Source: Psychrobacter sp. P11F6 (lineage in GTDB: Bacteria; Pseudomonadota; Gammaproteobacteria; Pseudomonadales; Moraxellaceae). From it: DNA of 64,000 nucleotides. The position numbers and the translations under genes are program-made. Shown here piece after piece: positions 1-64,000 of the stretch. The notes beneath the pieces were generated by a model. That model ran no database searches and was not told the origin of the DNA. It saw nothing but the letters and a program-made list of their open reading frames with translations. The stretch spans positions 2,170,001 through 2,234,000 of the forward strand of contig NZ_CM003594.1 of NCBI RefSeq assembly GCF_001435295.1, written 5' to 3'. How positions within the stretch are numbered: the first letter of the stretch is position 1; every line of letters begins with the position of its first letter.

Positions 1-1220
1 CCATACTCAGACGGCCATGCTTTTAGTACTGGGGTCAGCAAATCTAATAGCTCTGTTAGCTCATTTTTTAGCGTTTCGTCTTCACAAGTGTTGATACGGT
101 CGATTAGGTTTGAACCATATAGACATAATGAAATGCCACCTTCAGAGTAGGCCTTTTGCGCGAGCAGCATTCGCTTGACATCGCCATGTTGAATAATGGC
201 AGTCGCTGCATCTTCAGGCTTATTGTTTGGTGCGATGCGACCTTGGGTACGATCTTTGGCGTAATCTAGCGAATACTGATAGCCACGATAGCCAATCATC
301 GCTGCACCAAAACCAACAGCGATACGTGCCTCATTCATCATCTTAAACATATAGCGCAAGCCAAAGTGCTCTTCGCCAATTAGATAGCCATAACACTCGC
401 CGTCATCACCAAAGCTCAATGCCGTCGACGTCGTGCCTCTATAGCCCAGCTTATGAATGAGTCCTGTTAAATGTACGTCATTGCGCTCGCCCACCGATGC
501 ATCCTCGTTTAAGCGATACTTGGGCACGGCGAATAAAGAGATACCTTTGACCCCACCTTGACCACCTGGCACTTTGGCCAATACGAGATGGACGATATTG
601 TCAGACAGTTCGTGATCGCCGCCTGAGATATAAATTTTGCTGCCTTTGACGCGGTATGAGCCATCATCTTGTTTTACTGCAGTGGTTTTGATATCAGCAA
701 GTGACGAACCTGCATGTGGCTCTGTTAATGCCATCGTTCCGGTGAACTCACCTGTCAGCATTCGCGGCATAAAGGCAGTTTTAATTTCATCACTAGCAAA
801 ATGCGAGATGACATTAATTGCAGCAGTGGTCAAAAATGGATAAGCAGTGGTTGAGGGATTGGCAGCCATAAAATAACCTGCCACGGCTGTCATCACTGTC
901 TCAGGCAACTGCATTCCGCCATCTTCAAAACTATAACGACCTGCGATAAACCCTGACTTACGGAATGCATCAAAAGCGACTTTTACATCACTTATCATGC
1001 TGACTTTTTTGCCATCAAACTGTGGCTCATTCTTGTCTGCTACGTGGTTATGCGGCAAAAATAACTGGGTCGCAATTTTATTGGCCGTATCCAGTACTGC
1101 GTCAAACGTTTCGCGGCTATGCTCTGCAAAATTAGCATGCTTGGTTAAATTTTCAGTGCCCAATACATCATATAATTGGAACGGTAACTCAAAGTCATTG
1201 ATAAGCGTATCTGCTGCCAT
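1..1220 (-). CDS. Acyl-CoA dehydrogenase, N-terminal part (cut by window edge)
   Basis: Reading the complement from the ATG at 1218-1220 gives an uninterrupted frame of about 406 residues that leaves the window at base 1. It carries the flavoprotein acyl-CoA dehydrogenase pattern: a helical N-terminal domain, then MALTEPHAGSSLADIKTTA (the FAD/substrate-binding ALTEP region) and VKGSKIYISGGDH. The long N-terminus and the GVKGISLFAVPKY segment resemble the large ACAD subgroup of about 600 residues (DmdC/AcdB-like), so roughly a third is probably missing. Expected role: FAD-dependent alpha,beta-dehydrogenation of an acyl-CoA in the cytoplasm; substrate unknown. It is divergent from the AraC-type regulator at 1403, which may control it. 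Confidence 0.85.
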   Translation of the reverse strand, partial: MAADTLINDFELPFQLYDVLGTENLTKHANFAEHSRETFDAVLDTANKIATQLFLPHNHVADKNEPQFDGKKVSMISDVKVAFDAFRKSGFIAGRYSFEDGGMQLPETVMTAVAGYFMAANPSTTAYPFLTTAAINVISHFASDEIKTAFMPRMLTGEFTGTMALTEPHAGSSLADIKTTAVKQDDGSYRVKGSKIYISGGDHELSDNIVHLVLAKVPGGQGGVKGISLFAVPKYRLNEDASVGERNDVHLTGLIHKLGYRGTTSTALSFGDDGECYGYLIGEEHFGLRYMFKMMNEARIAVGFGAAMIGYRGYQYSLDYAKDRTQGRIAPNNKPEDAATAIIQHGDVKRMLLAQKAYSEGGISLCLYGSNLIDRINTCEDETLKNELTELLDLLTPVLKAWPSEY

Positions 1221-1287
1221 AGTATTCTCGTTAACTGATTAAATTTGGTTATCAATCGATATTAAGCTAATTTAACGTCTTACCGTA

Positions 1288-1326
1288 TTGTCATTTATGA
1301 CATAATTATGGTCAAATATGACATAA
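1288..1326. promoter_or_regulatory. Paired direct repeat, candidate AraC-type operator
   Basis: Two 18-bp copies (TTGTCATTTATGACATAA at 1288-1305 and TGGTCAAATATGACATAA at 1309-1326) match at 15 of 18 positions and are offset by exactly 21 bp, two helical turns. The first also contains the inverted pair TGTCAT/ATGACA. Tandem same-face sites are typical for AraC-family activators, and this pair lies between the acyl-CoA dehydrogenase gene and the divergent AraC-type regulator. Its function is inferred from position and spacing only. Confidence 0.5.
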
Positions 1327-1402
1327 ATAGCGTTTATATTTCGAGAGTTCAGATAAAAATTTGATATTTTCGGTTTTAGAATTAAAAGAAGGATAGACAC
1401 CT

Positions 1403-2425
1403 ATGCCCTATTTCAAACCGTTTAAAGTCATCATTATCGGATTCGATGGTGTGCTCGGTAGCGCATTGACAGGCGCATTAGATTTATTTTCATTTACGGG
1501 TGTCAGTTGGCAGCGATTTTTAGATGAGCCAGTAGAACCACGGTTCAACGTGCAGATAGCAAGCGTTGGTGGCGTAGATATCAGATGTAGCAACCGCTTA
1601 ATCATGCAAGCACACTGCGATATCCATGACGTGGCGGAATGCGACTTGCTATTGATTCCGACGATTGGTGATTCAATCGATAAGGTGCTGAGCCGAAATG
1701 CAGCGTTGATACCCCATCTAACGCGGTTGGCAGACACCAAGTCAGATATAGCCAGCAATTGTAGCGGTGCTTTCTTTTTGGCAAAGGCAGGATTATTAGA
1801 TAACAGAATCGCCACTACGCACTGGGGTTACGCCAGTAAATTCAAGGCGGATTTTCCGCTCGTTGATTTACAAGAAAACCAGTTTGTCACTCATTCAAAG
1901 AGCAAGTCAGACAGCCAGTCGGGTAATATATTTTGTGCAGCGGGTGGTAGTGCTTTTTTTGACTTAGGACTGTTATTGATAGAGCGCTACTGCGGACGTG
2001 AGATTTCTACTCAAGTAGCCAAAACCCAAATTATTGATAGCAAGAGAGGCAGTCAAAACAGCTATACCAATGTGACCTTGCACAAACCCCATTCAGACCA
2101 ACTGATCAAGCAGGTACAAGAATTCATTGAGGAAAATTTTTATCAGACTATTCAGGTGAGCGGATTGGCTGCCATGGTCAATATCACCCCGCGGACATTG
2201 AACAGGCGCTTTCAATCTGCTGTTGCTATGCGCCCGATTGAGTATATTCAAGCCGTCAGAATTGAGCAGGCAAAACGCCTGCTAGAGTTAGGCGATGTGA
2301 CCATAAAATCGCTTGCCGAGCAAGTTGGCTATGATGATATCTCCTCGTTTACACGCCTATTCAAACGTGCGACAGAGCTAACTCCCAAAGAATATCAAGA
2401 TAAATTTTCGCGATTAGCGATTTAG
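1403..2425 (+). CDS. GlxA-family regulator (DJ-1/PfpI domain plus AraC HTH)
   Basis: 340 residues. Residues about 8-200 form a DJ-1/PfpI (class I glutamine amidotransferase-like) domain, with the nucleophile-elbow segment IASNCSGAFFLAKAGLLD. Residues about 235-335 form the double helix-turn-helix of AraC/XylS proteins (VSGLAAMVNITPRTLNRRF and the second helix in LAEQVGYDDISSFTRLFKR). This architecture is that of GlxA/CdhR-type transcription regulators, many of which activate catabolic genes; the amidotransferase-like domain usually senses rather than catalyses. The ATG follows AAGAAGGAT. The divergent neighbour is an acyl-CoA dehydrogenase gene and the gap holds a paired repeat suited to AraC-type binding, so local control of that gene is likely. 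The effector is unknown. Confidence 0.88.
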   Translation: MPYFKPFKVIIIGFDGVLGSALTGALDLFSFTGVSWQRFLDEPVEPRFNVQIASVGGVDIRCSNRLIMQAHCDIHDVAECDLLLIPTIGDSIDKVLSRNAALIPHLTRLADTKSDIASNCSGAFFLAKAGLLDNRIATTHWGYASKFKADFPLVDLQENQFVTHSKSKSDSQSGNIFCAAGGSAFFDLGLLLIERYCGREISTQVAKTQIIDSKRGSQNSYTNVTLHKPHSDQLIKQVQEFIEENFYQTIQVSGLAAMVNITPRTLNRRFQSAVAMRPIEYIQAVRIEQAKRLLELGDVTIKSLAEQVGYDDISSFTRLFKRATELTPKEYQDKFSRLAI

Positions 2426-2458
2426 TCATGGCAATGCATAGTAGTTAGAGATTAGTGT

Positions 2459-3784
2459 TTAAGCAGTTTTCCACAAGCCTTCTACTTGGATAGCATCAGC
2501 CTTGATGGTTGGGTAATCACTAAATGCCAACTGATAGCCACCAGCTGTATTGGAGCTAATTTGACACTTTGCGCCTAGTGGAAAGCTGTGTTTTTGTCCA
2601 ATGTGCCCAAAGCGCATGCCGCTATAAATGGGTAATCCGGTCAATTTATGCAGCTGGCGAATGACTGTCGCGACATCATAACGCTTGTCATAACTGTCCT
2701 CTCCTGTACCAGACAATGCCCCAAATACAATCGCTTGTTGATTTTTAAAGACACCTGCCAGATACAAATCATATAGCATGCGCTCGATACGATAAGGTTG
2801 CTCGCCCACGTCTTCCAAAAAAACAATGCCGCCATCAATGCGCGGTAAATACTCGCTACCTGCCAGCGCTGACACCACGCTTAGATTACCACCCCATATA
2901 GTGCCCGTTATATTTTTTGGCTCAGTACTTGTCAAAATACTCGGTAAATTTGGACTGGTTAAGGTAGCGTCTGATATATCAATAACCAGATTAGGATTGG
3001 TTAGTGCTTCAACAAACTGTCGACAGCTGACTTGATCAGGGACAGTTTTTCCAAATTCACTATAGAGCATCGGTGCTGCAAGCGAACTCATATCACCTTT
3101 TGCCAATAATGCGCACTGAATAGCAGTCACATCACTAAAGCCCGCCAGTATCGTGCCGCGCTCCTGCATAATCCGTCCTAGCGTCAACCAATCAATCATC
3201 GGTAATATGCGCATTGCACCATAGCCGCCGCGCACGCCGAGTAACAATTTTGGGGCGGCTATTGCACCAGTAGCGAGGTTTTGTAAATCACTGGCTCGCT
3301 GCGAATCCGTACCAGCAAAACGCAGATACTGCCGATTGGTAATCGTAGGATTATTTACTTTGAAACCTGCACAGGCCATACGCTCCAATGCCAATTGATT
3401 GCGGTCATCGCTACCGCCCACATTAGAGCTGGCAAAAAGCCGCGTTTCAATCGTTGGCGTGATACAGCGTGTTTGCGTGAGTAACGGCTGTGATGATGAA
3501 CGCTCATCCAATAACGCGGTTGGCAAATCATCCTTGGTGAGCTGCCGACTATTATTAGGGTCGATAGGGCTGGCGGCAAATACTTGAGAAATACTATGGG
3601 TCGCCAATGCCGCAGTACCCGCACTGATACCCACTCGACGCAAAAACTGCCGACGGTTTAGCCCAGATGTTGTTTCAATCGCTGTATGACCATTTTTATT
3701 TTTATCATCTGTTAATAACTGACTCTTGGAAAACATCTCTCTCTGCCACCTTATCGTTTTTATTTTGATATATTTTTGCATCAT
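2459..3784 (-). CDS. LD-carboxypeptidase (peptidase S66), Tat-exported
   Basis: 441 residues from the first ATG; a second ATG at 3736 would give 425. An N-terminal twin-arginine motif (RRQFLRR, residues 44-50) followed by a hydrophobic stretch ending SISQVFAAS predicts Tat export. The mature part matches muramoyltetrapeptide carboxypeptidases (LdcA): the RGGYG motif, the nucleophile Ser217 in AGFSDVTAI, Glu324 in FLEDVGEQPYRIERML and His394 in GMRFGHIGQKHSF, the Ser-Glu-His triad order of S66. Expected role: removing the terminal D-Ala from murein tetrapeptides during recycling. LdcA of E. coli is cytoplasmic, so a Tat signal suggests a periplasmic variant. It converges on the regulator upstream, with only 33 bp between stops. 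Confidence 0.85.
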   Translation of the reverse strand: MMQKYIKIKTIRWQREMFSKSQLLTDDKNKNGHTAIETTSGLNRRQFLRRVGISAGTAALATHSISQVFAASPIDPNNSRQLTKDDLPTALLDERSSSQPLLTQTRCITPTIETRLFASSNVGGSDDRNQLALERMACAGFKVNNPTITNRQYLRFAGTDSQRASDLQNLATGAIAAPKLLLGVRGGYGAMRILPMIDWLTLGRIMQERGTILAGFSDVTAIQCALLAKGDMSSLAAPMLYSEFGKTVPDQVSCRQFVEALTNPNLVIDISDATLTSPNLPSILTSTEPKNITGTIWGGNLSVVSALAGSEYLPRIDGGIVFLEDVGEQPYRIERMLYDLYLAGVFKNQQAIVFGALSGTGEDSYDKRYDVATVIRQLHKLTGLPIYSGMRFGHIGQKHSFPLGAKCQISSNTAGGYQLAFSDYPTIKADAIQVEGLWKTA

Positions 3785-3979
3785 CTTTATTTTTGCAGTC
3801 TACTTGCTTAAACCACACAGCAGCATATTGTAAACGCTTTTTTGGCTATGGTAGTTGCCCAACCCTTACCACTATTTAATTTTTCGCCATGTTACACCAA
3901 AAACCTAGCACTATTGGCACATTCCGCGACTTTGTTGTAGTATGAGAATACCGATTTCGGTTAAATAAGGATAATAATA

Positions 3980-4390
3980 ATGGCTGAGAAAGCGATTTAT
4001 AAACAGAAAAAAGAGGACATATTGGATACCGATTTAGAGTACCTCATCAACGAAGAAGAAAAACTGCAAGAAAAGCTAAAAGACAGTAGCCATCTTGAGC
4101 GTTTTGCCAAAGATTTGATATTATTCATGAGCTTGATTAAAGATTATTATCAAGGAAACTATCGCGATATTCCCTACAAGACCATTTCAGCAGGTGTGGT
4201 TGGACTGCTCTATACTCTCAACCCAATCGATATCATTCCAGATTTCATACCTTTTATCGGTCATATTGACGATGCGCTAGTACTCACCTTTTGCTTGAAG
4301 TTGGTCGAAAAAGATTTGCAAAAATATCAAACTTGGAAGAAAAAACAAACCGCTATCAAAACCGCTACCGACTTAAAGAAAAACAAGTAA
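3980..4390 (+). CDS. YkvA-like DUF1232 protein
   Basis: 136 residues. The core segment GLLYTLNPIDIIPDFIPFIGHIDDALVL contains the hallmark NPIDxIPDFIP...G..DD of DUF1232 (YkvA family), proteins of unknown function thought to sit at the membrane. The N-terminal 60 residues are charged and probably helical; the C-terminus is Lys-rich. The ATG follows AAGGATAATAATA. It stands alone and is followed by a good rho-independent terminator. No molecular role can be given. Confidence 0.75.
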   Translation: MAEKAIYKQKKEDILDTDLEYLINEEEKLQEKLKDSSHLERFAKDLILFMSLIKDYYQGNYRDIPYKTISAGVVGLLYTLNPIDIIPDFIPFIGHIDDALVLTFCLKLVEKDLQKYQTWKKKQTAIKTATDLKKNK

Positions 4391-4441
4391 CTTTGTACAA
4401 GCTATCATCCTGAAATGATCGTTATAAAAAATAATCGTTAT

Positions 4442-4485
4442 AAAAAGCCACGACTGACAATCAATGTATCAGCCGTGGCTTTTTT
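4442..4485 (+). terminator. Rho-independent terminator after the DUF1232 gene
   Basis: GCCACG-A-CTGA pairs with TCAG-C-CGTGGC around an 11-nt loop and is followed by TTTTTT; a matching A-run on the left makes it usable from both sides for the convergent membrane-protein gene. Confidence 0.8.
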
Positions 4486-4513
4486 ATTCATTAATAGCAA
4501 TTATTTATGTGAG

Positions 4514-4819
4514 TTAATCTGGAACATCATAACGCGCTTTTTCTGGATTGAGACCGAACGAATAGACAAAGGTTGCAACGAGGCTATTGATAATAATAAA
4601 CGGCAAATCGATAGCAGCATGCCCAAGCGCATAGCGACCAATCAGCCACGAGACAATCAGCATAATAATAAAGAAACCGCCTAAGTACGCCAAAATTGCA
4701 GGATGCTTTAGATTATAAGGTTGCTCAGGTTCAGGCTTCTTATCAAGTACATAGGTTCTGATTGCCCAACCCGCTGCATAAGAAAATCCGCCCAATACCA
4801 CGTAACTAAAAAAATTCAT
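4514..4819 (-). CDS. Small inner-membrane protein, unknown function
   Basis: 101 residues from the ATG at 4819, chosen because TTAGAG lies 9 nt upstream; an in-frame ATG at 4840 would add 7 residues. Three hydrophobic segments are visible: FFSYVVLGGFSYAAGWAI, ILAYLGGFFIIMLIVSWLIG and DLPFIIINSLVATFVYSFG, with a charged linker (LDKKPEPEQPYNLKHP) after the first. I do not recognise a family. It converges with the DUF1232 gene and shares its terminator. Confidence 0.6.
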   Translation of the reverse strand: MNFFSYVVLGGFSYAAGWAIRTYVLDKKPEPEQPYNLKHPAILAYLGGFFIIMLIVSWLIGRYALGHAAIDLPFIIINSLVATFVYSFGLNPEKARYDVPD

Positions 4820-4910
4820 ATTGCTTAACTCTAATAACATATGGTTTATAGCAAAACACTCTTTAAAATAACACTACCGATCATAAATTCTGTTTATGAG
4901 CCATGCTTTT

Positions 4911-5465
4911 TTAGAGGCTCTCATTAACATTATCAATCACAATATTGGCATGTGGATTGGCTAAAATATCGGTATTAACATCATCACACTCGACACGATA
5001 GATGGTATTGGCACCGCGATAAATATAGGATAAATATTCACTATCTAAGAGTGGATCGATATTGGCATAGACAGGCTTAACATGAGCCAGTACTAGCACT
5101 CGATCAGGACGCCCAATGACCGCATCGACATTGTCAGGGTCAATAGAGAAAAACTGCGGAATTTCGCTATTTTCAATCACTTCTAGCGGCTCAGCGTCAT
5201 CCCAAACGCGCTTCGCACTTGCCGGCTCTTTCATCTGCATCACCCACGAGCCATCCTGTTGACTGATTTTTATTTGGGCAGGCTCGTCATGACTAACCGT
5301 GTAACAACCTTCAAAAACCGATAAGTCTGTCGCCGCTTCGACCAGTCCGGTATCAGCTTGAATGTTGCTATCGTTGCAAGCACTTAAAAATAGCGCGCTG
5401 CTCACCGCTATGCCGACTGGTAAGCACATCAGCCTTTTATAAAAAATGTTTGAGCGTAAGGACAT
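4911..5465 (-). CDS. Putative lipoprotein, unknown function
   Basis: 184 residues from the ATG at 5465 (AGGA 10 nt upstream; an ATG at 5483 would add six residues). A signal sequence of lipoprotein type ends in the lipobox FLSAC, with Cys30 as the expected lipidation site, followed by NDSNIQAD. The rest is acidic, with a motif-poor central part (YTVSHDEPAQIKISQQDGSW) that looks like a small beta-rich domain. No known family recognised. Probable outer-membrane-anchored periplasmic protein. No operon partner is evident. Confidence 0.65.
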   Translation of the reverse strand: MSLRSNIFYKRLMCLPVGIAVSSALFLSACNDSNIQADTGLVEAATDLSVFEGCYTVSHDEPAQIKISQQDGSWVMQMKEPASAKRVWDDAEPLEVIENSEIPQFFSIDPDNVDAVIGRPDRVLVLAHVKPVYANIDPLLDSEYLSYIYRGANTIYRVECDDVNTDILANPHANIVIDNVNESL

Positions 5466-5483
5466 AATAGGGTTATCCTGCAT

Positions 5484-5892
5484 TCATGCATTAAACTTTT
5501 ATGAAAAATTGTCTTTAAAAAAACTACCTTTAAACAGTGATGATGACAATCTTGCTATTAACGTGATTTTCTAGGGCATGTTTTCATTAACTATTGGCAC
5601 TGTCGAATGATTTGCGCTACTAACTGACGCAAGAAAACTGCTATTTTCTCTGCTGCGTAGTCAATACCGTTTGATACTGTGTGTCGCAACACAGCTCATT
5701 TTAACAGAAAATAGCAAGGTTACTATTATGATCTGTGCTTTTGGCGACTTTGTGCATTACGATTGCCCACATCAACGATAGATTTGTTATACTCATTCCC
5801 AAAATATAACGGAATCGCTGGTGTAAAAACAACGCTAGCAAAATCCCTCCAACCCTCCCTATGTTTATCAATTTTTAGGTCAATAATTTTTT
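5484..5892. other. Long intergenic region with IS/MITE-like inverted repeats
   Basis: The stretch holds TAGGGCATGTTTTCA at 5572-5586, resembling the ends of small mobile elements (compare 31823-31833 and 45065-45078). It also holds 11-bp inverted arms TGCTATTTTCT (5639-5649) and AGAAAATAGCA (5706-5716), enclosing a CTGTGT/ACACAG hairpin (5677-5694). A weak TATACT -10-like element lies at 5788-5793 before the fused rnhA-dnaQ gene. No coding frame is supported. Confidence 0.4.
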
Positions 5893-7509
5893 ATGTCAGA
5901 CAATCGCACCTCAGCGCAGCCATTCAACACCAGTAACGCGATGAATCCGTTGGCCGCCAAATTAAACACCACCGTGGCCTATACGGATGGTGCCTGTAAA
6001 GGCAATCCAGGCGCTGGTGGCTGGGGCGCACACCTCATTTTTAGTGATGGACGTACACAAGATTTGTACGGCGGTGATAAAGAGACGACCAATAATCGCA
6101 TGGAGTTGATGGGCGCGATACAAGCATTGACCCATAGCCCGCATGAGCACAACCTCGAGATTTGGACAGACTCAAGCTATGTCAAAAAAGGCATCACCGA
6201 ATGGATAGAGGGTTGGAAAAAAAGAGGCTGGAAAACGGCAAGTAAAAAACCTGTCGCCAATCAAGACCTTTGGCAGCAATTAGACAAGCTATGCCAGCAG
6301 CGCGATGTTGACTGGCATTGGGTAAAAGGTCACGCAGGACATGCAGGCAATGAAAAAGCGGACGAGCTGGCAAACTTGGGCGTGACGTCCAGCAGTGAAG
6401 AATTATCGAGCATAGAGCCGGAAGACACGGCTAAAAAAAAAGGGCAAATAATGCCTAATACAGCGCAAAATTCTGCTCACGATGACTGGCTAAGTTTCGA
6501 TCCACTGGGTCTGGATATGACAGATGATGAGCTTGACGAAGATGTCATAGACACTGATAACGATACAAACCCTGCCGATGAGATGATGAGTAAAGATGCT
6601 GTAATAGAAGCCGATCGCTATCAGCATAATGCTAGCAAACCAATGAGTAAAATAGAGATGCCGGAAACCCAAACGTCTATGACTGATGCGACGATAAATG
6701 ATCATGTGCCTGCTACCGTTACTGGCATAGAAGAAGCTAATACACCAAAATTCGACGGCGACACCAGCCGTGCCAATCCGTATTTCATACCGCTGCTGCC
6801 CAAACCTATCCATCGTCATGAGTCTGATCGCCAGCTCATTATGGATACTGAAACCACAGGTCTTGATCCGTTAAAAGGCGACCGTATTATCGAAGTCGGT
6901 ATCGTGGAGATGATCGGGCGTAAATTTACGGGTGAAAAGCTCCACGTTTATATCAATCCACAGCGCGGCATGGATGATGAAGTCATTCGTATCCATGGTA
7001 TTTCTGAGGCATTTTTGACCGACAAGCCTACCTTCGATCAAGTTGCTCAGTCGCTCTATGATTTTATGGACGGCGCAGAAATCATCGCTCATAACGCCAC
7101 CTTTGATATGAACTTCTTAAACATGGAGTTTGCCAAAGTTGGTATGAACGACTTTGCCGAGCGCGTACAAGTGACTGACTCGCTGGTCATGGCAAAGCAG
7201 CAATATCCTGGGCAAAAAAACACCTTAGATGCTTTAGTGCGTCGCCTAAATGTGGGGAAGCAAGATCGTACTTTTCACGGCGCCTTACTTGATTCAGAGA
7301 TTTTAGCAGAAGTTTATCTGGCGATGACAGGTGGGCAGGTTACACTCGCCATCGAAGAAGACACGCAAACAGATGGTGGGCAGACAGCACACGCCAGTTT
7401 TGCTAATTTAGCGTCTTTGTTGCTAGAGTCATCTACGGATGAAAATACCAATCAAGAGTGGTATGCCGCGCTCGCTGAAGCGTATCCTGAGCTAAAAGCC
7501 AATATGTAG
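5893..7509 (+). CDS. dnaQ: Fused ribonuclease HI - DNA polymerase III epsilon (proofreading) subunit
   Basis: 538 residues, two enzymes in one chain. Residues 25-165 are RNase HI, with the catalytic set D32 ([11 protein letters not shown]), E71 (NNRMELM), D93 (WTDSSYV), H147 (KGHAGH) and D157 (NEKADELA). Residues about 170-300 are an acidic, low-complexity linker. Residues 313-485 are the epsilon 3'-5' exonuclease: D318/E320 ([10 protein letters not shown]), D405 ([10 protein letters not shown]), H462 and D467 ([15 protein letters not shown]), followed by QVTLAI (482-487), at the position of the beta-clamp motif of E. coli epsilon. In E. coli rnhA and dnaQ are separate, divergent neighbours; a fused form is, from memory, also annotated in Acinetobacter. 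It would remove RNA from hybrids and proofread replication. Every catalytic residue checked is intact, so both activities are expected. Confidence 0.93.
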
Positions 7510-7669
7510 TCGCCGTATAAGCTGATGATATCAATCTTTGAGCAATAACATTTGTATAATATAGGCTTGATTATTGTTATATTAAGCGTTAAAACGTTAC
7601 CAGCAAGTGCTTTTTCGATCATCATTTAAACCATCGCCATTCTCATCAGTACATTATGGAAAAACACCT

Positions 7670-9352
7670 ATGAACCAGTCTGCGCAAATGAAGTTAACGG
7701 CCCCAACGCTTAGTGTTACTGATTTCAATCTACCATCGCTACATTTGTTGCATGATGAGATCATCGTAACCTTAAAAGATACTGAGATTCATCTGAGTGA
7801 ATTTAATGATGATAATAGTCAAGCCCCTTTATTATTAGATTCTATCACTGTGCTAAAGCAGCTGTCTTGCATCTTTGAGCTGATATCTTTGGTTGGTGCA
7901 GAGGCTTTGAATACCGCTATTGTCAATGGTTTACAGCGCCTCTATGATAATGGCGATAATAACGATACCAGCTTGATTATGGACTTATCAGAAGCCATTA
8001 TGACACTGGATCGCTATATCGAGTTTGTACTTTTGACAGAGTCGGTAGAGCCAACCTTGTTACTACCTGTCATCAATAAACTCAATGCTCACGGGCAAGA
8101 AACCCCTATCACAGCAGACTATTTTGCAGCCTTTGGTAGCAGTAGTGTCATCATTGCCAACCCTGAACAAAACTTCCAACCACTTGACGAGCTTAACCTA
8201 GACACTGAACTACTAACTTATGCTTATCGTAGTGGTCTTGGAGTCGCTCTGCTCAATCAAGATGGCAACGTTAGCCCAGACGATCAGCAGAAACTTGACG
8301 CTATGAGTGCAGCGTGTGCTTTGATAGCATCGAACACCAGCAGTCTATTTTGGCAAGCAGCCACCGCAGCTGTCACTGACATTGCCACGATATTACCGCT
8401 AAATCTGAGTCAAAAACACACACTGATTTATTTAGAGCAGCAATTCCAAAGCTACTTGCCTGTGATGGACAAACGTTTTGCTGATTTGGTCAGTTTTGCT
8501 TGCCAGCGTGACAGTGATGCAGCGCAACGACTGCGTGAGCAATACGCCAGCAACCACTTGGAAAGCGCGCAACTTGAGCAAATGAAGCGTTTCTTATTCG
8601 GTCCTAATCGCGCCCTGACCGATACGCTGAACACCATCATTCAGACCCAAATTAATACCATCAAAGAAAATGTGGATAGCTACGCACGCGGTGATTCATT
8701 GAACCCTGTCGATATGCAAACCGCACAGATTATCGAAGAGCTAACAGAATTGAGCTCAGCGTTACGCTTGCTTGGTTTATCAAATGCAGCCAATAGTCTC
8801 AGCATAGCAGCAGAAGCTATTAGTCATTGGCAAACGCCCTCGCCTGAAGATTTCGATCACTTGCTGTTGGCATTAATGCATGCGGAAAACGCCACCATTG
8901 CAATGGCAGAAATGCACACACCAGGGGCCATCTATTTGCCACTGAATAACCCGCATATCTCTTTACATCAGCTCAATACGGCTAATGATACTTTGATACA
9001 AGAAAGTCGTTCCGCTATTGCCAGTGCAGAACAAGCCATTAACGATTATTTGGCTGAGCCAGAGCGCGATATGCTCAATATCCAGAACATACCTGAGATG
9101 ATGCGCCAAGTGGCAGGGGCTGTGCGCTTCTTACAGCTGCCAACACCTGCCAGCATGCTCAGTCAATTGGCCAATTATCTTCAGCAACGTATCGAAGGTG
9201 GACAACGTATTGAAGACAGTACGCTTGCCTGTATCGCTGATGTCATTATGGCCGTCGATCATCATCTAGATGGTTTTGAGCATAATCGTCCGGTCAGCAA
9301 ACAAGCATTAGATGTGGGACAGCAGAGCTTGAGTCATTTACTCGCAGCCTAA
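7670..9352 (+). CDS. FimL-like (ChpA N-terminus-related) protein
   Basis: 560 residues from the ATG at 7670; a GTG at 7607 would add 21 less conserved residues. The chain is acidic and almost wholly helical, without membrane segments. Its C-terminal half contains DTLIQESRSAIASAEQAI and MRQVAGAVRFLQLPTPA, a pattern I associate with the second domain of FimL and the N-terminal repeats of ChpA from the type IV pilus chemosensory system of Pseudomonas. The His residues needed for phosphotransfer are not evident, as in FimL, which acts as a scaffold for twitching motility and cAMP signalling. The assignment rests on pattern memory rather than a defined active site. It follows the fused polymerase gene by 160 bp. 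Confidence 0.6.
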   Translation: MNQSAQMKLTAPTLSVTDFNLPSLHLLHDEIIVTLKDTEIHLSEFNDDNSQAPLLLDSITVLKQLSCIFELISLVGAEALNTAIVNGLQRLYDNGDNNDTSLIMDLSEAIMTLDRYIEFVLLTESVEPTLLLPVINKLNAHGQETPITADYFAAFGSSSVIIANPEQNFQPLDELNLDTELLTYAYRSGLGVALLNQDGNVSPDDQQKLDAMSAACALIASNTSSLFWQAATAAVTDIATILPLNLSQKHTLIYLEQQFQSYLPVMDKRFADLVSFACQRDSDAAQRLREQYASNHLESAQLEQMKRFLFGPNRALTDTLNTIIQTQINTIKENVDSYARGDSLNPVDMQTAQIIEELTELSSALRLLGLSNAANSLSIAAEAISHWQTPSPEDFDHLLLALMHAENATIAMAEMHTPGAIYLPLNNPHISLHQLNTANDTLIQESRSAIASAEQAINDYLAEPERDMLNIQNIPEMMRQVAGAVRFLQLPTPASMLSQLANYLQQRIEGGQRIEDSTLACIADVIMAVDHHLDGFEHNRPVSKQALDVGQQSLSHLLAA

Positions 9353-9421
9353 TTTTTATCATACTTAAGCACTAAAATGATATTTAAATGGCGGCTTTGC
9401 TGCCATAGCCCTTCATTTATA

Positions 9422-9534
9422 TATAGTCGATCCCATATAATCCGGATATAAACAAGGTGAGTGAAAGCACTACGAATAGTAGTGCTAAGCGAGCCTGACT
9501 GACACCGTATCCGAATGATATTGGATTGACTTTA
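9422..9534. repeat. MITE-like element with 27-bp terminal inverted repeats
   Basis: The left end (9422-9448, beginning TATAGTCGATCC) and the complement of the right end (9508-9534, beginning TAAAGTCAATCC) match at 22 of 27 positions. Between them is a perfect hairpin AGCACTAC-GAATA-GTAGTGCT (9466-9486). The element is 113 bp and noncoding and lies between two plus-strand genes. It shares the TATAGTC end with the element at 14952. Confidence 0.65.
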
Positions 9535-9601
9535 CTTCAATTAAAAAAAGTCTGTATCAACACTGATGCGTACTGACCGTAACCGGTTTGGAATTTTACC
9601 T

Positions 9602-10627
9602 ATGACCAGCGCTTTTGTATTTAGTGATGATACTGTTTTATGCCACCAGCGACCTAATGGATGGTGGCCGGTGCAGCTTGAATTATCCCCATCCGCTACA
9701 CATTCAGACGAGGAGACCCAGCTTGCTTATCAAGTTGGTCATGTCACACTACTCGAAAGCCTAGCACCGCGTCACTGGTCGCCTGATGTCAATCATACTA
9801 ACGCGAGTGTAGATACTCTGAAGTATGCCGATATTTTAGAAAGTTCCGATACTCTAGAAAGTTCCGACAGTTCGATTAATACTGCCCACACCTTTACTGC
9901 GCAAGCGGCTAGCGCCATTACTTATGACTATGCAATTGCACATCATATTGCACTGCCCATCCTCGCTGAGGGCAGTGGCAATGCGTTTGTTCCTTACCGC
10001 CAGCTGATTACTCAGTTGCCCGTGGCTTTGTCCGATCAGCTTAGCCAAGCGATACAGTTATTGCGCTGGCAAACAGATACACAGTTTTGTAGTCGCTGTG
10101 CTGCCCCAACCATTCATGCCAAACGAGATGAGCGTGCGATGGTCTGTCCAGTGTGCCGATTGCGCCAGTACCCACGTGTACAACCCTGTGTCATCACAGC
10201 TATTACTCGCCCGAATCCGCAAACGGGTGAAATGCAGATTTTGCTAGCCCATCATCATCGTTATGGACAGCAAAAAACAGCGCCTCATTTATTACAGTCG
10301 CCACAACCGTTACTATACGGTTTGATTGCAGGCTTTGTAGAAGTGGGTGAAAGCCTAGAACACGCGGTGGTGCGCGAAGTGGCAGAAGAGGTGAATATCA
10401 GTCTATCAAATATTCGTTACGTCAGCAGTCAGCCATGGCCATTTCCGTCTAATTTAATGCTAGGCTTTCGCGCTTCTTATGCAGCTGGCGAAATTGTTAT
10501 CCAAGAAGATGAGCTGTCGCACGCCGATTTTTTTGATCTATCAAATTTGCCAAAAATACCCTCAAAAGGTAGCATTGCTTACGAGCTGATTGCACAAATT
10601 GCCAATGAGCAAGGTATTTTGCTTTAA
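9602..10627 (+). CDS. nudC: NAD(+)/NADH pyrophosphatase NudC (de-NADding Nudix hydrolase)
   Basis: 341 residues from the ATG at 9602, preferred over 9566 because GGAATT lies upstream. A zinc ribbon is formed by C163/C166 (CSRC) and C182/C185 (CPVC). It is followed by a complete Nudix box, residues 244-266 (GFVEVGESLEHAVVREVAEE), and then SQPWPFPSNLML, the SQPWPFP signature that defines the NudC subfamily. NudC hydrolyses NADH and removes NAD caps from RNA 5' ends. The N-terminal domain is longer than in E. coli (257 residues in total there) and includes a Ser-rich stretch with a duplicated LESSD unit near residue 80. It is preceded by a MITE-like repeat, so its promoter may lie in or after that element. 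Confidence 0.9.
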   Translation: MTSAFVFSDDTVLCHQRPNGWWPVQLELSPSATHSDEETQLAYQVGHVTLLESLAPRHWSPDVNHTNASVDTLKYADILESSDTLESSDSSINTAHTFTAQAASAITYDYAIAHHIALPILAEGSGNAFVPYRQLITQLPVALSDQLSQAIQLLRWQTDTQFCSRCAAPTIHAKRDERAMVCPVCRLRQYPRVQPCVITAITRPNPQTGEMQILLAHHHRYGQQKTAPHLLQSPQPLLYGLIAGFVEVGESLEHAVVREVAEEVNISLSNIRYVSSQPWPFPSNLMLGFRASYAAGEIVIQEDELSHADFFDLSNLPKIPSKGSIAYELIAQIANEQGILL

Positions 10628-10700
10628 TCTATAATATCAATGCAGCATTTATCAATATCGTTATTATCCTATTATTCTAATGTCAGCGCTCAGAGCACGC

Positions 10701-10728
10701 TTAGCACTTAGCACTTAGCACTTAGCAC
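10701..10728. repeat. Four tandem copies of a 7-bp unit (TTAGCAC)
   Basis: TTAGCAC is repeated four times without interruption at 10701-10728, 22 bp before the start of the RnfB-like gene. The tract lies in the probable 5' untranslated or promoter region, so slippage there could change expression. Confidence 0.8.
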
Positions 10729-10750
10729 TGATATTAAGGTTTTAAAGCAT

Positions 10751-11599
10751 ATGCAAAGCAGCACTAGTAAAAATAGCACCCACATCCGTCTCACCAATTT
10801 GCCAACCTTGTTCGACACTTTGGATATAGAGCGCTTACCTGCGGACATACAAGCGAAAATCTCATATATTGATGCTTGTCTACCGCAAACACAATGTGGA
10901 CTTTGCGAGCACCCAGACGGCTGCTTACCTTATGCCGCCGCTATCGTGCTTGACAATGAGCCATACAATAAATGTGTACCCGGTGGTCAACCCGTTACCA
11001 ATGCTATCGCTCAAATCATTCATATAGATAGTCATGAAGCGATACTTAGCGCTGCGCCTTCTCAGTGGCCAATAGATGCGACCTCTGAACGTCCGACTGA
11101 GGTACGTGCGGTGATCCGTGAAGATGACTGTATCGGCTGCACCAAATGTATACCTGCCTGCCCAGTCGATGCTATTGTCGGTACTGGTAAACACATGCAT
11201 ACTATCTTTACGGATTTATGCACGGGCTGCGAGCTTTGCATCGCTCCTTGTCCAGTAGACTGTATCGACTTGGTCACTGTTGAACGGGAGCTGTCTAGCT
11301 CTGAACGTACCACAGAGCAAGAAGATTTAAGACAGCGCTATCATACTCATTTAAGACGCGTCACCGAGCAGCTGGCTGATAGTAGCAATAGTAGACCTGT
11401 GGTCAGCATGGTTGAAGCAAAACTGAACAATGCCGCTAGTCAATCGTTGAACATCAGCGAAGCGCAGGCAAAAAATACCATTGCCGCAGCGAAGCTTCGT
11501 AGTAAAATTAAAAAGCTAGAAAAGCAGCTAAGTGTCCGTCCAAATGAGAGCAAACAAGTAGAGCTTGACGCGTTGCAAGTAGAGTTAAGTCAGCTTTAA
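10751..11599 (+). CDS. RnfB/RsxB-like iron-sulfur protein lacking the membrane anchor
   Basis: 282 residues. The N-terminal Fe-S cluster motif of RnfB is present (CLPQTQCGLCEHPDGC, Cys43, 49, 52, 58, with Cys75 nearby), followed by two 4Fe-4S ferredoxin motifs (Cys127/130/133/137 and Cys157/160/163/167, each ending CPVD). The hydrophobic N-terminal helix of true RnfB is absent, and no rnfA, C, D, G or E lies nearby. The C-terminal 100 residues are charged and probably coiled coil (KLRSKIKKLEKQLS). Expected role: soluble electron carrier, perhaps reducing SoxR or loading the cluster of the endonuclease III encoded next (111 bp downstream). The rnfB-nth proximity echoes the E. coli rsx-nth operon. 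Confidence 0.8.
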   Translation: MQSSTSKNSTHIRLTNLPTLFDTLDIERLPADIQAKISYIDACLPQTQCGLCEHPDGCLPYAAAIVLDNEPYNKCVPGGQPVTNAIAQIIHIDSHEAILSAAPSQWPIDATSERPTEVRAVIREDDCIGCTKCIPACPVDAIVGTGKHMHTIFTDLCTGCELCIAPCPVDCIDLVTVERELSSSERTTEQEDLRQRYHTHLRRVTEQLADSSNSRPVVSMVEAKLNNAASQSLNISEAQAKNTIAAAKLRSKIKKLEKQLSVRPNESKQVELDALQVELSQL

Positions 11600-11710
11600 C
11601 AGCGTAATTATCATTTGTTAGACAGTCTACCCAACATCGCTAAAATAAATTTATCCCGATATCTTGTATCAGTTATTAACTATCAATAGCCAAAAAATAG
11701 TAAGAATACT

Positions 11711-12406
11711 ATGAGTAAAACCGTCAAGCACAAAACTGCCGATACCCCGCCATCGCGGCGAATGCCCAATCGTGACGTGCGTCCATTTTTTGAAAAGCTA
11801 GCAGCGACGATTGATGAGCCGGTTACGGAATTGAATTATAAGAGTAATTTTGAGCTGCTGATCGCGGTCATCTTGTCTGCGCAGGCGACGGATGTGAGCG
11901 TCAATATTGCTACCAAGCAATTATATCCCGTAGCAAATACACCTGAAGCAATCTTGGCATTGGGTGAAGACGGTCTAAAATCTTATATCAAAAATATTGG
12001 CTTATATAATGCCAAAGCCAAAAACGTCATCAAAACTTGCCATGATTTAATTGAGAAATTTAATAGCACCGTCCCTGATAACCGCAAAGACTTAGAGTCT
12101 CTCGCTGGCGTTGGGCGTAAAACCGCCAATGTGGTGTTAAATACCGCTTTTGGTCAGCCAACCATGGCGGTCGACACTCATATCTTTCGGGTAGGTAATC
12201 GTACAGGACTTGCCACTGGCAAGAACGTCTTGATCGTTGAGAATAAGTTGGTCGAACGTATCCCAGATGACTTCATCGTGGATGCGCATCATTATCTTAT
12301 TTTGCACGGGCGCTATACCTGCCAAGCCCGTACACCCAAATGCGGGGCGTGTCCTGTTTATGACGAATGTATGTTTAAAGACAAAGCCAAGTTTTTGGAG
12401 CTATAA
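11711..12406 (+). CDS. nth: Endonuclease III (DNA glycosylase/AP lyase)
   Basis: 231 residues. The helix-hairpin-helix LAGVGRKTANVVLNTAF holds the catalytic lysine K137; the following AVDTHIFRV carries the aspartate D155, with the 18-residue spacing of E. coli Nth (K120/D138). Four cysteines, C204, C211, C214 and C220 (C-X6-C-X2-C-X5-C), bind the 4Fe-4S cluster. The enzyme removes oxidised pyrimidines and nicks the abasic site in base excision repair. The N-terminus is about 17 residues longer than in E. coli and basic. It lies downstream of the RnfB-like gene on the same strand and may be cotranscribed with it. Confidence 0.96.
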   Translation: MSKTVKHKTADTPPSRRMPNRDVRPFFEKLAATIDEPVTELNYKSNFELLIAVILSAQATDVSVNIATKQLYPVANTPEAILALGEDGLKSYIKNIGLYNAKAKNVIKTCHDLIEKFNSTVPDNRKDLESLAGVGRKTANVVLNTAFGQPTMAVDTHIFRVGNRTGLATGKNVLIVENKLVERIPDDFIVDAHHYLILHGRYTCQARTPKCGACPVYDECMFKDKAKFLEL

Positions 12407-12544
12407 TTTTTAGAACGATAACTGCTCTAGTTATAAAAGGTTTAATTTATCTACTTTATATGAATAAAACATAAATAGCGTGGTTAAAAAAGCAGTAGAC
12501 GCCCACTTACTTTTGTAAATATTATTTAAAAATCAGGAAGCCAG

Positions 12545-13141
12545 ATGCAGACACTGACCGCGCTATTATTCGATGATTTTGAGACTTTAGATCTATTTGG
12601 ACCTATCGAGATGTTTGGCTGCTTACCTGAGCATTATCGTCTGCAATTTTCCTCCTTAAACGGCGGCATTATCCATAGTAAGCATGGCGTTGCGATGCAA
12701 ACAGTCGCTGTCAGCGAGTTAGCGCATCAGACTGATATCTTGTTGATGGTTGGCGGCATGGGTACTCGCCAGCAAATCAATCACCGACCATTTTTGCAGA
12801 CGTTAATAACCTTGGTTGACCATGCTGATTGGGTACTTAGCGTTTGTACGGGTAGCGCATTGTTGGCTAAGGCTGGCGTCTTAGATGACAAGCGCGTAAC
12901 GTCTAATAAGCTGTCATGGCAATGGGTGATAGCGCAATCTGACAAAGTCCATTGGGCCGAGCAAGCACGCTGGGTTGTTGATGGCAAATTTTATACGTCC
13001 TCAGGTGTCAGTGCAGGTATGGACATGGCGCTTGGTTTTATCGCCGACAGACATGACATCGATACAGCGCGCCAGATCGCTCACTATACTGAATATCGCT
13101 GGCAAGAAAATAGCGAGATTGATGACTTTTACCATGGTTAA
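12545..13141 (+). CDS. DJ-1/PfpI family protein (isonitrile hydratase-like)
   Basis: 198 residues. It opens with TALLFDDFETLDLFGPIEMF, typical of the PfpI subgroup containing isonitrile hydratase and the sensor domains of GlxA regulators. The nucleophile-elbow cysteine is in VLSVCTGSALLAKAGVLDDK, and SSGVSAGMDMALGFI closes the fold. No DNA-binding domain follows, so it should be an enzyme or chaperone-like protein; the substrate cannot be told. AGGAAG lies 7 nt before the ATG. The gene stands alone between nth and metK. Confidence 0.8.
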   Translation: MQTLTALLFDDFETLDLFGPIEMFGCLPEHYRLQFSSLNGGIIHSKHGVAMQTVAVSELAHQTDILLMVGGMGTRQQINHRPFLQTLITLVDHADWVLSVCTGSALLAKAGVLDDKRVTSNKLSWQWVIAQSDKVHWAEQARWVVDGKFYTSSGVSAGMDMALGFIADRHDIDTARQIAHYTEYRWQENSEIDDFYHG

Positions 13142-13303
13142 TCCATGCCTAGTTACTTCTTAGTATTATCCATCGCTAGAGTTTTACCTCGATACACGGT
13201 AAAATGTGCTAATTTTTTTATTCGTTTTCGCCTTTTATTTTTATATACATTTAATAATGACTGAGTTCGTAGAATACAGTCCCTGCAATTAAGCGATCCC
13301 ATT

Positions 13304-14470
13304 ATGCGTGAATACAACTTATTTACCTCAGAATCTGTGAGCGAAGGTCATCCTGATAAAATGGCTGACCAAATATCAGATGCCATCCTTGACGCCATCT
13401 TACGTGAAGATTTGCATGCACGCGTGGCATGCGAAACCTTGGTTAAGACAGGTGCTGTGATACTAGCAGGTGAAGTCACCACGACGGCAAATATCGATGT
13501 TGAGCGTATCGTGCGTGATACCGTAAACGGTATTGGTTATCACCACTCAGACTTAGGCTTTGATGGCGAAACATGCGCGGTCATCAATATGCTCGGCAAA
13601 CAATCTCCTGAAATCGCTCAAGGTGTCGATCGTAGCGACCCTGAAGAGCAAGGCGCAGGTGACCAAGGTCTTATGTTTGGCTATGCCAGCAATGAAACTG
13701 ACGTGTTGATGCCAGCCCCTATCGAATTTGCTCATCGTTTGATGGAACGCCAATCTGAGCTGCGCCGCGCAGGCGAGTTGCCGTGGTTACGTCCAGATGC
13801 CAAGGCGCAAGTGACCTTAAGATATGATGGTAGCAAGCCTGTTGCCATTGATGCCGTGGTGCTATCAACGCAACACGATCCAAGTATCTCGCAAAAAGAT
13901 CTGCAAGAAGCAATAATGGAATCTATCATCAAACAAGTATTGCCTGCTGAATTATTGCATGCTGGCACGCGCTATCATATCAACCCAACGGGTAAGTTTG
14001 TGATTGGCGGTCCTGTAGGTGATGCTGGATTGACAGGTCGTAAAATTATTGTTGATACTTATGGCGGTATGGCGCGTCATGGCGGCGGTGCATTCAGTGG
14101 TAAAGATCCATCGAAAGTCGATCGTAGTGCTGCGTACGCCGTACGTTATGTGGCTAAGAACATCGTTGCGGCAGGACTTGCTGAGCGCTGTGAAATACAG
14201 GTTAGTTATGCCATTGGTGTCGCTGAACCAACCTCTATCTCTGTCAATACCTTTGGTACGAATAAAATCAGCAATGATGAAATCATCCGTCTGATTCGCA
14301 CCCATTTTGACCTGCGCCCTTATGGCATTACCCGTATGCTAAACTTATTACAACCAATGTATCAGCAAACAGCGACTTTTGGTCATTTTGGTCGTCCTGG
14401 CTCTGAAACTGCCTTTACGTGGGAAAAAACAGACAAAGCTGAGATCTTAAAAGCAGACGCTGGTTTGTAA
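13304..14470 (+). CDS. metK: S-adenosylmethionine synthase
   Basis: 388 residues, the family's usual length. It is recognised by [18 protein letters not shown] near the N-terminus (ATP/Mg site), [12 protein letters not shown] (methionine/ATP-binding loop) and [19 protein letters not shown] (phosphate-binding loop). It makes SAM from methionine and ATP, releasing phosphate and pyrophosphate. The C-terminal FTWEKTD is also typical. I see no SAM riboswitch in the 160 bp upstream. A small DUF3144 gene follows 72 bp downstream. Confidence 0.98.
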
Positions 14471-14542
14471 AAATATAACTTTGCACCCCTTACAAACCCT
14501 CTTTATAAATTTAAAATTACCGACACTTATTAGGAGTCGCTT

Positions 14543-14914
14543 ATGTCTCAAGACAATATGCAAGACAGCAACATTCAAGAAAGCAATGTTGACGCTAACA
14601 TTGAGATTACCCCTGAAATGCAGGCATTTTACCAACGTGCTGATGCCATTATTGGTATCGCAAACAGTCAGTTGGGTTCTGAAGCGCATTCAGGACAAGT
14701 AGGTGCATCACTACTTTATGCAGCCGCACGTTATAGCGCGTCTGTCGCTTCTATCGGCTTTGTCAAAGGCGATGACTTTGCCAAAGAAAAAGATGATATC
14801 GTTGAATTTTATGTCAAACAGTATCGCCAAATGCTGAGCGACAACCTGACTGATTATGCGCAGAACTTTGATAAATATGTTCAGCTTAATCAAGATGACA
14901 AAGCAGCCAAATAG
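14543..14914 (+). CDS. DUF3144 protein
   Basis: 123 residues with a strong ribosome-binding site (AGGAG, 8 nt before ATG). After an Asn/Asp-rich N-terminus, ITPEMQAFYQRADAIIGIAN and ASLLYAAARYSASVAS, with acidic helices at the end, match what I know as DUF3144, a small helical family of proteobacteria without assigned function. No membrane segment or signal peptide. It sits just behind metK and ahead of a repeat element and terminator, so it is likely the last gene of that transcript. Confidence 0.7.
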   Translation: MSQDNMQDSNIQESNVDANIEITPEMQAFYQRADAIIGIANSQLGSEAHSGQVGASLLYAAARYSASVASIGFVKGDDFAKEKDDIVEFYVKQYRQMLSDNLTDYAQNFDKYVQLNQDDKAAK

Positions 14915-14951
14915 CTCTATCGCCTTTAGCTGGCATTTATAAAACGGCTAG

Positions 14952-15058
14952 TATAGTCGGTTCAATTTAAAAGTAGTACGAGGCAACCGAGTGTAGATGT
15001 ATATTTAATACCTCAAGCGAGGTTAACGCAGTAATATTTTTATAGTGGAATGACTATA
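14952..15058. repeat. MITE-like element with TATAGTC ends
   Basis: A 107-bp noncoding unit begins TATAGTCGGTTCAATTTAAAA and ends with the complement of TATAGTCATTCCACTATAAAA, giving terminal inverted repeats with matching outer 7 bp and partial inner identity. Internally CCTC-AAGC-GAGG can fold. The shared TATAGTC end with the 9422 element suggests mobilisation by the same transposase family. The remainder of this 319-bp gap (14915-15233) holds a terminator and the lipoprotein leader. Confidence 0.6.
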
Positions 15059-15067
15059 GTGGTGCTC

Positions 15068-15100
15068 AAACCCAAGCTTAATCATAGGCTTGGGTTTTTT
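15068..15100 (+). terminator. Rho-independent terminator
   Basis: AAACCCAAGC (15068-15077) pairs with GCTTGGGTTT (15088-15097) around TTAATCATAG, followed by Ts. It ends the metK/DUF3144 transcript, or reads through the adjoining MITE-like element. Confidence 0.85.
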
Positions 15101-15233
15101 ATTAATCATGATTTGGTAGATGACTGCTGATAAATAGGCTACTATCAATTGAAACCACCTTGTTCATCACATGGTTGCAACCAGCTATCGATAACAGGGA
15201 CTTACCGAACACTATTTATAAGGACATATGATT

Positions 15234-15566
15234 ATGAACCACTTATTCAAATCATGGCGATTATGCCTGTCATTATTAGGGTTATCAGTCACTATTGCCT
15301 TAGCTGGCTGTAATAACATCCAAAGCATCGATACGCCTGACACCGCCCCTATTCATAGCACTGGGCACAGCCAACAGAACAGCGACAACCCTTTCATCAA
15401 GTGCCCACCTTACAACCCTGAGCAAACGATGTGCACCGCGCAATACGATCCTGTTTGTGTCAAAGTGAAAACCAGCTCAGGATTTAGTTATCGCACTGCG
15501 GGCAACTCATGTTCGGCATGTGGCACAACGGCAGCAGTAGGTTATGTTAAAGGACAGTGCTCATAA
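15234..15566 (+). CDS. Small lipoprotein with a Kazal-like cysteine-rich domain
   Basis: 110 residues from the ATG at 15234, chosen because AAGGA lies 9 nt upstream (the ATG at 15228 is too close). The signal sequence ends in lipobox LAGC with Cys26 as lipidation site. The mature C-terminal half has the spacing MCTAQYDPVC...YRTAGNSCSAC...KGQC, resembling the C..Y.PVC......Y.N.C..C....C framework of Kazal-type serine protease inhibitors, with a short insertion replacing the usual GxDGxTY. An outer-membrane-anchored protease inhibitor is possible but inferred. The gene stands alone and ends at a strong bidirectional terminator. Confidence 0.65.
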   Translation: MNHLFKSWRLCLSLLGLSVTIALAGCNNIQSIDTPDTAPIHSTGHSQQNSDNPFIKCPPYNPEQTMCTAQYDPVCVKVKTSSGFSYRTAGNSCSACGTTAAVGYVKGQCS

Positions 15567-15642
15567 CCTTGCTTTATAACTTTGGCTTCATAACTTTGTG
15601 TAAATACTTTATATCAAACTAAAAAAGACAATTAAATCATAT

Positions 15643-15680
15643 AAAAAAGCACCCGCTTAATCATAGGCGGGTGCTTTTTT
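15643..15680. terminator. Bidirectional terminator
   Basis: AAAAAAGCACCCGC (15643-15656) pairs perfectly with GCGGGTGCTTTTTT (15667-15680) around TTAATCATAG. It serves the lipoprotein gene (plus) and the BCCT transporter (minus). Its loop sequence is identical to that of the terminator at 15068. Confidence 0.9.
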
Positions 15681-15703
15681 ATGATCTTTTAGATCGATAA
15701 AAT

Positions 15704-17359
15704 CTAACCTTCAGGTTTTTCAATATCAGGTGGACCTGTCAGTAAATCTTCATCACGAAATTCATTGGCTGAATTATGCTCTGCTGACTCTTCGGTGACA
15801 AACCACTGCTGGTTGCGATACAGTATCAAACGATCTCGACTCAAGCCGCGTAATAAGGAGTACATCATAACGACTATCACAATCGCAAAAGGGAAACCTG
15901 ACACAATGGAAGCCGCTTGTAGTGCACTCAAGCCACCTGCTGCTAATAGTACGGCAGCGATGACACCCTCTGTACCCGCCCAAAATAGGCGTTGAATTTT
16001 CGGTGGATTGGCATCGCCACCTGAGGTCAACATATCAATGACGAAACTGGCAGAATCCGATGATGTGACAAACCAAAGCACAATCATCACTACGATAAGC
16101 AAGTTCAAAGCTGACGTAAATGGATAAGATTCCATCAGTTTAAAGATGGCACTGCCAGTATCTGCTTGGACAGCCTCAATCAAGCCAGGACTAATGAGGT
16201 TGGGATCAGCGGCTGCCATTAATTCCATATTAACGGCTGAACCACCGAAAGCGGTGAACCATAAGAACAAAATAGTAATAGGAATTAATAACACCCCTAA
16301 GATAAACTCACGAATGGTTCGACCACGAGAGATACGAGCTACGAACACACCGACGAAAGGCGACCAGCTTATCCACCATGCCCAATAGAAAATCGTCCAT
16401 GACGCTTGCCAGTTTTCTTGACCATCATACGATTCTGTCCAAAGACCTAATGGCACAATTTGATGCAAATAATTGCCAATATTTTCTACAAAGCTATTAA
16501 AGATAAACTGGGTTGGTCCTAAAATAATCACAAAGCTGAGCAATATCACAGTAAATAATATATTGGTATCACTTAAGCGCTTAATCCCCTTATCTAGCCC
16601 CATAAATAGAGACAGACCTGCCAACATAGTGATTAAGGCAATCAAAATAATTTGCACTGTAATATTATTGGGTATGCCAAATAACGTCTCAAGACCTGAG
16701 TTAATTTGCAACACCCCAAGACCTAAAGTGGTCACTACTCCAAACATCGTACCAAATACCGCTAGTGTATCGACCGTATGACCCCAGCCACCATAAATCT
16801 TTTTGCCCAATATAGGATATAGTGTCGAACGGATGGCCAGCGGTAAGCCCACTCGGTAATGGAAATAAGCCAATGACAACGCGACCATGCCATAGAGCGC
16901 CCACACATGCAAACCATAGTGCAAGAACGAGATATTCATCGCTTGCTTGGCGGCAGCCACTGTTTCAGCTTCTCCTAACGGCGGCGCCATAAAATGGTAC
17001 AAGGGTTCAGCCGTCCCCCAGTAAAGCAGGCCTATACCGATGCCCGCGGAAAATAGCATGCCGATCCAAGATACTAGATTGTATTCTGGTTTCTCATTTT
17101 GATGACCAAGCCTGATATCGCCATAACGACTAAATATCATGTAAATACTCATCACCAACGTTAAGTTGACCACCACAATAAAGAACCAGCCAAAACGCAA
17201 AGACACAAATGCTTTTGCATGACCAAACAACAATTCTGCTTGCTCATTAAAAAGAGCACCAAAAATAATGAACACAAGAATTAATAACGCTGAAGTTAAA
17301 AACACAGGTTTACTTACCCGCGGAAAAGGGCCTAAGCGGCCAACTTTTACATGATCCAT
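15704..17359 (-). CDS. BCCT family transporter (betaine/choline/carnitine type), copy 1
   Basis: 551 residues with about 12 membrane segments. The BCCT signature is clear in the tryptophan-rich stretch WTIFYWAWWISWSPFVGVF followed by ARISRGRTIREF, and in the Gly-rich GMLFSAGIGIGLLYWGTAEP of the first sodium/substrate site. These carriers import quaternary ammonium osmolytes (betaine, choline, carnitine), driven by sodium or proton gradients. The N-terminus MDHVKVGRLGPFPRVSKPVF is identical at nearly every position to that of the gene at 17596, marking a tandem duplication. The C-terminal tail is short and acidic (EFRDEDLLTGPPDIEKPEG). Substrate cannot be told from sequence alone. Confidence 0.93.
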   Translation of the reverse strand: MDHVKVGRLGPFPRVSKPVFLTSALLILVFIIFGALFNEQAELLFGHAKAFVSLRFGWFFIVVVNLTLVMSIYMIFSRYGDIRLGHQNEKPEYNLVSWIGMLFSAGIGIGLLYWGTAEPLYHFMAPPLGEAETVAAAKQAMNISFLHYGLHVWALYGMVALSLAYFHYRVGLPLAIRSTLYPILGKKIYGGWGHTVDTLAVFGTMFGVVTTLGLGVLQINSGLETLFGIPNNITVQIILIALITMLAGLSLFMGLDKGIKRLSDTNILFTVILLSFVIILGPTQFIFNSFVENIGNYLHQIVPLGLWTESYDGQENWQASWTIFYWAWWISWSPFVGVFVARISRGRTIREFILGVLLIPITILFLWFTAFGGSAVNMELMAAADPNLISPGLIEAVQADTGSAIFKLMESYPFTSALNLLIVVMIVLWFVTSSDSASFVIDMLTSGGDANPPKIQRLFWAGTEGVIAAVLLAAGGLSALQAASIVSGFPFAIVIVVMMYSLLRGLSRDRLILYRNQQWFVTEESAEHNSANEFRDEDLLTGPPDIEKPEG

Positions 17360-17453
17360 TTAGTCATCTCAATTTTTGAAGGGGCTCACCTTAACAAGAT
17401 ACTGCACAACTATCAAATCGAATCAGACACTTTATAACCTTGCTATTGGTTAG

Positions 17454-17492
17454 CAAATAAAAAGATCCTAAGATAACGATGCATCTTAGGAT
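17454..17492 (-). terminator. Terminator between the two BCCT genes
   Basis: Read on the minus strand, ATCCTAAGAT-GCATCGTT-ATCTTAGGAT is followed by CTTTTTATT. It closes the upstream BCCT gene (17596-19245), so the two copies are probably separate transcripts. Confidence 0.75.
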
Positions 17493-17595
17493 TTCAAATC
17501 ACAATTGTTATATTGTGTTTTTACGTAAAAAAAGAAGAAGCTAACTGCCTGATTCATTTCATAAAAACAGTATTAAAGCTGATATATAGAACCTG

Positions 17596-19245
17596 CTAAT
17601 CACCTTTTACAATTTTAGGTGGTCCTTTTAACAAGTGCTCATCAGCAAACTCATTGGCTGAATTATGATCTGCTGATTCTTCGGTGATAAAGTGCTGCTG
17701 AGCACGATACAGTATCAATCGATCTCGGCTTAAGCCACGAAGTAAGGCATACATCATGACAAATATCACTAAAGCAAATGGCAGTCCAGCCACAATAGCG
17801 GCGGCTTGCAATGCGCCTAATCCGCCTGCTGCTAACAATATAGCGGCAATCAAACCTTCCATAATCGCCCAAAATAAACGTTGAATCTTAGGTGGGTTGG
17901 TATCGCCGCCCGCCGTCAACATATCAATGACGAAACTTGCTGAATCCGATGAAGTCACGAACCATAAAACAATCATAATAACGATGAGCAAGGTAATTGG
18001 TTTCGCGAATGGATAATACTCAACCAGCTTGAAAATAGCGCTACCCGTATCTGCTTGCACCGCTTCCACCAATCCTGGACTGGCCATAGCAGGATCAAGC
18101 GCCGCTAAAAGCTCCATATGGATAGCGACACCACCGAAAGTGGTGAACCAGAAAAACAAAATCAGCATTGGAATCAATAAGACACCCAATACGAACTCAC
18201 GAATGGTACGACCGCGACTGATGCGAGCGATAAATACGCCGACAAACGGTGCCCAACTTACCCACCACGCCCAATAGAATATCGTCCAACCACTCTGCCA
18301 ATCCGTATTACTATAAGCTTCGCCCCATGTTGATAACGGAATCATGGCAACAACATAATTACCAATGTTTTCTATAAAACTATCAAAAATAAATAAGGTT
18401 GGCCCTAAGATGACCATAAATGCCAAGAGCACACCTGTAAAACCCATATTGATGTCACTTAAGCGCTTGATACCTTTATCAAGACCAAGCATCAATGAGC
18501 CACATGCCAACGCAGTCACAAAGGCAATAATAATAAACTGTACGGTTAAAGAATTTGGTATACCGAATAAATTTTCAAGACCTGAATTGATCTGCATAAC
18601 CCCTAGACCTAAGGAAGTTACCACACCAAACATCGTGCCGAACACGGCTAGAATATCTACCGTATGACCCCAGCGACCATATATTTTCTCGCCTAATAAC
18701 GGGTATAGTGTCGAGCGAATCGACAATGGCAGTCCACGGCGAAAGTGGAAGTAAGCCAGGGCCAATGCCACAATGGTATAAATCGCCCAAGCATGTAGTC
18801 CCCAATGTAAAAATGAGATACTCATGGCTTGCTTGGCGGCTTCTATTGTTTCCGCCTCACCGAGTGGTGGTGCCATAAAGTGATACAAGGGCTCAGCCGT
18901 CCCCCAATATACCAGTCCAATACCGATACCAGCAGAGAACAACATCCCTATCCAAGAAAACAAACTGTACTGCGGTTTTTCTGTTTGTTGACCTAAACGG
19001 ATGTCACCATAACGACTCGCTGCTAGATAAATACAGAATACCAGCGCAACGTTCATTAATATAACAAACATCCAGCCGAACTTATCCGTAATAAAATTCT
19101 GCAAAAAGCTAAATAGTGCACCAGCGGTTTCAGTGAAGAAAGCACCAAAGATAATAAATCCAACGATAAGTAGCGCTGAAGTAATAAACACAGGTTTACT
19201 TACCCGTGGAAAAGGGCCTAACCTGCCAACTTTTACATGATCCAT
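17596..19245 (-). CDS. BCCT family transporter, copy 2
   Basis: 549 residues, clearly paralogous to the neighbour at 15704: same N-terminal 20 residues, same GMLFSAGIGIGLVYWGTAEP and WTIFYWAWWVSWAPFVGVF/ARISRGRTIREF motifs, and a similar C-terminal tail ending ANEFADEHLLKGPPKIVKGD. Divergence is concentrated in the loops (for example SNTDWQSG versus DGQENWQAS) and in the second membrane region (FLQNFITDKFGWMFVILMN versus HAKAFVSLRFGWFFIVVVN), suggesting different substrate affinity or regulation rather than a recent copy. Expected to import compatible solutes under osmotic or cold stress. Confidence 0.93.
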   Translation of the reverse strand: MDHVKVGRLGPFPRVSKPVFITSALLIVGFIIFGAFFTETAGALFSFLQNFITDKFGWMFVILMNVALVFCIYLAASRYGDIRLGQQTEKPQYSLFSWIGMLFSAGIGIGLVYWGTAEPLYHFMAPPLGEAETIEAAKQAMSISFLHWGLHAWAIYTIVALALAYFHFRRGLPLSIRSTLYPLLGEKIYGRWGHTVDILAVFGTMFGVVTSLGLGVMQINSGLENLFGIPNSLTVQFIIIAFVTALACGSLMLGLDKGIKRLSDINMGFTGVLLAFMVILGPTLFIFDSFIENIGNYVVAMIPLSTWGEAYSNTDWQSGWTIFYWAWWVSWAPFVGVFIARISRGRTIREFVLGVLLIPMLILFFWFTTFGGVAIHMELLAALDPAMASPGLVEAVQADTGSAIFKLVEYYPFAKPITLLIVIMIVLWFVTSSDSASFVIDMLTAGGDTNPPKIQRLFWAIMEGLIAAILLAAGGLGALQAAAIVAGLPFALVIFVMMYALLRGLSRDRLILYRAQQHFITEESADHNSANEFADEHLLKGPPKIVKGD

Positions 19246-19421
19246 TTGTTTGTTAGCCTTAGTTTTTTAGGAAGAATACCTTAACAAGATACCTCTCAAC
19301 TATCAAATCTAATTAGCTATTTACGTTTTTCTTATTGATAGAAATAGACCAAAACCATTTAGCAGCCTAACCTACAATAGTGCAAACGCTCGGAAAGTTG
19401 AAGAGCAATGGCTACTAATCA

Positions 19422-20675
19422 CTACTGCGGAATCAATTGTAATAATCCACTATTATCGCCATCTTCTAATACCCAAACTTGTCCATCTACATTTAACACA
19501 CTACGAATACGCTCGCCCATATCATAGCGATAGCGCTCAGTCGCGCGGCTATTTTCATCAAAATCGACGACTATCAGCGCTTTAGATGATAAGCCACTAA
19601 TGAGCGCATTACCTTGCCACGCTGGGAAATCATTATATTGTCCAGCGTTATAAATACTCATCGAGGACGGCGATATCACTGGCTTCCAACTAATTTTGGG
19701 CGACGTAAACTCAGGACGCGTCTCATGGTCAGGAATATCCGTTCCTGTATAGTTACGCCCATTTGAGACGATTGGCCAACCGTAGTTATGACCTTTTTCA
19801 ATCAGATTAAATTCATCACCGCCCCGTGGTCCCATCTCATGCGCCCAAAGCCTACCTTTTTCATCGAATGCCATACCCAATACATTACGATGACCTATAC
19901 TCCAAAACTGTGCGGCAATGTCATTGCTATTATCTACAAAAGGATTGTCTGCTGGCACTGAGCTATCAAGATTTAATCTAATAATTTTGCCCAAATTGAC
20001 GCTCATATCCTGTGCCGGTGTTTTTTCTTGGCGCTCACCTGAACTGATATATAAATATTTTCCGTCAGGCGAGAACAGCAAGCGATGACTATAATGCCCC
20101 TGCCCTTTTACTTTCGGTATTTGCTCCCAAATGGGCGTAATATCCTGCAAACGTGGCGTAGCTGTATCCAATCCTATCAATGTCGCTTTGATAACTTTGG
20201 CACCAAATTTATTATTATCAGTGCCATTCCCTGCTTCAACGTAGCTCATATAGACATGATTAGAAGTAGCAAAATCTGGTGCAAGAACGATATCGCCAAG
20301 ACCACCTTGCCCACCATAAGCCACTTTCGGTATACCACTGATGGTTGTCTTAGCCCCTGTTGCCGTATCAACAATGAATAACCCTCCTGTCTTTTGGGTG
20401 ACAAGTAATTTAGGGGGCTCATTATTAACGGTAGGTAATGCTGTCATTGCCCAAGGCTCATCAAACGTGGCTATTTTTTTGGTGATAAAGGTAGGTTTTT
20501 CGGTACTTGCTAGCGATTCACTAGCAGAGACTTGCCCTTCTTTATAGTCTGTTAGGTCTTCATGGGTATCGACGGCAGTTTGATTGGAGCAAGCAGGAGC
20601 ACTAAACAGCAGTGCGCTGATCATTATCGGTAACATTAATGGCGTGCTTAGGTGCTGCATACTGATGATCGTCAT
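19422..20675 (-). CDS. PQQ-dependent aldose sugar dehydrogenase-like lipoprotein
   Basis: 417 residues. The signal region LMLPIMISALLFSAPACSNQ has a lipobox-like APAC. The mature protein is a six-bladed propeller of the soluble glucose dehydrogenase/YliI type: GGQGGLGDIVLAPDF, YSHRLLFSPDGKYLYISSGE, FWSIGHRNVLGMAFDEKGRLW followed by AHEMGPRGGDEFNLIEKGHN and YGWP. The family oxidises aldoses in the periplasm with PQQ and passes electrons to the respiratory chain; whether PQQ is made by this organism is not visible here. It is monocistronic on the minus strand, downstream of clpB. Confidence 0.87.
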   Translation of the reverse strand: MTIISMQHLSTPLMLPIMISALLFSAPACSNQTAVDTHEDLTDYKEGQVSASESLASTEKPTFITKKIATFDEPWAMTALPTVNNEPPKLLVTQKTGGLFIVDTATGAKTTISGIPKVAYGGQGGLGDIVLAPDFATSNHVYMSYVEAGNGTDNNKFGAKVIKATLIGLDTATPRLQDITPIWEQIPKVKGQGHYSHRLLFSPDGKYLYISSGERQEKTPAQDMSVNLGKIIRLNLDSSVPADNPFVDNSNDIAAQFWSIGHRNVLGMAFDEKGRLWAHEMGPRGGDEFNLIEKGHNYGWPIVSNGRNYTGTDIPDHETRPEFTSPKISWKPVISPSSMSIYNAGQYNDFPAWQGNALISGLSSKALIVVDFDENSRATERYRYDMGERIRSVLNVDGQVWVLEDGDNSGLLQLIPQ

Positions 20676-20702
20676 TTTGTCGTCTCCGTAACTGTTGATG
20701 TC

Positions 20703-20755
20703 TTATTCCTAGTGCTTAATTCCTATTGCTTAGTTTTTAGTGCTTAGTTTATTTA
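20703..20755. repeat. Degenerate short repeat TAGTGCTTA / TATTGCTTA
   Basis: CCTAGTGCTTA, CCTATTGCTTA and TTAGTGCTTA recur within 53 bp, between the ClpB gene and the sugar dehydrogenase start. They are imperfect and could be decayed slippage repeats in the dehydrogenase promoter region. Confidence 0.4.
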
Positions 20756-20797
20756 TAACATAGTCAAAGCACTCAAACCGTAAATAATAATAGCGCA

Positions 20798-20848
20798 CAA
20801 AAAAACCCCTTACCTGCCTGTAGAAAAAATAGGCAAGTAAGAGGTTGG
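20798..20848 (-). terminator. clpB terminator
   Basis: On the minus strand AACCTCTTACTTGCCT pairs with AGGCAGGTAAGGGGTT (two A-C mismatches), followed by TTTTTTGTG. It lies 30 bp beyond the clpB stop. Confidence 0.8.
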
Positions 20849-20878
20849 TTTTAAACCACGGTCAGTTAGGGTTAGATA

Positions 20879-23476
20879 TTAATTCATGCTACGTTTCTCA
20901 AACACCAACTTATCATCCGCGCCGACATCGACTTTGATGATATCTCCTGCGCCAAAATCACCAGCCAATAGCTTCAATGACAATGGGTTTTCAATTTCCT
21001 GTTGGATCGCACGTTTTAGTGGGCGTGCGCCATAGACAGGATCATAACCAATCGCAACCAGTTTGTTCATCGCATCAGCTGATAGCTCGATATCCATCTC
21101 ACGCTCATGCAAGCGCTGGCGCAAGCGATCCAACTGAATCGAAGCAATACCGGACATCTGCGACATACCGAGCGGATGGAATACCACAATCTCGTCGATA
21201 CGGTTGACAAACTCTGGGCGGAAATGCTGCCCAACTGATTCCATCACCTCAGCTTTGATGTCTTCGTAACTTTCACCGACCATCTCTTGGATTTTGTGCG
21301 AACCCAAGTTACTGGTCATAATGATGACCGTGTTTTTGAAGTCCACCACGCGACCCTGTGAGTCCGTTAAGCGACCATCGTCCAATACTTGTAGCAAGAT
21401 GTTGAACACATCAGGGTGCGCTTTTTCAACTTCATCAAACAAAATCACACTATAAGGCTTACGGCGTACCGCTTCGGTTAATGCACCACCTTCTTCGTAG
21501 CCCACATAACCTGGAGGCGCACCCACCAAACGACTGACACTGTGCTTCTCCATATACTCACTCATGTCGATACGAACAATCGCATCCTCACTATCGAATA
21601 AGAAGTTCGCCAGTGACTTGGTCAATTCAGTCTTACCGACACCCGTTGGTCCTAAGAATAAGAACGAACCTGAAGGGCGATTCGGATCAGACAAACCAGC
21701 ACGGCTACGGCGTACCGCATTGGCGACCGCTTCGACTGCTTCATCTTGACCGATGACGCGTTCATGGAGCTTTTCTTCCATCGCTAGCATCTTGTCACGC
21801 TCGCCTTGCATCATTTTACTCACAGGAATACCTGTTGCTGCCGCTACGACTTCGGCAATTTCATTATCCGTGACTTTATTACGTAGTAGTTTTACACCAC
21901 TACCTTCGCCTGTCTGCTCTTTTTGTTCTGCCAAGTCAGACTCAGTAATGCGGCGCTCTAGCTGCGGAATCGTTTCATACTGCAGCTTACTCATGGTCTC
22001 GTAATCACCTTCACGACTGGCTTTGTCATAGGCGATACGCGCTTTATCAAGCTCGTCTTTTAGCTGCTGACTGCCTTTGACCAATGCTTTTTCTGCTTGC
22101 CAAATCTCATTAAGGTCAGCGTACTCTTTTTCTAGCTCTTCAATTTGTGCATCAAGCACTTTACGCTCGGCTTGCGCACCAGCGTCTTCTTCATTCTTGA
22201 GCACTTCGCGCTGCATTTTCAACTGAATCAAGCGACTATCAAGCTTACCTAAGGCTTCAGGCTTGCTGTCCATCTCCATACGTAAACGACTTGCCGCTTC
22301 ATCAATTAAGTCAATCGCTTTATCTGGCAGCTTGCGATCGGTAATATAACGATGGCTCATCCGCGCAGCAGCAATAATCGCACTGTCTTGGATATCAACA
22401 CCGTGATGCAGCTCATAACGCTCTTTTAGACCACGCAAAATCGCAATGGTATCTTCGACCGTTGGCTCATCGACCAGTACCTTTTGAAAACGACGCTCAA
22501 GCGCCGCATCTTTTTCGATATACTGGCGATACTCATCGAGAGTTGTCGCACCGACACAGTGTAGCTCACCACGCGCAAGCGCAGGTTTTAGCATATTACC
22601 GGCATCCATCGCACCATCGGCTTTACCAGCACCTACTAAAGTATGCAACTCATCGATAAATAAGATAACATTGCCTTCTTGCTTTGATAAATCGCTGAGT
22701 ACCGCTTTGAGTCGCTCTTCAAACTCACCACGGAATTTTGCACCCGCAATCAATGAGCCCAAATCTAACGACAACACTTCTTTGCGGCGTAGTCCTTCTG
22801 GTACGTCACCATTGATGATTTTTTGTGCCAAACCTTCAATGATAGCCGTTTTACCAACACCTGGCTCACCAATCAGTACGGGGTTATTTTTGGTACGACG
22901 TGACAGTACTTGAATGGTACGACGAATCTCTTCATCGCGACCAATCACAGGGTCAAGCTTACCAAGTTCCGCCTGCTCAGTTAAGTTAATCGTATATTTA
23001 TTCAGCGCATCACGCTGATCTTCAGCATTTTGATTATTCACGGTATCATCACCTCGCAATTGCTCAATGACTGTTTTTAATTTACTCGCTGTTACGCCCG
23101 CACTCTCAAATATCTTTTTGGTTTCACCTTGCTCAGCGAGCGCCAACATCACCCATTCAGTAGCGATAAAATCATCGCCTTCTTTTTGCGCTTGACGGTC
23201 TGCCAAGTTCAAAATTTTAACCGAATTTGGGTTCAAATTCACATCACCTGTTGGCTCACTAATCGTTGCTTGATTGTCGAGCGCCTTTGCCACACCATTC
23301 TTTAGCGCAGGGATAGACGCGCCTGCTTGTTGGCAGATAGATAAATTAGACTCATCCTGTAGCAATACTGCAAGCAGATGCACAGGATCAATACCTGTAT
23401 GGTCACGTCCCAATGCTAGGCTCTGTGCTTCTTGAATGGCAGATTGTAGTTTCTGGGTAAATTTTTCGAACCTCAT
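20879..23476 (-). CDS. clpB: ClpB disaggregase (Hsp100)
   Basis: 865 residues, the full ClpB length. Order: Clp N-domain (1-145, two helical repeats), first AAA+ module with Walker A GEPGVGKT (203-210) and Walker [16 protein letters not shown], a coiled-coil middle domain of about 120 residues ([20 protein letters not shown] through LAEQKEQT), then the second AAA+ module with [10 protein letters not shown] and [16 protein letters not shown]. With DnaK it threads aggregated proteins through the hexamer pore. A sigma-32-like promoter lies upstream and a terminator downstream, so it is transcribed alone and heat-inducible by inference. Confidence 0.98.
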
Positions 23477-23909
23477 AATTGTGTCCTTTTATAATTAGTA
23501 TTATCAGTCAGTGGATGCAACATAAAATACCGAACGCGCAGCATTTAAAACATAGCGCTTATCGTCAATTTTATCGTGTTTCAATCACCGTTAGTTGTTA
23601 TATATAGGGTATAACATACAAGATTTCAACCTACTTATGCAAGTTGTCAATAAATATCTATGACTTATTAGTAAATACTGAAAAATAGTAAGATTTTATA
23701 TATGCAAAAACCTTACTCATAGCAATGATATTATCACAAACTATCAATAGGCACACTAAGAGAGTATTTCAAGAGAATAAATAAAAAAAACAACTAAAAG
23801 AGAAGCTTGCTCAACAATGAAAGGCAAGCAAGAGACAGCTATAGCAAAGATTTTAATGCGCTGTAACTGCTAGAAATGTACTACACGATAGCCAGCATTA
23901 ACATAACGC
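23477..23909. other. Intergenic region upstream of clpB
   Basis: It contains the heat-shock-type promoter at 23601-23630 and a roughly 120-nt leader. The rest (23640-23900) is AT-rich with no supported reading frame or structure. Confidence 0.5.
23601..23630 (-). promoter_or_regulatory. Sigma-32-like heat-shock promoter for clpB
   Basis: On the minus strand GTTGAAA (23624-23630) and CCCTATATA (23601-23609) are separated as in sigma-32 promoters (TTGAA, 15 nt, CCC-AT). This fits the known heat-shock control of clpB. The site is about 125 nt upstream of the ATG. Confidence 0.6.
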
Positions 23910-24500
23910 TCATTCTACAATTTCTATCGATGTGCCAACCTTAACTGCCGCCATAATCTCATCCATCTCATTATCAGTGACCGCAATGCAACCATCGGTC
24001 CAATCACGTTGTTGGTTAATCCACGCTAGATGACCGAAGCCGTTCATCTGCCCATGAATCATAATATCACCACCAGGATGAACGCCGCGTGATCGTGCCC
24101 GAGCTTTGTCCGCAGCATTGGGGTAGCTTATATGGATGGAGCGATGGGCAATAGAGTTCTCATTCTTATAGTCTAAGATGTACGCCCCCACGGGTGTGCG
24201 CTCATCGCCTTGCTGCTGTTTATGACCAACCGGACTATCCCCTAGCGCAATGCGATAAGACTTAATGACTTGATCACCACTCAACAGCTGCAAAATACGA
24301 TCGGATTTATCGACAAAAACTTTATCGATAACCACCATACTAGAAATAGGCTGACCATTATTGCCTGTACTTTTTGCATCCGAGGAGGCTGTTTTGACAT
24401 ACCCTATCGCACTGGTGCTCATAATGGTGGTCAGTCCCAGTCCTATCACGACAAACAATCGACGCGGCTTTTTGCTGAAGTTTAGAGGAAAAAATGACAT
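23910..24500 (-). CDS. L,D-transpeptidase (YkuD family), secreted
   Basis: 196 residues with an N-terminal basic stretch (KKPRR) and hydrophobic signal/anchor (LFVVIGLGLTTIMSTSAIGY). The YkuD catalytic motif is present: H149 in GGDIMIHGQMNGFG and the nucleophile C171 in DWTDGCIAVTDNEMD, matching HG...(S/T)xGC(I/V)xxxxxxM. Expected in the periplasm, where such enzymes make 3-3 cross-links or attach proteins to murein. The subgroup (short, C-terminal catalytic domain only) resembles the YafK/ErfK-like proteins, some of which cleave rather than form links. Single gene, minus strand. Confidence 0.88.
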   Translation of the reverse strand: MSFFPLNFSKKPRRLFVVIGLGLTTIMSTSAIGYVKTASSDAKSTGNNGQPISSMVVIDKVFVDKSDRILQLLSGDQVIKSYRIALGDSPVGHKQQQGDERTPVGAYILDYKNENSIAHRSIHISYPNAADKARARSRGVHPGGDIMIHGQMNGFGHLAWINQQRDWTDGCIAVTDNEMDEIMAAVKVGTSIEIVE

Positions 24501-24643
24501 AGGCTTTAATAACTCCGTTTGGCGTTAAAGAGTGAAATGGCAACATACCACGCTATTAATTTACCAAAGCACCATGCCAGTTTTTGTGAAAATTTCATGA
24601 ATAACATTAGGATCTTTTGAACATAGAAACTTCGTTAATGCCA

Positions 24644-25435
24644 TTACACCATACGAATTGCGCCATCTAAGCGAATGACTTCTCCATTGAGATAGGCATT
24701 ATCAATGATATGCATGACCAACTTGGCAAACTCATTGGGATTGCCCAGACGCTTAGGATAAGGTACGCCCGCCTCTAGTTGTTCGCGCGCTTTTTCAGGG
24801 ATAGTCTCCATCATCGGTGTGGCAAAGACGCCCGGCGCGATAGTCATCACGCGAATACCATGACGTGCCAGCTCACGTGCTAACGGCAGGGTCAGACCGA
24901 CGACACCTGCTTTTGACGATGAATAGCTTGCTTGTCCTACTTGCCCATCAAAAGCTGCGATAGAAGCCGTATTAATAATGACGCCATTATCAGCGTTCTT
25001 CTCTATGGAGCCGTCTGCGTTATTGGCATTTGCTACACGCTTTGCAATACTGGCTGCGACCAAACGCGCGACATTAAAAGAACCGACAAGATTAATATTG
25101 ACGCCGCGACTAAAAGCATCGAGATCTGCTGGGTTATTATCACGGTCCAGCAGCTTTTGTACCACAGCGATGCCCGCACAGTTGATAGACCCTTGCAAAC
25201 CGCCAAATTCTTTTTCAGCCGTATCCACAGCCGCTTGCACCTCATCACCACTGGTCACATCACAGCGTGTAAAGCGAACGTTATCGCCTAGTTCCGCCAC
25301 CAACGCTTGACCAGCTGATTCATTAAGATCTGCGATGACGACGTTACCGCCTTGCTTGACAATAGCACGAACCACTGCCTCTCCCAAACCTGATGCACCG
25401 CCTGTGACCAAAAAGCTCTGTTGTTCAATGTGCAT
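24644..25435 (-). CDS. SDR 3-hydroxyacyl-CoA dehydrogenase (HSD17B10-like)
   Basis: 263 residues. The NAD-binding motif TGGASGLG lies at residues 11-18, D36 (VVIADLN) selects NAD, the NCAG motif follows, and the catalytic tetrad is in INTASIAAF and YSSSKAG. The C-terminal block RVMTIAPGVFATPMM and YPKRLGNPNEFAKLVMHI is characteristic of type II 3-hydroxyacyl-CoA dehydrogenases, used for short and branched acyl-CoAs (for example 2-methyl-3-hydroxybutyryl-CoA from isoleucine). It follows an AMP-forming acyl-CoA synthetase gene by 87 bp on the same strand, with AAGGGA as ribosome-binding site, so the two likely form an operon for activating and oxidising a carboxylic acid. Confidence 0.9.
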   Translation of the reverse strand: MHIEQQSFLVTGGASGLGEAVVRAIVKQGGNVVIADLNESAGQALVAELGDNVRFTRCDVTSGDEVQAAVDTAEKEFGGLQGSINCAGIAVVQKLLDRDNNPADLDAFSRGVNINLVGSFNVARLVAASIAKRVANANNADGSIEKNADNGVIINTASIAAFDGQVGQASYSSSKAGVVGLTLPLARELARHGIRVMTIAPGVFATPMMETIPEKAREQLEAGVPYPKRLGNPNEFAKLVMHIIDNAYLNGEVIRLDGAIRMV

Positions 25436-25522
25436 AATTATCCCTTTTATTAATGTTTTTACTGTTATTTTTATCAGTCATCGATTTTTATCTTAACCTG
25501 ACAATATGAGTGCATTGCTTCA

Positions 25523-27247
25523 TTAAGCCGCAGACAAACTGCGCAGCAAAAAGCGCTGAATTTTACCACTTGGGGTTTTTGGCAACTCTTTTACAAACTC
25601 AACCTCACGTGGATAAGCGTGAGTTGATAAACGTCTGCGCACCAAATCTTGAATCTCTTTGGCAATCTCGTCCGTGCCTTCGATACCGTCTTTTAGTACC
25701 ACATACGACTTAATGGTATGACCACGCACTTCGTCTGGCACACCGACAGCAGCAGACTCTGCGACTGCCTCATGCTCCAGCACAGTGTTTTCAACATCGG
25801 TTGGTCCAACTCGGTAACCTGCGGTAATGATAATGTCGTCATCACGCCCTGAAAACCAATAGCTGCCATCACTGTGACGCTCAACCACATCGCCTGTTAA
25901 ATAGTAATCATCAGCGAAGGCGTCTTTTTCGTTCCAGCTATAACCGCGGAAATAAAACGCGGGCGATTGACTGACCACTACGGCAAGCTGTCCTTGTTCG
26001 CCATCAGCTAATATATTCATGTCATCATCTAACACTACCAATGTGTGCCCCGGTAGCGCCATGCCCATCGAGCCAACTGGACATTCATGTGTCAATGCAT
26101 GATGCTCACAGCAAGTCATACCCGTTTCGGTCTGCCCGTACTGATCGCAGACCTTACAGTTCAAATAGGTTTCAACCCAATTGACCACTTCGGTATTTAA
26201 GGTCTCGCCTGCTGAATTGGCACAGCGTAGTGATAGTTTAGCCTCATTGTCATTACTCTTGTCATTGTGAGCAGCTTCAAAGACGCCACTCGATTTCATC
26301 ATCCGAAACGCTGTCGGTGAGGATGCCAAATTACTAATTTTATGACGTACCATAAAGTCGCGGGTATTGGCAGCATCAAAGCCCGCTTCATTAAAATACG
26401 TTGTTACCCCTAATAACAAAGGTCCTGTAATCGCATAATAAAGACCGTATGCCCAGCCTGGATCTGCCATGTTCCAGTAATTATCATCCGCTCGCAAGTC
26501 AATCGCATAGCGCATGTAAAGATAAAACGCTGAGAGCGCGCTTAATGGCACACTAACGCCTTTTGATTTACCTACTGTACCTGAGGTAAACATTTGCAGA
26601 AAGGGTGCATCGGTATCTAATGAAACCGCGTCTACCGTTTGCGACTGCGTTGCGACCTTTTCAGCGTAGTTATCATCACCCCAACTTTGCGCATCTACTT
26701 TGCTACCAACCAGCACCATTTTGGTTTGCTTCGCTAAGTCGTCAAACTTGCCACGATTTTCTTGATTGGTAAAAACCACTTTGGTACTGGCTTTGTCAAT
26801 CCGATACTTAATCGAATCATAGCCAAAAGCGGTAAATAATGGCTGATAAACTGCACCGATCCGCCAAGTCGCGAGTACAATGGTAAGCAGCTCAGGGGTG
26901 CGAGGTAACATGGTCGCCACTTGGTCACCAACTTTTACGCCATAAGACAACAATAAATTGGCGACTTGTGCACTTGCCTTATCAAGCTCAGCAAAGCTCA
27001 TGCGCGTTACATTGCCCGACGTATCTTCGTGCACCAGTGCAATATTATCACCGCGACCATCACGCACATGACGACCACAACATGCCATATAAGCGTTCAA
27101 GCGATCGTCTAAATGCTCGCCAAATATCTCTGTCAATAGCGCGTTCATATCAAAGTTATGATAGTAATCGCTATAGCTCATTGGCGGGTGTGCAGTATGA
27201 TTTGAAGTGGTATTTACAACTGATAGGTCTGTAGAAGAGGTGTTCAT
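25523..27247 (-). CDS. AMP-forming acyl-CoA synthetase
   Basis: 574 residues of the ANL superfamily. The adenylate P-loop is FTSGTVGKSKGVSVPLSAL, YGQTETGMTCCEH is the A5 motif, TGDVVERHSDGSYWFSGRDD the hinge region, and KTPSGKIQR holds the C-terminal catalytic lysine. The layout is that of acetyl/medium-chain acyl-CoA synthetases (about 540-570 residues), converting a free acid, ATP and CoA to acyl-CoA. RBS AAAGGA. It is the first gene of a probable two-gene operon with the SDR dehydrogenase. Exact substrate not determinable; short or branched acids are likeliest from the partner. Confidence 0.9.
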   Translation of the reverse strand: MNTSSTDLSVVNTTSNHTAHPPMSYSDYYHNFDMNALLTEIFGEHLDDRLNAYMACCGRHVRDGRGDNIALVHEDTSGNVTRMSFAELDKASAQVANLLLSYGVKVGDQVATMLPRTPELLTIVLATWRIGAVYQPLFTAFGYDSIKYRIDKASTKVVFTNQENRGKFDDLAKQTKMVLVGSKVDAQSWGDDNYAEKVATQSQTVDAVSLDTDAPFLQMFTSGTVGKSKGVSVPLSALSAFYLYMRYAIDLRADDNYWNMADPGWAYGLYYAITGPLLLGVTTYFNEAGFDAANTRDFMVRHKISNLASSPTAFRMMKSSGVFEAAHNDKSNDNEAKLSLRCANSAGETLNTEVVNWVETYLNCKVCDQYGQTETGMTCCEHHALTHECPVGSMGMALPGHTLVVLDDDMNILADGEQGQLAVVVSQSPAFYFRGYSWNEKDAFADDYYLTGDVVERHSDGSYWFSGRDDDIIITAGYRVGPTDVENTVLEHEAVAESAAVGVPDEVRGHTIKSYVVLKDGIEGTDEIAKEIQDLVRRRLSTHAYPREVEFVKELPKTPSGKIQRFLLRSLSAA

Positions 27248-27461
27248 AAGCTAATCCTTTAGCAATAGCAGATAACGAGCGAAATAAGAGAATTGTCAGC
27301 AGAAAAACAGGCATATCCTAGCAACTGTTTTTTCTGCTTGTTCGCACATATCAATGTGCATAGACTCTATTAGTAACGCATTTTAATATTTATTTCAATA
27401 CATAACGTATCATTTTTATGATTCAATCACAAACTCTTGATGGAACTTTATTTCAAAGCAC

Positions 27462-28628
27462 TCAGCAGCCACTTAAAAATCCCAGCAGCGCCTTTTCTTC
27501 ATAACTTTGATGCTGTTTAGTACGACCACGGCGCGCTTGTTTATAAGGTTCAAAGAACTGCCCCGCCAAAAAGCGCTCTATAATAATGGGATTAATATAA
27601 GAAGATCGGCACACCGTTGGCGTATTTCCCAGCTCATCAGCGACGCTTTTTACCATATCAGTCACCAGTTGCTGACGTTCTTTGCTATCAGGTTCACTGG
27701 CTAATATTGCTTTGCCCTGAGCGCTTTGTAGCTCATCATGCAGGTAACTGGCAGCAAGGACACTGGCCATCCAAGTACGAAAGTCCTTTGCGCTATATAA
27801 ATTACCGCTATACATCTCACTGTCATGACTATGACTATGACTATGACTATGACTATGACTATGACTATGACCGCTAGTATGCATGCGTAGATAGTCATTG
27901 ATATCGCTACTGTCGACGACTTGCTTGTGACCATCGTCATCTAAATATTTAAAAATCTGATAACCAGGTAAATCAGAACATGCCTGTACAATCTCAATCA
28001 AACGCTCATCTTGCAATTCAATATGATGCTCTTTGGCACTTTTACCGACAAAATCAAACGCCAGTCCGTTATCAGTTTCGCTCACATGCTTACTTCGTAA
28101 AGTACTCAAACCATAGCTTTTATTGAGCTTGGCATAGCGGCTGTTACCGATACGAATCAATGTCGTTTCTAATAGTTTGACCACTGCTGATAAGACATTT
28201 TCACGGGATAATGATTTGGCTTTCAAGTCCTTTTCGACTTGTGCACGTAGATTCGGCAATGCTCTAGCGAAGCCTATCATGGCATCGAACTTGGCTTGGT
28301 CACGTACGCGATCCCACTCAGGGTGATACAGATACTGTTTTCGTGCTTTGTCATCGCGCCCCGTCGATTGCAAGTGCCCTTTATCATCTTGGCATATCCA
28401 AACCTCTGACCACATCGGCGGTATCACTAGCGCATTAAAACGCTGTCGCAAGGCTTTGTCTTTGACCGTTTTGCCTGTGGCATCTTTATAAGTAAACCCG
28501 CGCCCCCAACGCCTACGCGTAAACCCAAGCTCATCATCACTGACATAGCGCAGATTAGCAAGGCGAGCGAGTTTTTCATAATCATGGCGTATGTCTTGCG
28601 TGGTTGTTTGGTCATTTAGCGTCGCCAT
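27462..28628 (-). CDS. DNA topoisomerase IB (poxvirus-like) with a His-Ser repeat insert
   Basis: 388 residues. The N-terminal domain (GFTRRRWGRGFTYKDA, ALVIPPMWSEVWIC, LQSTGRDDKARKQYLYH) and catalytic domain (RIGNSRYAKLNKSYGLSTL, KDFRTWMAS with R284, and the nucleophile Tyr344 in CRSSYINP) match bacterial type IB topoisomerases, which relax supercoils through a 3'-phosphotyrosine. Family members usually run from the LR(E)xTG loop almost directly into the KDFRTW motif. Here residues 253-268 are Gly-His followed by seven Ser-His pairs, encoded by a hexanucleotide repeat. The insert may be tolerated as a flexible loop or could bind metal. The gene is monocistronic. Confidence 0.9.
   Translation of the reverse strand: MATLNDQTTTQDIRHDYEKLARLANLRYVSDDELGFTRRRWGRGFTYKDATGKTVKDKALRQRFNALVIPPMWSEVWICQDDKGHLQSTGRDDKARKQYLYHPEWDRVRDQAKFDAMIGFARALPNLRAQVEKDLKAKSLSRENVLSAVVKLLETTLIRIGNSRYAKLNKSYGLSTLRSKHVSETDNGLAFDFVGKSAKEHHIELQDERLIEIVQACSDLPGYQIFKYLDDDGHKQVVDSSDINDYLRMHTSGHSHSHSHSHSHSHSHDSEMYSGNLYSAKDFRTWMASVLAASYLHDELQSAQGKAILASEPDSKERQQLVTDMVKSVADELGNTPTVCRSSYINPIIIERFLAGQFFEPYKQARRGRTKQHQSYEEKALLGFLSGC
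27825..27871. repeat. Hexanucleotide microsatellite (ATGACT)7+ inside topoisomerase IB
   Basis: Seven perfect ATGACT units plus a partial copy occupy 27825-27871. On the coding (minus) strand this is CAT/AGT alternating codons (His-Ser). Because the unit is 6 bp, copy-number change keeps the frame. Confidence 0.95.
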
Positions 28629-28810
28629 AATACATACTCGATTGATAAAATAGTCGTTTTAGCATAATGAATTACGATTATTTTTGCTGTTTATTTGCCA
28701 AGAGCAAAGTGTAATCAATGTGTAAAAAAACACGCTTAAAAAGGGTTCTAAATAATGAGCTTTTGAGCCATAATTTGATAACAATCACAATTTAATTTGA
28801 ATAAAATACA

Positions 28811-29263
28811 ATGAAAAATACCTCTATAAAAATAGCAGCATTATCTAAAGACGATTACGAATTTTGGTTACCTTTGTGGCAAAACTATCTAAAATTTTAT
28901 GAGACCAGTTTGCCATCAAGTACCATCCAAAACACGTGGCACAGTTTGCTCGATAGTAACATGCCGATTTATGGTTTTGGTGCTTGGCAGGACGACAAGT
29001 TAGTAGGTATCACCCATGTGGTGCTACACCCCAATACTTGGAATACCACTGAGTGTTGTTATTTAGAAGATTTATATGTCAATGAACAGCTACGCGGACA
29101 AGGCTTAGGACGAGTACTGATTGAAAAGGTGTATGAGTTCGCTCGTAGTAAAAACTGCAACCGTGTGTATTGGACGACACAAGAGGGCAACACCACGGCG
29201 CGCAAACTCTATGACGCCATCGCCACTCAAACAGACATGGTGCAGTATCGTAAGAACTTATAA
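28811..29263 (+). CDS. GNAT family N-acetyltransferase
   Basis: 150 residues. The acetyl-CoA-binding motif A is YLEDLYVNEQLRGQGLGRVLIEKVYEFAR (Q/R-x-x-G-x-G/A), and motif B is WTTQEGNTTARKLYDAI. The N-terminal part (DDYEFWLPLWQNYLKFYE) resembles the diamine-type acetyltransferase/YitI-like subgroup. Substrate unknown. The ribosome-binding site is poor (AATAAAATACA). The gene stands alone between topoisomerase IB (divergent) and ppnP (convergent). Confidence 0.88.
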   Translation: MKNTSIKIAALSKDDYEFWLPLWQNYLKFYETSLPSSTIQNTWHSLLDSNMPIYGFGAWQDDKLVGITHVVLHPNTWNTTECCYLEDLYVNEQLRGQGLGRVLIEKVYEFARSKNCNRVYWTTQEGNTTARKLYDAIATQTDMVQYRKNL

Positions 29264-29311
29264 TGGTTGTCCAATACTTTATGACTCAAATTTATCTCAA
29301 AATGCAATCAT

Positions 29312-29344
29312 AAAAAAAACGCCAAGCGTTAAACACTTGGCGTT
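29312..29344 (-). terminator. ppnP terminator
   Basis: On the minus strand AACGCCAAG-TGTTTAACG-CTTGGCGTT is followed by a run of Ts. On the plus strand the T-run is only partial, so it serves mainly ppnP. Confidence 0.8.
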
Positions 29345-29372
29345 AATCTGTTGACTACTACTCTAAAAATGC

Positions 29373-29657
29373 TTATTTACCATAAACACATAAATAAGCC
29401 GTTTCTACTGCCACTTTTACTTGAAACTTCTGATTGGCTTCAACGGTAAATTGCTCACCCGCATTAAAGGTTTGCCACTCATCACTTTCTGGCAATTTGA
29501 CCGTCAATGCACCACTGACCACGCTCATGGTTTCAAATTCGCTGGTACCAAACTCGTACTCGCCAATTTCCATCACGCCAACTGTTGCAGGCTTAGTTGC
29601 CGTTTGAAAGGCAATAGAAGTGACTTTATTATCAAAATAACTGTTAACACTTGGCAT
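29373..29657 (-). CDS. ppnP: Pyrimidine/purine nucleoside phosphorylase
   Basis: 94 residues, the exact size of the YaiE/PpnP (formerly DUF1255) family, a small cupin. Typical segments: [59 protein letters not shown] and [18 protein letters not shown]. coli PpnP phosphorolytically cleaves several nucleosides to base and ribose 1-phosphate. Monocistronic, closed by its own terminator. Confidence 0.94.
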
Positions 29658-29693
29658 AATTTTCCTTAATTAAATATTAATTACTATTTTATT

Positions 29694-30789
29694 TTACAAT
29701 CCCGCTTTTAGACTCGCTTCGATAAACTGATCGAGGTCACCATCGAGTACCGCACCAGTATTAAAGGTTTCAACGCCAGTACGCAAGTCTTTGATACGTG
29801 AATCATCGAGTACATAAGAGCGAATTTGACTGCCCCAACCGACGTCTGACTTGCCATCCTCGACCGCTTGCTGAGATTCCATGCGTTTTTGCATCTCAAG
29901 CTCATAAAGCTTAGCACGTAACAACTTCATCGCCGTCGCTTTGTTCCCATGCTGGCTACGCTCGTTCTGACAAGTGACCACCACGCCACTTGGCTCGTGG
30001 GTGATACGTACCGCAGAATCAGTCGTGTTCACATGCTGACCACCTGCGCCAGATGAACGATAAGTATCAATACGCAAATCTGCTGGATTGATGTCAATCT
30101 CGATATTATCATCAATTTCAGGCGACACAAAAACGGCAGCAAACGAGGTATGACGACCGTTATTGCTATCAAATGGTGATTTACGGACTAAGCGATGCAC
30201 GCCGATTTCGGTACGTAACCAACCAAAAGCGTAATCCCCTTTAATCTCAATCGTTGCTGATTTAATACCAGCCACGCTACCAGAAGACACTTCAATAACT
30301 TCAACTTTGAAGCCATGCGATTCCGCCCAGCGGGTATACATACGCAACAGCATCTCCGCCCAATCTTGCGCCTCGGTGCCGCCACTACCCGACTGGATAT
30401 CTAAGTAGCAGTTATTAGGATCCATCTCACCACTAAACATGCGACGGAATTCTAAATCAGCAACGCGTTTCTCCGCATTGTCGAGCTCTGCTTGCACATC
30501 CGCCAGCAAGGATTCATCCTCTGCTTCTACCGCCAGCTCCAGCATGGCAGACGCATCTTCCAATGTGCTCTCAAGCGACACCACAACATCGATGACGCCA
30601 TCAAGCTGGCTTTTTTCTTTATTAATCTTAGTCGCACGCTCTGGATCATTCCATAGCTCGGGGTTTTCTAACTCTAAATTGACTTCTTCTAAGCGTTCTT
30701 GCTTACCATCGAAGTCAAAGATACCTCCGCAAGTCCTGCCCACGCTCTGATAAATCTTTGATTCGTTCTTGATACGGATTGATTTCCAT
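29694..30789 (-). CDS. prfB: Peptide chain release factor 2 (programmed +1 frameshift)
   Basis: The gene starts at ATG 30787-30789 and reads 24 codons ([20 protein letters not shown] then RRYL) to an in-frame TGA at 30715-30717. A +1 shift at CTT TGA C then continues as [17 protein letters not shown] to the stop at 29694, giving 364 residues against 365 in E. coli. RF2 landmarks are present: [13 protein letters not shown], the GGQ peptidyl-hydrolysis motif ([10 protein letters not shown]), the stop-codon-reading region around [12 protein letters not shown], and the C-terminal [17 protein letters not shown]. It releases peptides at UGA and UAA; the frameshift makes its own UGA the sensor of RF2 level. 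A simple ORF call starting at 30743 would miss the true N-terminus. Confidence 0.97.
30714..30730 (-). promoter_or_regulatory. prfB: prfB programmed frameshift site
   Basis: mRNA sense GCGGAGGTATCTTTGAC: the Shine-Dalgarno-like GGAGG is 3 nt before the slippery CTT, followed by TGA C. Spacing equals that of the E. coli site (AGGGGG TAT CTT TGA C). Confidence 0.95.
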
Positions 30790-30905
30790 AAAGTTTCCTG
30801 TCTTTTTAAATAAATATCTCACTGATATGGCGCTATTTTAAATGAGATTGACGATAAATAGTTGGCTAATTATGACTGGCTTTATATTAAATAACGTTAA
30901 ACAGC

Positions 30906-31607
30906 CTAAATCGACCAATCCTCAACCGCCCAGCGATGGGCTAACGCATGCGCATGCAGCGCGTCATCAGGTGACACACAAATAGCCACATCCGCCCACT
31001 CAAGCAGCGGAATGTCATTTTTGGAATCTGAATAAGCATAAGTTTTATCAAACTCAACACCCGCTGATTTTTGCTTATCTATCCATTTATTAAGATGATA
31101 AATCTTACCTTCTTTAAAGTTTGGCTTGTCGGTAAGTTTACCCGTATAGCGCTCATTTTTTATCTCAAGCGGCGTTGATAGCACATTGGCACCTTCGATA
31201 CCAAAACGCTTGGCAATGGCGGATACCACAAAATCATTGGTTGCAGAAATAATCACCACCTCATGACCTTTTTCAACATGCTGACAGAGCACTTCCATCG
31301 CTTTTGGGCGAATGTGCGGCTCGATTTCCGTCTTAATATAATCTTCGCGTAGCTCATGCAATCTATCCATCGGCAAGCTACTTAAAAACTGCGCCACAAA
31401 TTCATTATATTCCGTCGCATCAAGCGTACCTTCGATATAGTCTTGGTAAAACTTTTGATTGGCCGTGCGGTATTGCGCTTCATCGACGAGGTCGTGTTTG
31501 ACGATATACTCGCCCCATAAATAGTCGCTATCGACGTCGAGCAAAGTATGATCTAAATCAAAAAGTGCCAGCTCTTTTGGAGAAAGTTGTGCTTGTGTTG
31601 CCTGCAT
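30906..31607 (-). CDS. HAD-IB phosphatase (SerB-like)
   Basis: 233 residues. HAD motif I is ALFDLDHTLLDVDS (D nucleophile and DxD), motif II is VIISATNDFVV, the motif III lysine lies around PNFKEGKIYHLNKW, and motif IV is AYSDSKNDIPLLEWAD. This is subfamily IB, which includes phosphoserine phosphatase and histidinol-phosphatase-like enzymes; the tail IAICVSPDD-type cap end is usual. The real substrate is unclear: it could be a phosphoserine phosphatase paralogue or act on a phospholipid or sugar phosphate. Separate from prfB by 116 bp. Confidence 0.85.
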   Translation of the reverse strand: MQATQAQLSPKELALFDLDHTLLDVDSDYLWGEYIVKHDLVDEAQYRTANQKFYQDYIEGTLDATEYNEFVAQFLSSLPMDRLHELREDYIKTEIEPHIRPKAMEVLCQHVEKGHEVVIISATNDFVVSAIAKRFGIEGANVLSTPLEIKNERYTGKLTDKPNFKEGKIYHLNKWIDKQKSAGVEFDKTYAYSDSKNDIPLLEWADVAICVSPDDALHAHALAHRWAVEDWSI

Positions 31608-31771
31608 AATGAGACCTTATTATTGTTTGTTGAAGGACAGAAATACAACTGGTTTTTAATAACTTCCGCTTTGGAAATAGATAATGATATAAAAAATTTC
31701 TCAATAATTTTTCTTGAATGCTACTGTTTACCAAACAAAATTATGGTAAATTTATTTATATAACTTGTGGT

Positions 31772-31833
31772 TAGGCTGTGTCCTCACTCTGAACGAAAGC
31801 GCCCAAATGGGCTAAAAATGGTGACACGCCCTA
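31772..31833. repeat. Short palindromic element with TAGG(G)CGTGTC ends
   Basis: TAGGCTGTGTC at 31772-31782 and the complement of GACACGCCCTA at 31823-31833 match at 9 of 11 positions. Inside, GCCC-AAAT-GGGC (31801-31812) folds. It looks like joined ends of a small transposable element or a MITE of 62 bp, and it supplies a spurious N-terminal extension to the next gene. Confidence 0.5.
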
Positions 31834-31874
31834 GTATCTGTTTTGCTTACTTCATCATAAAAATAGAGAATCGC

Positions 31875-32324
31875 ATGGAAGCGCCTGATGTCAAAAATGT
31901 TTTGCCAAGTAAAACGCGTCGCCCTGCCCGTTCGATCAAAGAAATCAGACAACGTCAGCTGGGTGAAAGCTATCAATCACCTTTCGACCGTATACTGTAT
32001 GCGCTCTTAAATGGTGTGATGTACGGAGTTGGCGGTTTACTGATCGACTTTGCCATTGTTGTCATTCGCTCAATAGCTGGTATAGGTAATGGCGACGTTT
32101 TTTTGTTATTCACCCCATTTATGTTGGTCGTGGGCGCAATCATGGGTTTTATCGTTGGTAAAAATGCTGGCGCTGAAAGCGTCAATGCGCTCAATATCAA
32201 TGAAACAACCAATCATAATGCTTACCTTAATGACTACTCTATACGCCATGATATTTTTCGTGGACTGATTATTGGTATTATCATTTTTGCCATTATTTGG
32301 CTGGTTATGATGCTCATGGCATAA
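31875..32324 (+). CDS. Small inner-membrane protein, unknown function
   Basis: 149 residues from ATG 31875 (GAG about 9 nt upstream). An upstream frame from 31767 adds 36 residues read out of the palindromic repeat and is not credible. A basic N-terminus (KTRRPARSIKEIRQRQ) precedes three membrane segments: ILYALLNGVMYGVGGLLIDF with AIVVIRSIAGI, VFLLFTPFMLVVGAIMGFIV, and IFRGLIIGIIIFAIIWLVMM. No family recognised. Confidence 0.6.
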   Translation: MEAPDVKNVLPSKTRRPARSIKEIRQRQLGESYQSPFDRILYALLNGVMYGVGGLLIDFAIVVIRSIAGIGNGDVFLLFTPFMLVVGAIMGFIVGKNAGAESVNALNINETTNHNAYLNDYSIRHDIFRGLIIGIIIFAIIWLVMMLMA

Positions 32325-32426
32325 ATTGTTAGCATAAAAAGCCTCTATGTAAGGAAGGTTTGCCTGATTCATATAAAAACAACAGATCAATATCAGACAA
32401 TTCAAGGATTCTTTATAAATTTCTGC

Positions 32427-32963
32427 TTAATCAGGCATGGCTACTTCTGTTAAGCCCGTTTTAAATTTTTGACAACGCTCCGCATAATGCATCGCTGATA
32501 ATTTCAACATCGCTGCTTGCTCGTCCGTTAAGGTTTTGACCACCTTTGCAGGCGCACCCATGACGAGTGAGTTGTCTGGAATCTCTTTGCCTTCAGTGAC
32601 CAATGCCTTAGCACCAATAATGCAATTTTTGCCAATTTTGGCATTATTCAATACCACTGCCCCAATACCAATTAAGCTATTGTCACCGACTTCGCAGCCG
32701 TGCAGCATCGCTAAATGACCAATGGTGACATAGTTGCCGATTTTGACCTCAATACCTGCATCAGTATGAATGACGCTGTTTTCTTGCACATTACTATAAT
32801 CGCCGATATGGATGCGCTCATTATCACCGCGAATCACTGCCCCAAACCACACGTTAGCTTGATGACCCAAATAGACATCGCCTATCACTCGTGCTGAGTC
32901 TGCGACCCAACCATGAAAAGGTACCGCGAATTCGGGTACCTTGTCTAAATATTGATAAATCAT
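32427..32963 (-). CDS. Gamma-class carbonic anhydrase family protein (YrdA-like)
   Basis: 178 residues, a left-handed beta-helix of hexapeptide repeats ([60 protein letters not shown]). The zinc-site histidines of gamma carbonic anhydrases can be seen in [16 protein letters not shown]. coli homologues YrdA and CaiE are mostly of uncertain activity, so catalysis is not assured. The C-terminus is helical ([19 protein letters not shown]). Monocistronic, with the carA leader on the other side, divergent. Confidence 0.88.
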
Positions 32964-33140
32964 AACGGCTCCTTGTTATATATAGTAATGAAATAGGTCA
33001 GTCATGAAAATTAGTCATGAAAGCGAATCATAAAGACCAGATATCTCGATTTGCTGTCCATTGTGGCAAAGCCAAAAGGGAAAATCCAGCGCTATTAACG
33101 GCTAATAATTAAAGGCATACTTTTCAATCTAAAAATCGGC

Positions 33141-33169
33141 TGGCTATCTGCGGGCAGATTGTATATAAT
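33141..33169 (+). promoter_or_regulatory. carA: Putative sigma-70 promoter of carA
   Basis: TATAAT at 33164-33169 with a weak TGGCTA -35 at 33141-33146, spacer 17. It would start transcription near 33176, leaving a leader of about 225 nt. Confidence 0.4.
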
Positions 33170-33198
33170 GCGCAAAATCTGTGCCTAAGCGAGCGGAC

Positions 33199-33252
33199 AT
33201 GATGCAAGTTACCTATTCACTATCTAGTGGGTTTTGTAGTTTCCATCAATAA
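33199..33252 (+). CDS. Possible 17-residue carA leader peptide
   Basis: After GAGCGG, the frame ATG ATG CAA ... TAA encodes MMQVTYSLSSGFCSFHQ. Beginning about 23 nt after the predicted transcription start, it is followed by CTCGCTTTTTT, and AAGCGAG at 33187-33193 could pair with CTCGCTT at 33259-33265. A pyrimidine-responsive leader polypeptide has been described for carA of Pseudomonas aeruginosa, so an attenuation device is plausible here. Evidence is positional only. Confidence 0.35.
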   Translation: MMQVTYSLSSGFCSFHQ

Positions 33253-33401
33253 TGTCTTCTCGCTTTTTTGTGGAAAAATTTTGGGTTTAGGTGTTTTTTA
33301 GTATCCATTAATAGCAATTTTTGCGATACAAAAAAGCCATTTTTAATCTAACATTTAATCATGAAAATCATGGCACTCACTAATAACAGCGGAGGCAACC
33401 C

Positions 33402-34634
33402 TTGAATTCATCGGCAGAAATACAAGCAATTTTGGCATTAGCAGACGGTACGATTTTTCGCGGTGTGAGTATCGGCAGTCTCGGTCATCGTGTCGGTGAG
33501 GTGGTGTTTAATACAGCCATGACAGGGTACCAAGAAATCCTAACCGACCCAAGTTATGCGCGCCAGCTGGTCACCCTAACCTATCCGCACATTGGCAATA
33601 CCGGTACCAATAGCGAGGACACTGAGTCTGGCAATGGTCATCAGGTATGGGCAGACGGTCTTATCATCCGTGATGCTACAATGGTCACATCAAACTTCCG
33701 TAACTCAGAATCATTAAGCGACTATTTATCACGTAACGATACCGTTGCAATCGCTGAGATTGATACCCGTCAATTAACTCGTCTACTACGTGATAAAGGT
33801 GCACAGAACGGCTGTATTATGACCGCCTCAGACGGCGAGACAATCAGCGCTGCTGACGAGCAACAAGCCATCAAATTAGCACAAGAGTTTGCTGGTATCG
33901 AAGGCATGGACTTGGCAAAAGAATGCTGCACGAAAGAGCGCTTCGAATGGACAGCAGGTACGTGGGATTTATCAGATACCTTACTTAACCGTGATGCCAT
34001 TGGCAGCCATGATAGCGGTACTGGCGGCTTCTTTAAGCAACTCGGCACTCACATCGATTCTAAATACAATGTCGTCGCCTACGACTTCGGTAGCAAAACC
34101 AATATCCTGCGTATGCTGGTTGATCGCGGCTGTCATGTAACCGTCGTTCCTGCACAAACGCCTATCGCAGATGTGCTGGCGATGAATCCAGATGGTATCT
34201 TTTTATCAAACGGTCCTGGCGACCCTGCAGCCTGCGACTATGCTATCGATGCCGTGCGTCATATCATTGAAAAAACTGATGTGCCAACCTTTGGCATCTG
34301 TTTAGGTCATCAGTTGATTGGTCTAGCTAGCGGCGCAAACACCATTAAAATGAAAACCGGTCATCACGGCGCCAACCATCCAGTTCAAGACTTAGCAGCT
34401 GGCACAGTTATGATTACCAGTCAGAACCATGGTTTTGCGGTTGATGAAGACACGCTGCCTGATAACGTTAAATCTACCCATCGCTCATTATTTGACGGCA
34501 CCAACCAAGGTATCGAGCTGACCAACAAGCCTGTCTTTAGCTTCCAAGGTCACCCAGAAGCCAGCCCCGGCCCGCATGATTGTGCGCCACTGTTTAATAA
34601 GTTTGCAGATATGATGGCAGCGGCTAAAGCTTAA
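33402..34634 (+). CDS. carA: Carbamoyl phosphate synthase, small (glutaminase) subunit
   Basis: 410 residues from a TTG start, which the strong Shine-Dalgarno GGAGG 6 nt upstream selects; no ATG fits. The N-terminal CPSase domain begins [18 protein letters not shown]. The class I glutamine amidotransferase domain carries the nucleophile C300 ([12 protein letters not shown]) and the pair H384/E386 ([12 protein letters not shown]). It supplies ammonia from glutamine to CarB for carbamoyl phosphate, feeding arginine and pyrimidine synthesis. CarB follows 206 bp downstream. Slightly longer than E. coli (382) because of an insertion around residues 165-200. Confidence 0.97.
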
Positions 34635-34689
34635 GCAGTTAATCAGCTTTTAAGTATCAGTCATTAGCAAACAGTAAGTATTCGTTATA

Positions 34690-34720
34690 CAGCTTAGATC
34701 ACGCATGATGGTTTAAGCTG
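34690..34720 (+). other. Inverted repeat between carA and carB
   Basis: CAGCTTA (34690-34696) and TAAGCTG (34714-34720) can form a 7-bp stem with a 17-nt loop. No T-run follows, so it is not a normal terminator; it may serve mRNA processing in the 206-bp spacer. Confidence 0.3.
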
Positions 34721-34840
34721 CGCCACGCAAAATATCGTTTTATTAAAGTGTTGTTTTATTAAAATATAGCACTGTTCAAATACGAGTTTAGCCGAATATA
34801 AATCAATTAAAATATCATACTAACGAAGGTAGCCCTAACT

Positions 34841-37800
34841 ATGCCAAAACGTATCGACATAAAAAGCATTCTTATCATAGGCGCAGGTCCTATCGTCATC
34901 GGTCAAGCATGTGAGTTTGATTATTCGGGTGCACAGGCCTGTAAAGCGCTAAAAGAAGAAGGCTATCGCGTCATCTTGGTCAACTCAAACCCTGCGACCA
35001 TCATGACTGACCCTACCATGGCGGACGCGACTTATATTGAGCCAATTACTTGGCAGACCGTTGAGCAAATCATTGCTAAAGAACGCCCTGACGCCATCTT
35101 GCCAACGATGGGCGGACAGACCGCTCTAAACTGTGCCTTAGAATTAGACAAACACGGCGTCTTGACCAAGTATAACTGCGAGTTGATTGGCGCGACCAAA
35201 GATTCAATCGAGATGGCAGAAGATCGCAACTTATTTGATAAAGCCATGAAGCGTATCGGCCTTGAATGCCCGCGCGCTGAAACCGCTGAGACCATGGAAG
35301 AAGCATTTGCAACACAAGAAAAAATGGGCTATCCCTGTATCATTCGTCCATCATTTACCATGGGTGGTTCAGGTGGCGGTATCGCTTATAACCGCGATGA
35401 ATTTATCGAGATTTGTGAGCGTGGCTTTGACTTATCACCAAACCATCAATTGCTCATCGATGAATCGTTAATCGGTTGGAAAGAATATGAGATGGAAGTG
35501 GTTCGTGACAAAAACGACAACTGTATCATCATCTGTGCGATTGAGAACTTTGACCCAATGGGCGTGCACACTGGCGACTCAATCACAGTTGCGCCAGCGC
35601 AAACTTTGACCGACAAAGAATACCAAATCATGCGTAATGCCTCATTGGCAGTACTACGTGAAATCGGCGTTGAAACAGGCGGCTCAAACGTTCAGTTCGG
35701 TATTAACCCTGATACTGGTCGTATGGTCGTCATCGAGATGAATCCACGTGTATCACGCTCGTCTGCCCTAGCCTCAAAAGCGACGGGCTTCCCGATTGCT
35801 AAAATCGCGGCAAAATTAGCCATTGGTTATACGCTTGATGAATTGCAAAATGACATCACTGGTGGCAAAACGCCAGCCAGCTTTGAGCCAGCGCTTGATT
35901 ATGTGGTCACAAAAATTCCACGTTTTAACTTTGAAAAATTCCCACAAGCAGATAGTGTGTTATCAACCCAAATGAAATCGGTTGGTGAAGTCATGGCGAT
36001 TGGTCGTAACTTCCAAGAATCGATGCAAAAAGCTTTACGTGGGATGGAAACTGGCAATGATGGTTTTGATGAACAAATTGACTTTGCTGCTATCAAAGAC
36101 GGTAATCTGAGCATTGAAAAGGCACGTAGCGAGATTACCAATCGTTTGACCATTCCAACGCCTGAACGTATTTATTATATCGCTGATGCTTTCCGTATCG
36201 GTATGAGCGTCGATGAAGTATTCAACTTAACCAAAATTGATCCATGGTTCTTGGTACAAATCGAAGATATCGTGAAAACTGAAGCACAAGTTAAAGCGTT
36301 AGGTTTTGGTGGTTTAACTGAGAAGAACTTACGCAGCTTTAAGCGTAAAGGTTTATCAGATTTGCGTTTAGCAAAACTCCTTGGTGTCTCACAAAAGCAA
36401 CTACGTAAAAAACGTTGGGACTTAAACGTCTATCCAGTCTATAAGCGCGTCGATACCTGCGCGGCAGAATTTGCCACCAGCACCGCCTATATGTACTCAA
36501 CCTACGATAGCGAATGTGAAGCCAACCCAACGAATAACAAGAAAATCATGGTTATCGGTGGCGGGCCTAACCGTATCGGTCAAGGTATCGAGTTTGACTA
36601 TTGCTGTGTCCACGCAGCCCTTGCCATGCGCGAAGACGGCTACGAGACCATCATGGTCAACTGTAACCCTGAAACGGTTTCGACCGATTATGATACCTCC
36701 GACCGTCTCTACTTTGAGCCAATCACCTTAGAAGATGTACTTGAAATCGTCCGTATCGAGAATCCTGATGGCGTGATTGTACAGTTTGGTGGTCAAACGC
36801 CATTGAAACTGGCGCGCGCTCTTGAAGCTGCTGGCGTCAAAATCATTGGTACTAGCCCAGATGCGATTGACCGCGCTGAAGACCGCGAACGCTTCCAGCA
36901 TATGATTCAGCAATTGAACCTTATCCAACCAACCAATGCTTTAGCGACGAGCTTAGAAGATGGTTTGGTCAAGGCAAAAGACGTTGGCTATCCGTTGGTA
37001 GTACGCCCATCATATGTACTTGGTGGTCGCGCGATGGAAATCGTATATAACGAAGATGAGCTCAGACATTACCTACGTACTGCGGTACAAGCGTCAAACG
37101 AAGCGCCCGTACTATTAGACCGCTTCTTAGACGATGCGATCGAAGTCGATGTCGACTGCGTTAGCGACGGTACAGACGTCGTGATTGGCGGTATCATGCA
37201 GCATATCGAACAAGCTGGCGTGCACTCTGGTGACTCAGCCTGTTCATTGCCACCTTACTCATTGTCTGATGAGCTGTGCGATGTGATGCGCGCGCAAACG
37301 GTTGCCATGGCAAAAGAGCTTGGTGTTGTAGGTTTAATGAACGTACAGTTTGCCGTAAAAGGTGAAACGATTTATATCTTAGAAGTGAACCCTCGCGCTG
37401 CCCGTACCGTGCCGTTTGTCTCTAAATGTATCGGTACTTCACTAGCGCAAATCGCGGCACGCTGCATGGCTGGCACCTCATTAAAAGACCAAGGCTTTAC
37501 CACTGAAATCGTTCCGGCATTTTTCGCGGTCAAAGAAGCGGTATTCCCGTTTGCGAAGTTCCCTGGCGTTGACCCAATCTTGAGCCCTGAGATGAAATCA
37601 ACCGGTGAAGTGATGGGCGTTGGTAAAACCTTTGGCGAAGCATTTTATAAAGCCATTATCGGTAGTAATGAGCGTCTGCCAGGTCTACCGACCGAAGGCG
37701 AAACCAAAACTGTCTTTATCTCAGTACGTGATAGTGACAAAGCACAAATCGCCCCTATCGCTCGCCAGCTTGTCGACTTTGGTTTTAACATTGTATCAAC

Positions 37801-38110
37801 CACTGGTACGCAAAAAATATTGAGCGACGCCGGTATTGAGTGCAAGCAAATCAATAAAGTTACCGAAGGTCGCCCGCATATCGTCGATGCCTTGAAAAAT
37901 GGTAAAATCGACCTTATTATCAATACTACTGAAGGCAAACAGGCACAAGAGGATTCATTCTCTATCCGCCGTAGCGCCCTGCAAGGTAAAGTATTTTATG
38001 TGACGACTTTAGGGGCGGCAGACGCGGTTTGTAAATCTTATGCCATTGACCTACCGTTTGAGGTCTATAAGCTACAAGATTTGCACGAACAAGCAAAGAC
38101 TATTGCTTAG
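34841..38110 (+). CDS. carB: Carbamoyl phosphate synthase, large subunit
   Basis: 1089 residues with the duplicated architecture: first ATP-grasp half beginning [20 protein letters not shown], second half beginning [19 protein letters not shown], each with the [12 protein letters not shown] or [15 protein letters not shown] grasp loop, an oligomerisation region between, and a C-terminal MGS-like regulatory domain ([15 protein letters not shown] through [16 protein letters not shown]), the site of UMP/ornithine control in E. coli. It makes carbamoyl phosphate from bicarbonate, ammonia and two ATP. Cotranscription with carA is likely. Confidence 0.99.
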
Positions 38111-38280
38111 CTCTATTGACTTAGCAGCATAATTTCAGTAGATTAAGCATAACGGCAACGCTCGTTTAACAGCGGATGCAAAACTTGTTATCGATTTTCA
38201 TATAACAATAGGGCTTTAAAAAAACGTACGGCTTAAAAAAGCAGTACTTTAAAAAAATAAAGTTTTAAAAAGATAGACCT

Positions 38281-38319
38281 AAAAAGCATAGTGGCTAAAC
38301 TGCGACTATGCTTTTTATT
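38281..38319 (+). terminator. carB terminator
   Basis: AAAAAGCATAGT (38281-38292) pairs with ACTATGCTTTTT (38305-38316). It lies 170 bp after the carB stop. Confidence 0.85.
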
Positions 38320-38435
38320 ACGTAAGGTTAAAGTGCCTTGTTTGTCAGTGTATCCATGCTCACAGATAAGCGCGTGTTTAGTTGTTACGCAGTCTAAACC
38401 TCATTCTTTTTATATCTTCACATACTCATTGCAAC

Positions 38436-38486
38436 AACACTGACACCATCTCACTATTCACTAAGAGTAGGAGATGGTGTGGTGTT
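38436..38486 (+). promoter_or_regulatory. Long leader hairpin just upstream of greA
   Basis: ACACCATCTC (38443-38452) pairs perfectly with GAGATGGTGT (38471-38480). An inner CTATTC/GAGTAG stem (one G-U) and outer AACAC/GTGTT arms extend it to about 21 bp. It ends 20 nt before the greA ATG, leaving the ribosome-binding site AAGGAAAAAAC just free. A regulatory hairpin controlling elongation or initiation is likely; E. coli greA has a leader terminator giving the GraL RNA, but no strong T-run follows here. Confidence 0.5.
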
Positions 38487-38505
38487 ATTGGTTTAAGGAA
38501 AAAAC

Positions 38506-38982
38506 ATGCAACGTTATCCCATGACTCCGCAAGGACATGCGGCTCTAGAAGCCGAATTAAAACAGTTAAAAAGCATCGACCGTCCACGCATCACTGCTTC
38601 TATCGCTGAAGCCCGTGAACATGGCGATTTGAAAGAAAATGCTGAATATCATGCTGCTCGCGAACAGCAAGGTTTTTGTGAAGCGCGTATCCGTGATATC
38701 GAAGCCAAACTTGGCGGCGCGCAAGTGATTGATCCTGCAACATTGCCAAAAGATGGTCGTGTGATATTCGGCGTGAGCGTCGTTATCGAAAACATGGACA
38801 CCGGAGAAGAAAAACAATACAAAATCGTTGGTGATGATGAAGCAGACTTTAAAGCGGGTAAAATCTCAGTCAATTCACCGATCGCACGTGGTTTGATTGG
38901 TAAGTCTGAAGGCGATGAAGCACGTATTGAAACGCCAAAAGGCGTGGTCGAATACGAAATCATGAAAGTGATTTACGATTAA
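38506..38982 (+). CDS. greA: Transcription elongation factor GreA
   Basis: 158 residues. The N-terminal coiled coil contains [29 protein letters not shown], whose acidic tip residues reach the RNA polymerase active site. The C-terminal domain is [24 protein letters not shown] and [14 protein letters not shown]. GreA promotes cleavage of backtracked RNA. Ribosome-binding site AAGGA. It is close to the E. coli protein throughout. The gene stands alone behind the carAB terminator, with a strong hairpin in its leader. Confidence 0.98.
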
Positions 38983-39466
38983 TTTTCCCGATTTGAGAAA
39001 TATCTGAATAGAAATCCTTTGATAGCAATTCTTTGATAAATAAAAAGCTTTTGATGACAGCAGTATTTTAACGTGAATCAGCTGGCAATTCGCCTAGCAA
39101 ATGAGCGTAGAAAGTAGTACACAACCTCATTATGAATAGAGCAGAAGTTACACAACGCTGCTTTTTTAGTCTATTTGTTTTAGCGCATAATTGCTCGAGT
39201 ATAGATGCTGAGCCTTGTGACTATTACAAGTGTCTCATTATAAGCATTAGACATCAGTGCTTAGCAACTGACTAAAATAATGATGGAGAGATAGCGAACG
39301 TTGGCTATCATTAGTATCTTTACCCTCGTTATTTGACATGGTTTACATGATCATTTGACGGGGGTTTTTCTTTTCTAGGTGTTGTTTTCTAAGCGTTATT
39401 TTTTACGCTTTGCTTTCTGCTACTACATTAGCGGCTTTATTTACTGTTATTTTAAAGGAATCTATT
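38983..39466. other. Intergenic region downstream of greA
   Basis: 484 bp without a supported gene. Visible: a hairpin GATAGC-GAACGTTG-GCTATC (39290-39309), a terminator-like stem CCCTCGT/ACGGGGG followed by TTTTTC (39323-39369), and two ATTTGAC copies at 39331 and 39353. Confidence 0.4.
39323..39369 (+). terminator. Possible terminator with long loop
   Basis: CCCTCGT (39323-39329) pairs with ACGGGGG (39358-39364, one G-U) and is followed by TTTTT. The loop of 28 nt is long, so assignment is tentative. Confidence 0.35.
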
Positions 39467-40399
39467 ATGACCATACACATCGATATGCCAGCGTTACTGA
39501 CTATAAATAAGAAGGCGTTTACCCAGCACAGCCTCGTCAAAAAAAGCGTGATAAGCACTGCTATTCCAACAATCTTAGCAGGCGCTTTATTGACAGTATC
39601 TACCGCACATGCTGCGCCTGAGATCGCCACCATTTCGTCTGCTGGTAGTAGTACTACCGTCGTTGAGCAGTATTCTGACGGTAAAACCGCGACCATTACA
39701 GCGACACCACATGGCATCACTATGCAAGACGGCATGCCTTATGCGGTGACTCAAGTAACCAATGTGCCACGCTATACGGTCGTCACCCAAGGCAGCACCA
39801 CGGTTACGAGCGTACCTGTGACCAACCAAGTCACCAATCAAACCAGCAAGGTTGATGTCATAGCTGTGCCGACGACTAGCGTGACACAAGTATTGCCTGT
39901 GACGACGGCTACCCAATTGCCAGTCATCAATACACCAACGACAACCGTAGTAACGAACCAACCTGCAACGACGCAAATAGTATCTACGTCTTTAGATGCT
40001 CTGCAACTGACCCCGACTTTTAGTACGCCTGACGTGGTGAATGCACAAACCAAAGTGATGAAAATATTAAAAAATAAAGATGGTCGCGAAGTGGCTGTAC
40101 CTGCGAACCATATCGCACCTGGCGACATCATCGAATACCACACCACTTATACCAATACCACGGCACAACCCGTCACTGACATCAATGCCATGGTATCACT
40201 GCCAAATGGCGTGCAATTGGTATCATTGAATAGCCCACTACCAACGCTTGCGACAACAGGTGGCGACAGTTATCAGACTATCCAACAAGTTGGCAACACT
40301 GTAGTCATCACAGAAAATTACTCTGGACTCAAATGGAACTTAGTAGATCTTCCTGCTAACGCACCGCAAACGGTTGTTATACGTGCGAAGGTTCAGTAA
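39467..40399 (+). CDS. Exported Thr/Val-rich protein with DUF11-like C-terminal domain
   Basis: 310 residues from the ATG at 39467 (AAAGGAA upstream). A long N-terminal region ends with a signal-like segment (STAIPTILAGALLTVSTAHAA). A low-complexity Thr/Val/Gln-rich tract (about residues 100-180, with TQVTNVPRYTVV and TSVTQVLPVTTATQLPV) follows. The C-terminal domain (GDIIEYHTTYTNTTAQPVTDI and the end) reads like DUF11/Ig-like surface repeats. Probably a cell-envelope protein. No clear homologue function. Confidence 0.6.
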   Translation: MTIHIDMPALLTINKKAFTQHSLVKKSVISTAIPTILAGALLTVSTAHAAPEIATISSAGSSTTVVEQYSDGKTATITATPHGITMQDGMPYAVTQVTNVPRYTVVTQGSTTVTSVPVTNQVTNQTSKVDVIAVPTTSVTQVLPVTTATQLPVINTPTTTVVTNQPATTQIVSTSLDALQLTPTFSTPDVVNAQTKVMKILKNKDGREVAVPANHIAPGDIIEYHTTYTNTTAQPVTDINAMVSLPNGVQLVSLNSPLPTLATTGGDSYQTIQQVGNTVVITENYSGLKWNLVDLPANAPQTVVIRAKVQ

Positions 40400-40465
40400 A
40401 AATTAGATTTGAAAGTTTAGATTTGAAAATATTGTTATTTAATAAATCTTAAAATTAAAATTAAT

Positions 40466-40508
40466 AAAAGGTCTTGCCGGCTAATTTCCTAGTCAGCAAG
40501 ACCTTTTT
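40466..40508 (+). terminator. Terminator after the Thr/Val-rich protein gene
   Basis: AAAAGGTCTTGC (40466-40477) pairs with GCAAGACCTTTT (40496-40507), followed by Ts. Confidence 0.85.
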
Positions 40509-40589
40509 GATGAGTGTTCCTTATTCCTTAACAACTAACCTTTTGCTATAGTGCAATTAATTCAAAACAAGTATCCGGTCATTATTTCC

Positions 40590-41204
40590 ATGTATAAATT
40601 TACTGCTCTCTATTCATTAGCTTTTATCATTTATAGCTGTATTTTTAGTTCTATATCTTGGGCTGAAGCTGCCGAACCAAAATTTGACGCTAGCTTTTAT
40701 ATGTCAAAAATTTGTACTGCATATATGAGTAAAGACGGTTATGAGTATTGCGATGATGGTTATATCCTTAAAAGCGAAACGTTAAATAATGGCGAAGTAA
40801 TAGAAACCGTGCTTATGAATGGAATAGGTCATTACGGCTGGAACCATACTTCGCTCAAAAAAATCGATAAAGATACTTATCATGTCTATATCGGCTGTGG
40901 CAACCCGTGCGGTGCTAATATGCTATTTGGTCGTGGCGGCAAGGAGCAATACTTTGGCCGTTATTTCACCTTTGACCTAAACAGTCGGTGTAGCGTTGGA
41001 TATAATAATGATAAACAATTATGGACGGCTAGCCGATTTTTTTCAGATAAAGAAATCGATTTTCCTTCAACCTATGACCCTGACGCTTTTGCAGCTTACC
41101 CCAAGTACAACGTCGAGTTTGATAAAAAAGGACGTCTCATTGTCAAAGAATACTTCTCAGAAGAAGTGGTTCAAACCTTGCCTAATCCCTGCTCTCATAA
41201 TTAA
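40590..41204 (+). CDS. Secreted protein of unknown function
   Basis: 204 residues from the ATG at 40590 with a signal peptide (FTALYSLAFIIYSCIFSSIS, cleavage probably after WAEA). A GTG at 40551 would add 13 residues; the ribosome-binding site is weak for both. The mature part is acidic with many Tyr/Asp and about six cysteines (for example YIGCGNPCGANMLFGRGG), suggesting disulphides in the periplasm. I do not recognise the family. Single gene. Confidence 0.6.
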   Translation: MYKFTALYSLAFIIYSCIFSSISWAEAAEPKFDASFYMSKICTAYMSKDGYEYCDDGYILKSETLNNGEVIETVLMNGIGHYGWNHTSLKKIDKDTYHVYIGCGNPCGANMLFGRGGKEQYFGRYFTFDLNSRCSVGYNNDKQLWTASRFFSDKEIDFPSTYDPDAFAAYPKYNVEFDKKGRLIVKEYFSEEVVQTLPNPCSHN

Positions 41205-41323
41205 AAAAATTTCATAAATAGCACGACAACAGTTGTCGCATGAAATAAATATTTCTTCAATAATTACAGTGACTTACAAGACAATTTGCTAAAATAATAG
41301 CCAATAAATGAATTGGTAATTTT

Positions 41324-42592
41324 ATGGCCACCATCAATTATGAACGACTACAAGGCAAGCTCAATATTTTAGCGGATGCTGCTAAATATGATGTTTCTTG
41401 CTCATCATCGAGTGGCACGCGCAAAAACCAAGGCGGTGGTCTGGGCGATGCTTCTGCAACTGGTATCTGTCACAGCTATACTGAAGATGGTCGCTGCGTC
41501 AGCTTGTTAAAAATCCTCTTAAGCAATCATTGCATATACGACTGCGCTTATTGCACCTCACGCAAAAGCAATGACACGCCGCGTGCTGCTTTTAGCGTCG
41601 AGGAAGTGGTTGATTTAACCATGCAGTTTTATCGCCGTAACTATATCGAAGGGTTATTTCTTAGCTCAGGTATTTTTAAGAGTGGCGATTATACGATGGA
41701 GCGACTGGTTGAGGTCGCTAAGATATTGCGGACACGTGAACGCTTTAATGGCTATATCCATTTAAAGACCATTCCGGGTGCATCAAAAGAGTTGCTGTTA
41801 GAAGCGGGATTATACGCCGATCGTCTCAGCGTTAATATCGAGATTCCAACGATATCTGGCTTGGCTTTACTCGCACCAGAGAAGTCGCATGATGAATTAA
41901 AAGCACCGATGGAAACCGTTAAAACTGAAATTATTACGATCAAAGAGAGCTGTAAAACCCATAAAAAAGCACCGAAATTTGTGCCAGCAGGTCAAACCAG
42001 TCAAATGATTGTTGGCGCGAGTAACGAGACTGACTTGCAAGTGATTCAGCTATCGAGTCATTTTTATCAGCAATATGATTTGAAGCGCGTCTACTATTCA
42101 GGCTATGTGCCGATGTTGTCTGACAGTCGCCTGCCAGCGATTGGGACGCCTGTGCCAATGATACGTGAAAACCGTCTGTATCAAGCGGATTGGCTGATGC
42201 GTTTTTATGGTTTTGGCGCGCATGAAATCGTTGAACCAGACTCGCCATTTTTAGATTTAGACTGCGACCCAAAGCTTGCTTGGGCAATCCGCCATCGCGA
42301 GCATTTTCCGGTCAATATTCAAACCGCAAGCTATGAGATGATTGTCCGCATTCCCGGTATCGGCACCAAAACGGCTAAAAAGATAGTGAAGGCGCGCAAG
42401 TTTAACCAGTTGACACTTTATCATCTCAAAAAAATGGGCGCGGCTGTCAATCGCGCCAAATACTTCATCGCAACTACCGGAAAAAACGAACATTTAGCGC
42501 ATTTAACGCGTGATAACTTCCGGCAATATGTATTGGCACAGACGCAGACCAAGTATAAAGATCAACGTAATGGACAGCTGGCGCTGTTTTAA
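41324..42592 (+). CDS. Radical SAM protein, putative DNA modification/repair
   Basis: 422 residues. The radical SAM cysteine motif is C70, C74, C77 (HCIYDCAYCTSRKS, the canonical CX3CX2C). A C-terminal helix-hairpin-helix (RIPGIGTKTAKKIVKARKF, near residue 343) gives nonspecific DNA contact. The architecture matches the TIGR03916 family, annotated from context as DNA modification/repair. The next gene, 57 bp away, encodes its usual DUF4130 partner. Reaction and substrate are unknown; an action on damaged or modified DNA bases is inferred from the HhH domain and from UDG-linked relatives of the partner. Confidence 0.87.
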   Translation: MATINYERLQGKLNILADAAKYDVSCSSSSGTRKNQGGGLGDASATGICHSYTEDGRCVSLLKILLSNHCIYDCAYCTSRKSNDTPRAAFSVEEVVDLTMQFYRRNYIEGLFLSSGIFKSGDYTMERLVEVAKILRTRERFNGYIHLKTIPGASKELLLEAGLYADRLSVNIEIPTISGLALLAPEKSHDELKAPMETVKTEIITIKESCKTHKKAPKFVPAGQTSQMIVGASNETDLQVIQLSSHFYQQYDLKRVYYSGYVPMLSDSRLPAIGTPVPMIRENRLYQADWLMRFYGFGAHEIVEPDSPFLDLDCDPKLAWAIRHREHFPVNIQTASYEMIVRIPGIGTKTAKKIVKARKFNQLTLYHLKKMGAAVNRAKYFIATTGKNEHLAHLTRDNFRQYVLAQTQTKYKDQRNGQLALF

Positions 42593-42649
42593 ATAGCACT
42601 GTTGTAATTAGCATTGTTTCAATGATTACTATTTTAAATAGGAATATAG

Positions 42650-43522
42650 ATGTCACAACTGCTGCAAAGCCACGACTATACTGTCGGTCACTTAACACCC
42701 AGCATCGTGCTTTATGAGCCAAGTTTTGAGGGTTGGCTGAGTGCGGTATTTTATGTCTATGCCAATAAACTGCAAAACGATGATTCTCTACAGTTAATCG
42801 CCCAAGACTGCTATGTACCTTCATTAATCGCACAAGCGACTAGCGTTACTACTGATGAAGACAATGCCGAACGCGTACTGACCAAGCTTAATCAGCTCTT
42901 AGGTCGTTCCGGTATGCGCAATATTCTCTGGGGATTTTTATCCGAAAAAGACAATATCGGTACGATTTTATTTCAGGTAGTCAAATATGCCATTGACTAC
43001 CCTAATCGCTCTATCATGGAGGATTTGGGTAATCTTAATGTTTTAGAGCTGGTGCAAACGGTCAAGTCTGTTGGTCGTGAGAAGCATCGTATGGAAGCCT
43101 TTGTACGTTTTGAGCATACCACTGACGATATCTATTTTGCGCGAGTAGAGCCTGATTTTAATGTCTTGCCTTTGATTGGTGAGCATTTTCGTCAGCGCTA
43201 CCAAGACCAACACTGGGCGATTTATGATTTATCCCGTGGCTATGGCATTTATTATGACAAGAGCCAAAGCACGCCATCACGACCTGCGACTTTGCAAACT
43301 ATCACTGATTTAGATGATACCGTGCTGCGCAATCCTGCCAGTATTCATAGCGAGGATGAGCAGCGCTATCAAAAATTTTGGCAAGGTTACTTTACTAACG
43401 TCAACATCAAAGAGCGTAAAAACCTACGTTTGCATAAGCAATACTTGCCGCAGCGCTATTGGAAATACTTAAGCGAAAAACAAGTACTGCCCAATGCTGA
43501 GCATTTACAGAAACGTCGCTAA
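42650..43522 (+). CDS. DUF4130 protein, partner of the radical SAM enzyme
   Basis: 290 residues, matching what I know as TIGR03915/DUF4130. Landmarks: YEPSFEGWLSAVFYVYANK, MEAFVRFEHTTDDIYFARVE, PDFNVLPLIGEHFRQRY and WAIYDLSRGYGIYYDKSQS. In some genomes this domain is fused to a uracil-DNA-glycosylase domain, which is absent here. RBS TAGGAA. It lies directly behind the radical SAM gene, so the two very likely act together. No enzyme activity has been shown to my knowledge. Confidence 0.87.
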   Translation: MSQLLQSHDYTVGHLTPSIVLYEPSFEGWLSAVFYVYANKLQNDDSLQLIAQDCYVPSLIAQATSVTTDEDNAERVLTKLNQLLGRSGMRNILWGFLSEKDNIGTILFQVVKYAIDYPNRSIMEDLGNLNVLELVQTVKSVGREKHRMEAFVRFEHTTDDIYFARVEPDFNVLPLIGEHFRQRYQDQHWAIYDLSRGYGIYYDKSQSTPSRPATLQTITDLDDTVLRNPASIHSEDEQRYQKFWQGYFTNVNIKERKNLRLHKQYLPQRYWKYLSEKQVLPNAEHLQKRR

Positions 43523-43671
43523 TGACTTTTATCCTTCTATTCAAGCCTTTATGCGTCTCTCTCTTAGAAACTCGACCATATAACCTTATCTTTTTATCTT
43601 GATGGTTGAGTTTTGGCGGCTTTTAACTGACAATAGCCACTTGTTATTATGAACTGGTCACCAATGCCATT

Positions 43672-45021
43672 ATGAAAGTTATGCGCCTATTATCGTCTTT
43701 AAAGCATGATGAATCCGAGCGCGGTATTTTTCATCTTGGGCGCGCATTGGTCAAAAATGGCCATACCTCCATCATCGTCTCTAGCGCCGATGAAGATAAT
43801 GATCTGGTCAAACGCCTAAAGCGTGATGGCAATAACTATCATCAGCTACACATGAATAAAAAGTCTTGGCTGTCGTTACTACAAGTCACGGCGCTGCGGC
43901 GTTTAATTGAAGAGTACGACCCTGACGTGATCCATGTGCACTCACGCACACCTGCATGGATACTGCATTTGGCATTGCGCCGCGCCCGCGTCAAGCGGAT
44001 ACCAAAGCTAGTGTCAACCATGTATGGTTTTTATCCGATCAATAAATATTCTCAAGCCTTACTCGATGTCGATACCATCATTACCGTCTCCGATAGTGTG
44101 ACCAATTATCTAAAAAAAGGCCTGCGCCGAGAAGATGCAGACCCTAAAGTCATCAAACGCATCTACCGTGGTATCGATACGCGCCGCTATCCTTATCGTC
44201 ATAATCCATCTGTTTATTGGCTACGGCATACTTTTGCTGAATATCCTGAGCTTGAGCATAAAAAGTGGCTGGTATTTCCAACCATTATTGGCAACGAATA
44301 TGGTCAGGAATGGCTGATTGATATTTTGGGCAACTTGCAAGAGCAGTTCCCTAACATCCACGTCATTATCATGGATGATGATTATAGAGATGGTGACGTC
44401 GCACACGAAGATTTTCGTCAACGCACTAATACATTAGGGTTGGCTGATCGAATTACTTATGTAGGTAGCAAACGTAATGACATGCGTGAATGGCTCTCAG
44501 CCGCCAATATCGTGATGGCGCTTGCTAATGAGCCTGAATCAATCGGCATCAACGCCTTACAAGCGATTCATTTAGGCACGCCCGTTATTGGTTGGGATCA
44601 GGCCGCATTTAGTGAGATTTTACAACCGCTATATCCTCAAGGGTTGGTCAAAAAATACAATGCCAATGCGCTATGCAAAGCAGTCAGAAACCAATTAGAA
44701 AGCGTTACGCGCCCTGAAATGACCAACAAATTCACCATGCGTGAGATGATTGAAGAAACCCTCGCTGTCTACCAAGGTTTATACGACGACTCGCTCGCAG
44801 AGGAACAAGCTGCGAGCGATGCCGCTGCTGTCAAAAGAATTAAAAAGACGCTAAAAAAATCCTCTAAACCCACTAGTAAGAAGCCTGAGTCTGCTTATGT
44901 CGCGCTAGAACCAGCCGATAAACAAACCAAAGTAAAGCTTATCAAAGAAAAACCTAAAGCGATGAGTCCCTTAAATCCGCTTACTGACTCAGACACGCTT
45001 CAAGATCATAAAGACCTGTAA
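43672..45021 (+). CDS. GT4-like glycosyltransferase
   Basis: 449 residues. Two Rossmann halves: an N-terminal acceptor domain (RLLSSLKHDESERGIFHLGR, DPDVIHVHSRTPAW) and a C-terminal nucleotide-sugar domain (DPKVIKRIYRGIDTRRYPY, LADRITYVGSKRNDMREWL, ANEPESIGINALQAIHLG with the E-x7-E-type signature). The final 60 residues are Lys-rich and low-complexity, unusual for the family. Likely transfers a sugar in lipopolysaccharide or capsule assembly, but no other polysaccharide genes are nearby. Confidence 0.85.
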   Translation: MKVMRLLSSLKHDESERGIFHLGRALVKNGHTSIIVSSADEDNDLVKRLKRDGNNYHQLHMNKKSWLSLLQVTALRRLIEEYDPDVIHVHSRTPAWILHLALRRARVKRIPKLVSTMYGFYPINKYSQALLDVDTIITVSDSVTNYLKKGLRREDADPKVIKRIYRGIDTRRYPYRHNPSVYWLRHTFAEYPELEHKKWLVFPTIIGNEYGQEWLIDILGNLQEQFPNIHVIIMDDDYRDGDVAHEDFRQRTNTLGLADRITYVGSKRNDMREWLSAANIVMALANEPESIGINALQAIHLGTPVIGWDQAAFSEILQPLYPQGLVKKYNANALCKAVRNQLESVTRPEMTNKFTMREMIEETLAVYQGLYDDSLAEEQAASDAAAVKRIKKTLKKSSKPTSKKPESAYVALEPADKQTKVKLIKEKPKAMSPLNPLTDSDTLQDHKDL

Positions 45022-45095
45022 GCCTATCACTTTATTACTTAGGCTAATATCTAACAGCTTGCTGGGGCGTGTTTTCACAATGAATTATTTCATAC

Positions 45096-45128
45096 AAAAA
45101 AACGCGGCTTCTATTTTTAGAAGCCGCG
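45096..45128 (-). terminator. Terminator of the puuD-puuR operon
   Basis: On the minus strand CGCGGCTTCTA-AAAA-TAGAAGCCGCG is followed by TTTTTTTGT. Confidence 0.88.
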
Positions 45129-45184
45129 CGGAAAATCACTATGGTTATTTAAACATCAACTTAAATGGCTATTAAAATGCTCAC

Positions 45185-45943
45185 CTAATAAGTCGTCGGG
45201 GTGTGCGCACTAACAATGCGAGTCACGCCATCAGTAGGGTTGATAAAAGTATGCGGGCGAATGGTATCAATCACGTAGCTATCACCTTGGTTTAATAGAT
45301 ACGTCGTCTCATCAATACGGATAAGAATCTTGCCTTCAATAACGGTGCCAATCTCTTCACCTTCGTGGGCGATTTTTTCTTCCGTTGAGCTGTTCGGTTG
45401 ATACACCTCAATCAAAAAACCCAAATTCTTGGTGGTACTACAGTTATATACCTGTCTTAGTGACACTCTGCTACTCGGTTCGCTCAGTTCCAACAAATCC
45501 TTTGGCGTTACCACGACTCTCGCCTTTGGTTCCTTCCATTCATCACTAAAAAACGTGGTCAAATCAGAACCCAGCACCGCTAAAATCGCCTTTAGCGTAT
45601 TCACTGCTGGGCTGACTTTATTGCGCTCAATGGAGCTGATAGAAGTATTGGTTAATCCCGACAATTTCGCAAGCTTACGTTGCGAGTAGCCTTTTGCGAG
45701 GCGCAGCTGATTGATCTTTTTACCGATATCCTCTTCTGGCGACTCGTCATTTTCGGCTGACATCGCTGTCTCAGAGTCTGTCAGCTCATCTTCATCATCA
45801 CCACTGATGTCGTCATCTGTATCGATATCAGCCGCTTTATCACTGGCAACATCAGCGTCAATGCCGTTATTAATATCAATGTCAGTGCTGGCATTGTCTA
45901 CATTGCCTTCAGTAGTGCTATTCAGTTTGGGGTTTGCTGGCAT
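45185..45943 (-). CDS. puuR: XRE-cupin regulator, PuuR-like
   Basis: 252 residues from ATG 45943; other starts at 45991 (268) or 45763 (192, the size of E. coli PuuR). The XRE helix-turn-helix is KINQLRLAKGYSQRKLAKLS followed by LTNTSISSIERNKVSPAVNTL. The C-terminal cupin is GEEIGTVIEGKILIRIDETT with YLLNQGDSYVIDTIRPHTF. PuuR represses putrescine-utilisation genes and lets go when putrescine binds. Upstream of the HTH runs an unusual acidic tract (DIDINNGIDADVASDKAADI and more, then DELTDSETAM). It overlaps the end of puuD by about 26 bp, a tight operon. Confidence 0.85.
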   Translation of the reverse strand: MPANPKLNSTTEGNVDNASTDIDINNGIDADVASDKAADIDTDDDISGDDEDELTDSETAMSAENDESPEEDIGKKINQLRLAKGYSQRKLAKLSGLTNTSISSIERNKVSPAVNTLKAILAVLGSDLTTFFSDEWKEPKARVVVTPKDLLELSEPSSRVSLRQVYNCSTTKNLGFLIEVYQPNSSTEEKIAHEGEEIGTVIEGKILIRIDETTYLLNQGDSYVIDTIRPHTFINPTDGVTRIVSAHTPTTY

Positions 45944-46658
45944 AGTGAATGAATTCCGTGAATAGAAATTTGGACAAGTCGTCTTGTGCATAATTTAACT
46001 CAGGATGCCATTGTACACCAATCATAAATGGATGTTGCAACAAGCTGATGGCTTCGACCAAACCATCAGGCGCTAGAGCCTCAACCAATAAACGCGCGCC
46101 TACTTTATGGATTGCTTGCTTATGTAGCGAGTTAACGTGCCATTTTTCACCAAAGGCAGCAAGCCTGCCATTTGGCTGAATAATCACGTCATGAACTGGC
46201 TGATACTGCACTTCAAGTGGCTGAGTATTGTCCTCTAAATGTGGCTCATAAAACCCCTTTACTTCCCGCCAATCAGGATGTAGCGTGCCACCAAAATGCA
46301 CATTCATCTCTTGCAAACCTCGGCAAACCGCCAATAGCGGAGTGCCAGTCTTGTCTGCATAATCCAATAACTTAAAGCTAAGCTCATCACGACCCAAGTC
46401 TTGTTTCGCTTCGATATGCGTCGCGCCATAGCGCGTTGGTGCCACGTTACTATAACTGCCCGTTAACAAAATCCCATCTGCGATATTCAGTAGCGCCTCA
46501 AAGTTTTCGCTATCGGCAGCAGTATTTGGCAGCAGTATGGGATTGCCACCATAAAAATTCACGGCATCGATATATTTTTGATACACCGCTTGTGCTGGCT
46601 GCCCATCAACCATCTTATGACAAGAAACAATAGCAATAATAGGTCTAGAATTTTTCAT
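45918..46658 (-). CDS. puuD: Gamma-glutamyl-GABA hydrolase (class I GATase-like, C26)
   Basis: 246 residues with the amidotransferase/C26 triad: nucleophile C112 in LLAVCRGLQEMNVHFGGTLH and H218/E220 in MIGVQWHPE. The start IIAIVSCHKMVDGQPAQAVY and PTRYGATHIEAKQDLGRDEL are as in PuuD. It splits gamma-glutamyl-GABA to glutamate and GABA, the fourth step of the Puu pathway. It is followed by the regulator gene as in E. coli (puuD-puuR), and divergent from puuA. Confidence 0.9.
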   Translation of the reverse strand: MKNSRPIIAIVSCHKMVDGQPAQAVYQKYIDAVNFYGGNPILLPNTAADSENFEALLNIADGILLTGSYSNVAPTRYGATHIEAKQDLGRDELSFKLLDYADKTGTPLLAVCRGLQEMNVHFGGTLHPDWREVKGFYEPHLEDNTQPLEVQYQPVHDVIIQPNGRLAAFGEKWHVNSLHKQAIHKVGARLLVEALAPDGLVEAISLLQHPFMIGVQWHPELNYAQDDLSKFLFTEFIHYASKPQTE

Positions 46659-47125
46659 ACCGTCTTCCCTAGTTATAACAAATAGACCTCATCGTCTATA
46701 TTGCTCAATCCTTTATTTAGCTGAAATTTAACACAGCACCTCATAAAATGTAAACTATAAATTTCAATATTGCCGATATTAATAATAAAATCGAATAAAT
46801 GCATTAATTTAATATAATTTTAAATAAAAATTGACAACTATATTTTTCACACCTATATTGGAAGTCATCAGCGAGACATTAAACAAGGGTTGACGTTTAT
46901 ATCTCGATGTTAAGGGCTAAGAACAGCGAAATCTAAAGAATTCATATTATTAATAAAATTTGTTTTGAGAAATATAAAGAGACACATAGAGACTGTTTAA
47001 ATAAGAGGTAATCAATCGCTGTTTTACCAAGCATTGGTTAGAAATATCACTAAAAGACGATGCGCCAGCAGTATCCGTATTGACAATAATCCCAGTAATT
47101 CTAAAAATTCATAGGAAGAATAGAC
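46659..47125. other. Divergent regulatory region between puuD and puuA
   Basis: 467 bp, very AT-rich near 46740-46860, with a strong promoter for puuA (46831-46859). The remaining 260-nt leader holds no supported frame; GAGACATTAAAC and CTCGATGTTAAG near 46870-46920 are the only sequence resemblance noticed. Confidence 0.5.
46831..46859 (+). promoter_or_regulatory. puuA: Sigma-70 promoter facing puuA
   Basis: TTGACA (46831-46836), 17-bp spacer, TATATT (46854-46859): near consensus. It implies a leader of about 260 nt before the puuA ATG. Confidence 0.6.
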
Positions 47126-48469
47126 ATGACGACAACCAATGGAATGGTCGAATCTGCAAACAACACAGAATACGTTTATGTTGCGGCAGGTGATATTAAT
47201 GGCTTACTTCGTGGTAAGCGCATCCCTTTCAATCAAATGGAAAAAGCAGAAAACGGTGCGATACGATTGCCTTTATCTATCTTAGGCGTTGATATTTGGG
47301 GTGCTGATGTCATCGAGTCTTCTCAATGTAATGGCGATATAGATGCCATTGCCCGTCCTACTGGTCGTGCCGCCTATCCACTTCTCAATACCAGTGCGCC
47401 TTCATCGCTATTGCCTGTTTGGCTTTATACAGAAAATAACGAGCCTTATTACGGTGATGCCAGACACGTTTTGGATTACATCAGCAAAAAATTCAAAGCG
47501 CTTGGTTTGACTCCAGTGATGGCCACTGAGCTGGAATTTTATTTGGTTGACTATACTGAAGGCGAAACCCCAAGACCACCTATCCGCCCCAAAAGCGGGC
47601 TAAGACTGAATAAAACCTCAATTTTGAGTATCAATGATCTATTACAATTCGATGAATTTTTAGACGAAGTTTATGCACAGTGCAAAAAGCTCGATATCCC
47701 AGCAGATGCCGCGTTGGCAGAGAATGGCTGTGGTCAGTTTGAAATTAATTTATTACACGTAGATGATCCACTAAAAGCCGCTGACGATGCCATTTTGTTC
47801 AAACAGGTCGTCAAGGCCGTCGCTGCTCGCCGTAAACTCACCGCGACATTCATGGCAAAACCTTTTGGTCTACAATCGGGGAATGGTTTTCATGTGCATT
47901 GCAGCTTATTAGATAAAGACGGCAATAATGTCTTTGATGATGAGTCAGATGAAGGCTCAGATATCTTGCGCCATGCAGTCGCTGGCTTGTTAAAGACCAT
48001 GTCAGATTGCACGTTGCTATTTGCCCCACATGTGAATTCTTATCGCCGCTTTACACCCGGTACGCTAGCACCAAACAATGTGTCATGGGGTTATGAAAAC
48101 CGCACGGCGGCAGTACGTATCCCCGGTGGTGACTCAAAAGCACGCCGTATCGAGCACCGTGTCTCTGGGGCAGATGCCAATCCTTATCTGGTCTGTAGTG
48201 CGGTACTGGCAGGTATGCTGTATGGCATCGAAAACAAGCTGGAAGCGCCAGAACCCATTAATAGCATTACTTACGACGAAGCAGAACTTAAAACCTTGCC
48301 ACTTGACTGGCTGTCCGCTATCCGCAAATTTGAAAGCAGTGATGTGATTGATTCGCTGTTCCCAAGCGAGATGATTGAGCTATTGATCGCGGTCAAAAAG
48401 CAAGAAGCCAAACGCTTTGCTCAGCAAGTGACCAACCTTGAATACCTCACCTATTTACAGGATGTTTGA
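47126..48469 (+). CDS. puuA: Gamma-glutamylputrescine synthetase (glutamine synthetase family)
   Basis: 447 residues of the type I/III glutamine synthetase fold: ATELEFYLVDYTEG, AENGCGQFEINLLHVDDPLK, ATFMAKPFGLQSGNGFHVHC, SYRRFTPGTLAPNNVSWGYE and RIEHRVSGADANPYL. The PuuA-type sequence around the first motif, together with its neighbours puuD, puuR and puuB, points to ATP-dependent coupling of putrescine to the gamma-carboxyl of glutamate. RBS AGGAAG. Strong promoter upstream. First gene of a plus-strand series that continues to 55158. Confidence 0.92.
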   Translation: MTTTNGMVESANNTEYVYVAAGDINGLLRGKRIPFNQMEKAENGAIRLPLSILGVDIWGADVIESSQCNGDIDAIARPTGRAAYPLLNTSAPSSLLPVWLYTENNEPYYGDARHVLDYISKKFKALGLTPVMATELEFYLVDYTEGETPRPPIRPKSGLRLNKTSILSINDLLQFDEFLDEVYAQCKKLDIPADAALAENGCGQFEINLLHVDDPLKAADDAILFKQVVKAVAARRKLTATFMAKPFGLQSGNGFHVHCSLLDKDGNNVFDDESDEGSDILRHAVAGLLKTMSDCTLLFAPHVNSYRRFTPGTLAPNNVSWGYENRTAAVRIPGGDSKARRIEHRVSGADANPYLVCSAVLAGMLYGIENKLEAPEPINSITYDEAELKTLPLDWLSAIRKFESSDVIDSLFPSEMIELLIAVKKQEAKRFAQQVTNLEYLTYLQDV

Positions 48470-48470
48470 T

Positions 48471-49847
48471 ATGTCAAATAGCAACTCAAGTAGCAATTTA
48501 AACGGCAACACAGCAACGAACCAAAACCTATCCTCGAATAATACGCGCAATATCCCGCATTATTCAGACAAAGGGCAATATCCTGATAGCTATTATGCGG
48601 CCAGTCGTAATCCTAAGCCGGATAGACCAACGCTAAAAAATGACATCCAAGTGGAAATATGTGTGGTTGGCGGCGGCTACAGCGGTTTATCCACTGCCCT
48701 GCATCTCATTGAAACCGATCATGAAGTCGTGGTACTGGAAGGCGCGCAAATTGGTTGGGGCGCATCAGGGCGTAATGGCGGTCAAATCGTCAATGGTCTA
48801 AATGCCAGCCTACAAAAAATCAAAAAGTCTTATGGTCAAGAAAATGCAAACTTCGTCGGTCAACTCGTGACCCGCGGTGGCAAAATCATTCGTCGTTTTG
48901 TTAGAGACTACGATATCAGCTGTGATCTCAAAGAAAAAAATATTTTTGCGGCATTAAATAACGGACAGCTAAAAGACTTGCAAGAAACGCATGCACTGTG
49001 GGAGAGCCATGGTATGCATGATAGAGAGATGCTCGATAAGCGCGGTATCCAAGAGCATATAAAATCAGATGCCTATGTGGGCGGAGTCATCGATCACTCC
49101 GGTGGACACTTCCATCCATTGAATCTTGCTCTAGGTGAAGCAGCGGCCATTGAGCAAGGCGGTGGTACTATTTATGAAAATACCTTAGTGGTTGATATTG
49201 AGTATGCTGACGATGCTATCAAAGTCATCACCGAGTTTGGCACCGTAACTTGTAAGCAAGCGGTGCTATGCGGCAATGCCTATCTCAATAAAGTCATCCC
49301 TAAACTGACTGACCGTGTCATGCCTGTATCGACGCAAATTATCGCCACCGAGCCGCTGGGTGATTTAGCAGATCAGTTACTGCCAACCGATGTTTGTGTC
49401 GAAGATGTCCGCTACATTTTGGATTACTATCGCCTCTCAGCAGACAAGCGCATGTTATTCGGCGGCGGTACAGTCTACGGTGGTCAAGACCCCGCCGACA
49501 TCACAGCTAAAATTAGACCAAACATGACTAAGATTTTTCCAGAGTTACGTGATGTCAAAATTGACTATGCGTGGAGTGGGAACTTTGCGTTGTCTTTTTC
49601 CCGCGTACCACAAATGGGCAAACTACATGAGCGAGTATATTTCGCCCATGGTTATAGTGGTCATGGCGTGACAGGCTCGCATCTATTTGGACAAATATTA
49701 GCCGATGCCATCAATGGTAAAACCAAAGAATTCGATGCTTTTGCACAAATTCCTTGGATTCCATTCCCAGGTGGTCGAGCGCTGCGAGTCCCTTACTCGG
49801 TTATGGGCTCATGGTGGTATGCGCTAAAAGATACCACTGGCATGTAA
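48471..49847 (+). CDS. puuB: Gamma-glutamylputrescine oxidoreductase (FAD)
   Basis: 458 residues from the ATG one base after the puuA stop (TGATATG), giving translational coupling; a frame start at 48438 lies inside puuA and is rejected. After a Ser/Asn-rich N-terminus, the FAD dinucleotide motif is CVVGGGYSGLSTALHL, followed by WGASGRNGGQIVNGL (flavin attachment/D-amino acid oxidase type) and, near the end, YFAHGYSGHGVTGSHLFGQI. It oxidises gamma-glutamylputrescine to the gamma-glutamyl aldehyde, producing peroxide and ammonia. Confidence 0.93.
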   Translation: MSNSNSSSNLNGNTATNQNLSSNNTRNIPHYSDKGQYPDSYYAASRNPKPDRPTLKNDIQVEICVVGGGYSGLSTALHLIETDHEVVVLEGAQIGWGASGRNGGQIVNGLNASLQKIKKSYGQENANFVGQLVTRGGKIIRRFVRDYDISCDLKEKNIFAALNNGQLKDLQETHALWESHGMHDREMLDKRGIQEHIKSDAYVGGVIDHSGGHFHPLNLALGEAAAIEQGGGTIYENTLVVDIEYADDAIKVITEFGTVTCKQAVLCGNAYLNKVIPKLTDRVMPVSTQIIATEPLGDLADQLLPTDVCVEDVRYILDYYRLSADKRMLFGGGTVYGGQDPADITAKIRPNMTKIFPELRDVKIDYAWSGNFALSFSRVPQMGKLHERVYFAHGYSGHGVTGSHLFGQILADAINGKTKEFDAFAQIPWIPFPGGRALRVPYSVMGSWWYALKDTTGM

Positions 49848-49946
49848 ACGCATAAAAACTTTGGATAATAAACATTGAATAAGGTGTTTTTATTTTAAAA
49901 GCGGCCGTTACAGTGACCTATCATAGCAACGGATTGTTGTGATGGG

Positions 49947-49991
49947 GCGCGATAGACAATTGATTCGCTACTGTCCTACTGTCTGTCGCGC
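49947..49991. other. Stable hairpin between puuB and the NhaC-family gene
   Basis: GCGCGATAGACA (49947-49958) pairs with TGTCTGTCGCGC (49980-49991), 12 bp with one G-U and a 21-nt loop. No T-run follows. It may stabilise the upstream mRNA. Confidence 0.4.
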
Positions 49992-50050
49992 GTCAACCAT
50001 AGAATAGAGCTTGTTTAAAAAAACAATGAGGTTTTACAGGGAGCGTAAAT

Positions 50051-51544
50051 ATGAACATGAAGCTCAATGATGCTGTCGAAGGACAGTATCATAATAAGCG
50101 AGTATTTCTCACCGTCATAGTAGCCGTCGTCATCTATCTGGCTTTTGCTTGGCTATCTACCAGCCGTGCCCCAGACCAATCTTGGGGCACCTTATCTTTA
50201 CTACCAACATTATTGGTATTAGTCACTGCCATTGTCTCTAGGCGACCATTCGAATCCATGATCGCAGGCTGTGTCGCTGGCCTTGTGATGCTCAACCCTT
50301 TTGATTTAGTCTCCCCTTTTGCAGACAACATGTCGATGGTGCTAGGTAATGAGACCATTATTTGGATTGTTCTTGTCTGTGGTCTAATGGGCGGTCTCAT
50401 TCAACTGCTTGAGATTAGCGGGTGTCTAGATGGCTTTAGTGAATGGCTACAAAAAATCATTAAGTCGCGCCGTCAGTCATTATTGGCCACCTTTGCTTTG
50501 GGCGTGGTGGTTTTCATTGATGATTATTTAAACTGTCTAGCAGTATCAACCTCCGTCAAAAAACTCACTGACGTCTATAACGTCTCTCGTGAAAAGCTTG
50601 CTTATATCGTCGATTCAACTGCCGCACCGATGTGTATTATCGTGCCTATTTCTACTTGGGCGGTCTACTTTGCAGGTCTTTTAGAAGAAAACGGCGTGGC
50701 TGGCGATGGTGAAGGTATTGGGCTTTATATCAGCGCGATTCCTTATATGGCATATGCTTGGTTTGCACTTTTGATTGTATTCTTGGTCGCGTATGGCATT
50801 TTGGGTGACTGGGGACCGATGAAAAAAGCCGAGGCACGCGCCAAAGCGGGTAATCCTGTTCCTGAAGCCTTTGTCGAAGAGCAACTGATCTCAAACGTCC
50901 AAGCCAAGCGTAAGCTATCGTTCAAAGCCAATATCGCAAACTTTGCTTTCCCAATGATTTTGTTGATTGTCTCTACGGTCTACTTCGAAATCGATCTATT
51001 ACGCGGTGCATTATTGACCTGTTTTGTGACCGTCGTTGTCTATTGGATGCAAGGCATTTTAAGTTTTGAGACGCAAGTTGAAGCCATCTTTAAAGGCTTT
51101 AAAGTCATGCTTTATCCGCTCTCAACCGTCATCGGCGGTTTTTTCTTAAAAGCCATCAATGATGAGCTTGGTATGACCTCATATGTGATTGAGGCTATCA
51201 CGCCTTATATGACGATTATTATTTTCCCTGCCGTCATTTTTGCCGTCATGGCTTTCTTAACTTTTGCCACATCATCAAGCTGGGGGCTGTATGTCCTTGC
51301 CATGCCGATTGTCTTTCCAATCTCTATTGCATTAGGCGTTAGCACTCCTCTTATGATTGGCGCATTGTTATCAGCATCATCATTTGGTAGCCATGCTTGC
51401 TTCTTTAGTGATTCATCGCTACTTGCCGCGCAAGGTGCTGGCTGCTCCCCCATGCAGCACGCCTTTACCCAGTTCCCCTATGCTATGCTCGGTGCGGGTT
51501 TATCCGTCGTCACCTTCTTAGGATTGGGTTATATGATGGCTTAA
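50051..51544 (+). CDS. NhaC-family Na+/H+ antiporter or polyamine/amino-acid exchanger
   Basis: 497 residues with about 11-12 hydrophobic segments. Landmarks of the NhaC/YuiF family: ATFALGVVVFIDDYLNCLAV, DSTAAPMCIIVPISTWAVYF, MAFLTFATSSSWGLYVLAMP and SASSFGSHACFFSDSSLLAA. RBS GGGAGCG. Family members exchange ions with small organic ions. Its place between putrescine and agmatine genes suggests it carries agmatine, putrescine or an intermediate such as GABA, rather than only sodium. Inference. Confidence 0.85.
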   Translation: MNMKLNDAVEGQYHNKRVFLTVIVAVVIYLAFAWLSTSRAPDQSWGTLSLLPTLLVLVTAIVSRRPFESMIAGCVAGLVMLNPFDLVSPFADNMSMVLGNETIIWIVLVCGLMGGLIQLLEISGCLDGFSEWLQKIIKSRRQSLLATFALGVVVFIDDYLNCLAVSTSVKKLTDVYNVSREKLAYIVDSTAAPMCIIVPISTWAVYFAGLLEENGVAGDGEGIGLYISAIPYMAYAWFALLIVFLVAYGILGDWGPMKKAEARAKAGNPVPEAFVEEQLISNVQAKRKLSFKANIANFAFPMILLIVSTVYFEIDLLRGALLTCFVTVVVYWMQGILSFETQVEAIFKGFKVMLYPLSTVIGGFFLKAINDELGMTSYVIEAITPYMTIIIFPAVIFAVMAFLTFATSSSWGLYVLAMPIVFPISIALGVSTPLMIGALLSASSFGSHACFFSDSSLLAAQGAGCSPMQHAFTQFPYAMLGAGLSVVTFLGLGYMMA

Positions 51545-51664
51545 GCCAACCTTAGCGCTATTATTTTAATCATTGACTAACGGGCAATGAGAGATGGTTC
51601 GTTAGTCAATAAAAACAGCCCTTTTATATGGTAGTCACTAATAAATACGATAAGGATTTAGATC

Positions 51665-52534
51665 ATGCGCAATGTTACCGTTGCTACGACTCAAATGGCA
51701 TGTGGTTGGGATATACAACAAAATATTGCCACTGCTACTGAGTTGGTCACCAAAGCCGCCAACGCTGGCGCCAATATCATTTTGCTACAAGAGTTGTTTG
51801 AGACGCTTTACTTCTGCCAAGTTCATGACTTTGATTACTTTACCCTTGCGACCTCAGTTGCAGATAATGCGGCCATCAATCACTTCAAACAGTTGGCTAA
51901 AGACTTAGAGGTAGTATTGCCGATTAGCTTTTATGAAAAATCAGGCAATACCTTTTTTAATAGCGTGACCGTGATTGATGCCGATGGCGAGATACTTGGC
52001 ACTTATCGTAAAACGCATATACCAGATGGTATTCCTTATGCCGAAAAATTCTACTTTACCCCCGGCGATACTGGATTCAAGGTTTGGCAAACCAAGTATG
52101 CCAAAATCGGTGTCGGTATTTGCTGGGATCAATGGTTCCCTGAGTGTGCTCGTAGCATGGCATTAATGGGTGCAGAAATACTGTTTTATCCGACTGCGAT
52201 TGGTGATGAACCAACATTGGACATCGACTCAAAAGGCCATTGGCAGCGCTGTATGCAAGGTCATGCTGCCGCTAATCTCATGCCAGTCATAGCAGCCAAT
52301 CGTATTGGCACTGAAACCATCAGCCAAAATGGCAACGACAGCACTATGCAATTCTATGGTAGCTCATTTATCACGGATGGTCGCGGTGAGATCATCCAAG
52401 AAGCATCTAAAGATAAAGAAGAGATACTTAGTACGACTTTTGACTTAGATCAACTGGCTATCGAACGTCAGCAATGGGGCGTTTTCCGTGATCGTCGTCC
52501 ATCGATGTATGGCACGTTGCTGACTCATGGATAA
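51665..52534 (+). CDS. aguB: N-carbamoylputrescine amidohydrolase
   Basis: 289 residues of the nitrilase superfamily with the catalytic triad E43 (LLQELFETLYFCQ), K116 (YRKTHIPDGIPY) and C153 (GVGICWDQWFPE). YFTPGDTGFKVW and the C-terminal RQQWGVFRDRRPSMYG are typical of AguB. It hydrolyses N-carbamoylputrescine to putrescine, CO2 and ammonia. It precedes aguA by 52 bp, forming the two-step agmatine-to-putrescine route. RBS AAGGAT. Confidence 0.95.
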   Translation: MRNVTVATTQMACGWDIQQNIATATELVTKAANAGANIILLQELFETLYFCQVHDFDYFTLATSVADNAAINHFKQLAKDLEVVLPISFYEKSGNTFFNSVTVIDADGEILGTYRKTHIPDGIPYAEKFYFTPGDTGFKVWQTKYAKIGVGICWDQWFPECARSMALMGAEILFYPTAIGDEPTLDIDSKGHWQRCMQGHAAANLMPVIAANRIGTETISQNGNDSTMQFYGSSFITDGRGEIIQEASKDKEEILSTTFDLDQLAIERQQWGVFRDRRPSMYGTLLTHG

Positions 52535-52586
52535 AGTTTGTTAACAAGCAAGCTCACTCGCGCTATCGTCAAATAAGGTGCTCTAT

Positions 52587-53753
52587 ATGTCATTATTACC
52601 GAACCGATTAATCACTGGCACAACACCACAACAAGACAGCTTTTACATGCCAGCAGAATTTGAGCCTATACAAAAAATATGGATGGTATGGCCATACCGT
52701 GCTGATAACTGGCGACAACAAGCCGCTCCTGCTCAGAAAGCTTATGCTGATGTCGCATTGGCAATCAACAGATTTTGTGAGGTTGGCGTACTGGTCAATC
52801 CTGATGACTATCAATCATGCCGCGATAGTCTACCTGCTGACATCGACGTCATATCCATGCCCAGCAATGATGCTTGGGCGCGTGATACTGTCCCGACATT
52901 TTTAATCAATGATAAAGGTGAGCTACGCGCCTGTGATTGGACATTCAATGCATGGGGCGGCGACTATGATGGACTATACTCGCCATGGGATGACGATGAT
53001 AAGCTGTCTGAACGCTTATGTGACCATCTAGATATCAAACGCTATCGAACGGATAACTTTGTGATAGAAGGCGGTGCATTTCATGTCGATGGTGAAGGCA
53101 CGGTTCTGACCACACGTATGTGTTTGCTCAGTCCTGGACGTAACCCGCACCTAACCAAAGATCAAATTGAAGACAAGTTAGAAGCCTATCTTAATGCGCA
53201 AAAAGTACTGTGGATTGATGACGGTATCGATCCTGACGAAACCACTGGTCATATTGATGATATTGCCTGCTTTGCACGCCCTAGTGAAGTCGTTTGTTTA
53301 TACACTGATGATTCTGAGCATCCGTTTTATGAAGCAACGCAAAAAGCCTATAAACAGCTATCTAATATGACCGATGCCAAAGGTCGCCGACTAAAAGTCC
53401 ATAAGCTTTGCTGTACCAAGCAACCTGTTACTTTACCTGAGGACTATGATATTGAGCAGTCTGACGATGCTAAGGCGCGTCATACTGGCGATGTTTGTAT
53501 CGCCTCGTATGCCAATTTTTTAATTTGTAATGAGGCTATCATCGTACCGCAATATGATGATGAAAATGATTCATTAGCCATCGAGCAGCTTGAAAAAGTA
53601 TTTCCTCAGCATCAGGTAGTGGGAGTACGCACAAAGGAGGTTGTCTTTGGCGGTGGTAATATTCACTGTATTACTCAGCAGCAGCCAAAATCATCAATTA
53701 AAAGCATTAACCAAAAGCACCCGCATAAAAATATAGACCCAAATGGATTTTGA
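52587..53753 (+). CDS. aguA: Agmatine deiminase
   Basis: 388 residues from the ATG at 52587 (AAGG about 8 nt before). The family features are AEFEPIQKIWMVWPYRADNW, MPSNDAWARDTVPTFLIND, VIEGGAFHVDGEGTVLTTR, ETTGHIDDIACFARP (catalytic His) and the nucleophile C361 in FGGGNIHCITQQQP. It converts agmatine to N-carbamoylputrescine and ammonia. A basic tail of about 24 residues after the catalytic Cys segment is longer than usual. The upstream gene is aguB. Confidence 0.96.
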   Translation: MSLLPNRLITGTTPQQDSFYMPAEFEPIQKIWMVWPYRADNWRQQAAPAQKAYADVALAINRFCEVGVLVNPDDYQSCRDSLPADIDVISMPSNDAWARDTVPTFLINDKGELRACDWTFNAWGGDYDGLYSPWDDDDKLSERLCDHLDIKRYRTDNFVIEGGAFHVDGEGTVLTTRMCLLSPGRNPHLTKDQIEDKLEAYLNAQKVLWIDDGIDPDETTGHIDDIACFARPSEVVCLYTDDSEHPFYEATQKAYKQLSNMTDAKGRRLKVHKLCCTKQPVTLPEDYDIEQSDDAKARHTGDVCIASYANFLICNEAIIVPQYDDENDSLAIEQLEKVFPQHQVVGVRTKEVVFGGGNIHCITQQQPKSSIKSINQKHPHKNIDPNGF

Positions 53754-53784
53754 ACCCAATAATATTTTAAAAAAGGACATAGCT

Positions 53785-55158
53785 ATGAGCGATTATCAAG
53801 TTAATAATCCAGCCACTGGCGAAGTAGAAGCCACCTACCCTACGGCAACTGAGCAGGACATCCAGAACGCTATTGCACAAGCCGATACCGCTTATCAAGA
53901 CTGGCGTCAGGTTTCATTGGATGAACGCAGTGCCATACTTCATAAAATTGCCGATATCTATCTTGAACGTCAAGATGAGCTGGCCCGCGTCGTTGCCAAT
54001 GAGATGGGCAAGCCCGTTGCACAAGCAAGAGGTGAAATTGGTCTAGTTGCCGATATCTATCGCTACTATGCAGACAACGCTGAGCAGCTACTAGCACCTA
54101 GTACCATTGATGTTGATTCAGGGTCAGCTTCGGTAGAAAAACGTCCTGTGGGCGCTTTATTAGGTATCATGCCGTGGAACTACCCGCACTATCAAGTGGC
54201 ACGTTTTGTCGCGCCAAACTTTATGGCAGGCAATACCGTTATTCTAAAGCATGCGCCGCAATGTCCTAAGACTGCAGAAGCCATCGCTGATATCCTAAAA
54301 GATGCTGGCTTACCTGAGGGTGTCTATAACAATGTGTTTGCCACCAATGAGCAAGCAGCGACTATCATCGAAGACAACCGCGTACAAGGCGTTTCGCTAA
54401 CAGGTTCTGAGCGAGCTGGGCAAGCGGTTGCTAAAACAGCAGGCGGCGCGCTGAAAAAAGTCGTGCTAGAGCTTGGCGGCTCAGACGCCTTTATCGTTGC
54501 AGCTGATGCGGATATCGAACAAGCTATAAAAGGGGCTATTTCTGGTCGTTTTGGCAATACAGGACAAGCGTGTAATGCTGCCAAACGCCTTATCGTCGTC
54601 GAATCTGTGTATGATAAATTCGTTGAAGGGTTTACTAATGCCGTCAGTAACATGACACTCGCTGATCCACTTAATGAAGATACTTTCATTGGTCCAATGT
54701 CTTCAAAGGCAGCCGCAGTTAACTTGCAAGAACAGCTCGATAGCGCCATTCAAGCAGGCGCGACCGTATTGGTCGAAGGCGGCATGGTCAAAGACAAGCC
54801 GGGTGCGTGGTTTAAGCCTGCGGTATTGACAGATGTAACTGAGTCTATGGATGTTTATCGTGAGGAGCTATTTGGTCCTGTGGCGGTCGTCTACAAAGCT
54901 TGTGATATCGATCATGCCATCAAGATAGCTAATGATGTGCCTTTCGGACTTGGCGCTTCTATCCAAACGCAAGATGCTGCGCTAGCCGCTGAGATTGCTG
55001 ACAAATTAGAAGTCGGTATGGTCACTATCAATGCGCCTTCTGGTAGCGAAGCCAATACCCCGTTTGGCGGCGTTAAACGCTCAGGATTTGGTCGCGAGCT
55101 TGGCACTCTTGGTATTACTGAGTTTTTAAATTATAAATTGATTCGTGATAAGTCGTAA
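53785..55158 (+). CDS. NAD-type succinate-semialdehyde dehydrogenase (Sad/YneI-like)
   Basis: 457 residues from ATG 53785 (AAAAGGA upstream); the in-frame ATG at 53743 overlaps aguA and lacks such a site. Landmarks: GIMPWNYPHYQVARFVAPN, LTGSERAGQAVAKTAGGALK, E229 in VVLELGGSDAF and the nucleophile C263 in NTGQACNAAKR. The closest subgroup is the NAD-dependent SSADH YneI, which also accepts other semialdehydes. In this cluster it could take the PuuC step (gamma-glutamyl-gamma-aminobutyraldehyde) or succinate semialdehyde. No separate puuC is present in the window. Confidence 0.88.
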   Translation: MSDYQVNNPATGEVEATYPTATEQDIQNAIAQADTAYQDWRQVSLDERSAILHKIADIYLERQDELARVVANEMGKPVAQARGEIGLVADIYRYYADNAEQLLAPSTIDVDSGSASVEKRPVGALLGIMPWNYPHYQVARFVAPNFMAGNTVILKHAPQCPKTAEAIADILKDAGLPEGVYNNVFATNEQAATIIEDNRVQGVSLTGSERAGQAVAKTAGGALKKVVLELGGSDAFIVAADADIEQAIKGAISGRFGNTGQACNAAKRLIVVESVYDKFVEGFTNAVSNMTLADPLNEDTFIGPMSSKAAAVNLQEQLDSAIQAGATVLVEGGMVKDKPGAWFKPAVLTDVTESMDVYREELFGPVAVVYKACDIDHAIKIANDVPFGLGASIQTQDAALAAEIADKLEVGMVTINAPSGSEANTPFGGVKRSGFGRELGTLGITEFLNYKLIRDKS

Positions 55159-55183
55159 TCGATAGAGTCATTTTTAGAAAAAT

Positions 55184-55214
55184 AAAAAGCCTAACATTGA
55201 CTGTTAGGCTTTTT
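55184..55214. terminator. Bidirectional terminator between the aldehyde dehydrogenase and permease genes
   Basis: AAAAAGCCTAACA (55184-55196) pairs perfectly with TGTTAGGCTTTTT (55202-55214). It ends both convergent transcripts. Confidence 0.93.
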
Positions 55215-55253
55215 TTGTAGGACAATTTTATTAAAAATAACCCATCGAAAAAA

Positions 55254-56696
55254 CTATTGCTTAGGTGGATTATCTTTTAACCACAACTGATTGACGATTT
55301 TTAATTCACGTAGCTCTTCTGCCATAATTGACTCGCTAATACCTGGATATTTCACCCTTGCATAACCATATAACGCAATACCTAAGACTGTCCAGCCAAA
55401 GAAAATCCACCACTCGATAGGGGTTAGCGCGGATGGCATACCTGGCATATACAGCATGAGTATTCCAAAACTTAGCGCAATCGTGATCATACCAACCAGC
55501 TTACCTGCTGGTATTCTAAATGGGCGTACCATATCAGGCTCGCGGTAGCGGAGTACTAAGAATGAGATAGCGACACAGGTATAAGCAATAACGATACCAA
55601 AACCACCAGCATCGACAATCCAAACCAGCATTTTACGACCAAACAAAGGTGCTAGTGTCGCCAAGCCACCGATCAATAAAATGGCATTCGACGGCGTCTT
55701 ATACTTTGGATGCAGCTTGCTTAAAAAGGCGGGCAACATACGTGCTTTTGACATGGCATAAAGTAGGCGGCTACCACCAATCAAGAAGGCATTCCAACTT
55801 GATAAAATACCCAGTACCCCACCAATGACTAATAAAATACCTGCCCACTTGCCATGCCAAGCATTGGTCATCGCATCCGCAGTGGCGAGCGTTGAGTTTT
55901 CGGCTTGTAAGAGTGGCAAGGTCGTGCCAACACTCCAAGCGATACCCACATACCACATTACCGCAACGACAATCGATAAAATCAAAAATTTACCAATATT
56001 AGGACGAGTTAGATCAATTTCTTCTGCCGCTTGCGGAATAACGTCAAAGCCGACAAACATAAACGGCACCATGACAATAACGGCCATCATACCGCCAATA
56101 CCACCGATGAATGCAGGTGCTTGTACTGAGTTCGAGCCTTCAGGATTGAACATGACTGCGCCAATGAACAGCAACGTACCAACAAATAAGATGCCCAATA
56201 CGGCCGTCTTTTGGAACCACGCACTGACTTCCATACCGCGGATATTTAGCCAAGTGACGATGACTGAGCCCAGCATCCCAACGCCCACCCAAGTGGCATA
56301 AACATCCCAACCAGCGATGGTCCAGAGATATCCTTGATTGTAATTGGGGATGAAATACTCTACGACTGTCGGCAAGGCAACCGCCTCAAACGCGACCACC
56401 GAAAAATACCCAAACAGAATACTCCATGAGCAGATAAAGGAGACATTTACCCCCAGTGCTCTATGCGTATAGGTATGCTCACCGCCCGTAATCGGCATCG
56501 ATGCGGCAAGCTCGGCATAAGTCACACCAATCAGTATCACTGCCAAGCCGCCTATCAAGAACGCCAGCATTGCGCCCCACGTCCCCGCAGATAAAATCCA
56601 ACCACCAGCCAAGACTACCCAGCCCCAACCAACCATAGCACCGAATGCTAAGGCGATAATATCTAGCGTCCCTAACGATTTTTTTAATTCAGACAT
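55254..56696 (-). CDS. APC-family amino acid/polyamine permease
   Basis: 480 residues, about 12 membrane segments. LGTLDIIALAFGAMVGWGWV, YAELAASMPITGGEHTYTHR, GFDVIPQAAEEIDLTRPNIG and TPSNAILLIGGLA are characteristic of APC transporters. In this location a putrescine or GABA importer (PuuP- or GabP-like role) is likely, although family sequence alone does not fix the substrate. RBS AAGGAG. It converges with the aldehyde dehydrogenase gene. Confidence 0.85.
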   Translation of the reverse strand: MSELKKSLGTLDIIALAFGAMVGWGWVVLAGGWILSAGTWGAMLAFLIGGLAVILIGVTYAELAASMPITGGEHTYTHRALGVNVSFICSWSILFGYFSVVAFEAVALPTVVEYFIPNYNQGYLWTIAGWDVYATWVGVGMLGSVIVTWLNIRGMEVSAWFQKTAVLGILFVGTLLFIGAVMFNPEGSNSVQAPAFIGGIGGMMAVIVMVPFMFVGFDVIPQAAEEIDLTRPNIGKFLILSIVVAVMWYVGIAWSVGTTLPLLQAENSTLATADAMTNAWHGKWAGILLVIGGVLGILSSWNAFLIGGSRLLYAMSKARMLPAFLSKLHPKYKTPSNAILLIGGLATLAPLFGRKMLVWIVDAGGFGIVIAYTCVAISFLVLRYREPDMVRPFRIPAGKLVGMITIALSFGILMLYMPGMPSALTPIEWWIFFGWTVLGIALYGYARVKYPGISESIMAEELRELKIVNQLWLKDNPPKQ

Positions 56697-57006
56697 AACC
56701 TGCTCCTTGTCTGTGTGTCATCCGTGTTAACCCTTGACGGTCACACTATTTTTTGTTTAGTGGGATAGTACCCATCATAATTATCATATATACCTTTTGA
56801 TCCAGGCTGTTCGGCACTACTTGTTTCATATTCAAATAGTACAAACAGCAACGGCGTCTTGACTTGCAAGGCGCCGTTGTAAAAAATGTACTCAAAGCGA
56901 GTGCCATATGGGCAATCTTGCTGTGCTATTAAAGATAACCTTCTGACCAAGATCGAGGCTTGATTAAAAGTGATGTATTTCACTATAAATAAATACTGAA
57001 TACTTA
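56697..57006. other. Intergenic region before the permease gene
   Basis: 310 bp. An 80-codon frame from a GTG (56741-56983, minus) lacks a ribosome-binding site and any recognisable features, so I do not call it a gene. No stable hairpin noted. Confidence 0.4.
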
Positions 57007-58269
57007 TTAAGCGGTTAGGATAGCTTTGATAATATCTAGACCTTCTTGGAGCACTTCATCTTCAACCGTCAATGGCACCATCACGCGAATGGCGTTGCCA
57101 TACATACCGCAAGACGCTAATAATAAACCTTGCTCAAATGCTTTCGCTTTTAGGTTAGTCGTCGCTTCCACATCAGGCTTGCCATTACTATCGATTAACT
57201 CAAACGCGAGCATCGCGCCTTTATGACGAATATGACCGATACTGCTTAAGTTTAAGCCCTTTAAGAAAGCTTCGATTTTGTCGCCAATCTCAATACTGCG
57301 CTCAAGTAGGTTTTCTTCTTCGATGACTTCCATGACAGCGAGTGCAGCCACACAAGCCAGTGGGTTACCAGAGTATGTACCGCCCAAACCGCCGACTTGC
57401 GGCGCATCCATGATATCAGCGCGACCGATAACGGCAGAGATAGGATAACCACCCGCCAAGCTCTTGGCACTGGTCATTAAGTCAGGCTCAACACCCAACT
57501 GCTCGGTGGCAAACAACGTACCCGTACGGGCAAAACCACATTGCACTTCATCAAAAATCAAGACAATGCCATGCTCATCGCAGATATCGCGTAGAGATTT
57601 AGCAAATGATGGGGTGACTTGATGAAAACCACCCTCGCCTTGTACTGGCTCGATAATCATCGCCGCTACTTCGCTAGGATCGATATCCGCTTGGAAAATC
57701 ATCTCAAGGCTATGCAATGCTTGTGCTTCTGTGACATTTAGCTCTTCAGCTGGGAATAGCGCATGGAATACAGGGCCTGGCATTGGACCAAAGTTCTTTT
57801 TGTACGGCAGCACTTTACCCGTCAAACTCATGCACATTAAAGTACGACCGTGCCAACCACCAACGAAAGAGATGATGCCTGGGCGACCAGTTTTCGCACG
57901 AGCAATCTTGATACAGTTTTCGACCGCTTCTGCACCAGTGGTTAAAAAGAAGGCTTTTTTCTCACCGCTGATAGGGGCTTTTTCACAAAGTTTTTCGGCA
58001 AGATCCACATAGCATTCGTAGTTGATCATTTGCGCCGCAGTATGGGTAAACTTGTCAAGTTGCTCATGCACGCGCTGGGTGATTTTTGGATGGCTGTGAC
58101 CAGTATTCAGTACTGAGATACCACCAACGAAGTCAATATAACGATTGCCTTCAACATCCCAAACTTCTGAGTTTTTGGCTTTTTCTGCAAAGATGGGATA
58201 GGCAACGCCAAGTCCTGTTGGTAAAACAGCTTTACGGCGCTCAAGTAGTGATTTATTGGTAGTCGTCAT
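57007..58269 (-). CDS. gabT: 4-aminobutyrate aminotransferase
   Basis: 420 residues of class III aminotransferases. FVGGISVLNTGHSHPKI, FLTTGAEAVENCIKIARAKT, IIEPVQGEGGFH, IFDEVQCGFARTGTLFATEQ and the PLP lysine K269 in MTSAKSLAGGYPISAV match GabT. It moves the amino group of GABA to 2-oxoglutarate, forming succinate semialdehyde. RBS AAAGGAC. It follows gabD on the minus strand with 190 bp between them. Confidence 0.93.
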   Translation of the reverse strand: MTTTNKSLLERRKAVLPTGLGVAYPIFAEKAKNSEVWDVEGNRYIDFVGGISVLNTGHSHPKITQRVHEQLDKFTHTAAQMINYECYVDLAEKLCEKAPISGEKKAFFLTTGAEAVENCIKIARAKTGRPGIISFVGGWHGRTLMCMSLTGKVLPYKKNFGPMPGPVFHALFPAEELNVTEAQALHSLEMIFQADIDPSEVAAMIIEPVQGEGGFHQVTPSFAKSLRDICDEHGIVLIFDEVQCGFARTGTLFATEQLGVEPDLMTSAKSLAGGYPISAVIGRADIMDAPQVGGLGGTYSGNPLACVAALAVMEVIEEENLLERSIEIGDKIEAFLKGLNLSSIGHIRHKGAMLAFELIDSNGKPDVEATTNLKAKAFEQGLLLASCGMYGNAIRVMVPLTVEDEVLQEGLDIIKAILTA

Positions 58270-58353
58270 GGGAATGTCCTTTTCTTTATTTTTAACATAA
58301 GTGCCAATGATTGAATGGCGGTTTTGAGGAATGGTTTATCTAATAGTTAACAG

Positions 58354-58374
58354 TTGTTAGTTGTTAGTTGTTAG
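58354..58374. repeat. Tandem heptamer TTGTTAG x3
   Basis: TTGTTAG occurs three times in a row at 58354-58374, in the gabD-gabT gap. Just beyond, GGGATTCA/TGAATCCC (58383-58404) forms an 8-bp hairpin. Confidence 0.75.
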
Positions 58375-58459
58375 CTATAGAGGGGATTCATGGTGCTGAA
58401 TCCCGTTCGATACGGTGTGACAATTAAAACCTTAAAAGAGAGCGCATGTCGCTAAACGA

Positions 58460-59935
58460 TTAGCTGACGTCAGAGCACCAGTATTTGGTCACGACATATT
58501 CTTCAATGCCGTATTTTGAGCCTTCGCGGCCGAAGCCAGACTGCTTGACACCGCCAAATGGGGCGACTTCGGTAGAAATCAGACCCGTATTATGACCAAT
58601 AATGCCGTATTCAAGACCTTCAGTGACACGCCATGAACGTGCATAATTGCCACTGTAGAAATAGGCAGCCAAGCCGTAGATAGTATCGTTGGCTTGACGA
58701 ATAACGTCGGCCTCATCTTTAAAGGTAAAGATAGTGGCAATAGGGCCAAAGATTTCTTCGTGCGCGATATCCATCGCAGCACTGATATCGGTAATGACCG
58801 TTGGATTGTAAGTAAGCTTGGAGGCGTCATTGGTGCTGCCGCCAGCGATAAGTGTCGCGCCTTTGTCTAAAGCATCTTTAAGTAGCGCTTGCACTTTTTC
58901 TAGCGCCTTTTGATTAATCAAAGGACCAATATCCACGCCTGCATCCATGCCGTTACCGACATTTAGCTCAGCGACTTTTTTCACAAACACATCTAGGAAT
59001 TCATCTTTAATACTGTCTTGCACATAGACACGGTTGGCACAAACACAAGTTTGACCAGCGTTACGATATTTAGAGGCGATTAAGCCTTCAGCCGCTTTTT
59101 CCAGATCAGCGTCATCAAAGACGATAAATGGCGCATTGCCGCCCAGCTCTAATGACAGTTTTTTGATGGTTGTCGCGCATTGAGCCATCAAGGTACGACC
59201 GACTTCGGTAGAGCCTGTGAATGAAAGCTTATGAATACGTGCATCGCCCGTTAGGATATCGCCGATGGTTGATGATTTGCCCGTCACTACTTGGATAACG
59301 CCTGCTGGAATACCTGCTTGTTCAGCCAATGCAGCCAGTGCTAATGCAGAAAATGGCGTTTCAGTCGCAGGTTTAATAATCATCGTGCAGCCTGCTGCCA
59401 ATGCTGGCGCGGCTTTACGGGTAATCATCGCTGCTGGGAAATTCCAAGGCGTGATCGCTGCGCAAACGCCAACGGGCTGCTTTAGGACGACATGGCGCAG
59501 TTGTGACTGATTGGCAGGGATAACATCGCCATAAACACGCTTGCCTTCTTCGGCAAACCAGCGGATAAAGCTATTGGCATAGCCCACTTCACCGCGTGAC
59601 TCGTTTAGAGGTTTGCCTTGCTCAGCGGTCATAATGATAGCCAAGTCCTCTTTATTGGCATCGATGAGGTCTGCCCACTTTTGTAGTAGCTCAGCACGCT
59701 CTTTTGGGGTTTTGGCTGCCCAAAGGATTTGGGCTTCATGAGAGGCGGTAACCGCGTCGTTCACATCGTCGGTCGTTAGGCTTGGTACCGTACCGATGAT
59801 ATCGCCGTTGAAAGGATTGCTCACATCAATAGTCGATTCATCACTAGCGGCATGCCAGCCATCTTTGATGAAACACTGCTGTTTAAGTAGATCTGGGTTC
59901 GATAGCTGTAGCGTAGACTGTGACAGTTGTGACAT
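58460..59935 (-). CDS. gabD: Succinate-semialdehyde dehydrogenase, NADP-type
   Basis: 491 residues from the ATG at 59935, set by AAGGAG upstream (an in-frame ATG at 60004 is further away without such a site). Landmarks: PFNGDIIGTVPSL, AAITPWNFPAAMITRKAAPA, LSFTGSTEVGRTLM, E263 in LSLELGGNAPF and the nucleophile C297 in NAGQTCVCANR, all as in E. coli GabD. It oxidises succinate semialdehyde to succinate. It is divergent from the IclR gene, with an inverted repeat between them. Confidence 0.95.
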   Translation of the reverse strand: MSQLSQSTLQLSNPDLLKQQCFIKDGWHAASDESTIDVSNPFNGDIIGTVPSLTTDDVNDAVTASHEAQILWAAKTPKERAELLQKWADLIDANKEDLAIIMTAEQGKPLNESRGEVGYANSFIRWFAEEGKRVYGDVIPANQSQLRHVVLKQPVGVCAAITPWNFPAAMITRKAAPALAAGCTMIIKPATETPFSALALAALAEQAGIPAGVIQVVTGKSSTIGDILTGDARIHKLSFTGSTEVGRTLMAQCATTIKKLSLELGGNAPFIVFDDADLEKAAEGLIASKYRNAGQTCVCANRVYVQDSIKDEFLDVFVKKVAELNVGNGMDAGVDIGPLINQKALEKVQALLKDALDKGATLIAGGSTNDASKLTYNPTVITDISAAMDIAHEEIFGPIATIFTFKDEADVIRQANDTIYGLAAYFYSGNYARSWRVTEGLEYGIIGHNTGLISTEVAPFGGVKQSGFGREGSKYGIEEYVVTKYWCSDVS

Positions 59936-60050
59936 TGTGACGCTCCTTGTCAATTGAGGTTTGCAAATAGGATTCGCAGATTTATAGCGATAAGTGAATG
60001 ACAATAAATAGAAGGTTATGATTTAAATAATTATTGATAACTTGTTAAGC

Positions 60051-60066
60051 GTTCAATATACTGAAC
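60051..60066. promoter_or_regulatory. Inverted repeat, candidate IclR operator
   Basis: GTTCA-ATATAC-TGAAC, 16 bp, in the gap between gabD (minus) and the IclR gene (plus). IclR-type proteins bind palindromes of this size. Confidence 0.45.
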
Positions 60067-60197
60067 ATCTATTCTATATATGAGACATCATTATAAGAAT
60101 GATAGCCAGCCATTTGCAACCCCTATTCTCATTTTAATGATGATTTATCGTGTTATTTTTATATTTTCCCAATTCTACTGACTTTTATAGGTTCCTT

Positions 60198-60962
60198 ATG
60201 AGCTCAACTGCCGTTCCTGCCTTGGACAAAACCTTTCAGATTTTAGATTTAATTACTGATAGCTCACAGCCTTTAACCGCAGCTCATATTGCTAAAGAGC
60301 TCAATCTACCACGTAGCTCAACCCACAATATTTTGCAAAGTCTTTTGGCTAAGCATGTCATCTATAAAGACAGCGATAGCCGCTTTCATTTAGGCTCTTA
60401 TTTGATGTATTGGGCAGGTAAGTATGAGCAGCAGCAAGGCGTCATCCAATTATTTAAAGACCTTATTGTCCAGTATCCGATTCTTCTTCAACATACAGTT
60501 ACTTTATCTAAGCTTGATTTAGGTGAAGTGGTGTTTTTAGCCTGTCATGAAGCGCCTGCCCCGCTTGGCTTTACCTTTCGCGCTGGTGTTCGCGTACCAG
60601 CGGTATTCTCTGCCACGGGCAAGGCCATGCTCTCAACATTCTCTATGGACAGTATCAAATCTATCTACGCTACTGGCTTCCCTACGCCTATTACCCAACA
60701 CGGTGTTGATAACTTTAGCGATTTGTCCACCGAGTTGACCGCCATTCAAAACAGTCGCATCTCACTCGATGATGGGCAACTTCGCGAAGGGATGTATTGT
60801 TTGGGTACTTATATTCGCAATGCGTCAGGCAATGCCGTTGCGGGTATGGCAGTTAGCTTTTTGCAAGGCGAATATGAGTCCAAGCGTGCTGAGGTCAGTG
60901 CTGTGCTGATTGAATTAGCCGAGCAAATTGAGCAGCGTTTGGGTTTTATCGATAATAAATAA
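60198..60962 (+). CDS. IclR-family transcriptional regulator
   Basis: 254 residues from ATG 60198 (AGGTTCC upstream); the frame from 60150 adds 16 unlikely residues. The winged helix-turn-helix is LDKTFQILDLITDSSQPLTA and AHIAKELNLPRSSTHNILQS, and the effector domain contains AGVRVPAVFSATGKAMLS and the closing LREGMYCLGTYIRNASGN. Adjacent to gabD, it probably controls gabDT or the acetylpolyamine/glutarate genes. Effector unknown. Confidence 0.9.
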   Translation: MSSTAVPALDKTFQILDLITDSSQPLTAAHIAKELNLPRSSTHNILQSLLAKHVIYKDSDSRFHLGSYLMYWAGKYEQQQGVIQLFKDLIVQYPILLQHTVTLSKLDLGEVVFLACHEAPAPLGFTFRAGVRVPAVFSATGKAMLSTFSMDSIKSIYATGFPTPITQHGVDNFSDLSTELTAIQNSRISLDDGQLREGMYCLGTYIRNASGNAVAGMAVSFLQGEYESKRAEVSAVLIELAEQIEQRLGFIDNK

Positions 60963-61024
60963 AGTTAAAACACTGCTAGTTTCTTGCTTGCTTCAAACTC
61001 TTTCAGTTATTTTGGTGGTAACTG

Positions 61025-62074
61025 TTAATCTTCTGAAATAAGCCCTGATAAAAATGCTTGCAAATTGTCATTGAGCTTTTGCAAGTAATAACCGCCCTCG
61101 ACTAAAACAATCAGTGGTTTATTTAGCGCTTTCATCTTTTGTGCCAATATTTTAAACCCTTGCGTACTCACGGCACATCTTGCTTCTGGGTCATTTTCAT
61201 AAACATCGAATCCTAAGACATGAACGATGACATCCGGGTCAAATAGTGTCATCGCTTCGATAGATTTATCAACATACTCAAAAAACCCAGCTTCATCGGT
61301 GCCGTGCGGCATTGGAAAGTTAACGTTATAGCCTTCACCCACGCCTGTGCCCCTTTCAAACGCATGCCCTGTCACTGCGGGATAGAAGTTAACGGGGTCA
61401 CCATGTACTGAAGTATAAAGCACGTCTTTACGGTCATAGAATATTTCTTGGATACCCTGTCCATGGTGCATATCCGTATCGATAATGGCGATTTTTGCAT
61501 ATTTCTGGCGTAGATGTTCAGCGATGATGGCTGCATTATTTAGATAGCAAAATCCGCCAGCGGCGCTTTTGCGAGCATGATGACCAGGCGGCCGTGAGAA
61601 GCAAAGCTGTATATGACTTTCGGCACGCTCGGTATCTGACAAATCATCGTTCAGCAATGCTTCAGCTGCATTGAGTGCAGTCTGCGCCGACCAATAAATA
61701 GATGTCCAAGAATGCTCACTGATAGGCGCGCTATCATCCGCTTGATACTTTGCTGCTTTTGCCATGATACCGATACCGGGATTGTCATACGGCAAAAAAA
61801 TCCCCGTCTGTACCTGCGCGCCCAAGTCTTCCTCGACTGCTATCCAGTCATCATAGCCATGTTTGAGAAACTCAACGTAACCAAAATCGTGAACCGCTAA
61901 TATAGGCCCAATGCCAATATCGGTAGCTGTCGTCACCTCTAACCCTAACGCTGCTGGTGCTTTTAAGAACTCAACCATACGCTCTGGTATCTCTAACGGC
62001 TCATGCATCTTTCCATAAGAAAAATAAGGGAGTGGTCTGTGCAAGCTTAGGTTTTCATGGCTATATATTTTCAT
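61025..62074 (-). CDS. Acetylpolyamine amidohydrolase (class II histone deacetylase-like)
   Basis: 349 residues from ATG 62074 (AAAGGA 9-10 nt upstream). The deacetylase core: RPPGHHARKSAAGGFCYLNN (tandem catalytic histidines), IIDTDMHHGQGIQEIFY and VHVLGFDVYENDPE (zinc-binding Asp/His/Asp), with VEGGYY near the end for the transition-state tyrosine. The family in Pseudomonas acts on acetylputrescine, acetylcadaverine and acetylated spermidine. Placed beside the putrescine genes, it would feed acetylated amines into the pathway. It lies 55 bp behind the CoA-transferase gene. Confidence 0.88.
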   Translation of the reverse strand: MKIYSHENLSLHRPLPYFSYGKMHEPLEIPERMVEFLKAPAALGLEVTTATDIGIGPILAVHDFGYVEFLKHGYDDWIAVEEDLGAQVQTGIFLPYDNPGIGIMAKAAKYQADDSAPISEHSWTSIYWSAQTALNAAEALLNDDLSDTERAESHIQLCFSRPPGHHARKSAAGGFCYLNNAAIIAEHLRQKYAKIAIIDTDMHHGQGIQEIFYDRKDVLYTSVHGDPVNFYPAVTGHAFERGTGVGEGYNVNFPMPHGTDEAGFFEYVDKSIEAMTLFDPDVIVHVLGFDVYENDPEARCAVSTQGFKILAQKMKALNKPLIVLVEGGYYLQKLNDNLQAFLSGLISED

Positions 62075-62129
62075 GCTCAACATTCCTTTGTTTAACATTT
62101 TTTCCAATGGCGCTTTTTTTGATGCCTAA

Positions 62130-63329
62130 CTAAACAATCCCATCGGCTTTAAGCTTGGCTATCATGTCGCTGTCATAGCCTAAAGCAGTAAGCGTGCTGT
62201 CAGTATGCTCGCTCAACTTCGGTGGCGGTGACCGATAAGTGACGGGTGATGCAGATAGTTTGATTGGACTACCAAGTGCTCTTACCGGACTGCCTTGCGT
62301 GGCAAAATCAACCACCATCTCGCGTGCCAGCGCTTGTGGCATTACCAAGGCCTCAGCGATATTATGAATCGCACCGCACGGAATACCCGCTTTATCCAAC
62401 ACCTCTAACCAATAAGTACGAGGTTGCTCGGCAAATTTATTACTCAGCTCATCACACAGCAGCTCGCGGTTGGCAACGCGTTGAGGATTGGTCGTAAAGT
62501 GCTCATCCATATGCCAATTAACTGCAAGTATATCGCACAGTTTGGCAAACTGACTGTCATTGCCGCAAGCTAAAATAAAGTGCGCGTCACCCTGCCCTGC
62601 AAATACTTGATAAGGCACAATATTAGGATGCTGATTGCCCAGTCTGGGCGGGATTTGACCTGATGCCAAATGATTCATACCAACATTAGCCAGCATGGCA
62701 AGCGCACTATCTAAAAGTGCAACGTCTACCTGTTGCCCTAACCCAGTAGTCTCACGAGCAATCAAAGCCGCTTGAATACCAATCGTCAGCTGCAAACCTG
62801 CAAACAAATCAACCACTGCCACGCCAACCTTATGCGGTTCACCATCGCTCGGACCCGTAATACTCATCAAGCCTGATAAACCTTGAATAATATAGTCATA
62901 ACCGGGGCGCTTGGCATCTGGTCCTGTCTGACCAAAGCCCGTCAATGAGGCATAAATCAGGCGCGGATTGTCTTGTTTCAGACTGTCATAATCTAAGCCG
63001 TACTTCTTAAGACCACCAACCTTAAAGTTCTCAACAACGATATCGCTGTTCGCGATAAGTTGCTTGATAATGGTTTGCCCTGCAGGGGTATTAATATCGA
63101 CCGTGAGTGATTTTTTATTACGATTGATGGTAGCGTAGTAAGCAGAGGTGTCATCGCTGAATGTTGGCGGTGCCCAATGGCGCGTTTCATCACCGATATG
63201 CGGACGCTCAACCTTGATGACTTCAGCGCCCAAATCTGCGAGTACTTGAGTACAAGAAGGACCTGCCAACACTCTCGATAAATCAAGCACCTTGATACCA
63301 TGCAATGCACCTTTTGCCATATCCGTCAT
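62130..63329 (-). CDS. Class III CoA-transferase (CaiB/BaiF), probably glutarate CoA-transferase
   Basis: 399 residues. GIKVLDLSRVLAGPSCTQVL, LGAEVIKVERPHIGDETRHW, NRNKKSLTVDINTPAGQTII, the conserved Asp in GPDAKRPGYDYIIQGLSGL and LDKAGIPCGAIHNI define the CaiB/BaiF fold. The neighbouring gene is a glutaryl-CoA dehydrogenase, so this enzyme likely moves CoA from succinyl-CoA onto glutarate. RBS AAGGGA. It likely shares a transcript with the acetylpolyamine amidohydrolase gene. Confidence 0.85.
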   Translation of the reverse strand: MTDMAKGALHGIKVLDLSRVLAGPSCTQVLADLGAEVIKVERPHIGDETRHWAPPTFSDDTSAYYATINRNKKSLTVDINTPAGQTIIKQLIANSDIVVENFKVGGLKKYGLDYDSLKQDNPRLIYASLTGFGQTGPDAKRPGYDYIIQGLSGLMSITGPSDGEPHKVGVAVVDLFAGLQLTIGIQAALIARETTGLGQQVDVALLDSALAMLANVGMNHLASGQIPPRLGNQHPNIVPYQVFAGQGDAHFILACGNDSQFAKLCDILAVNWHMDEHFTTNPQRVANRELLCDELSNKFAEQPRTYWLEVLDKAGIPCGAIHNIAEALVMPQALAREMVVDFATQGSPVRALGSPIKLSASPVTYRSPPPKLSEHTDSTLTALGYDSDMIAKLKADGIV

Positions 63330-63579
63330 AATAATCCCTTATTGTGTGGCATATTTTTGATAAAAAATTGCTATGCATCATTTATCTTTTGGTACTTTTC
63401 ATTGAAATTTTTAGATAATAAAGACTGATAAATAAATGATGAATAACAACCATGCATAAAAACGATGTATAAAAATCAGAAACGCACGCTACTATCTATA
63501 ACAGCTTATTAAAAAGCCAAACAATAACGTACGTTAGTCAAAACTCTCTTTAAATCTCTGCATTTAAATTACATTCAGT

Positions 63580-64000
63580 TTAAAAGAACGCTTGAATACC
63601 AGTCTGCGCACGACCTAAGATGAGCGCATGAATATCGTGCGTACCTTCATAGGTATTAACCGCTTCTAGGTTCATCACATGACGGATAATGTGGAACTCA
63701 TCAGAGATACCGTTACCGCCATGCATATCACGAGCAATACGCGCGATATCGAGCGCCTTACCGCAGTTATTACGCTTAATCAGTGAAATCATCTCAGGCG
63801 CCGCATTGTCTTCATCCATCAGACGACCCACACGTAACGCGGCTTGTAGACCTAGCGTGATTTCAGTCTGCATATTGGCAAGCTTCAACTGTACTAGCTG
63901 CGTTGCCGCGAGCGGACGACCAAACTGTTTACGATCTAGCGTGTACTGGCGTGCTGCTTTCCAGCAGAATTCAGCTGCCCCCATCGCTCCCCAAGCGATA
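63580..64000 (-). CDS. gcdH: Glutaryl-CoA dehydrogenase, C-terminal part (cut by window edge)
   Basis: About 140 residues remain. The C-terminal helical domain [59 protein letters not shown] and the catalytic-base block [20 protein letters not shown] match GcdH, in which the Glu of the TYEGT region abstracts the alpha proton. GcdH converts glutaryl-CoA to crotonyl-CoA and CO2 in lysine/cadaverine breakdown. The N-terminal part lies outside. Confidence 0.9.

Follow-up and report, generated by a model that had tools for sequence, protein, structure and literature searches.

The radical SAM gene and the DUF4130 gene that lie side by side in the window (the whole 64,000-nucleotide stretch of the Psychrobacter sp. 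P11F6 genome analyzed here) are best read as a DNA-damage-inducible repair module, in which a damage-induced radical enzyme would act on DNA lesions presented by the DUF4130 protein. We hold this reading with moderate confidence. Together the two families form a widespread and strictly paired enzyme system that is tied to the DNA damage response.

The first gene (41324..42592, + strand) encodes a 422-aa protein that matched the NCBIfam profile TIGR03916 (rSAM_link_UDG) across positions 1-414 of the 415-position model, at 659.6 bits against a cut-off of 343.5. Pfam assigned residues 65-199 to Radical_SAM (PF04055, 34 bits; cut-off 29.5) and residues 329-361 to HHH_3. Six cysteines are invariant in all 71 aligned homologs: the cluster motif C70-X3-C74-X2-C77 (41531..41554, + strand) and an N-terminal triad, C26, C49 and C58 (codons within 41399..41497, + strand), with the spacing C-x21..29-C-x8-C-x11-CX3CX2C common to 71/71. 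The N-terminal triad may, and probably does, hold an auxiliary cluster; its invariance leads to the testable prediction of two clusters per protein. The helix-hairpin-helix (HhH) motif (residues 329-361; 42308..42406, + strand; PF12836 at 2e-07, PF00633 at 2.9e-05) occupies the C-terminal quarter of the protein, and its residues P344, G345 and G347 are kept in 71/71 homologs. Among the sequences of solved structures, the protein matched just generic radical SAM chains and, through its HhH, chains of RuvA and ComEA with weak similarity (E 0.003). Its AlphaFold model is of low quality, with a mean pLDDT of 67.4 and values below 50 around the N-terminal triad, and no active-site geometry was therefore taken from it.

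The second gene (42650..43522, + strand) encodes a 290-aa protein that matched TIGR03915 of NCBIfam at 254.1 bits (cut-off 112.25). It has no fused UDG domain; Pfam found DUF4130 alone (PF13566, residues 104-276; 42959..43477, + strand; 3.3e-50, 170.4 bits, cut-off 27). This is the one DUF4130 copy in the 3.5-Mb genome. Residues R153, F154, P168, F180, R183, D193, R196, W244, I253, R256, N258 and P267 are invariant in 57/57 sequences. We tentatively regard the fold as weakly akin to the RecJ/DHH fold; the DHH catalytic motif is absent from the invariant and nearly invariant columns of these 57 sequences, and a search of solved structures by sequence gave no match with E below 0.29.

Profiles TIGR03916 and TIGR03915 exceeded their cut-offs in an identical set of 31 of 200 Pseudomonadota genomes (lists compared by hand), so their pairing is not due to chance. 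In our sample of named loci, which comprised the best 80 of 590 radical SAM loci, tblastn located DUF4130 within the fetched stretch at 76 (60 of the 63 loci outside Psychrobacter). The stretches of L015, L062, L068 and L073 lacked it, and at L074 and L077 it was distant or inverted; a genome-wide search of all six recovered a DUF4130 partner in 6/6. Within the sampled genomes, co-occurrence of the pair is thus obligate. Many of the operons have genes that overlap by a few bases, and in the window the two ORFs (41324-42592 and 42650-43522) are 57 bp apart on the + strand. A third recurring operon gene was sought by clustering the neighbors at the 63 non-Psychrobacter loci and rejected, as no family occurred at more than 8/63; given this result and the partner recovered in 6/6 genomes, the core of the system is two genes. 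An earlier, sequence-only reading of this DNA had pointed to the CX3CX2C cluster, the C-terminal HhH motif and the 57-bp gap between genes on a shared strand, all of which are present, and its proposal of a two-part, DNA-related system is well supported by the obligate co-occurrence, the HhH and the damage-type operators described below.

We also considered, and rejected, a phage or defense origin of the pair. Phage-collection matches came to 10 records for the radical SAM protein and 11 for DUF4130 (two of which were inspected), matches in IMG/VR came to 2 loci, and PADLOC matched neither protein. In the Acinetobacter 'phage' record MD-2021a the pair is next to glyS and glyQ, so this record looks like bacterial chromosome. 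In Bacteroides phage BKO1-TP1 the DUF4130 gene is near the record end, and that DNA may be of phage or of host origin.

Many relatives carry a UdgX-family domain beside DUF4130. TIGR03914, the model for this family, was over its cut-off in 28 of the 200 Pseudomonadota genomes, and in 21 of the 31 pair-holding ones its match adjoins that of DUF4130 (beginning no more than 10 bases from the DUF4130 match end in 20/31, and 182 bases from it in G155). In a 22nd genome, G194, the two matches are located at the ends of different contigs. Caulobacter vibrioides, among the controls of these genome scans, was listed as matching all three families. An NCBIfam scan of one fused protein (L086) likewise named the domain UdgX family (TIGR03914). 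These results bear out the statement of the sequence-only reading that DUF4130 is fused to uracil-DNA glycosylase elsewhere. GEQPGDxED occurs in 16 of the 17 fused proteins examined and an R-x-H loop in all 17 (10 with exact K[KR]R-x-H, 6 close variants and the divergent L109), the loop His presumably being the one through which UdgX becomes covalently linked. As general background, UdgX removes uracil and then remains covalently attached to the sugar. In the Psychrobacter genome itself, a profile search gave no TIGR03914 match. We take the COG1573-COG4277 operon of the literature to be the TIGR03915/TIGR03916 pair, with COG4277 as the HhH/radical SAM protein.

These fusions raise the possibility that the full system is UdgX-DUF4130-radical SAM, with UdgX excising uracil and the radical SAM enzyme resolving the covalent adduct or processing the abasic sugar, and that Psychrobacter, which is without UdgX, uses abasic sites made by another glycosylase. 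The frequent adjacency of the two domains, the conserved UdgX motifs and the L086 match all favor this scheme, and in the available part of PMC8565304 the authors interpret the COG1573-COG4277 operon as base excision repair. However, the DUF4130 proteins that were examined from Bacteroidota, Moraxellaceae and clostridia are too short to contain a UDG domain, so UdgX is an add-on rather than part of the core. Moreover, TIGR03914 was over its cut-off without the pair in six genomes (G051, G055, G071 and G171, all of genus g65, plus G139 and G154), and the UdgX chemistry invoked comes from general background. One of the six, G071, has a DUF4130 remnant with an internal stop, which suggests that the pair was lost around a surviving UdgX. 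We consider this scheme possible but unlikely.

Damage-type operators precede the pair in several lineages. LexA box patterns (GAACN7GAAC, GTTCN7GTTC and CTGTN8ACAG) were found upstream of it at 27 of 28 Pseudomonadota loci outside Psychrobacter (L084-L111, the miss being L097); shuffled upstream regions of the 28 loci had such boxes at a mean of 0.35 loci and a maximum of 3. Counted per base, there were 27 matches in 8,680 upstream bases versus 6 in the remaining 108,122 bases of these loci. The same patterns and GAACN4GTTC were absent from the 63 loci L019-L081, Moraxella and Neisseria included. The Bacteroidetes LexA motif CTAAN5TTAG was present at 23 of 56 Bacteroidota loci (0.29 expected) and absent at five stretches with unlinked, distant or inverted DUF4130 genes (L175-L178 and L180). 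As to controls at the 56 loci, three AT-rich palindromes occurred at none and AGGN5CCT was itself over-represented (8 versus 2.44 expected). GGAN5TCC was not enriched at these loci (3 versus 3.83 expected). Upstream of the Acetoanaerobium pair (L172) is AAACATATGTTC, one base off GAACN4GTTC, and nothing like GAACN4GTTC was found upstream at the Fusobacterium locus L297. Published accounts, as far as their available portions go, add a prediction of putative LexA control for C. acetobutylicum CAC3343-CAC3344 (PMC3828012), SOS-type motifs upstream of the COG1573-COG4277 operon in Bacteroidetes (PMC8565304) and earlier reports, cited in the latter paper, of SOS regulation of this operon in Verrucomicrobia and Alphaproteobacteria. 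The presence of unrelated damage operators in different lineages argues for a repair role, and these operators name the conditions under which a phenotype of the pair should be sought.

The pair might alternatively carry out a radical-derived DNA modification under stress rather than repair, for example a thiolation, given that the auxiliary cluster of LipA donates sulfur. Nevertheless, damage-type control in several lineages fits repair better, no additional partner gene recurs, PADLOC matches neither protein and the structural model of the radical SAM protein is of low confidence; we consider modification improbable. The sequence-only reading had proposed a radical-based enzyme of base repair or modification, and of these the damage-type control favors repair.

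In Psychrobacter, the operator is of another kind. No canonical LexA box was found upstream of the window gene or in 18 of 19 Psychrobacter sequences, the exception being L017 with CTGTN8ACAG. The upstream region carries the palindrome ACGACAACAGTTGTCGC (41223..41239, no strand assigned), an exact match to RCGACAN5TGTCGY and a candidate DriD/WYL-type operator. CGACAN5TGTCG is exact upstream of the radical SAM gene at 16 of 17 named Psychrobacter loci (L013 has one mismatch). It stands 85-110 bp before the ATG at these 17 loci, and over all 19 Psychrobacter sequences the distance from palindrome to ATG varies from 84 to 110 bp. A probable -10 element, TAAAAT (41290..41295, + strand), starts 52 bp past the palindrome core, and TAAAAT (TAGAAT in L006) stands at exactly +52 in 17 of the 19 sequences (all but L015 and L082). 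Elsewhere the spacing from site to probable -10 is +42 for recA (6/6), +47 for ssb (3 checked) and +42 for cas1. The palindrome would thus center near -71 for the radical SAM gene, -61 for recA and -66 for ssb, as for an upstream-binding activator.

Nine exact RCGACAN5TGTCGY sites occur in the genome, adjacent to the radical SAM gene, recA, ssb, ruvB, cas1 (Cas_Cas1), a DUF3584 SMC-like gene, a DUF2726/DUF559 gene and a 173-aa gene without known function that is divergent from a recC-like gene (recC named by eye), with one site near a LysR gene. About one exact site is expected by chance, as estimated from a scan at one mismatch that showed no enrichment (38 versus 35). Without the flanking R/Y there are 11 exact sites, of which nine were examined, versus 3 for the control motif, which is the reversed pattern and palindromic as well. 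Across 26 Psychrobacter genomes we counted 279 exact core sites versus 89 for the control (G074 contributing 47 and 9, respectively), and in 37 other Moraxellaceae genomes 140 versus 127, which is no enrichment. Five further genomes (G212, G216, G220, G223 and G224) provided 40 site stretches, with 8 of the 10 sites of G220 covered. Sites were upstream of recA, ruvB and ssb in 5/5 each, of the 173-aa gene and DUF2726 in 4/5 each and of the radical SAM gene in 3/5; in 14 of the 40 stretches the site lies beside none of these genes.

What might act at these sites? The genome encodes no PF00717 protein (Peptidase_S24, LexA/UmuD), which rules out UmuDAb as regulator of the pair. It does encode one WYL protein, in which a WYL domain and a weak WCX domain were recognized and which matched nothing in the PDB by sequence. 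The Psychrobacter motif was derived before it was compared with the DriD consensus, ATACGAC(X)7GTCGTAT (PMC12340889, a preprint, in its available part), and the core is identical; the window site matches 11 of the 14 fixed positions, and those of L003, L007 and L017 match 14/14. In genus g112, the palindrome precedes the WYL homolog by 140, 76 and 140 bp in G232, G246 and G257, respectively (3/3), and in G257 it is also found upstream of an ssb homolog. No palindrome was found at the WYL gene of the P11F6 genome, and 27 of 41 Moraxellaceae genomes have WYL homologs, among them members of genera in which the site is not enriched. We infer that the WYL protein is a candidate regulator of the palindrome-bearing genes. 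With such wiring, a genome that has no LexA-type protein would be expected to have a damage regulator all the same, and the operator, being short and of fixed spacing, is directly testable.

The shared operators also bear on whether DNA is the substrate. The pair might act on RNA or protein during damage stress, as radical SAM enzymes are, from general background, known to act on these too. In favor of this, rsr went up alongside a radical SAM gene of this annotation in desiccated Acinetobacter Tol 5 at 8% humidity (PMC13130816). However, operators common to recA, ssb and ruvB, as well as the UdgX-family fusion partner, point to DNA, and RNA or protein targets seem to us improbable. Other transcript reports for same-annotation proteins concern A. 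baumannii with B12 (PMC12892962) and Fusobacterium in co-culture (PMC9848294).

Finally, the upstream palindrome might be a mere hairpin or terminator, with the Psychrobacter pair not under damage control, and the copies at DUF2726 and ruvB do precede T-runs and may be also or only terminators; but the radical SAM copy has no T-run, the -10 element keeps its +52 position in 17/19 sequences despite varying ATG distance (which lowered an already small likelihood further), enrichment over the palindromic control is seen just in Psychrobacter among the Moraxellaceae compared, sites recur at recA, ssb and ruvB in 5/5 further genomes and three radical SAM copies fit the DriD consensus at 14/14 positions, making this explanation very unlikely.

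We therefore return to the repair module as the preferred reading, for which we propose the following course of events. Single-stranded DNA arising after damage would cause a DriD-like WYL activator to bind the palindrome at 41223-41239, upstream of the promoter, and to switch on recA, ssb and ruvB along with the radical SAM-DUF4130 operon. At this operon the activator would thereby take the part that LexA plays elsewhere in bacteria. DUF4130, as a DHH/RecJ-like scaffold from which the DHH catalytic motif is missing, would bind the damaged strand, and in UdgX-bearing lineages the DUF4130 protein would recognize uracil or the resulting abasic site as well. The radical SAM protein would dock by its HhH and cleave SAM at the [4Fe-4S] cluster of CX3CX2C, and the 5'-deoxyadenosyl radical would then attack the damaged nucleotide. 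An auxiliary cluster is probably carried by the second invariant Cys triad. A bolder version, which we offer tentatively and think unlikely to hold in full, is that a two-cluster radical SAM enzyme directly reverses or trims an abasic, uracil-derived or crosslinked DNA lesion with the help of a catalytically dead RecJ-like lesion reader, and that in a Psychrobacter without LexA a DriD-like WYL activator replaces LexA over recA, ssb, ruvB, the pair and, in this strain, cas1 too. If true, this would amount both to a repair chemistry that is new and to a rewiring of the SOS response.

The sequence-only reading had called this the strongest candidate for an undescribed system, and 'undescribed' is too strong. 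NCBIfam already gives the families 'putative' DNA modification/repair names, a 2013 paper (PMC3765255) discusses DUF4130 alongside UDGs and SplB-like proteins of the radical SAM kind, and PMC8565304 describes the SOS-regulated operon in other phyla (on the identity assumed above). Our literature search found no published reaction for the TIGR03916/TIGR03915 pair and no paper joining UdgX with radical SAM. What is new here is the proposed WYL-type wiring, in a genome that has no LexA-type protein, together with the invariance of the Cys triad and, tentatively, the DHH-like fold.

Several known systems resemble parts of this one. In LipA, three Cys likewise come before CX3CX2C; the enzyme works on octanoate bound to protein and is not known to carry an HhH. 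LipA was the top match in a second look, tied with HydE, and shares with the window radical SAM protein the three invariant Cys upstream of the cluster motif, although the Cys spacing is unlike. The UdgX family (TIGR03914) adjoins DUF4130 in most of the pair-holding relatives but has no match in the P11F6 genome. SplB is also a radical SAM DNA repair enzyme and is SOS-regulated in several species (PMC8565304, in its available part), but the window protein belongs to another sequence family and differs from it in the extra Cys triad, the HhH and the obligate DUF4130 partner; no SplB model was among the 15 NCBIfam families that the window proteins matched at E 1. The DriD regulon of Caulobacter, as described in the available text of PMC12340889, has in common the palindrome core ACGAC-N7-GTCGT and LexA-independent control of DNA repair genes, whereas its targets are didA, bapE, recJ and dnaG, and the Psychrobacter site is farther from the -10 (52 bp before it) instead of overlapping the -35 element. 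A further likeness is to the COG4277-COG1573 operon of PMC8565304, which, again going by the identity assumed and the available part of that paper, has both families adjacent and under damage-linked control. In Psychrobacter, by contrast, the pair is without a UdgX domain, resides in a genome without a LexA/UmuD-type protein and is preceded by a DriD/WYL-type palindrome in place of a LexA site.

Upstream of the gene pair encoding a radical SAM (rSAM) protein and a DUF4130 protein lies an ORF of 217 aa (window 40551-41204), the product of which has no match in Pfam or NCBIfam. Among the rSAM/DUF4130 loci of other genomes, one labelled Streptomyces cinereus (L019) encodes an rSAM protein with 79% identity to that of Psychrobacter, and this assembly is perhaps mislabelled or contaminated. 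On an Azospirillum plasmid (L174), a TnpB gene lies between the rSAM gene and the UdgX-family gene. Genome G071 carries a DUF4130 remnant with an internal stop (G071:C1:5487547-5487696) adjoining a TIGR03914 domain that scores over the cut-off, and has no rSAM match over the cut-off.

A DriD-type palindrome (RCGACAN5TGTCGY) also occurs elsewhere in the Psychrobacter sp. P11F6 genome (G000). One copy (G000:C1:2460422-2460438, L186) lies 89 bp upstream of cas1, in a CRISPR system assigned by eye to type I-F, and this position suggests that CRISPR control in this strain is damage-linked. Another (G000:C1:1834332-1834348, L182) is flanked by a recC-like gene and a divergent gene for a 173-aa protein without a match in Pfam or NCBIfam; the latter gene and the palindrome are both present again in four of five other Psychrobacter genomes.

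In genus g112, further copies lie near genes named by eye as HNH-like, MoxR-like and SWIM-like (L307, L309, L310, L316, L318, L325), each in two genomes, and these genes are perhaps additional members of a putative WYL regulon.

In P11F6, the palindrome is also found upstream of a gene for a DUF3584 SMC-like ATPase (G000:C1:3325442-3325458, L189), which in PADLOC shows a weak likeness to JetC/LmuB.
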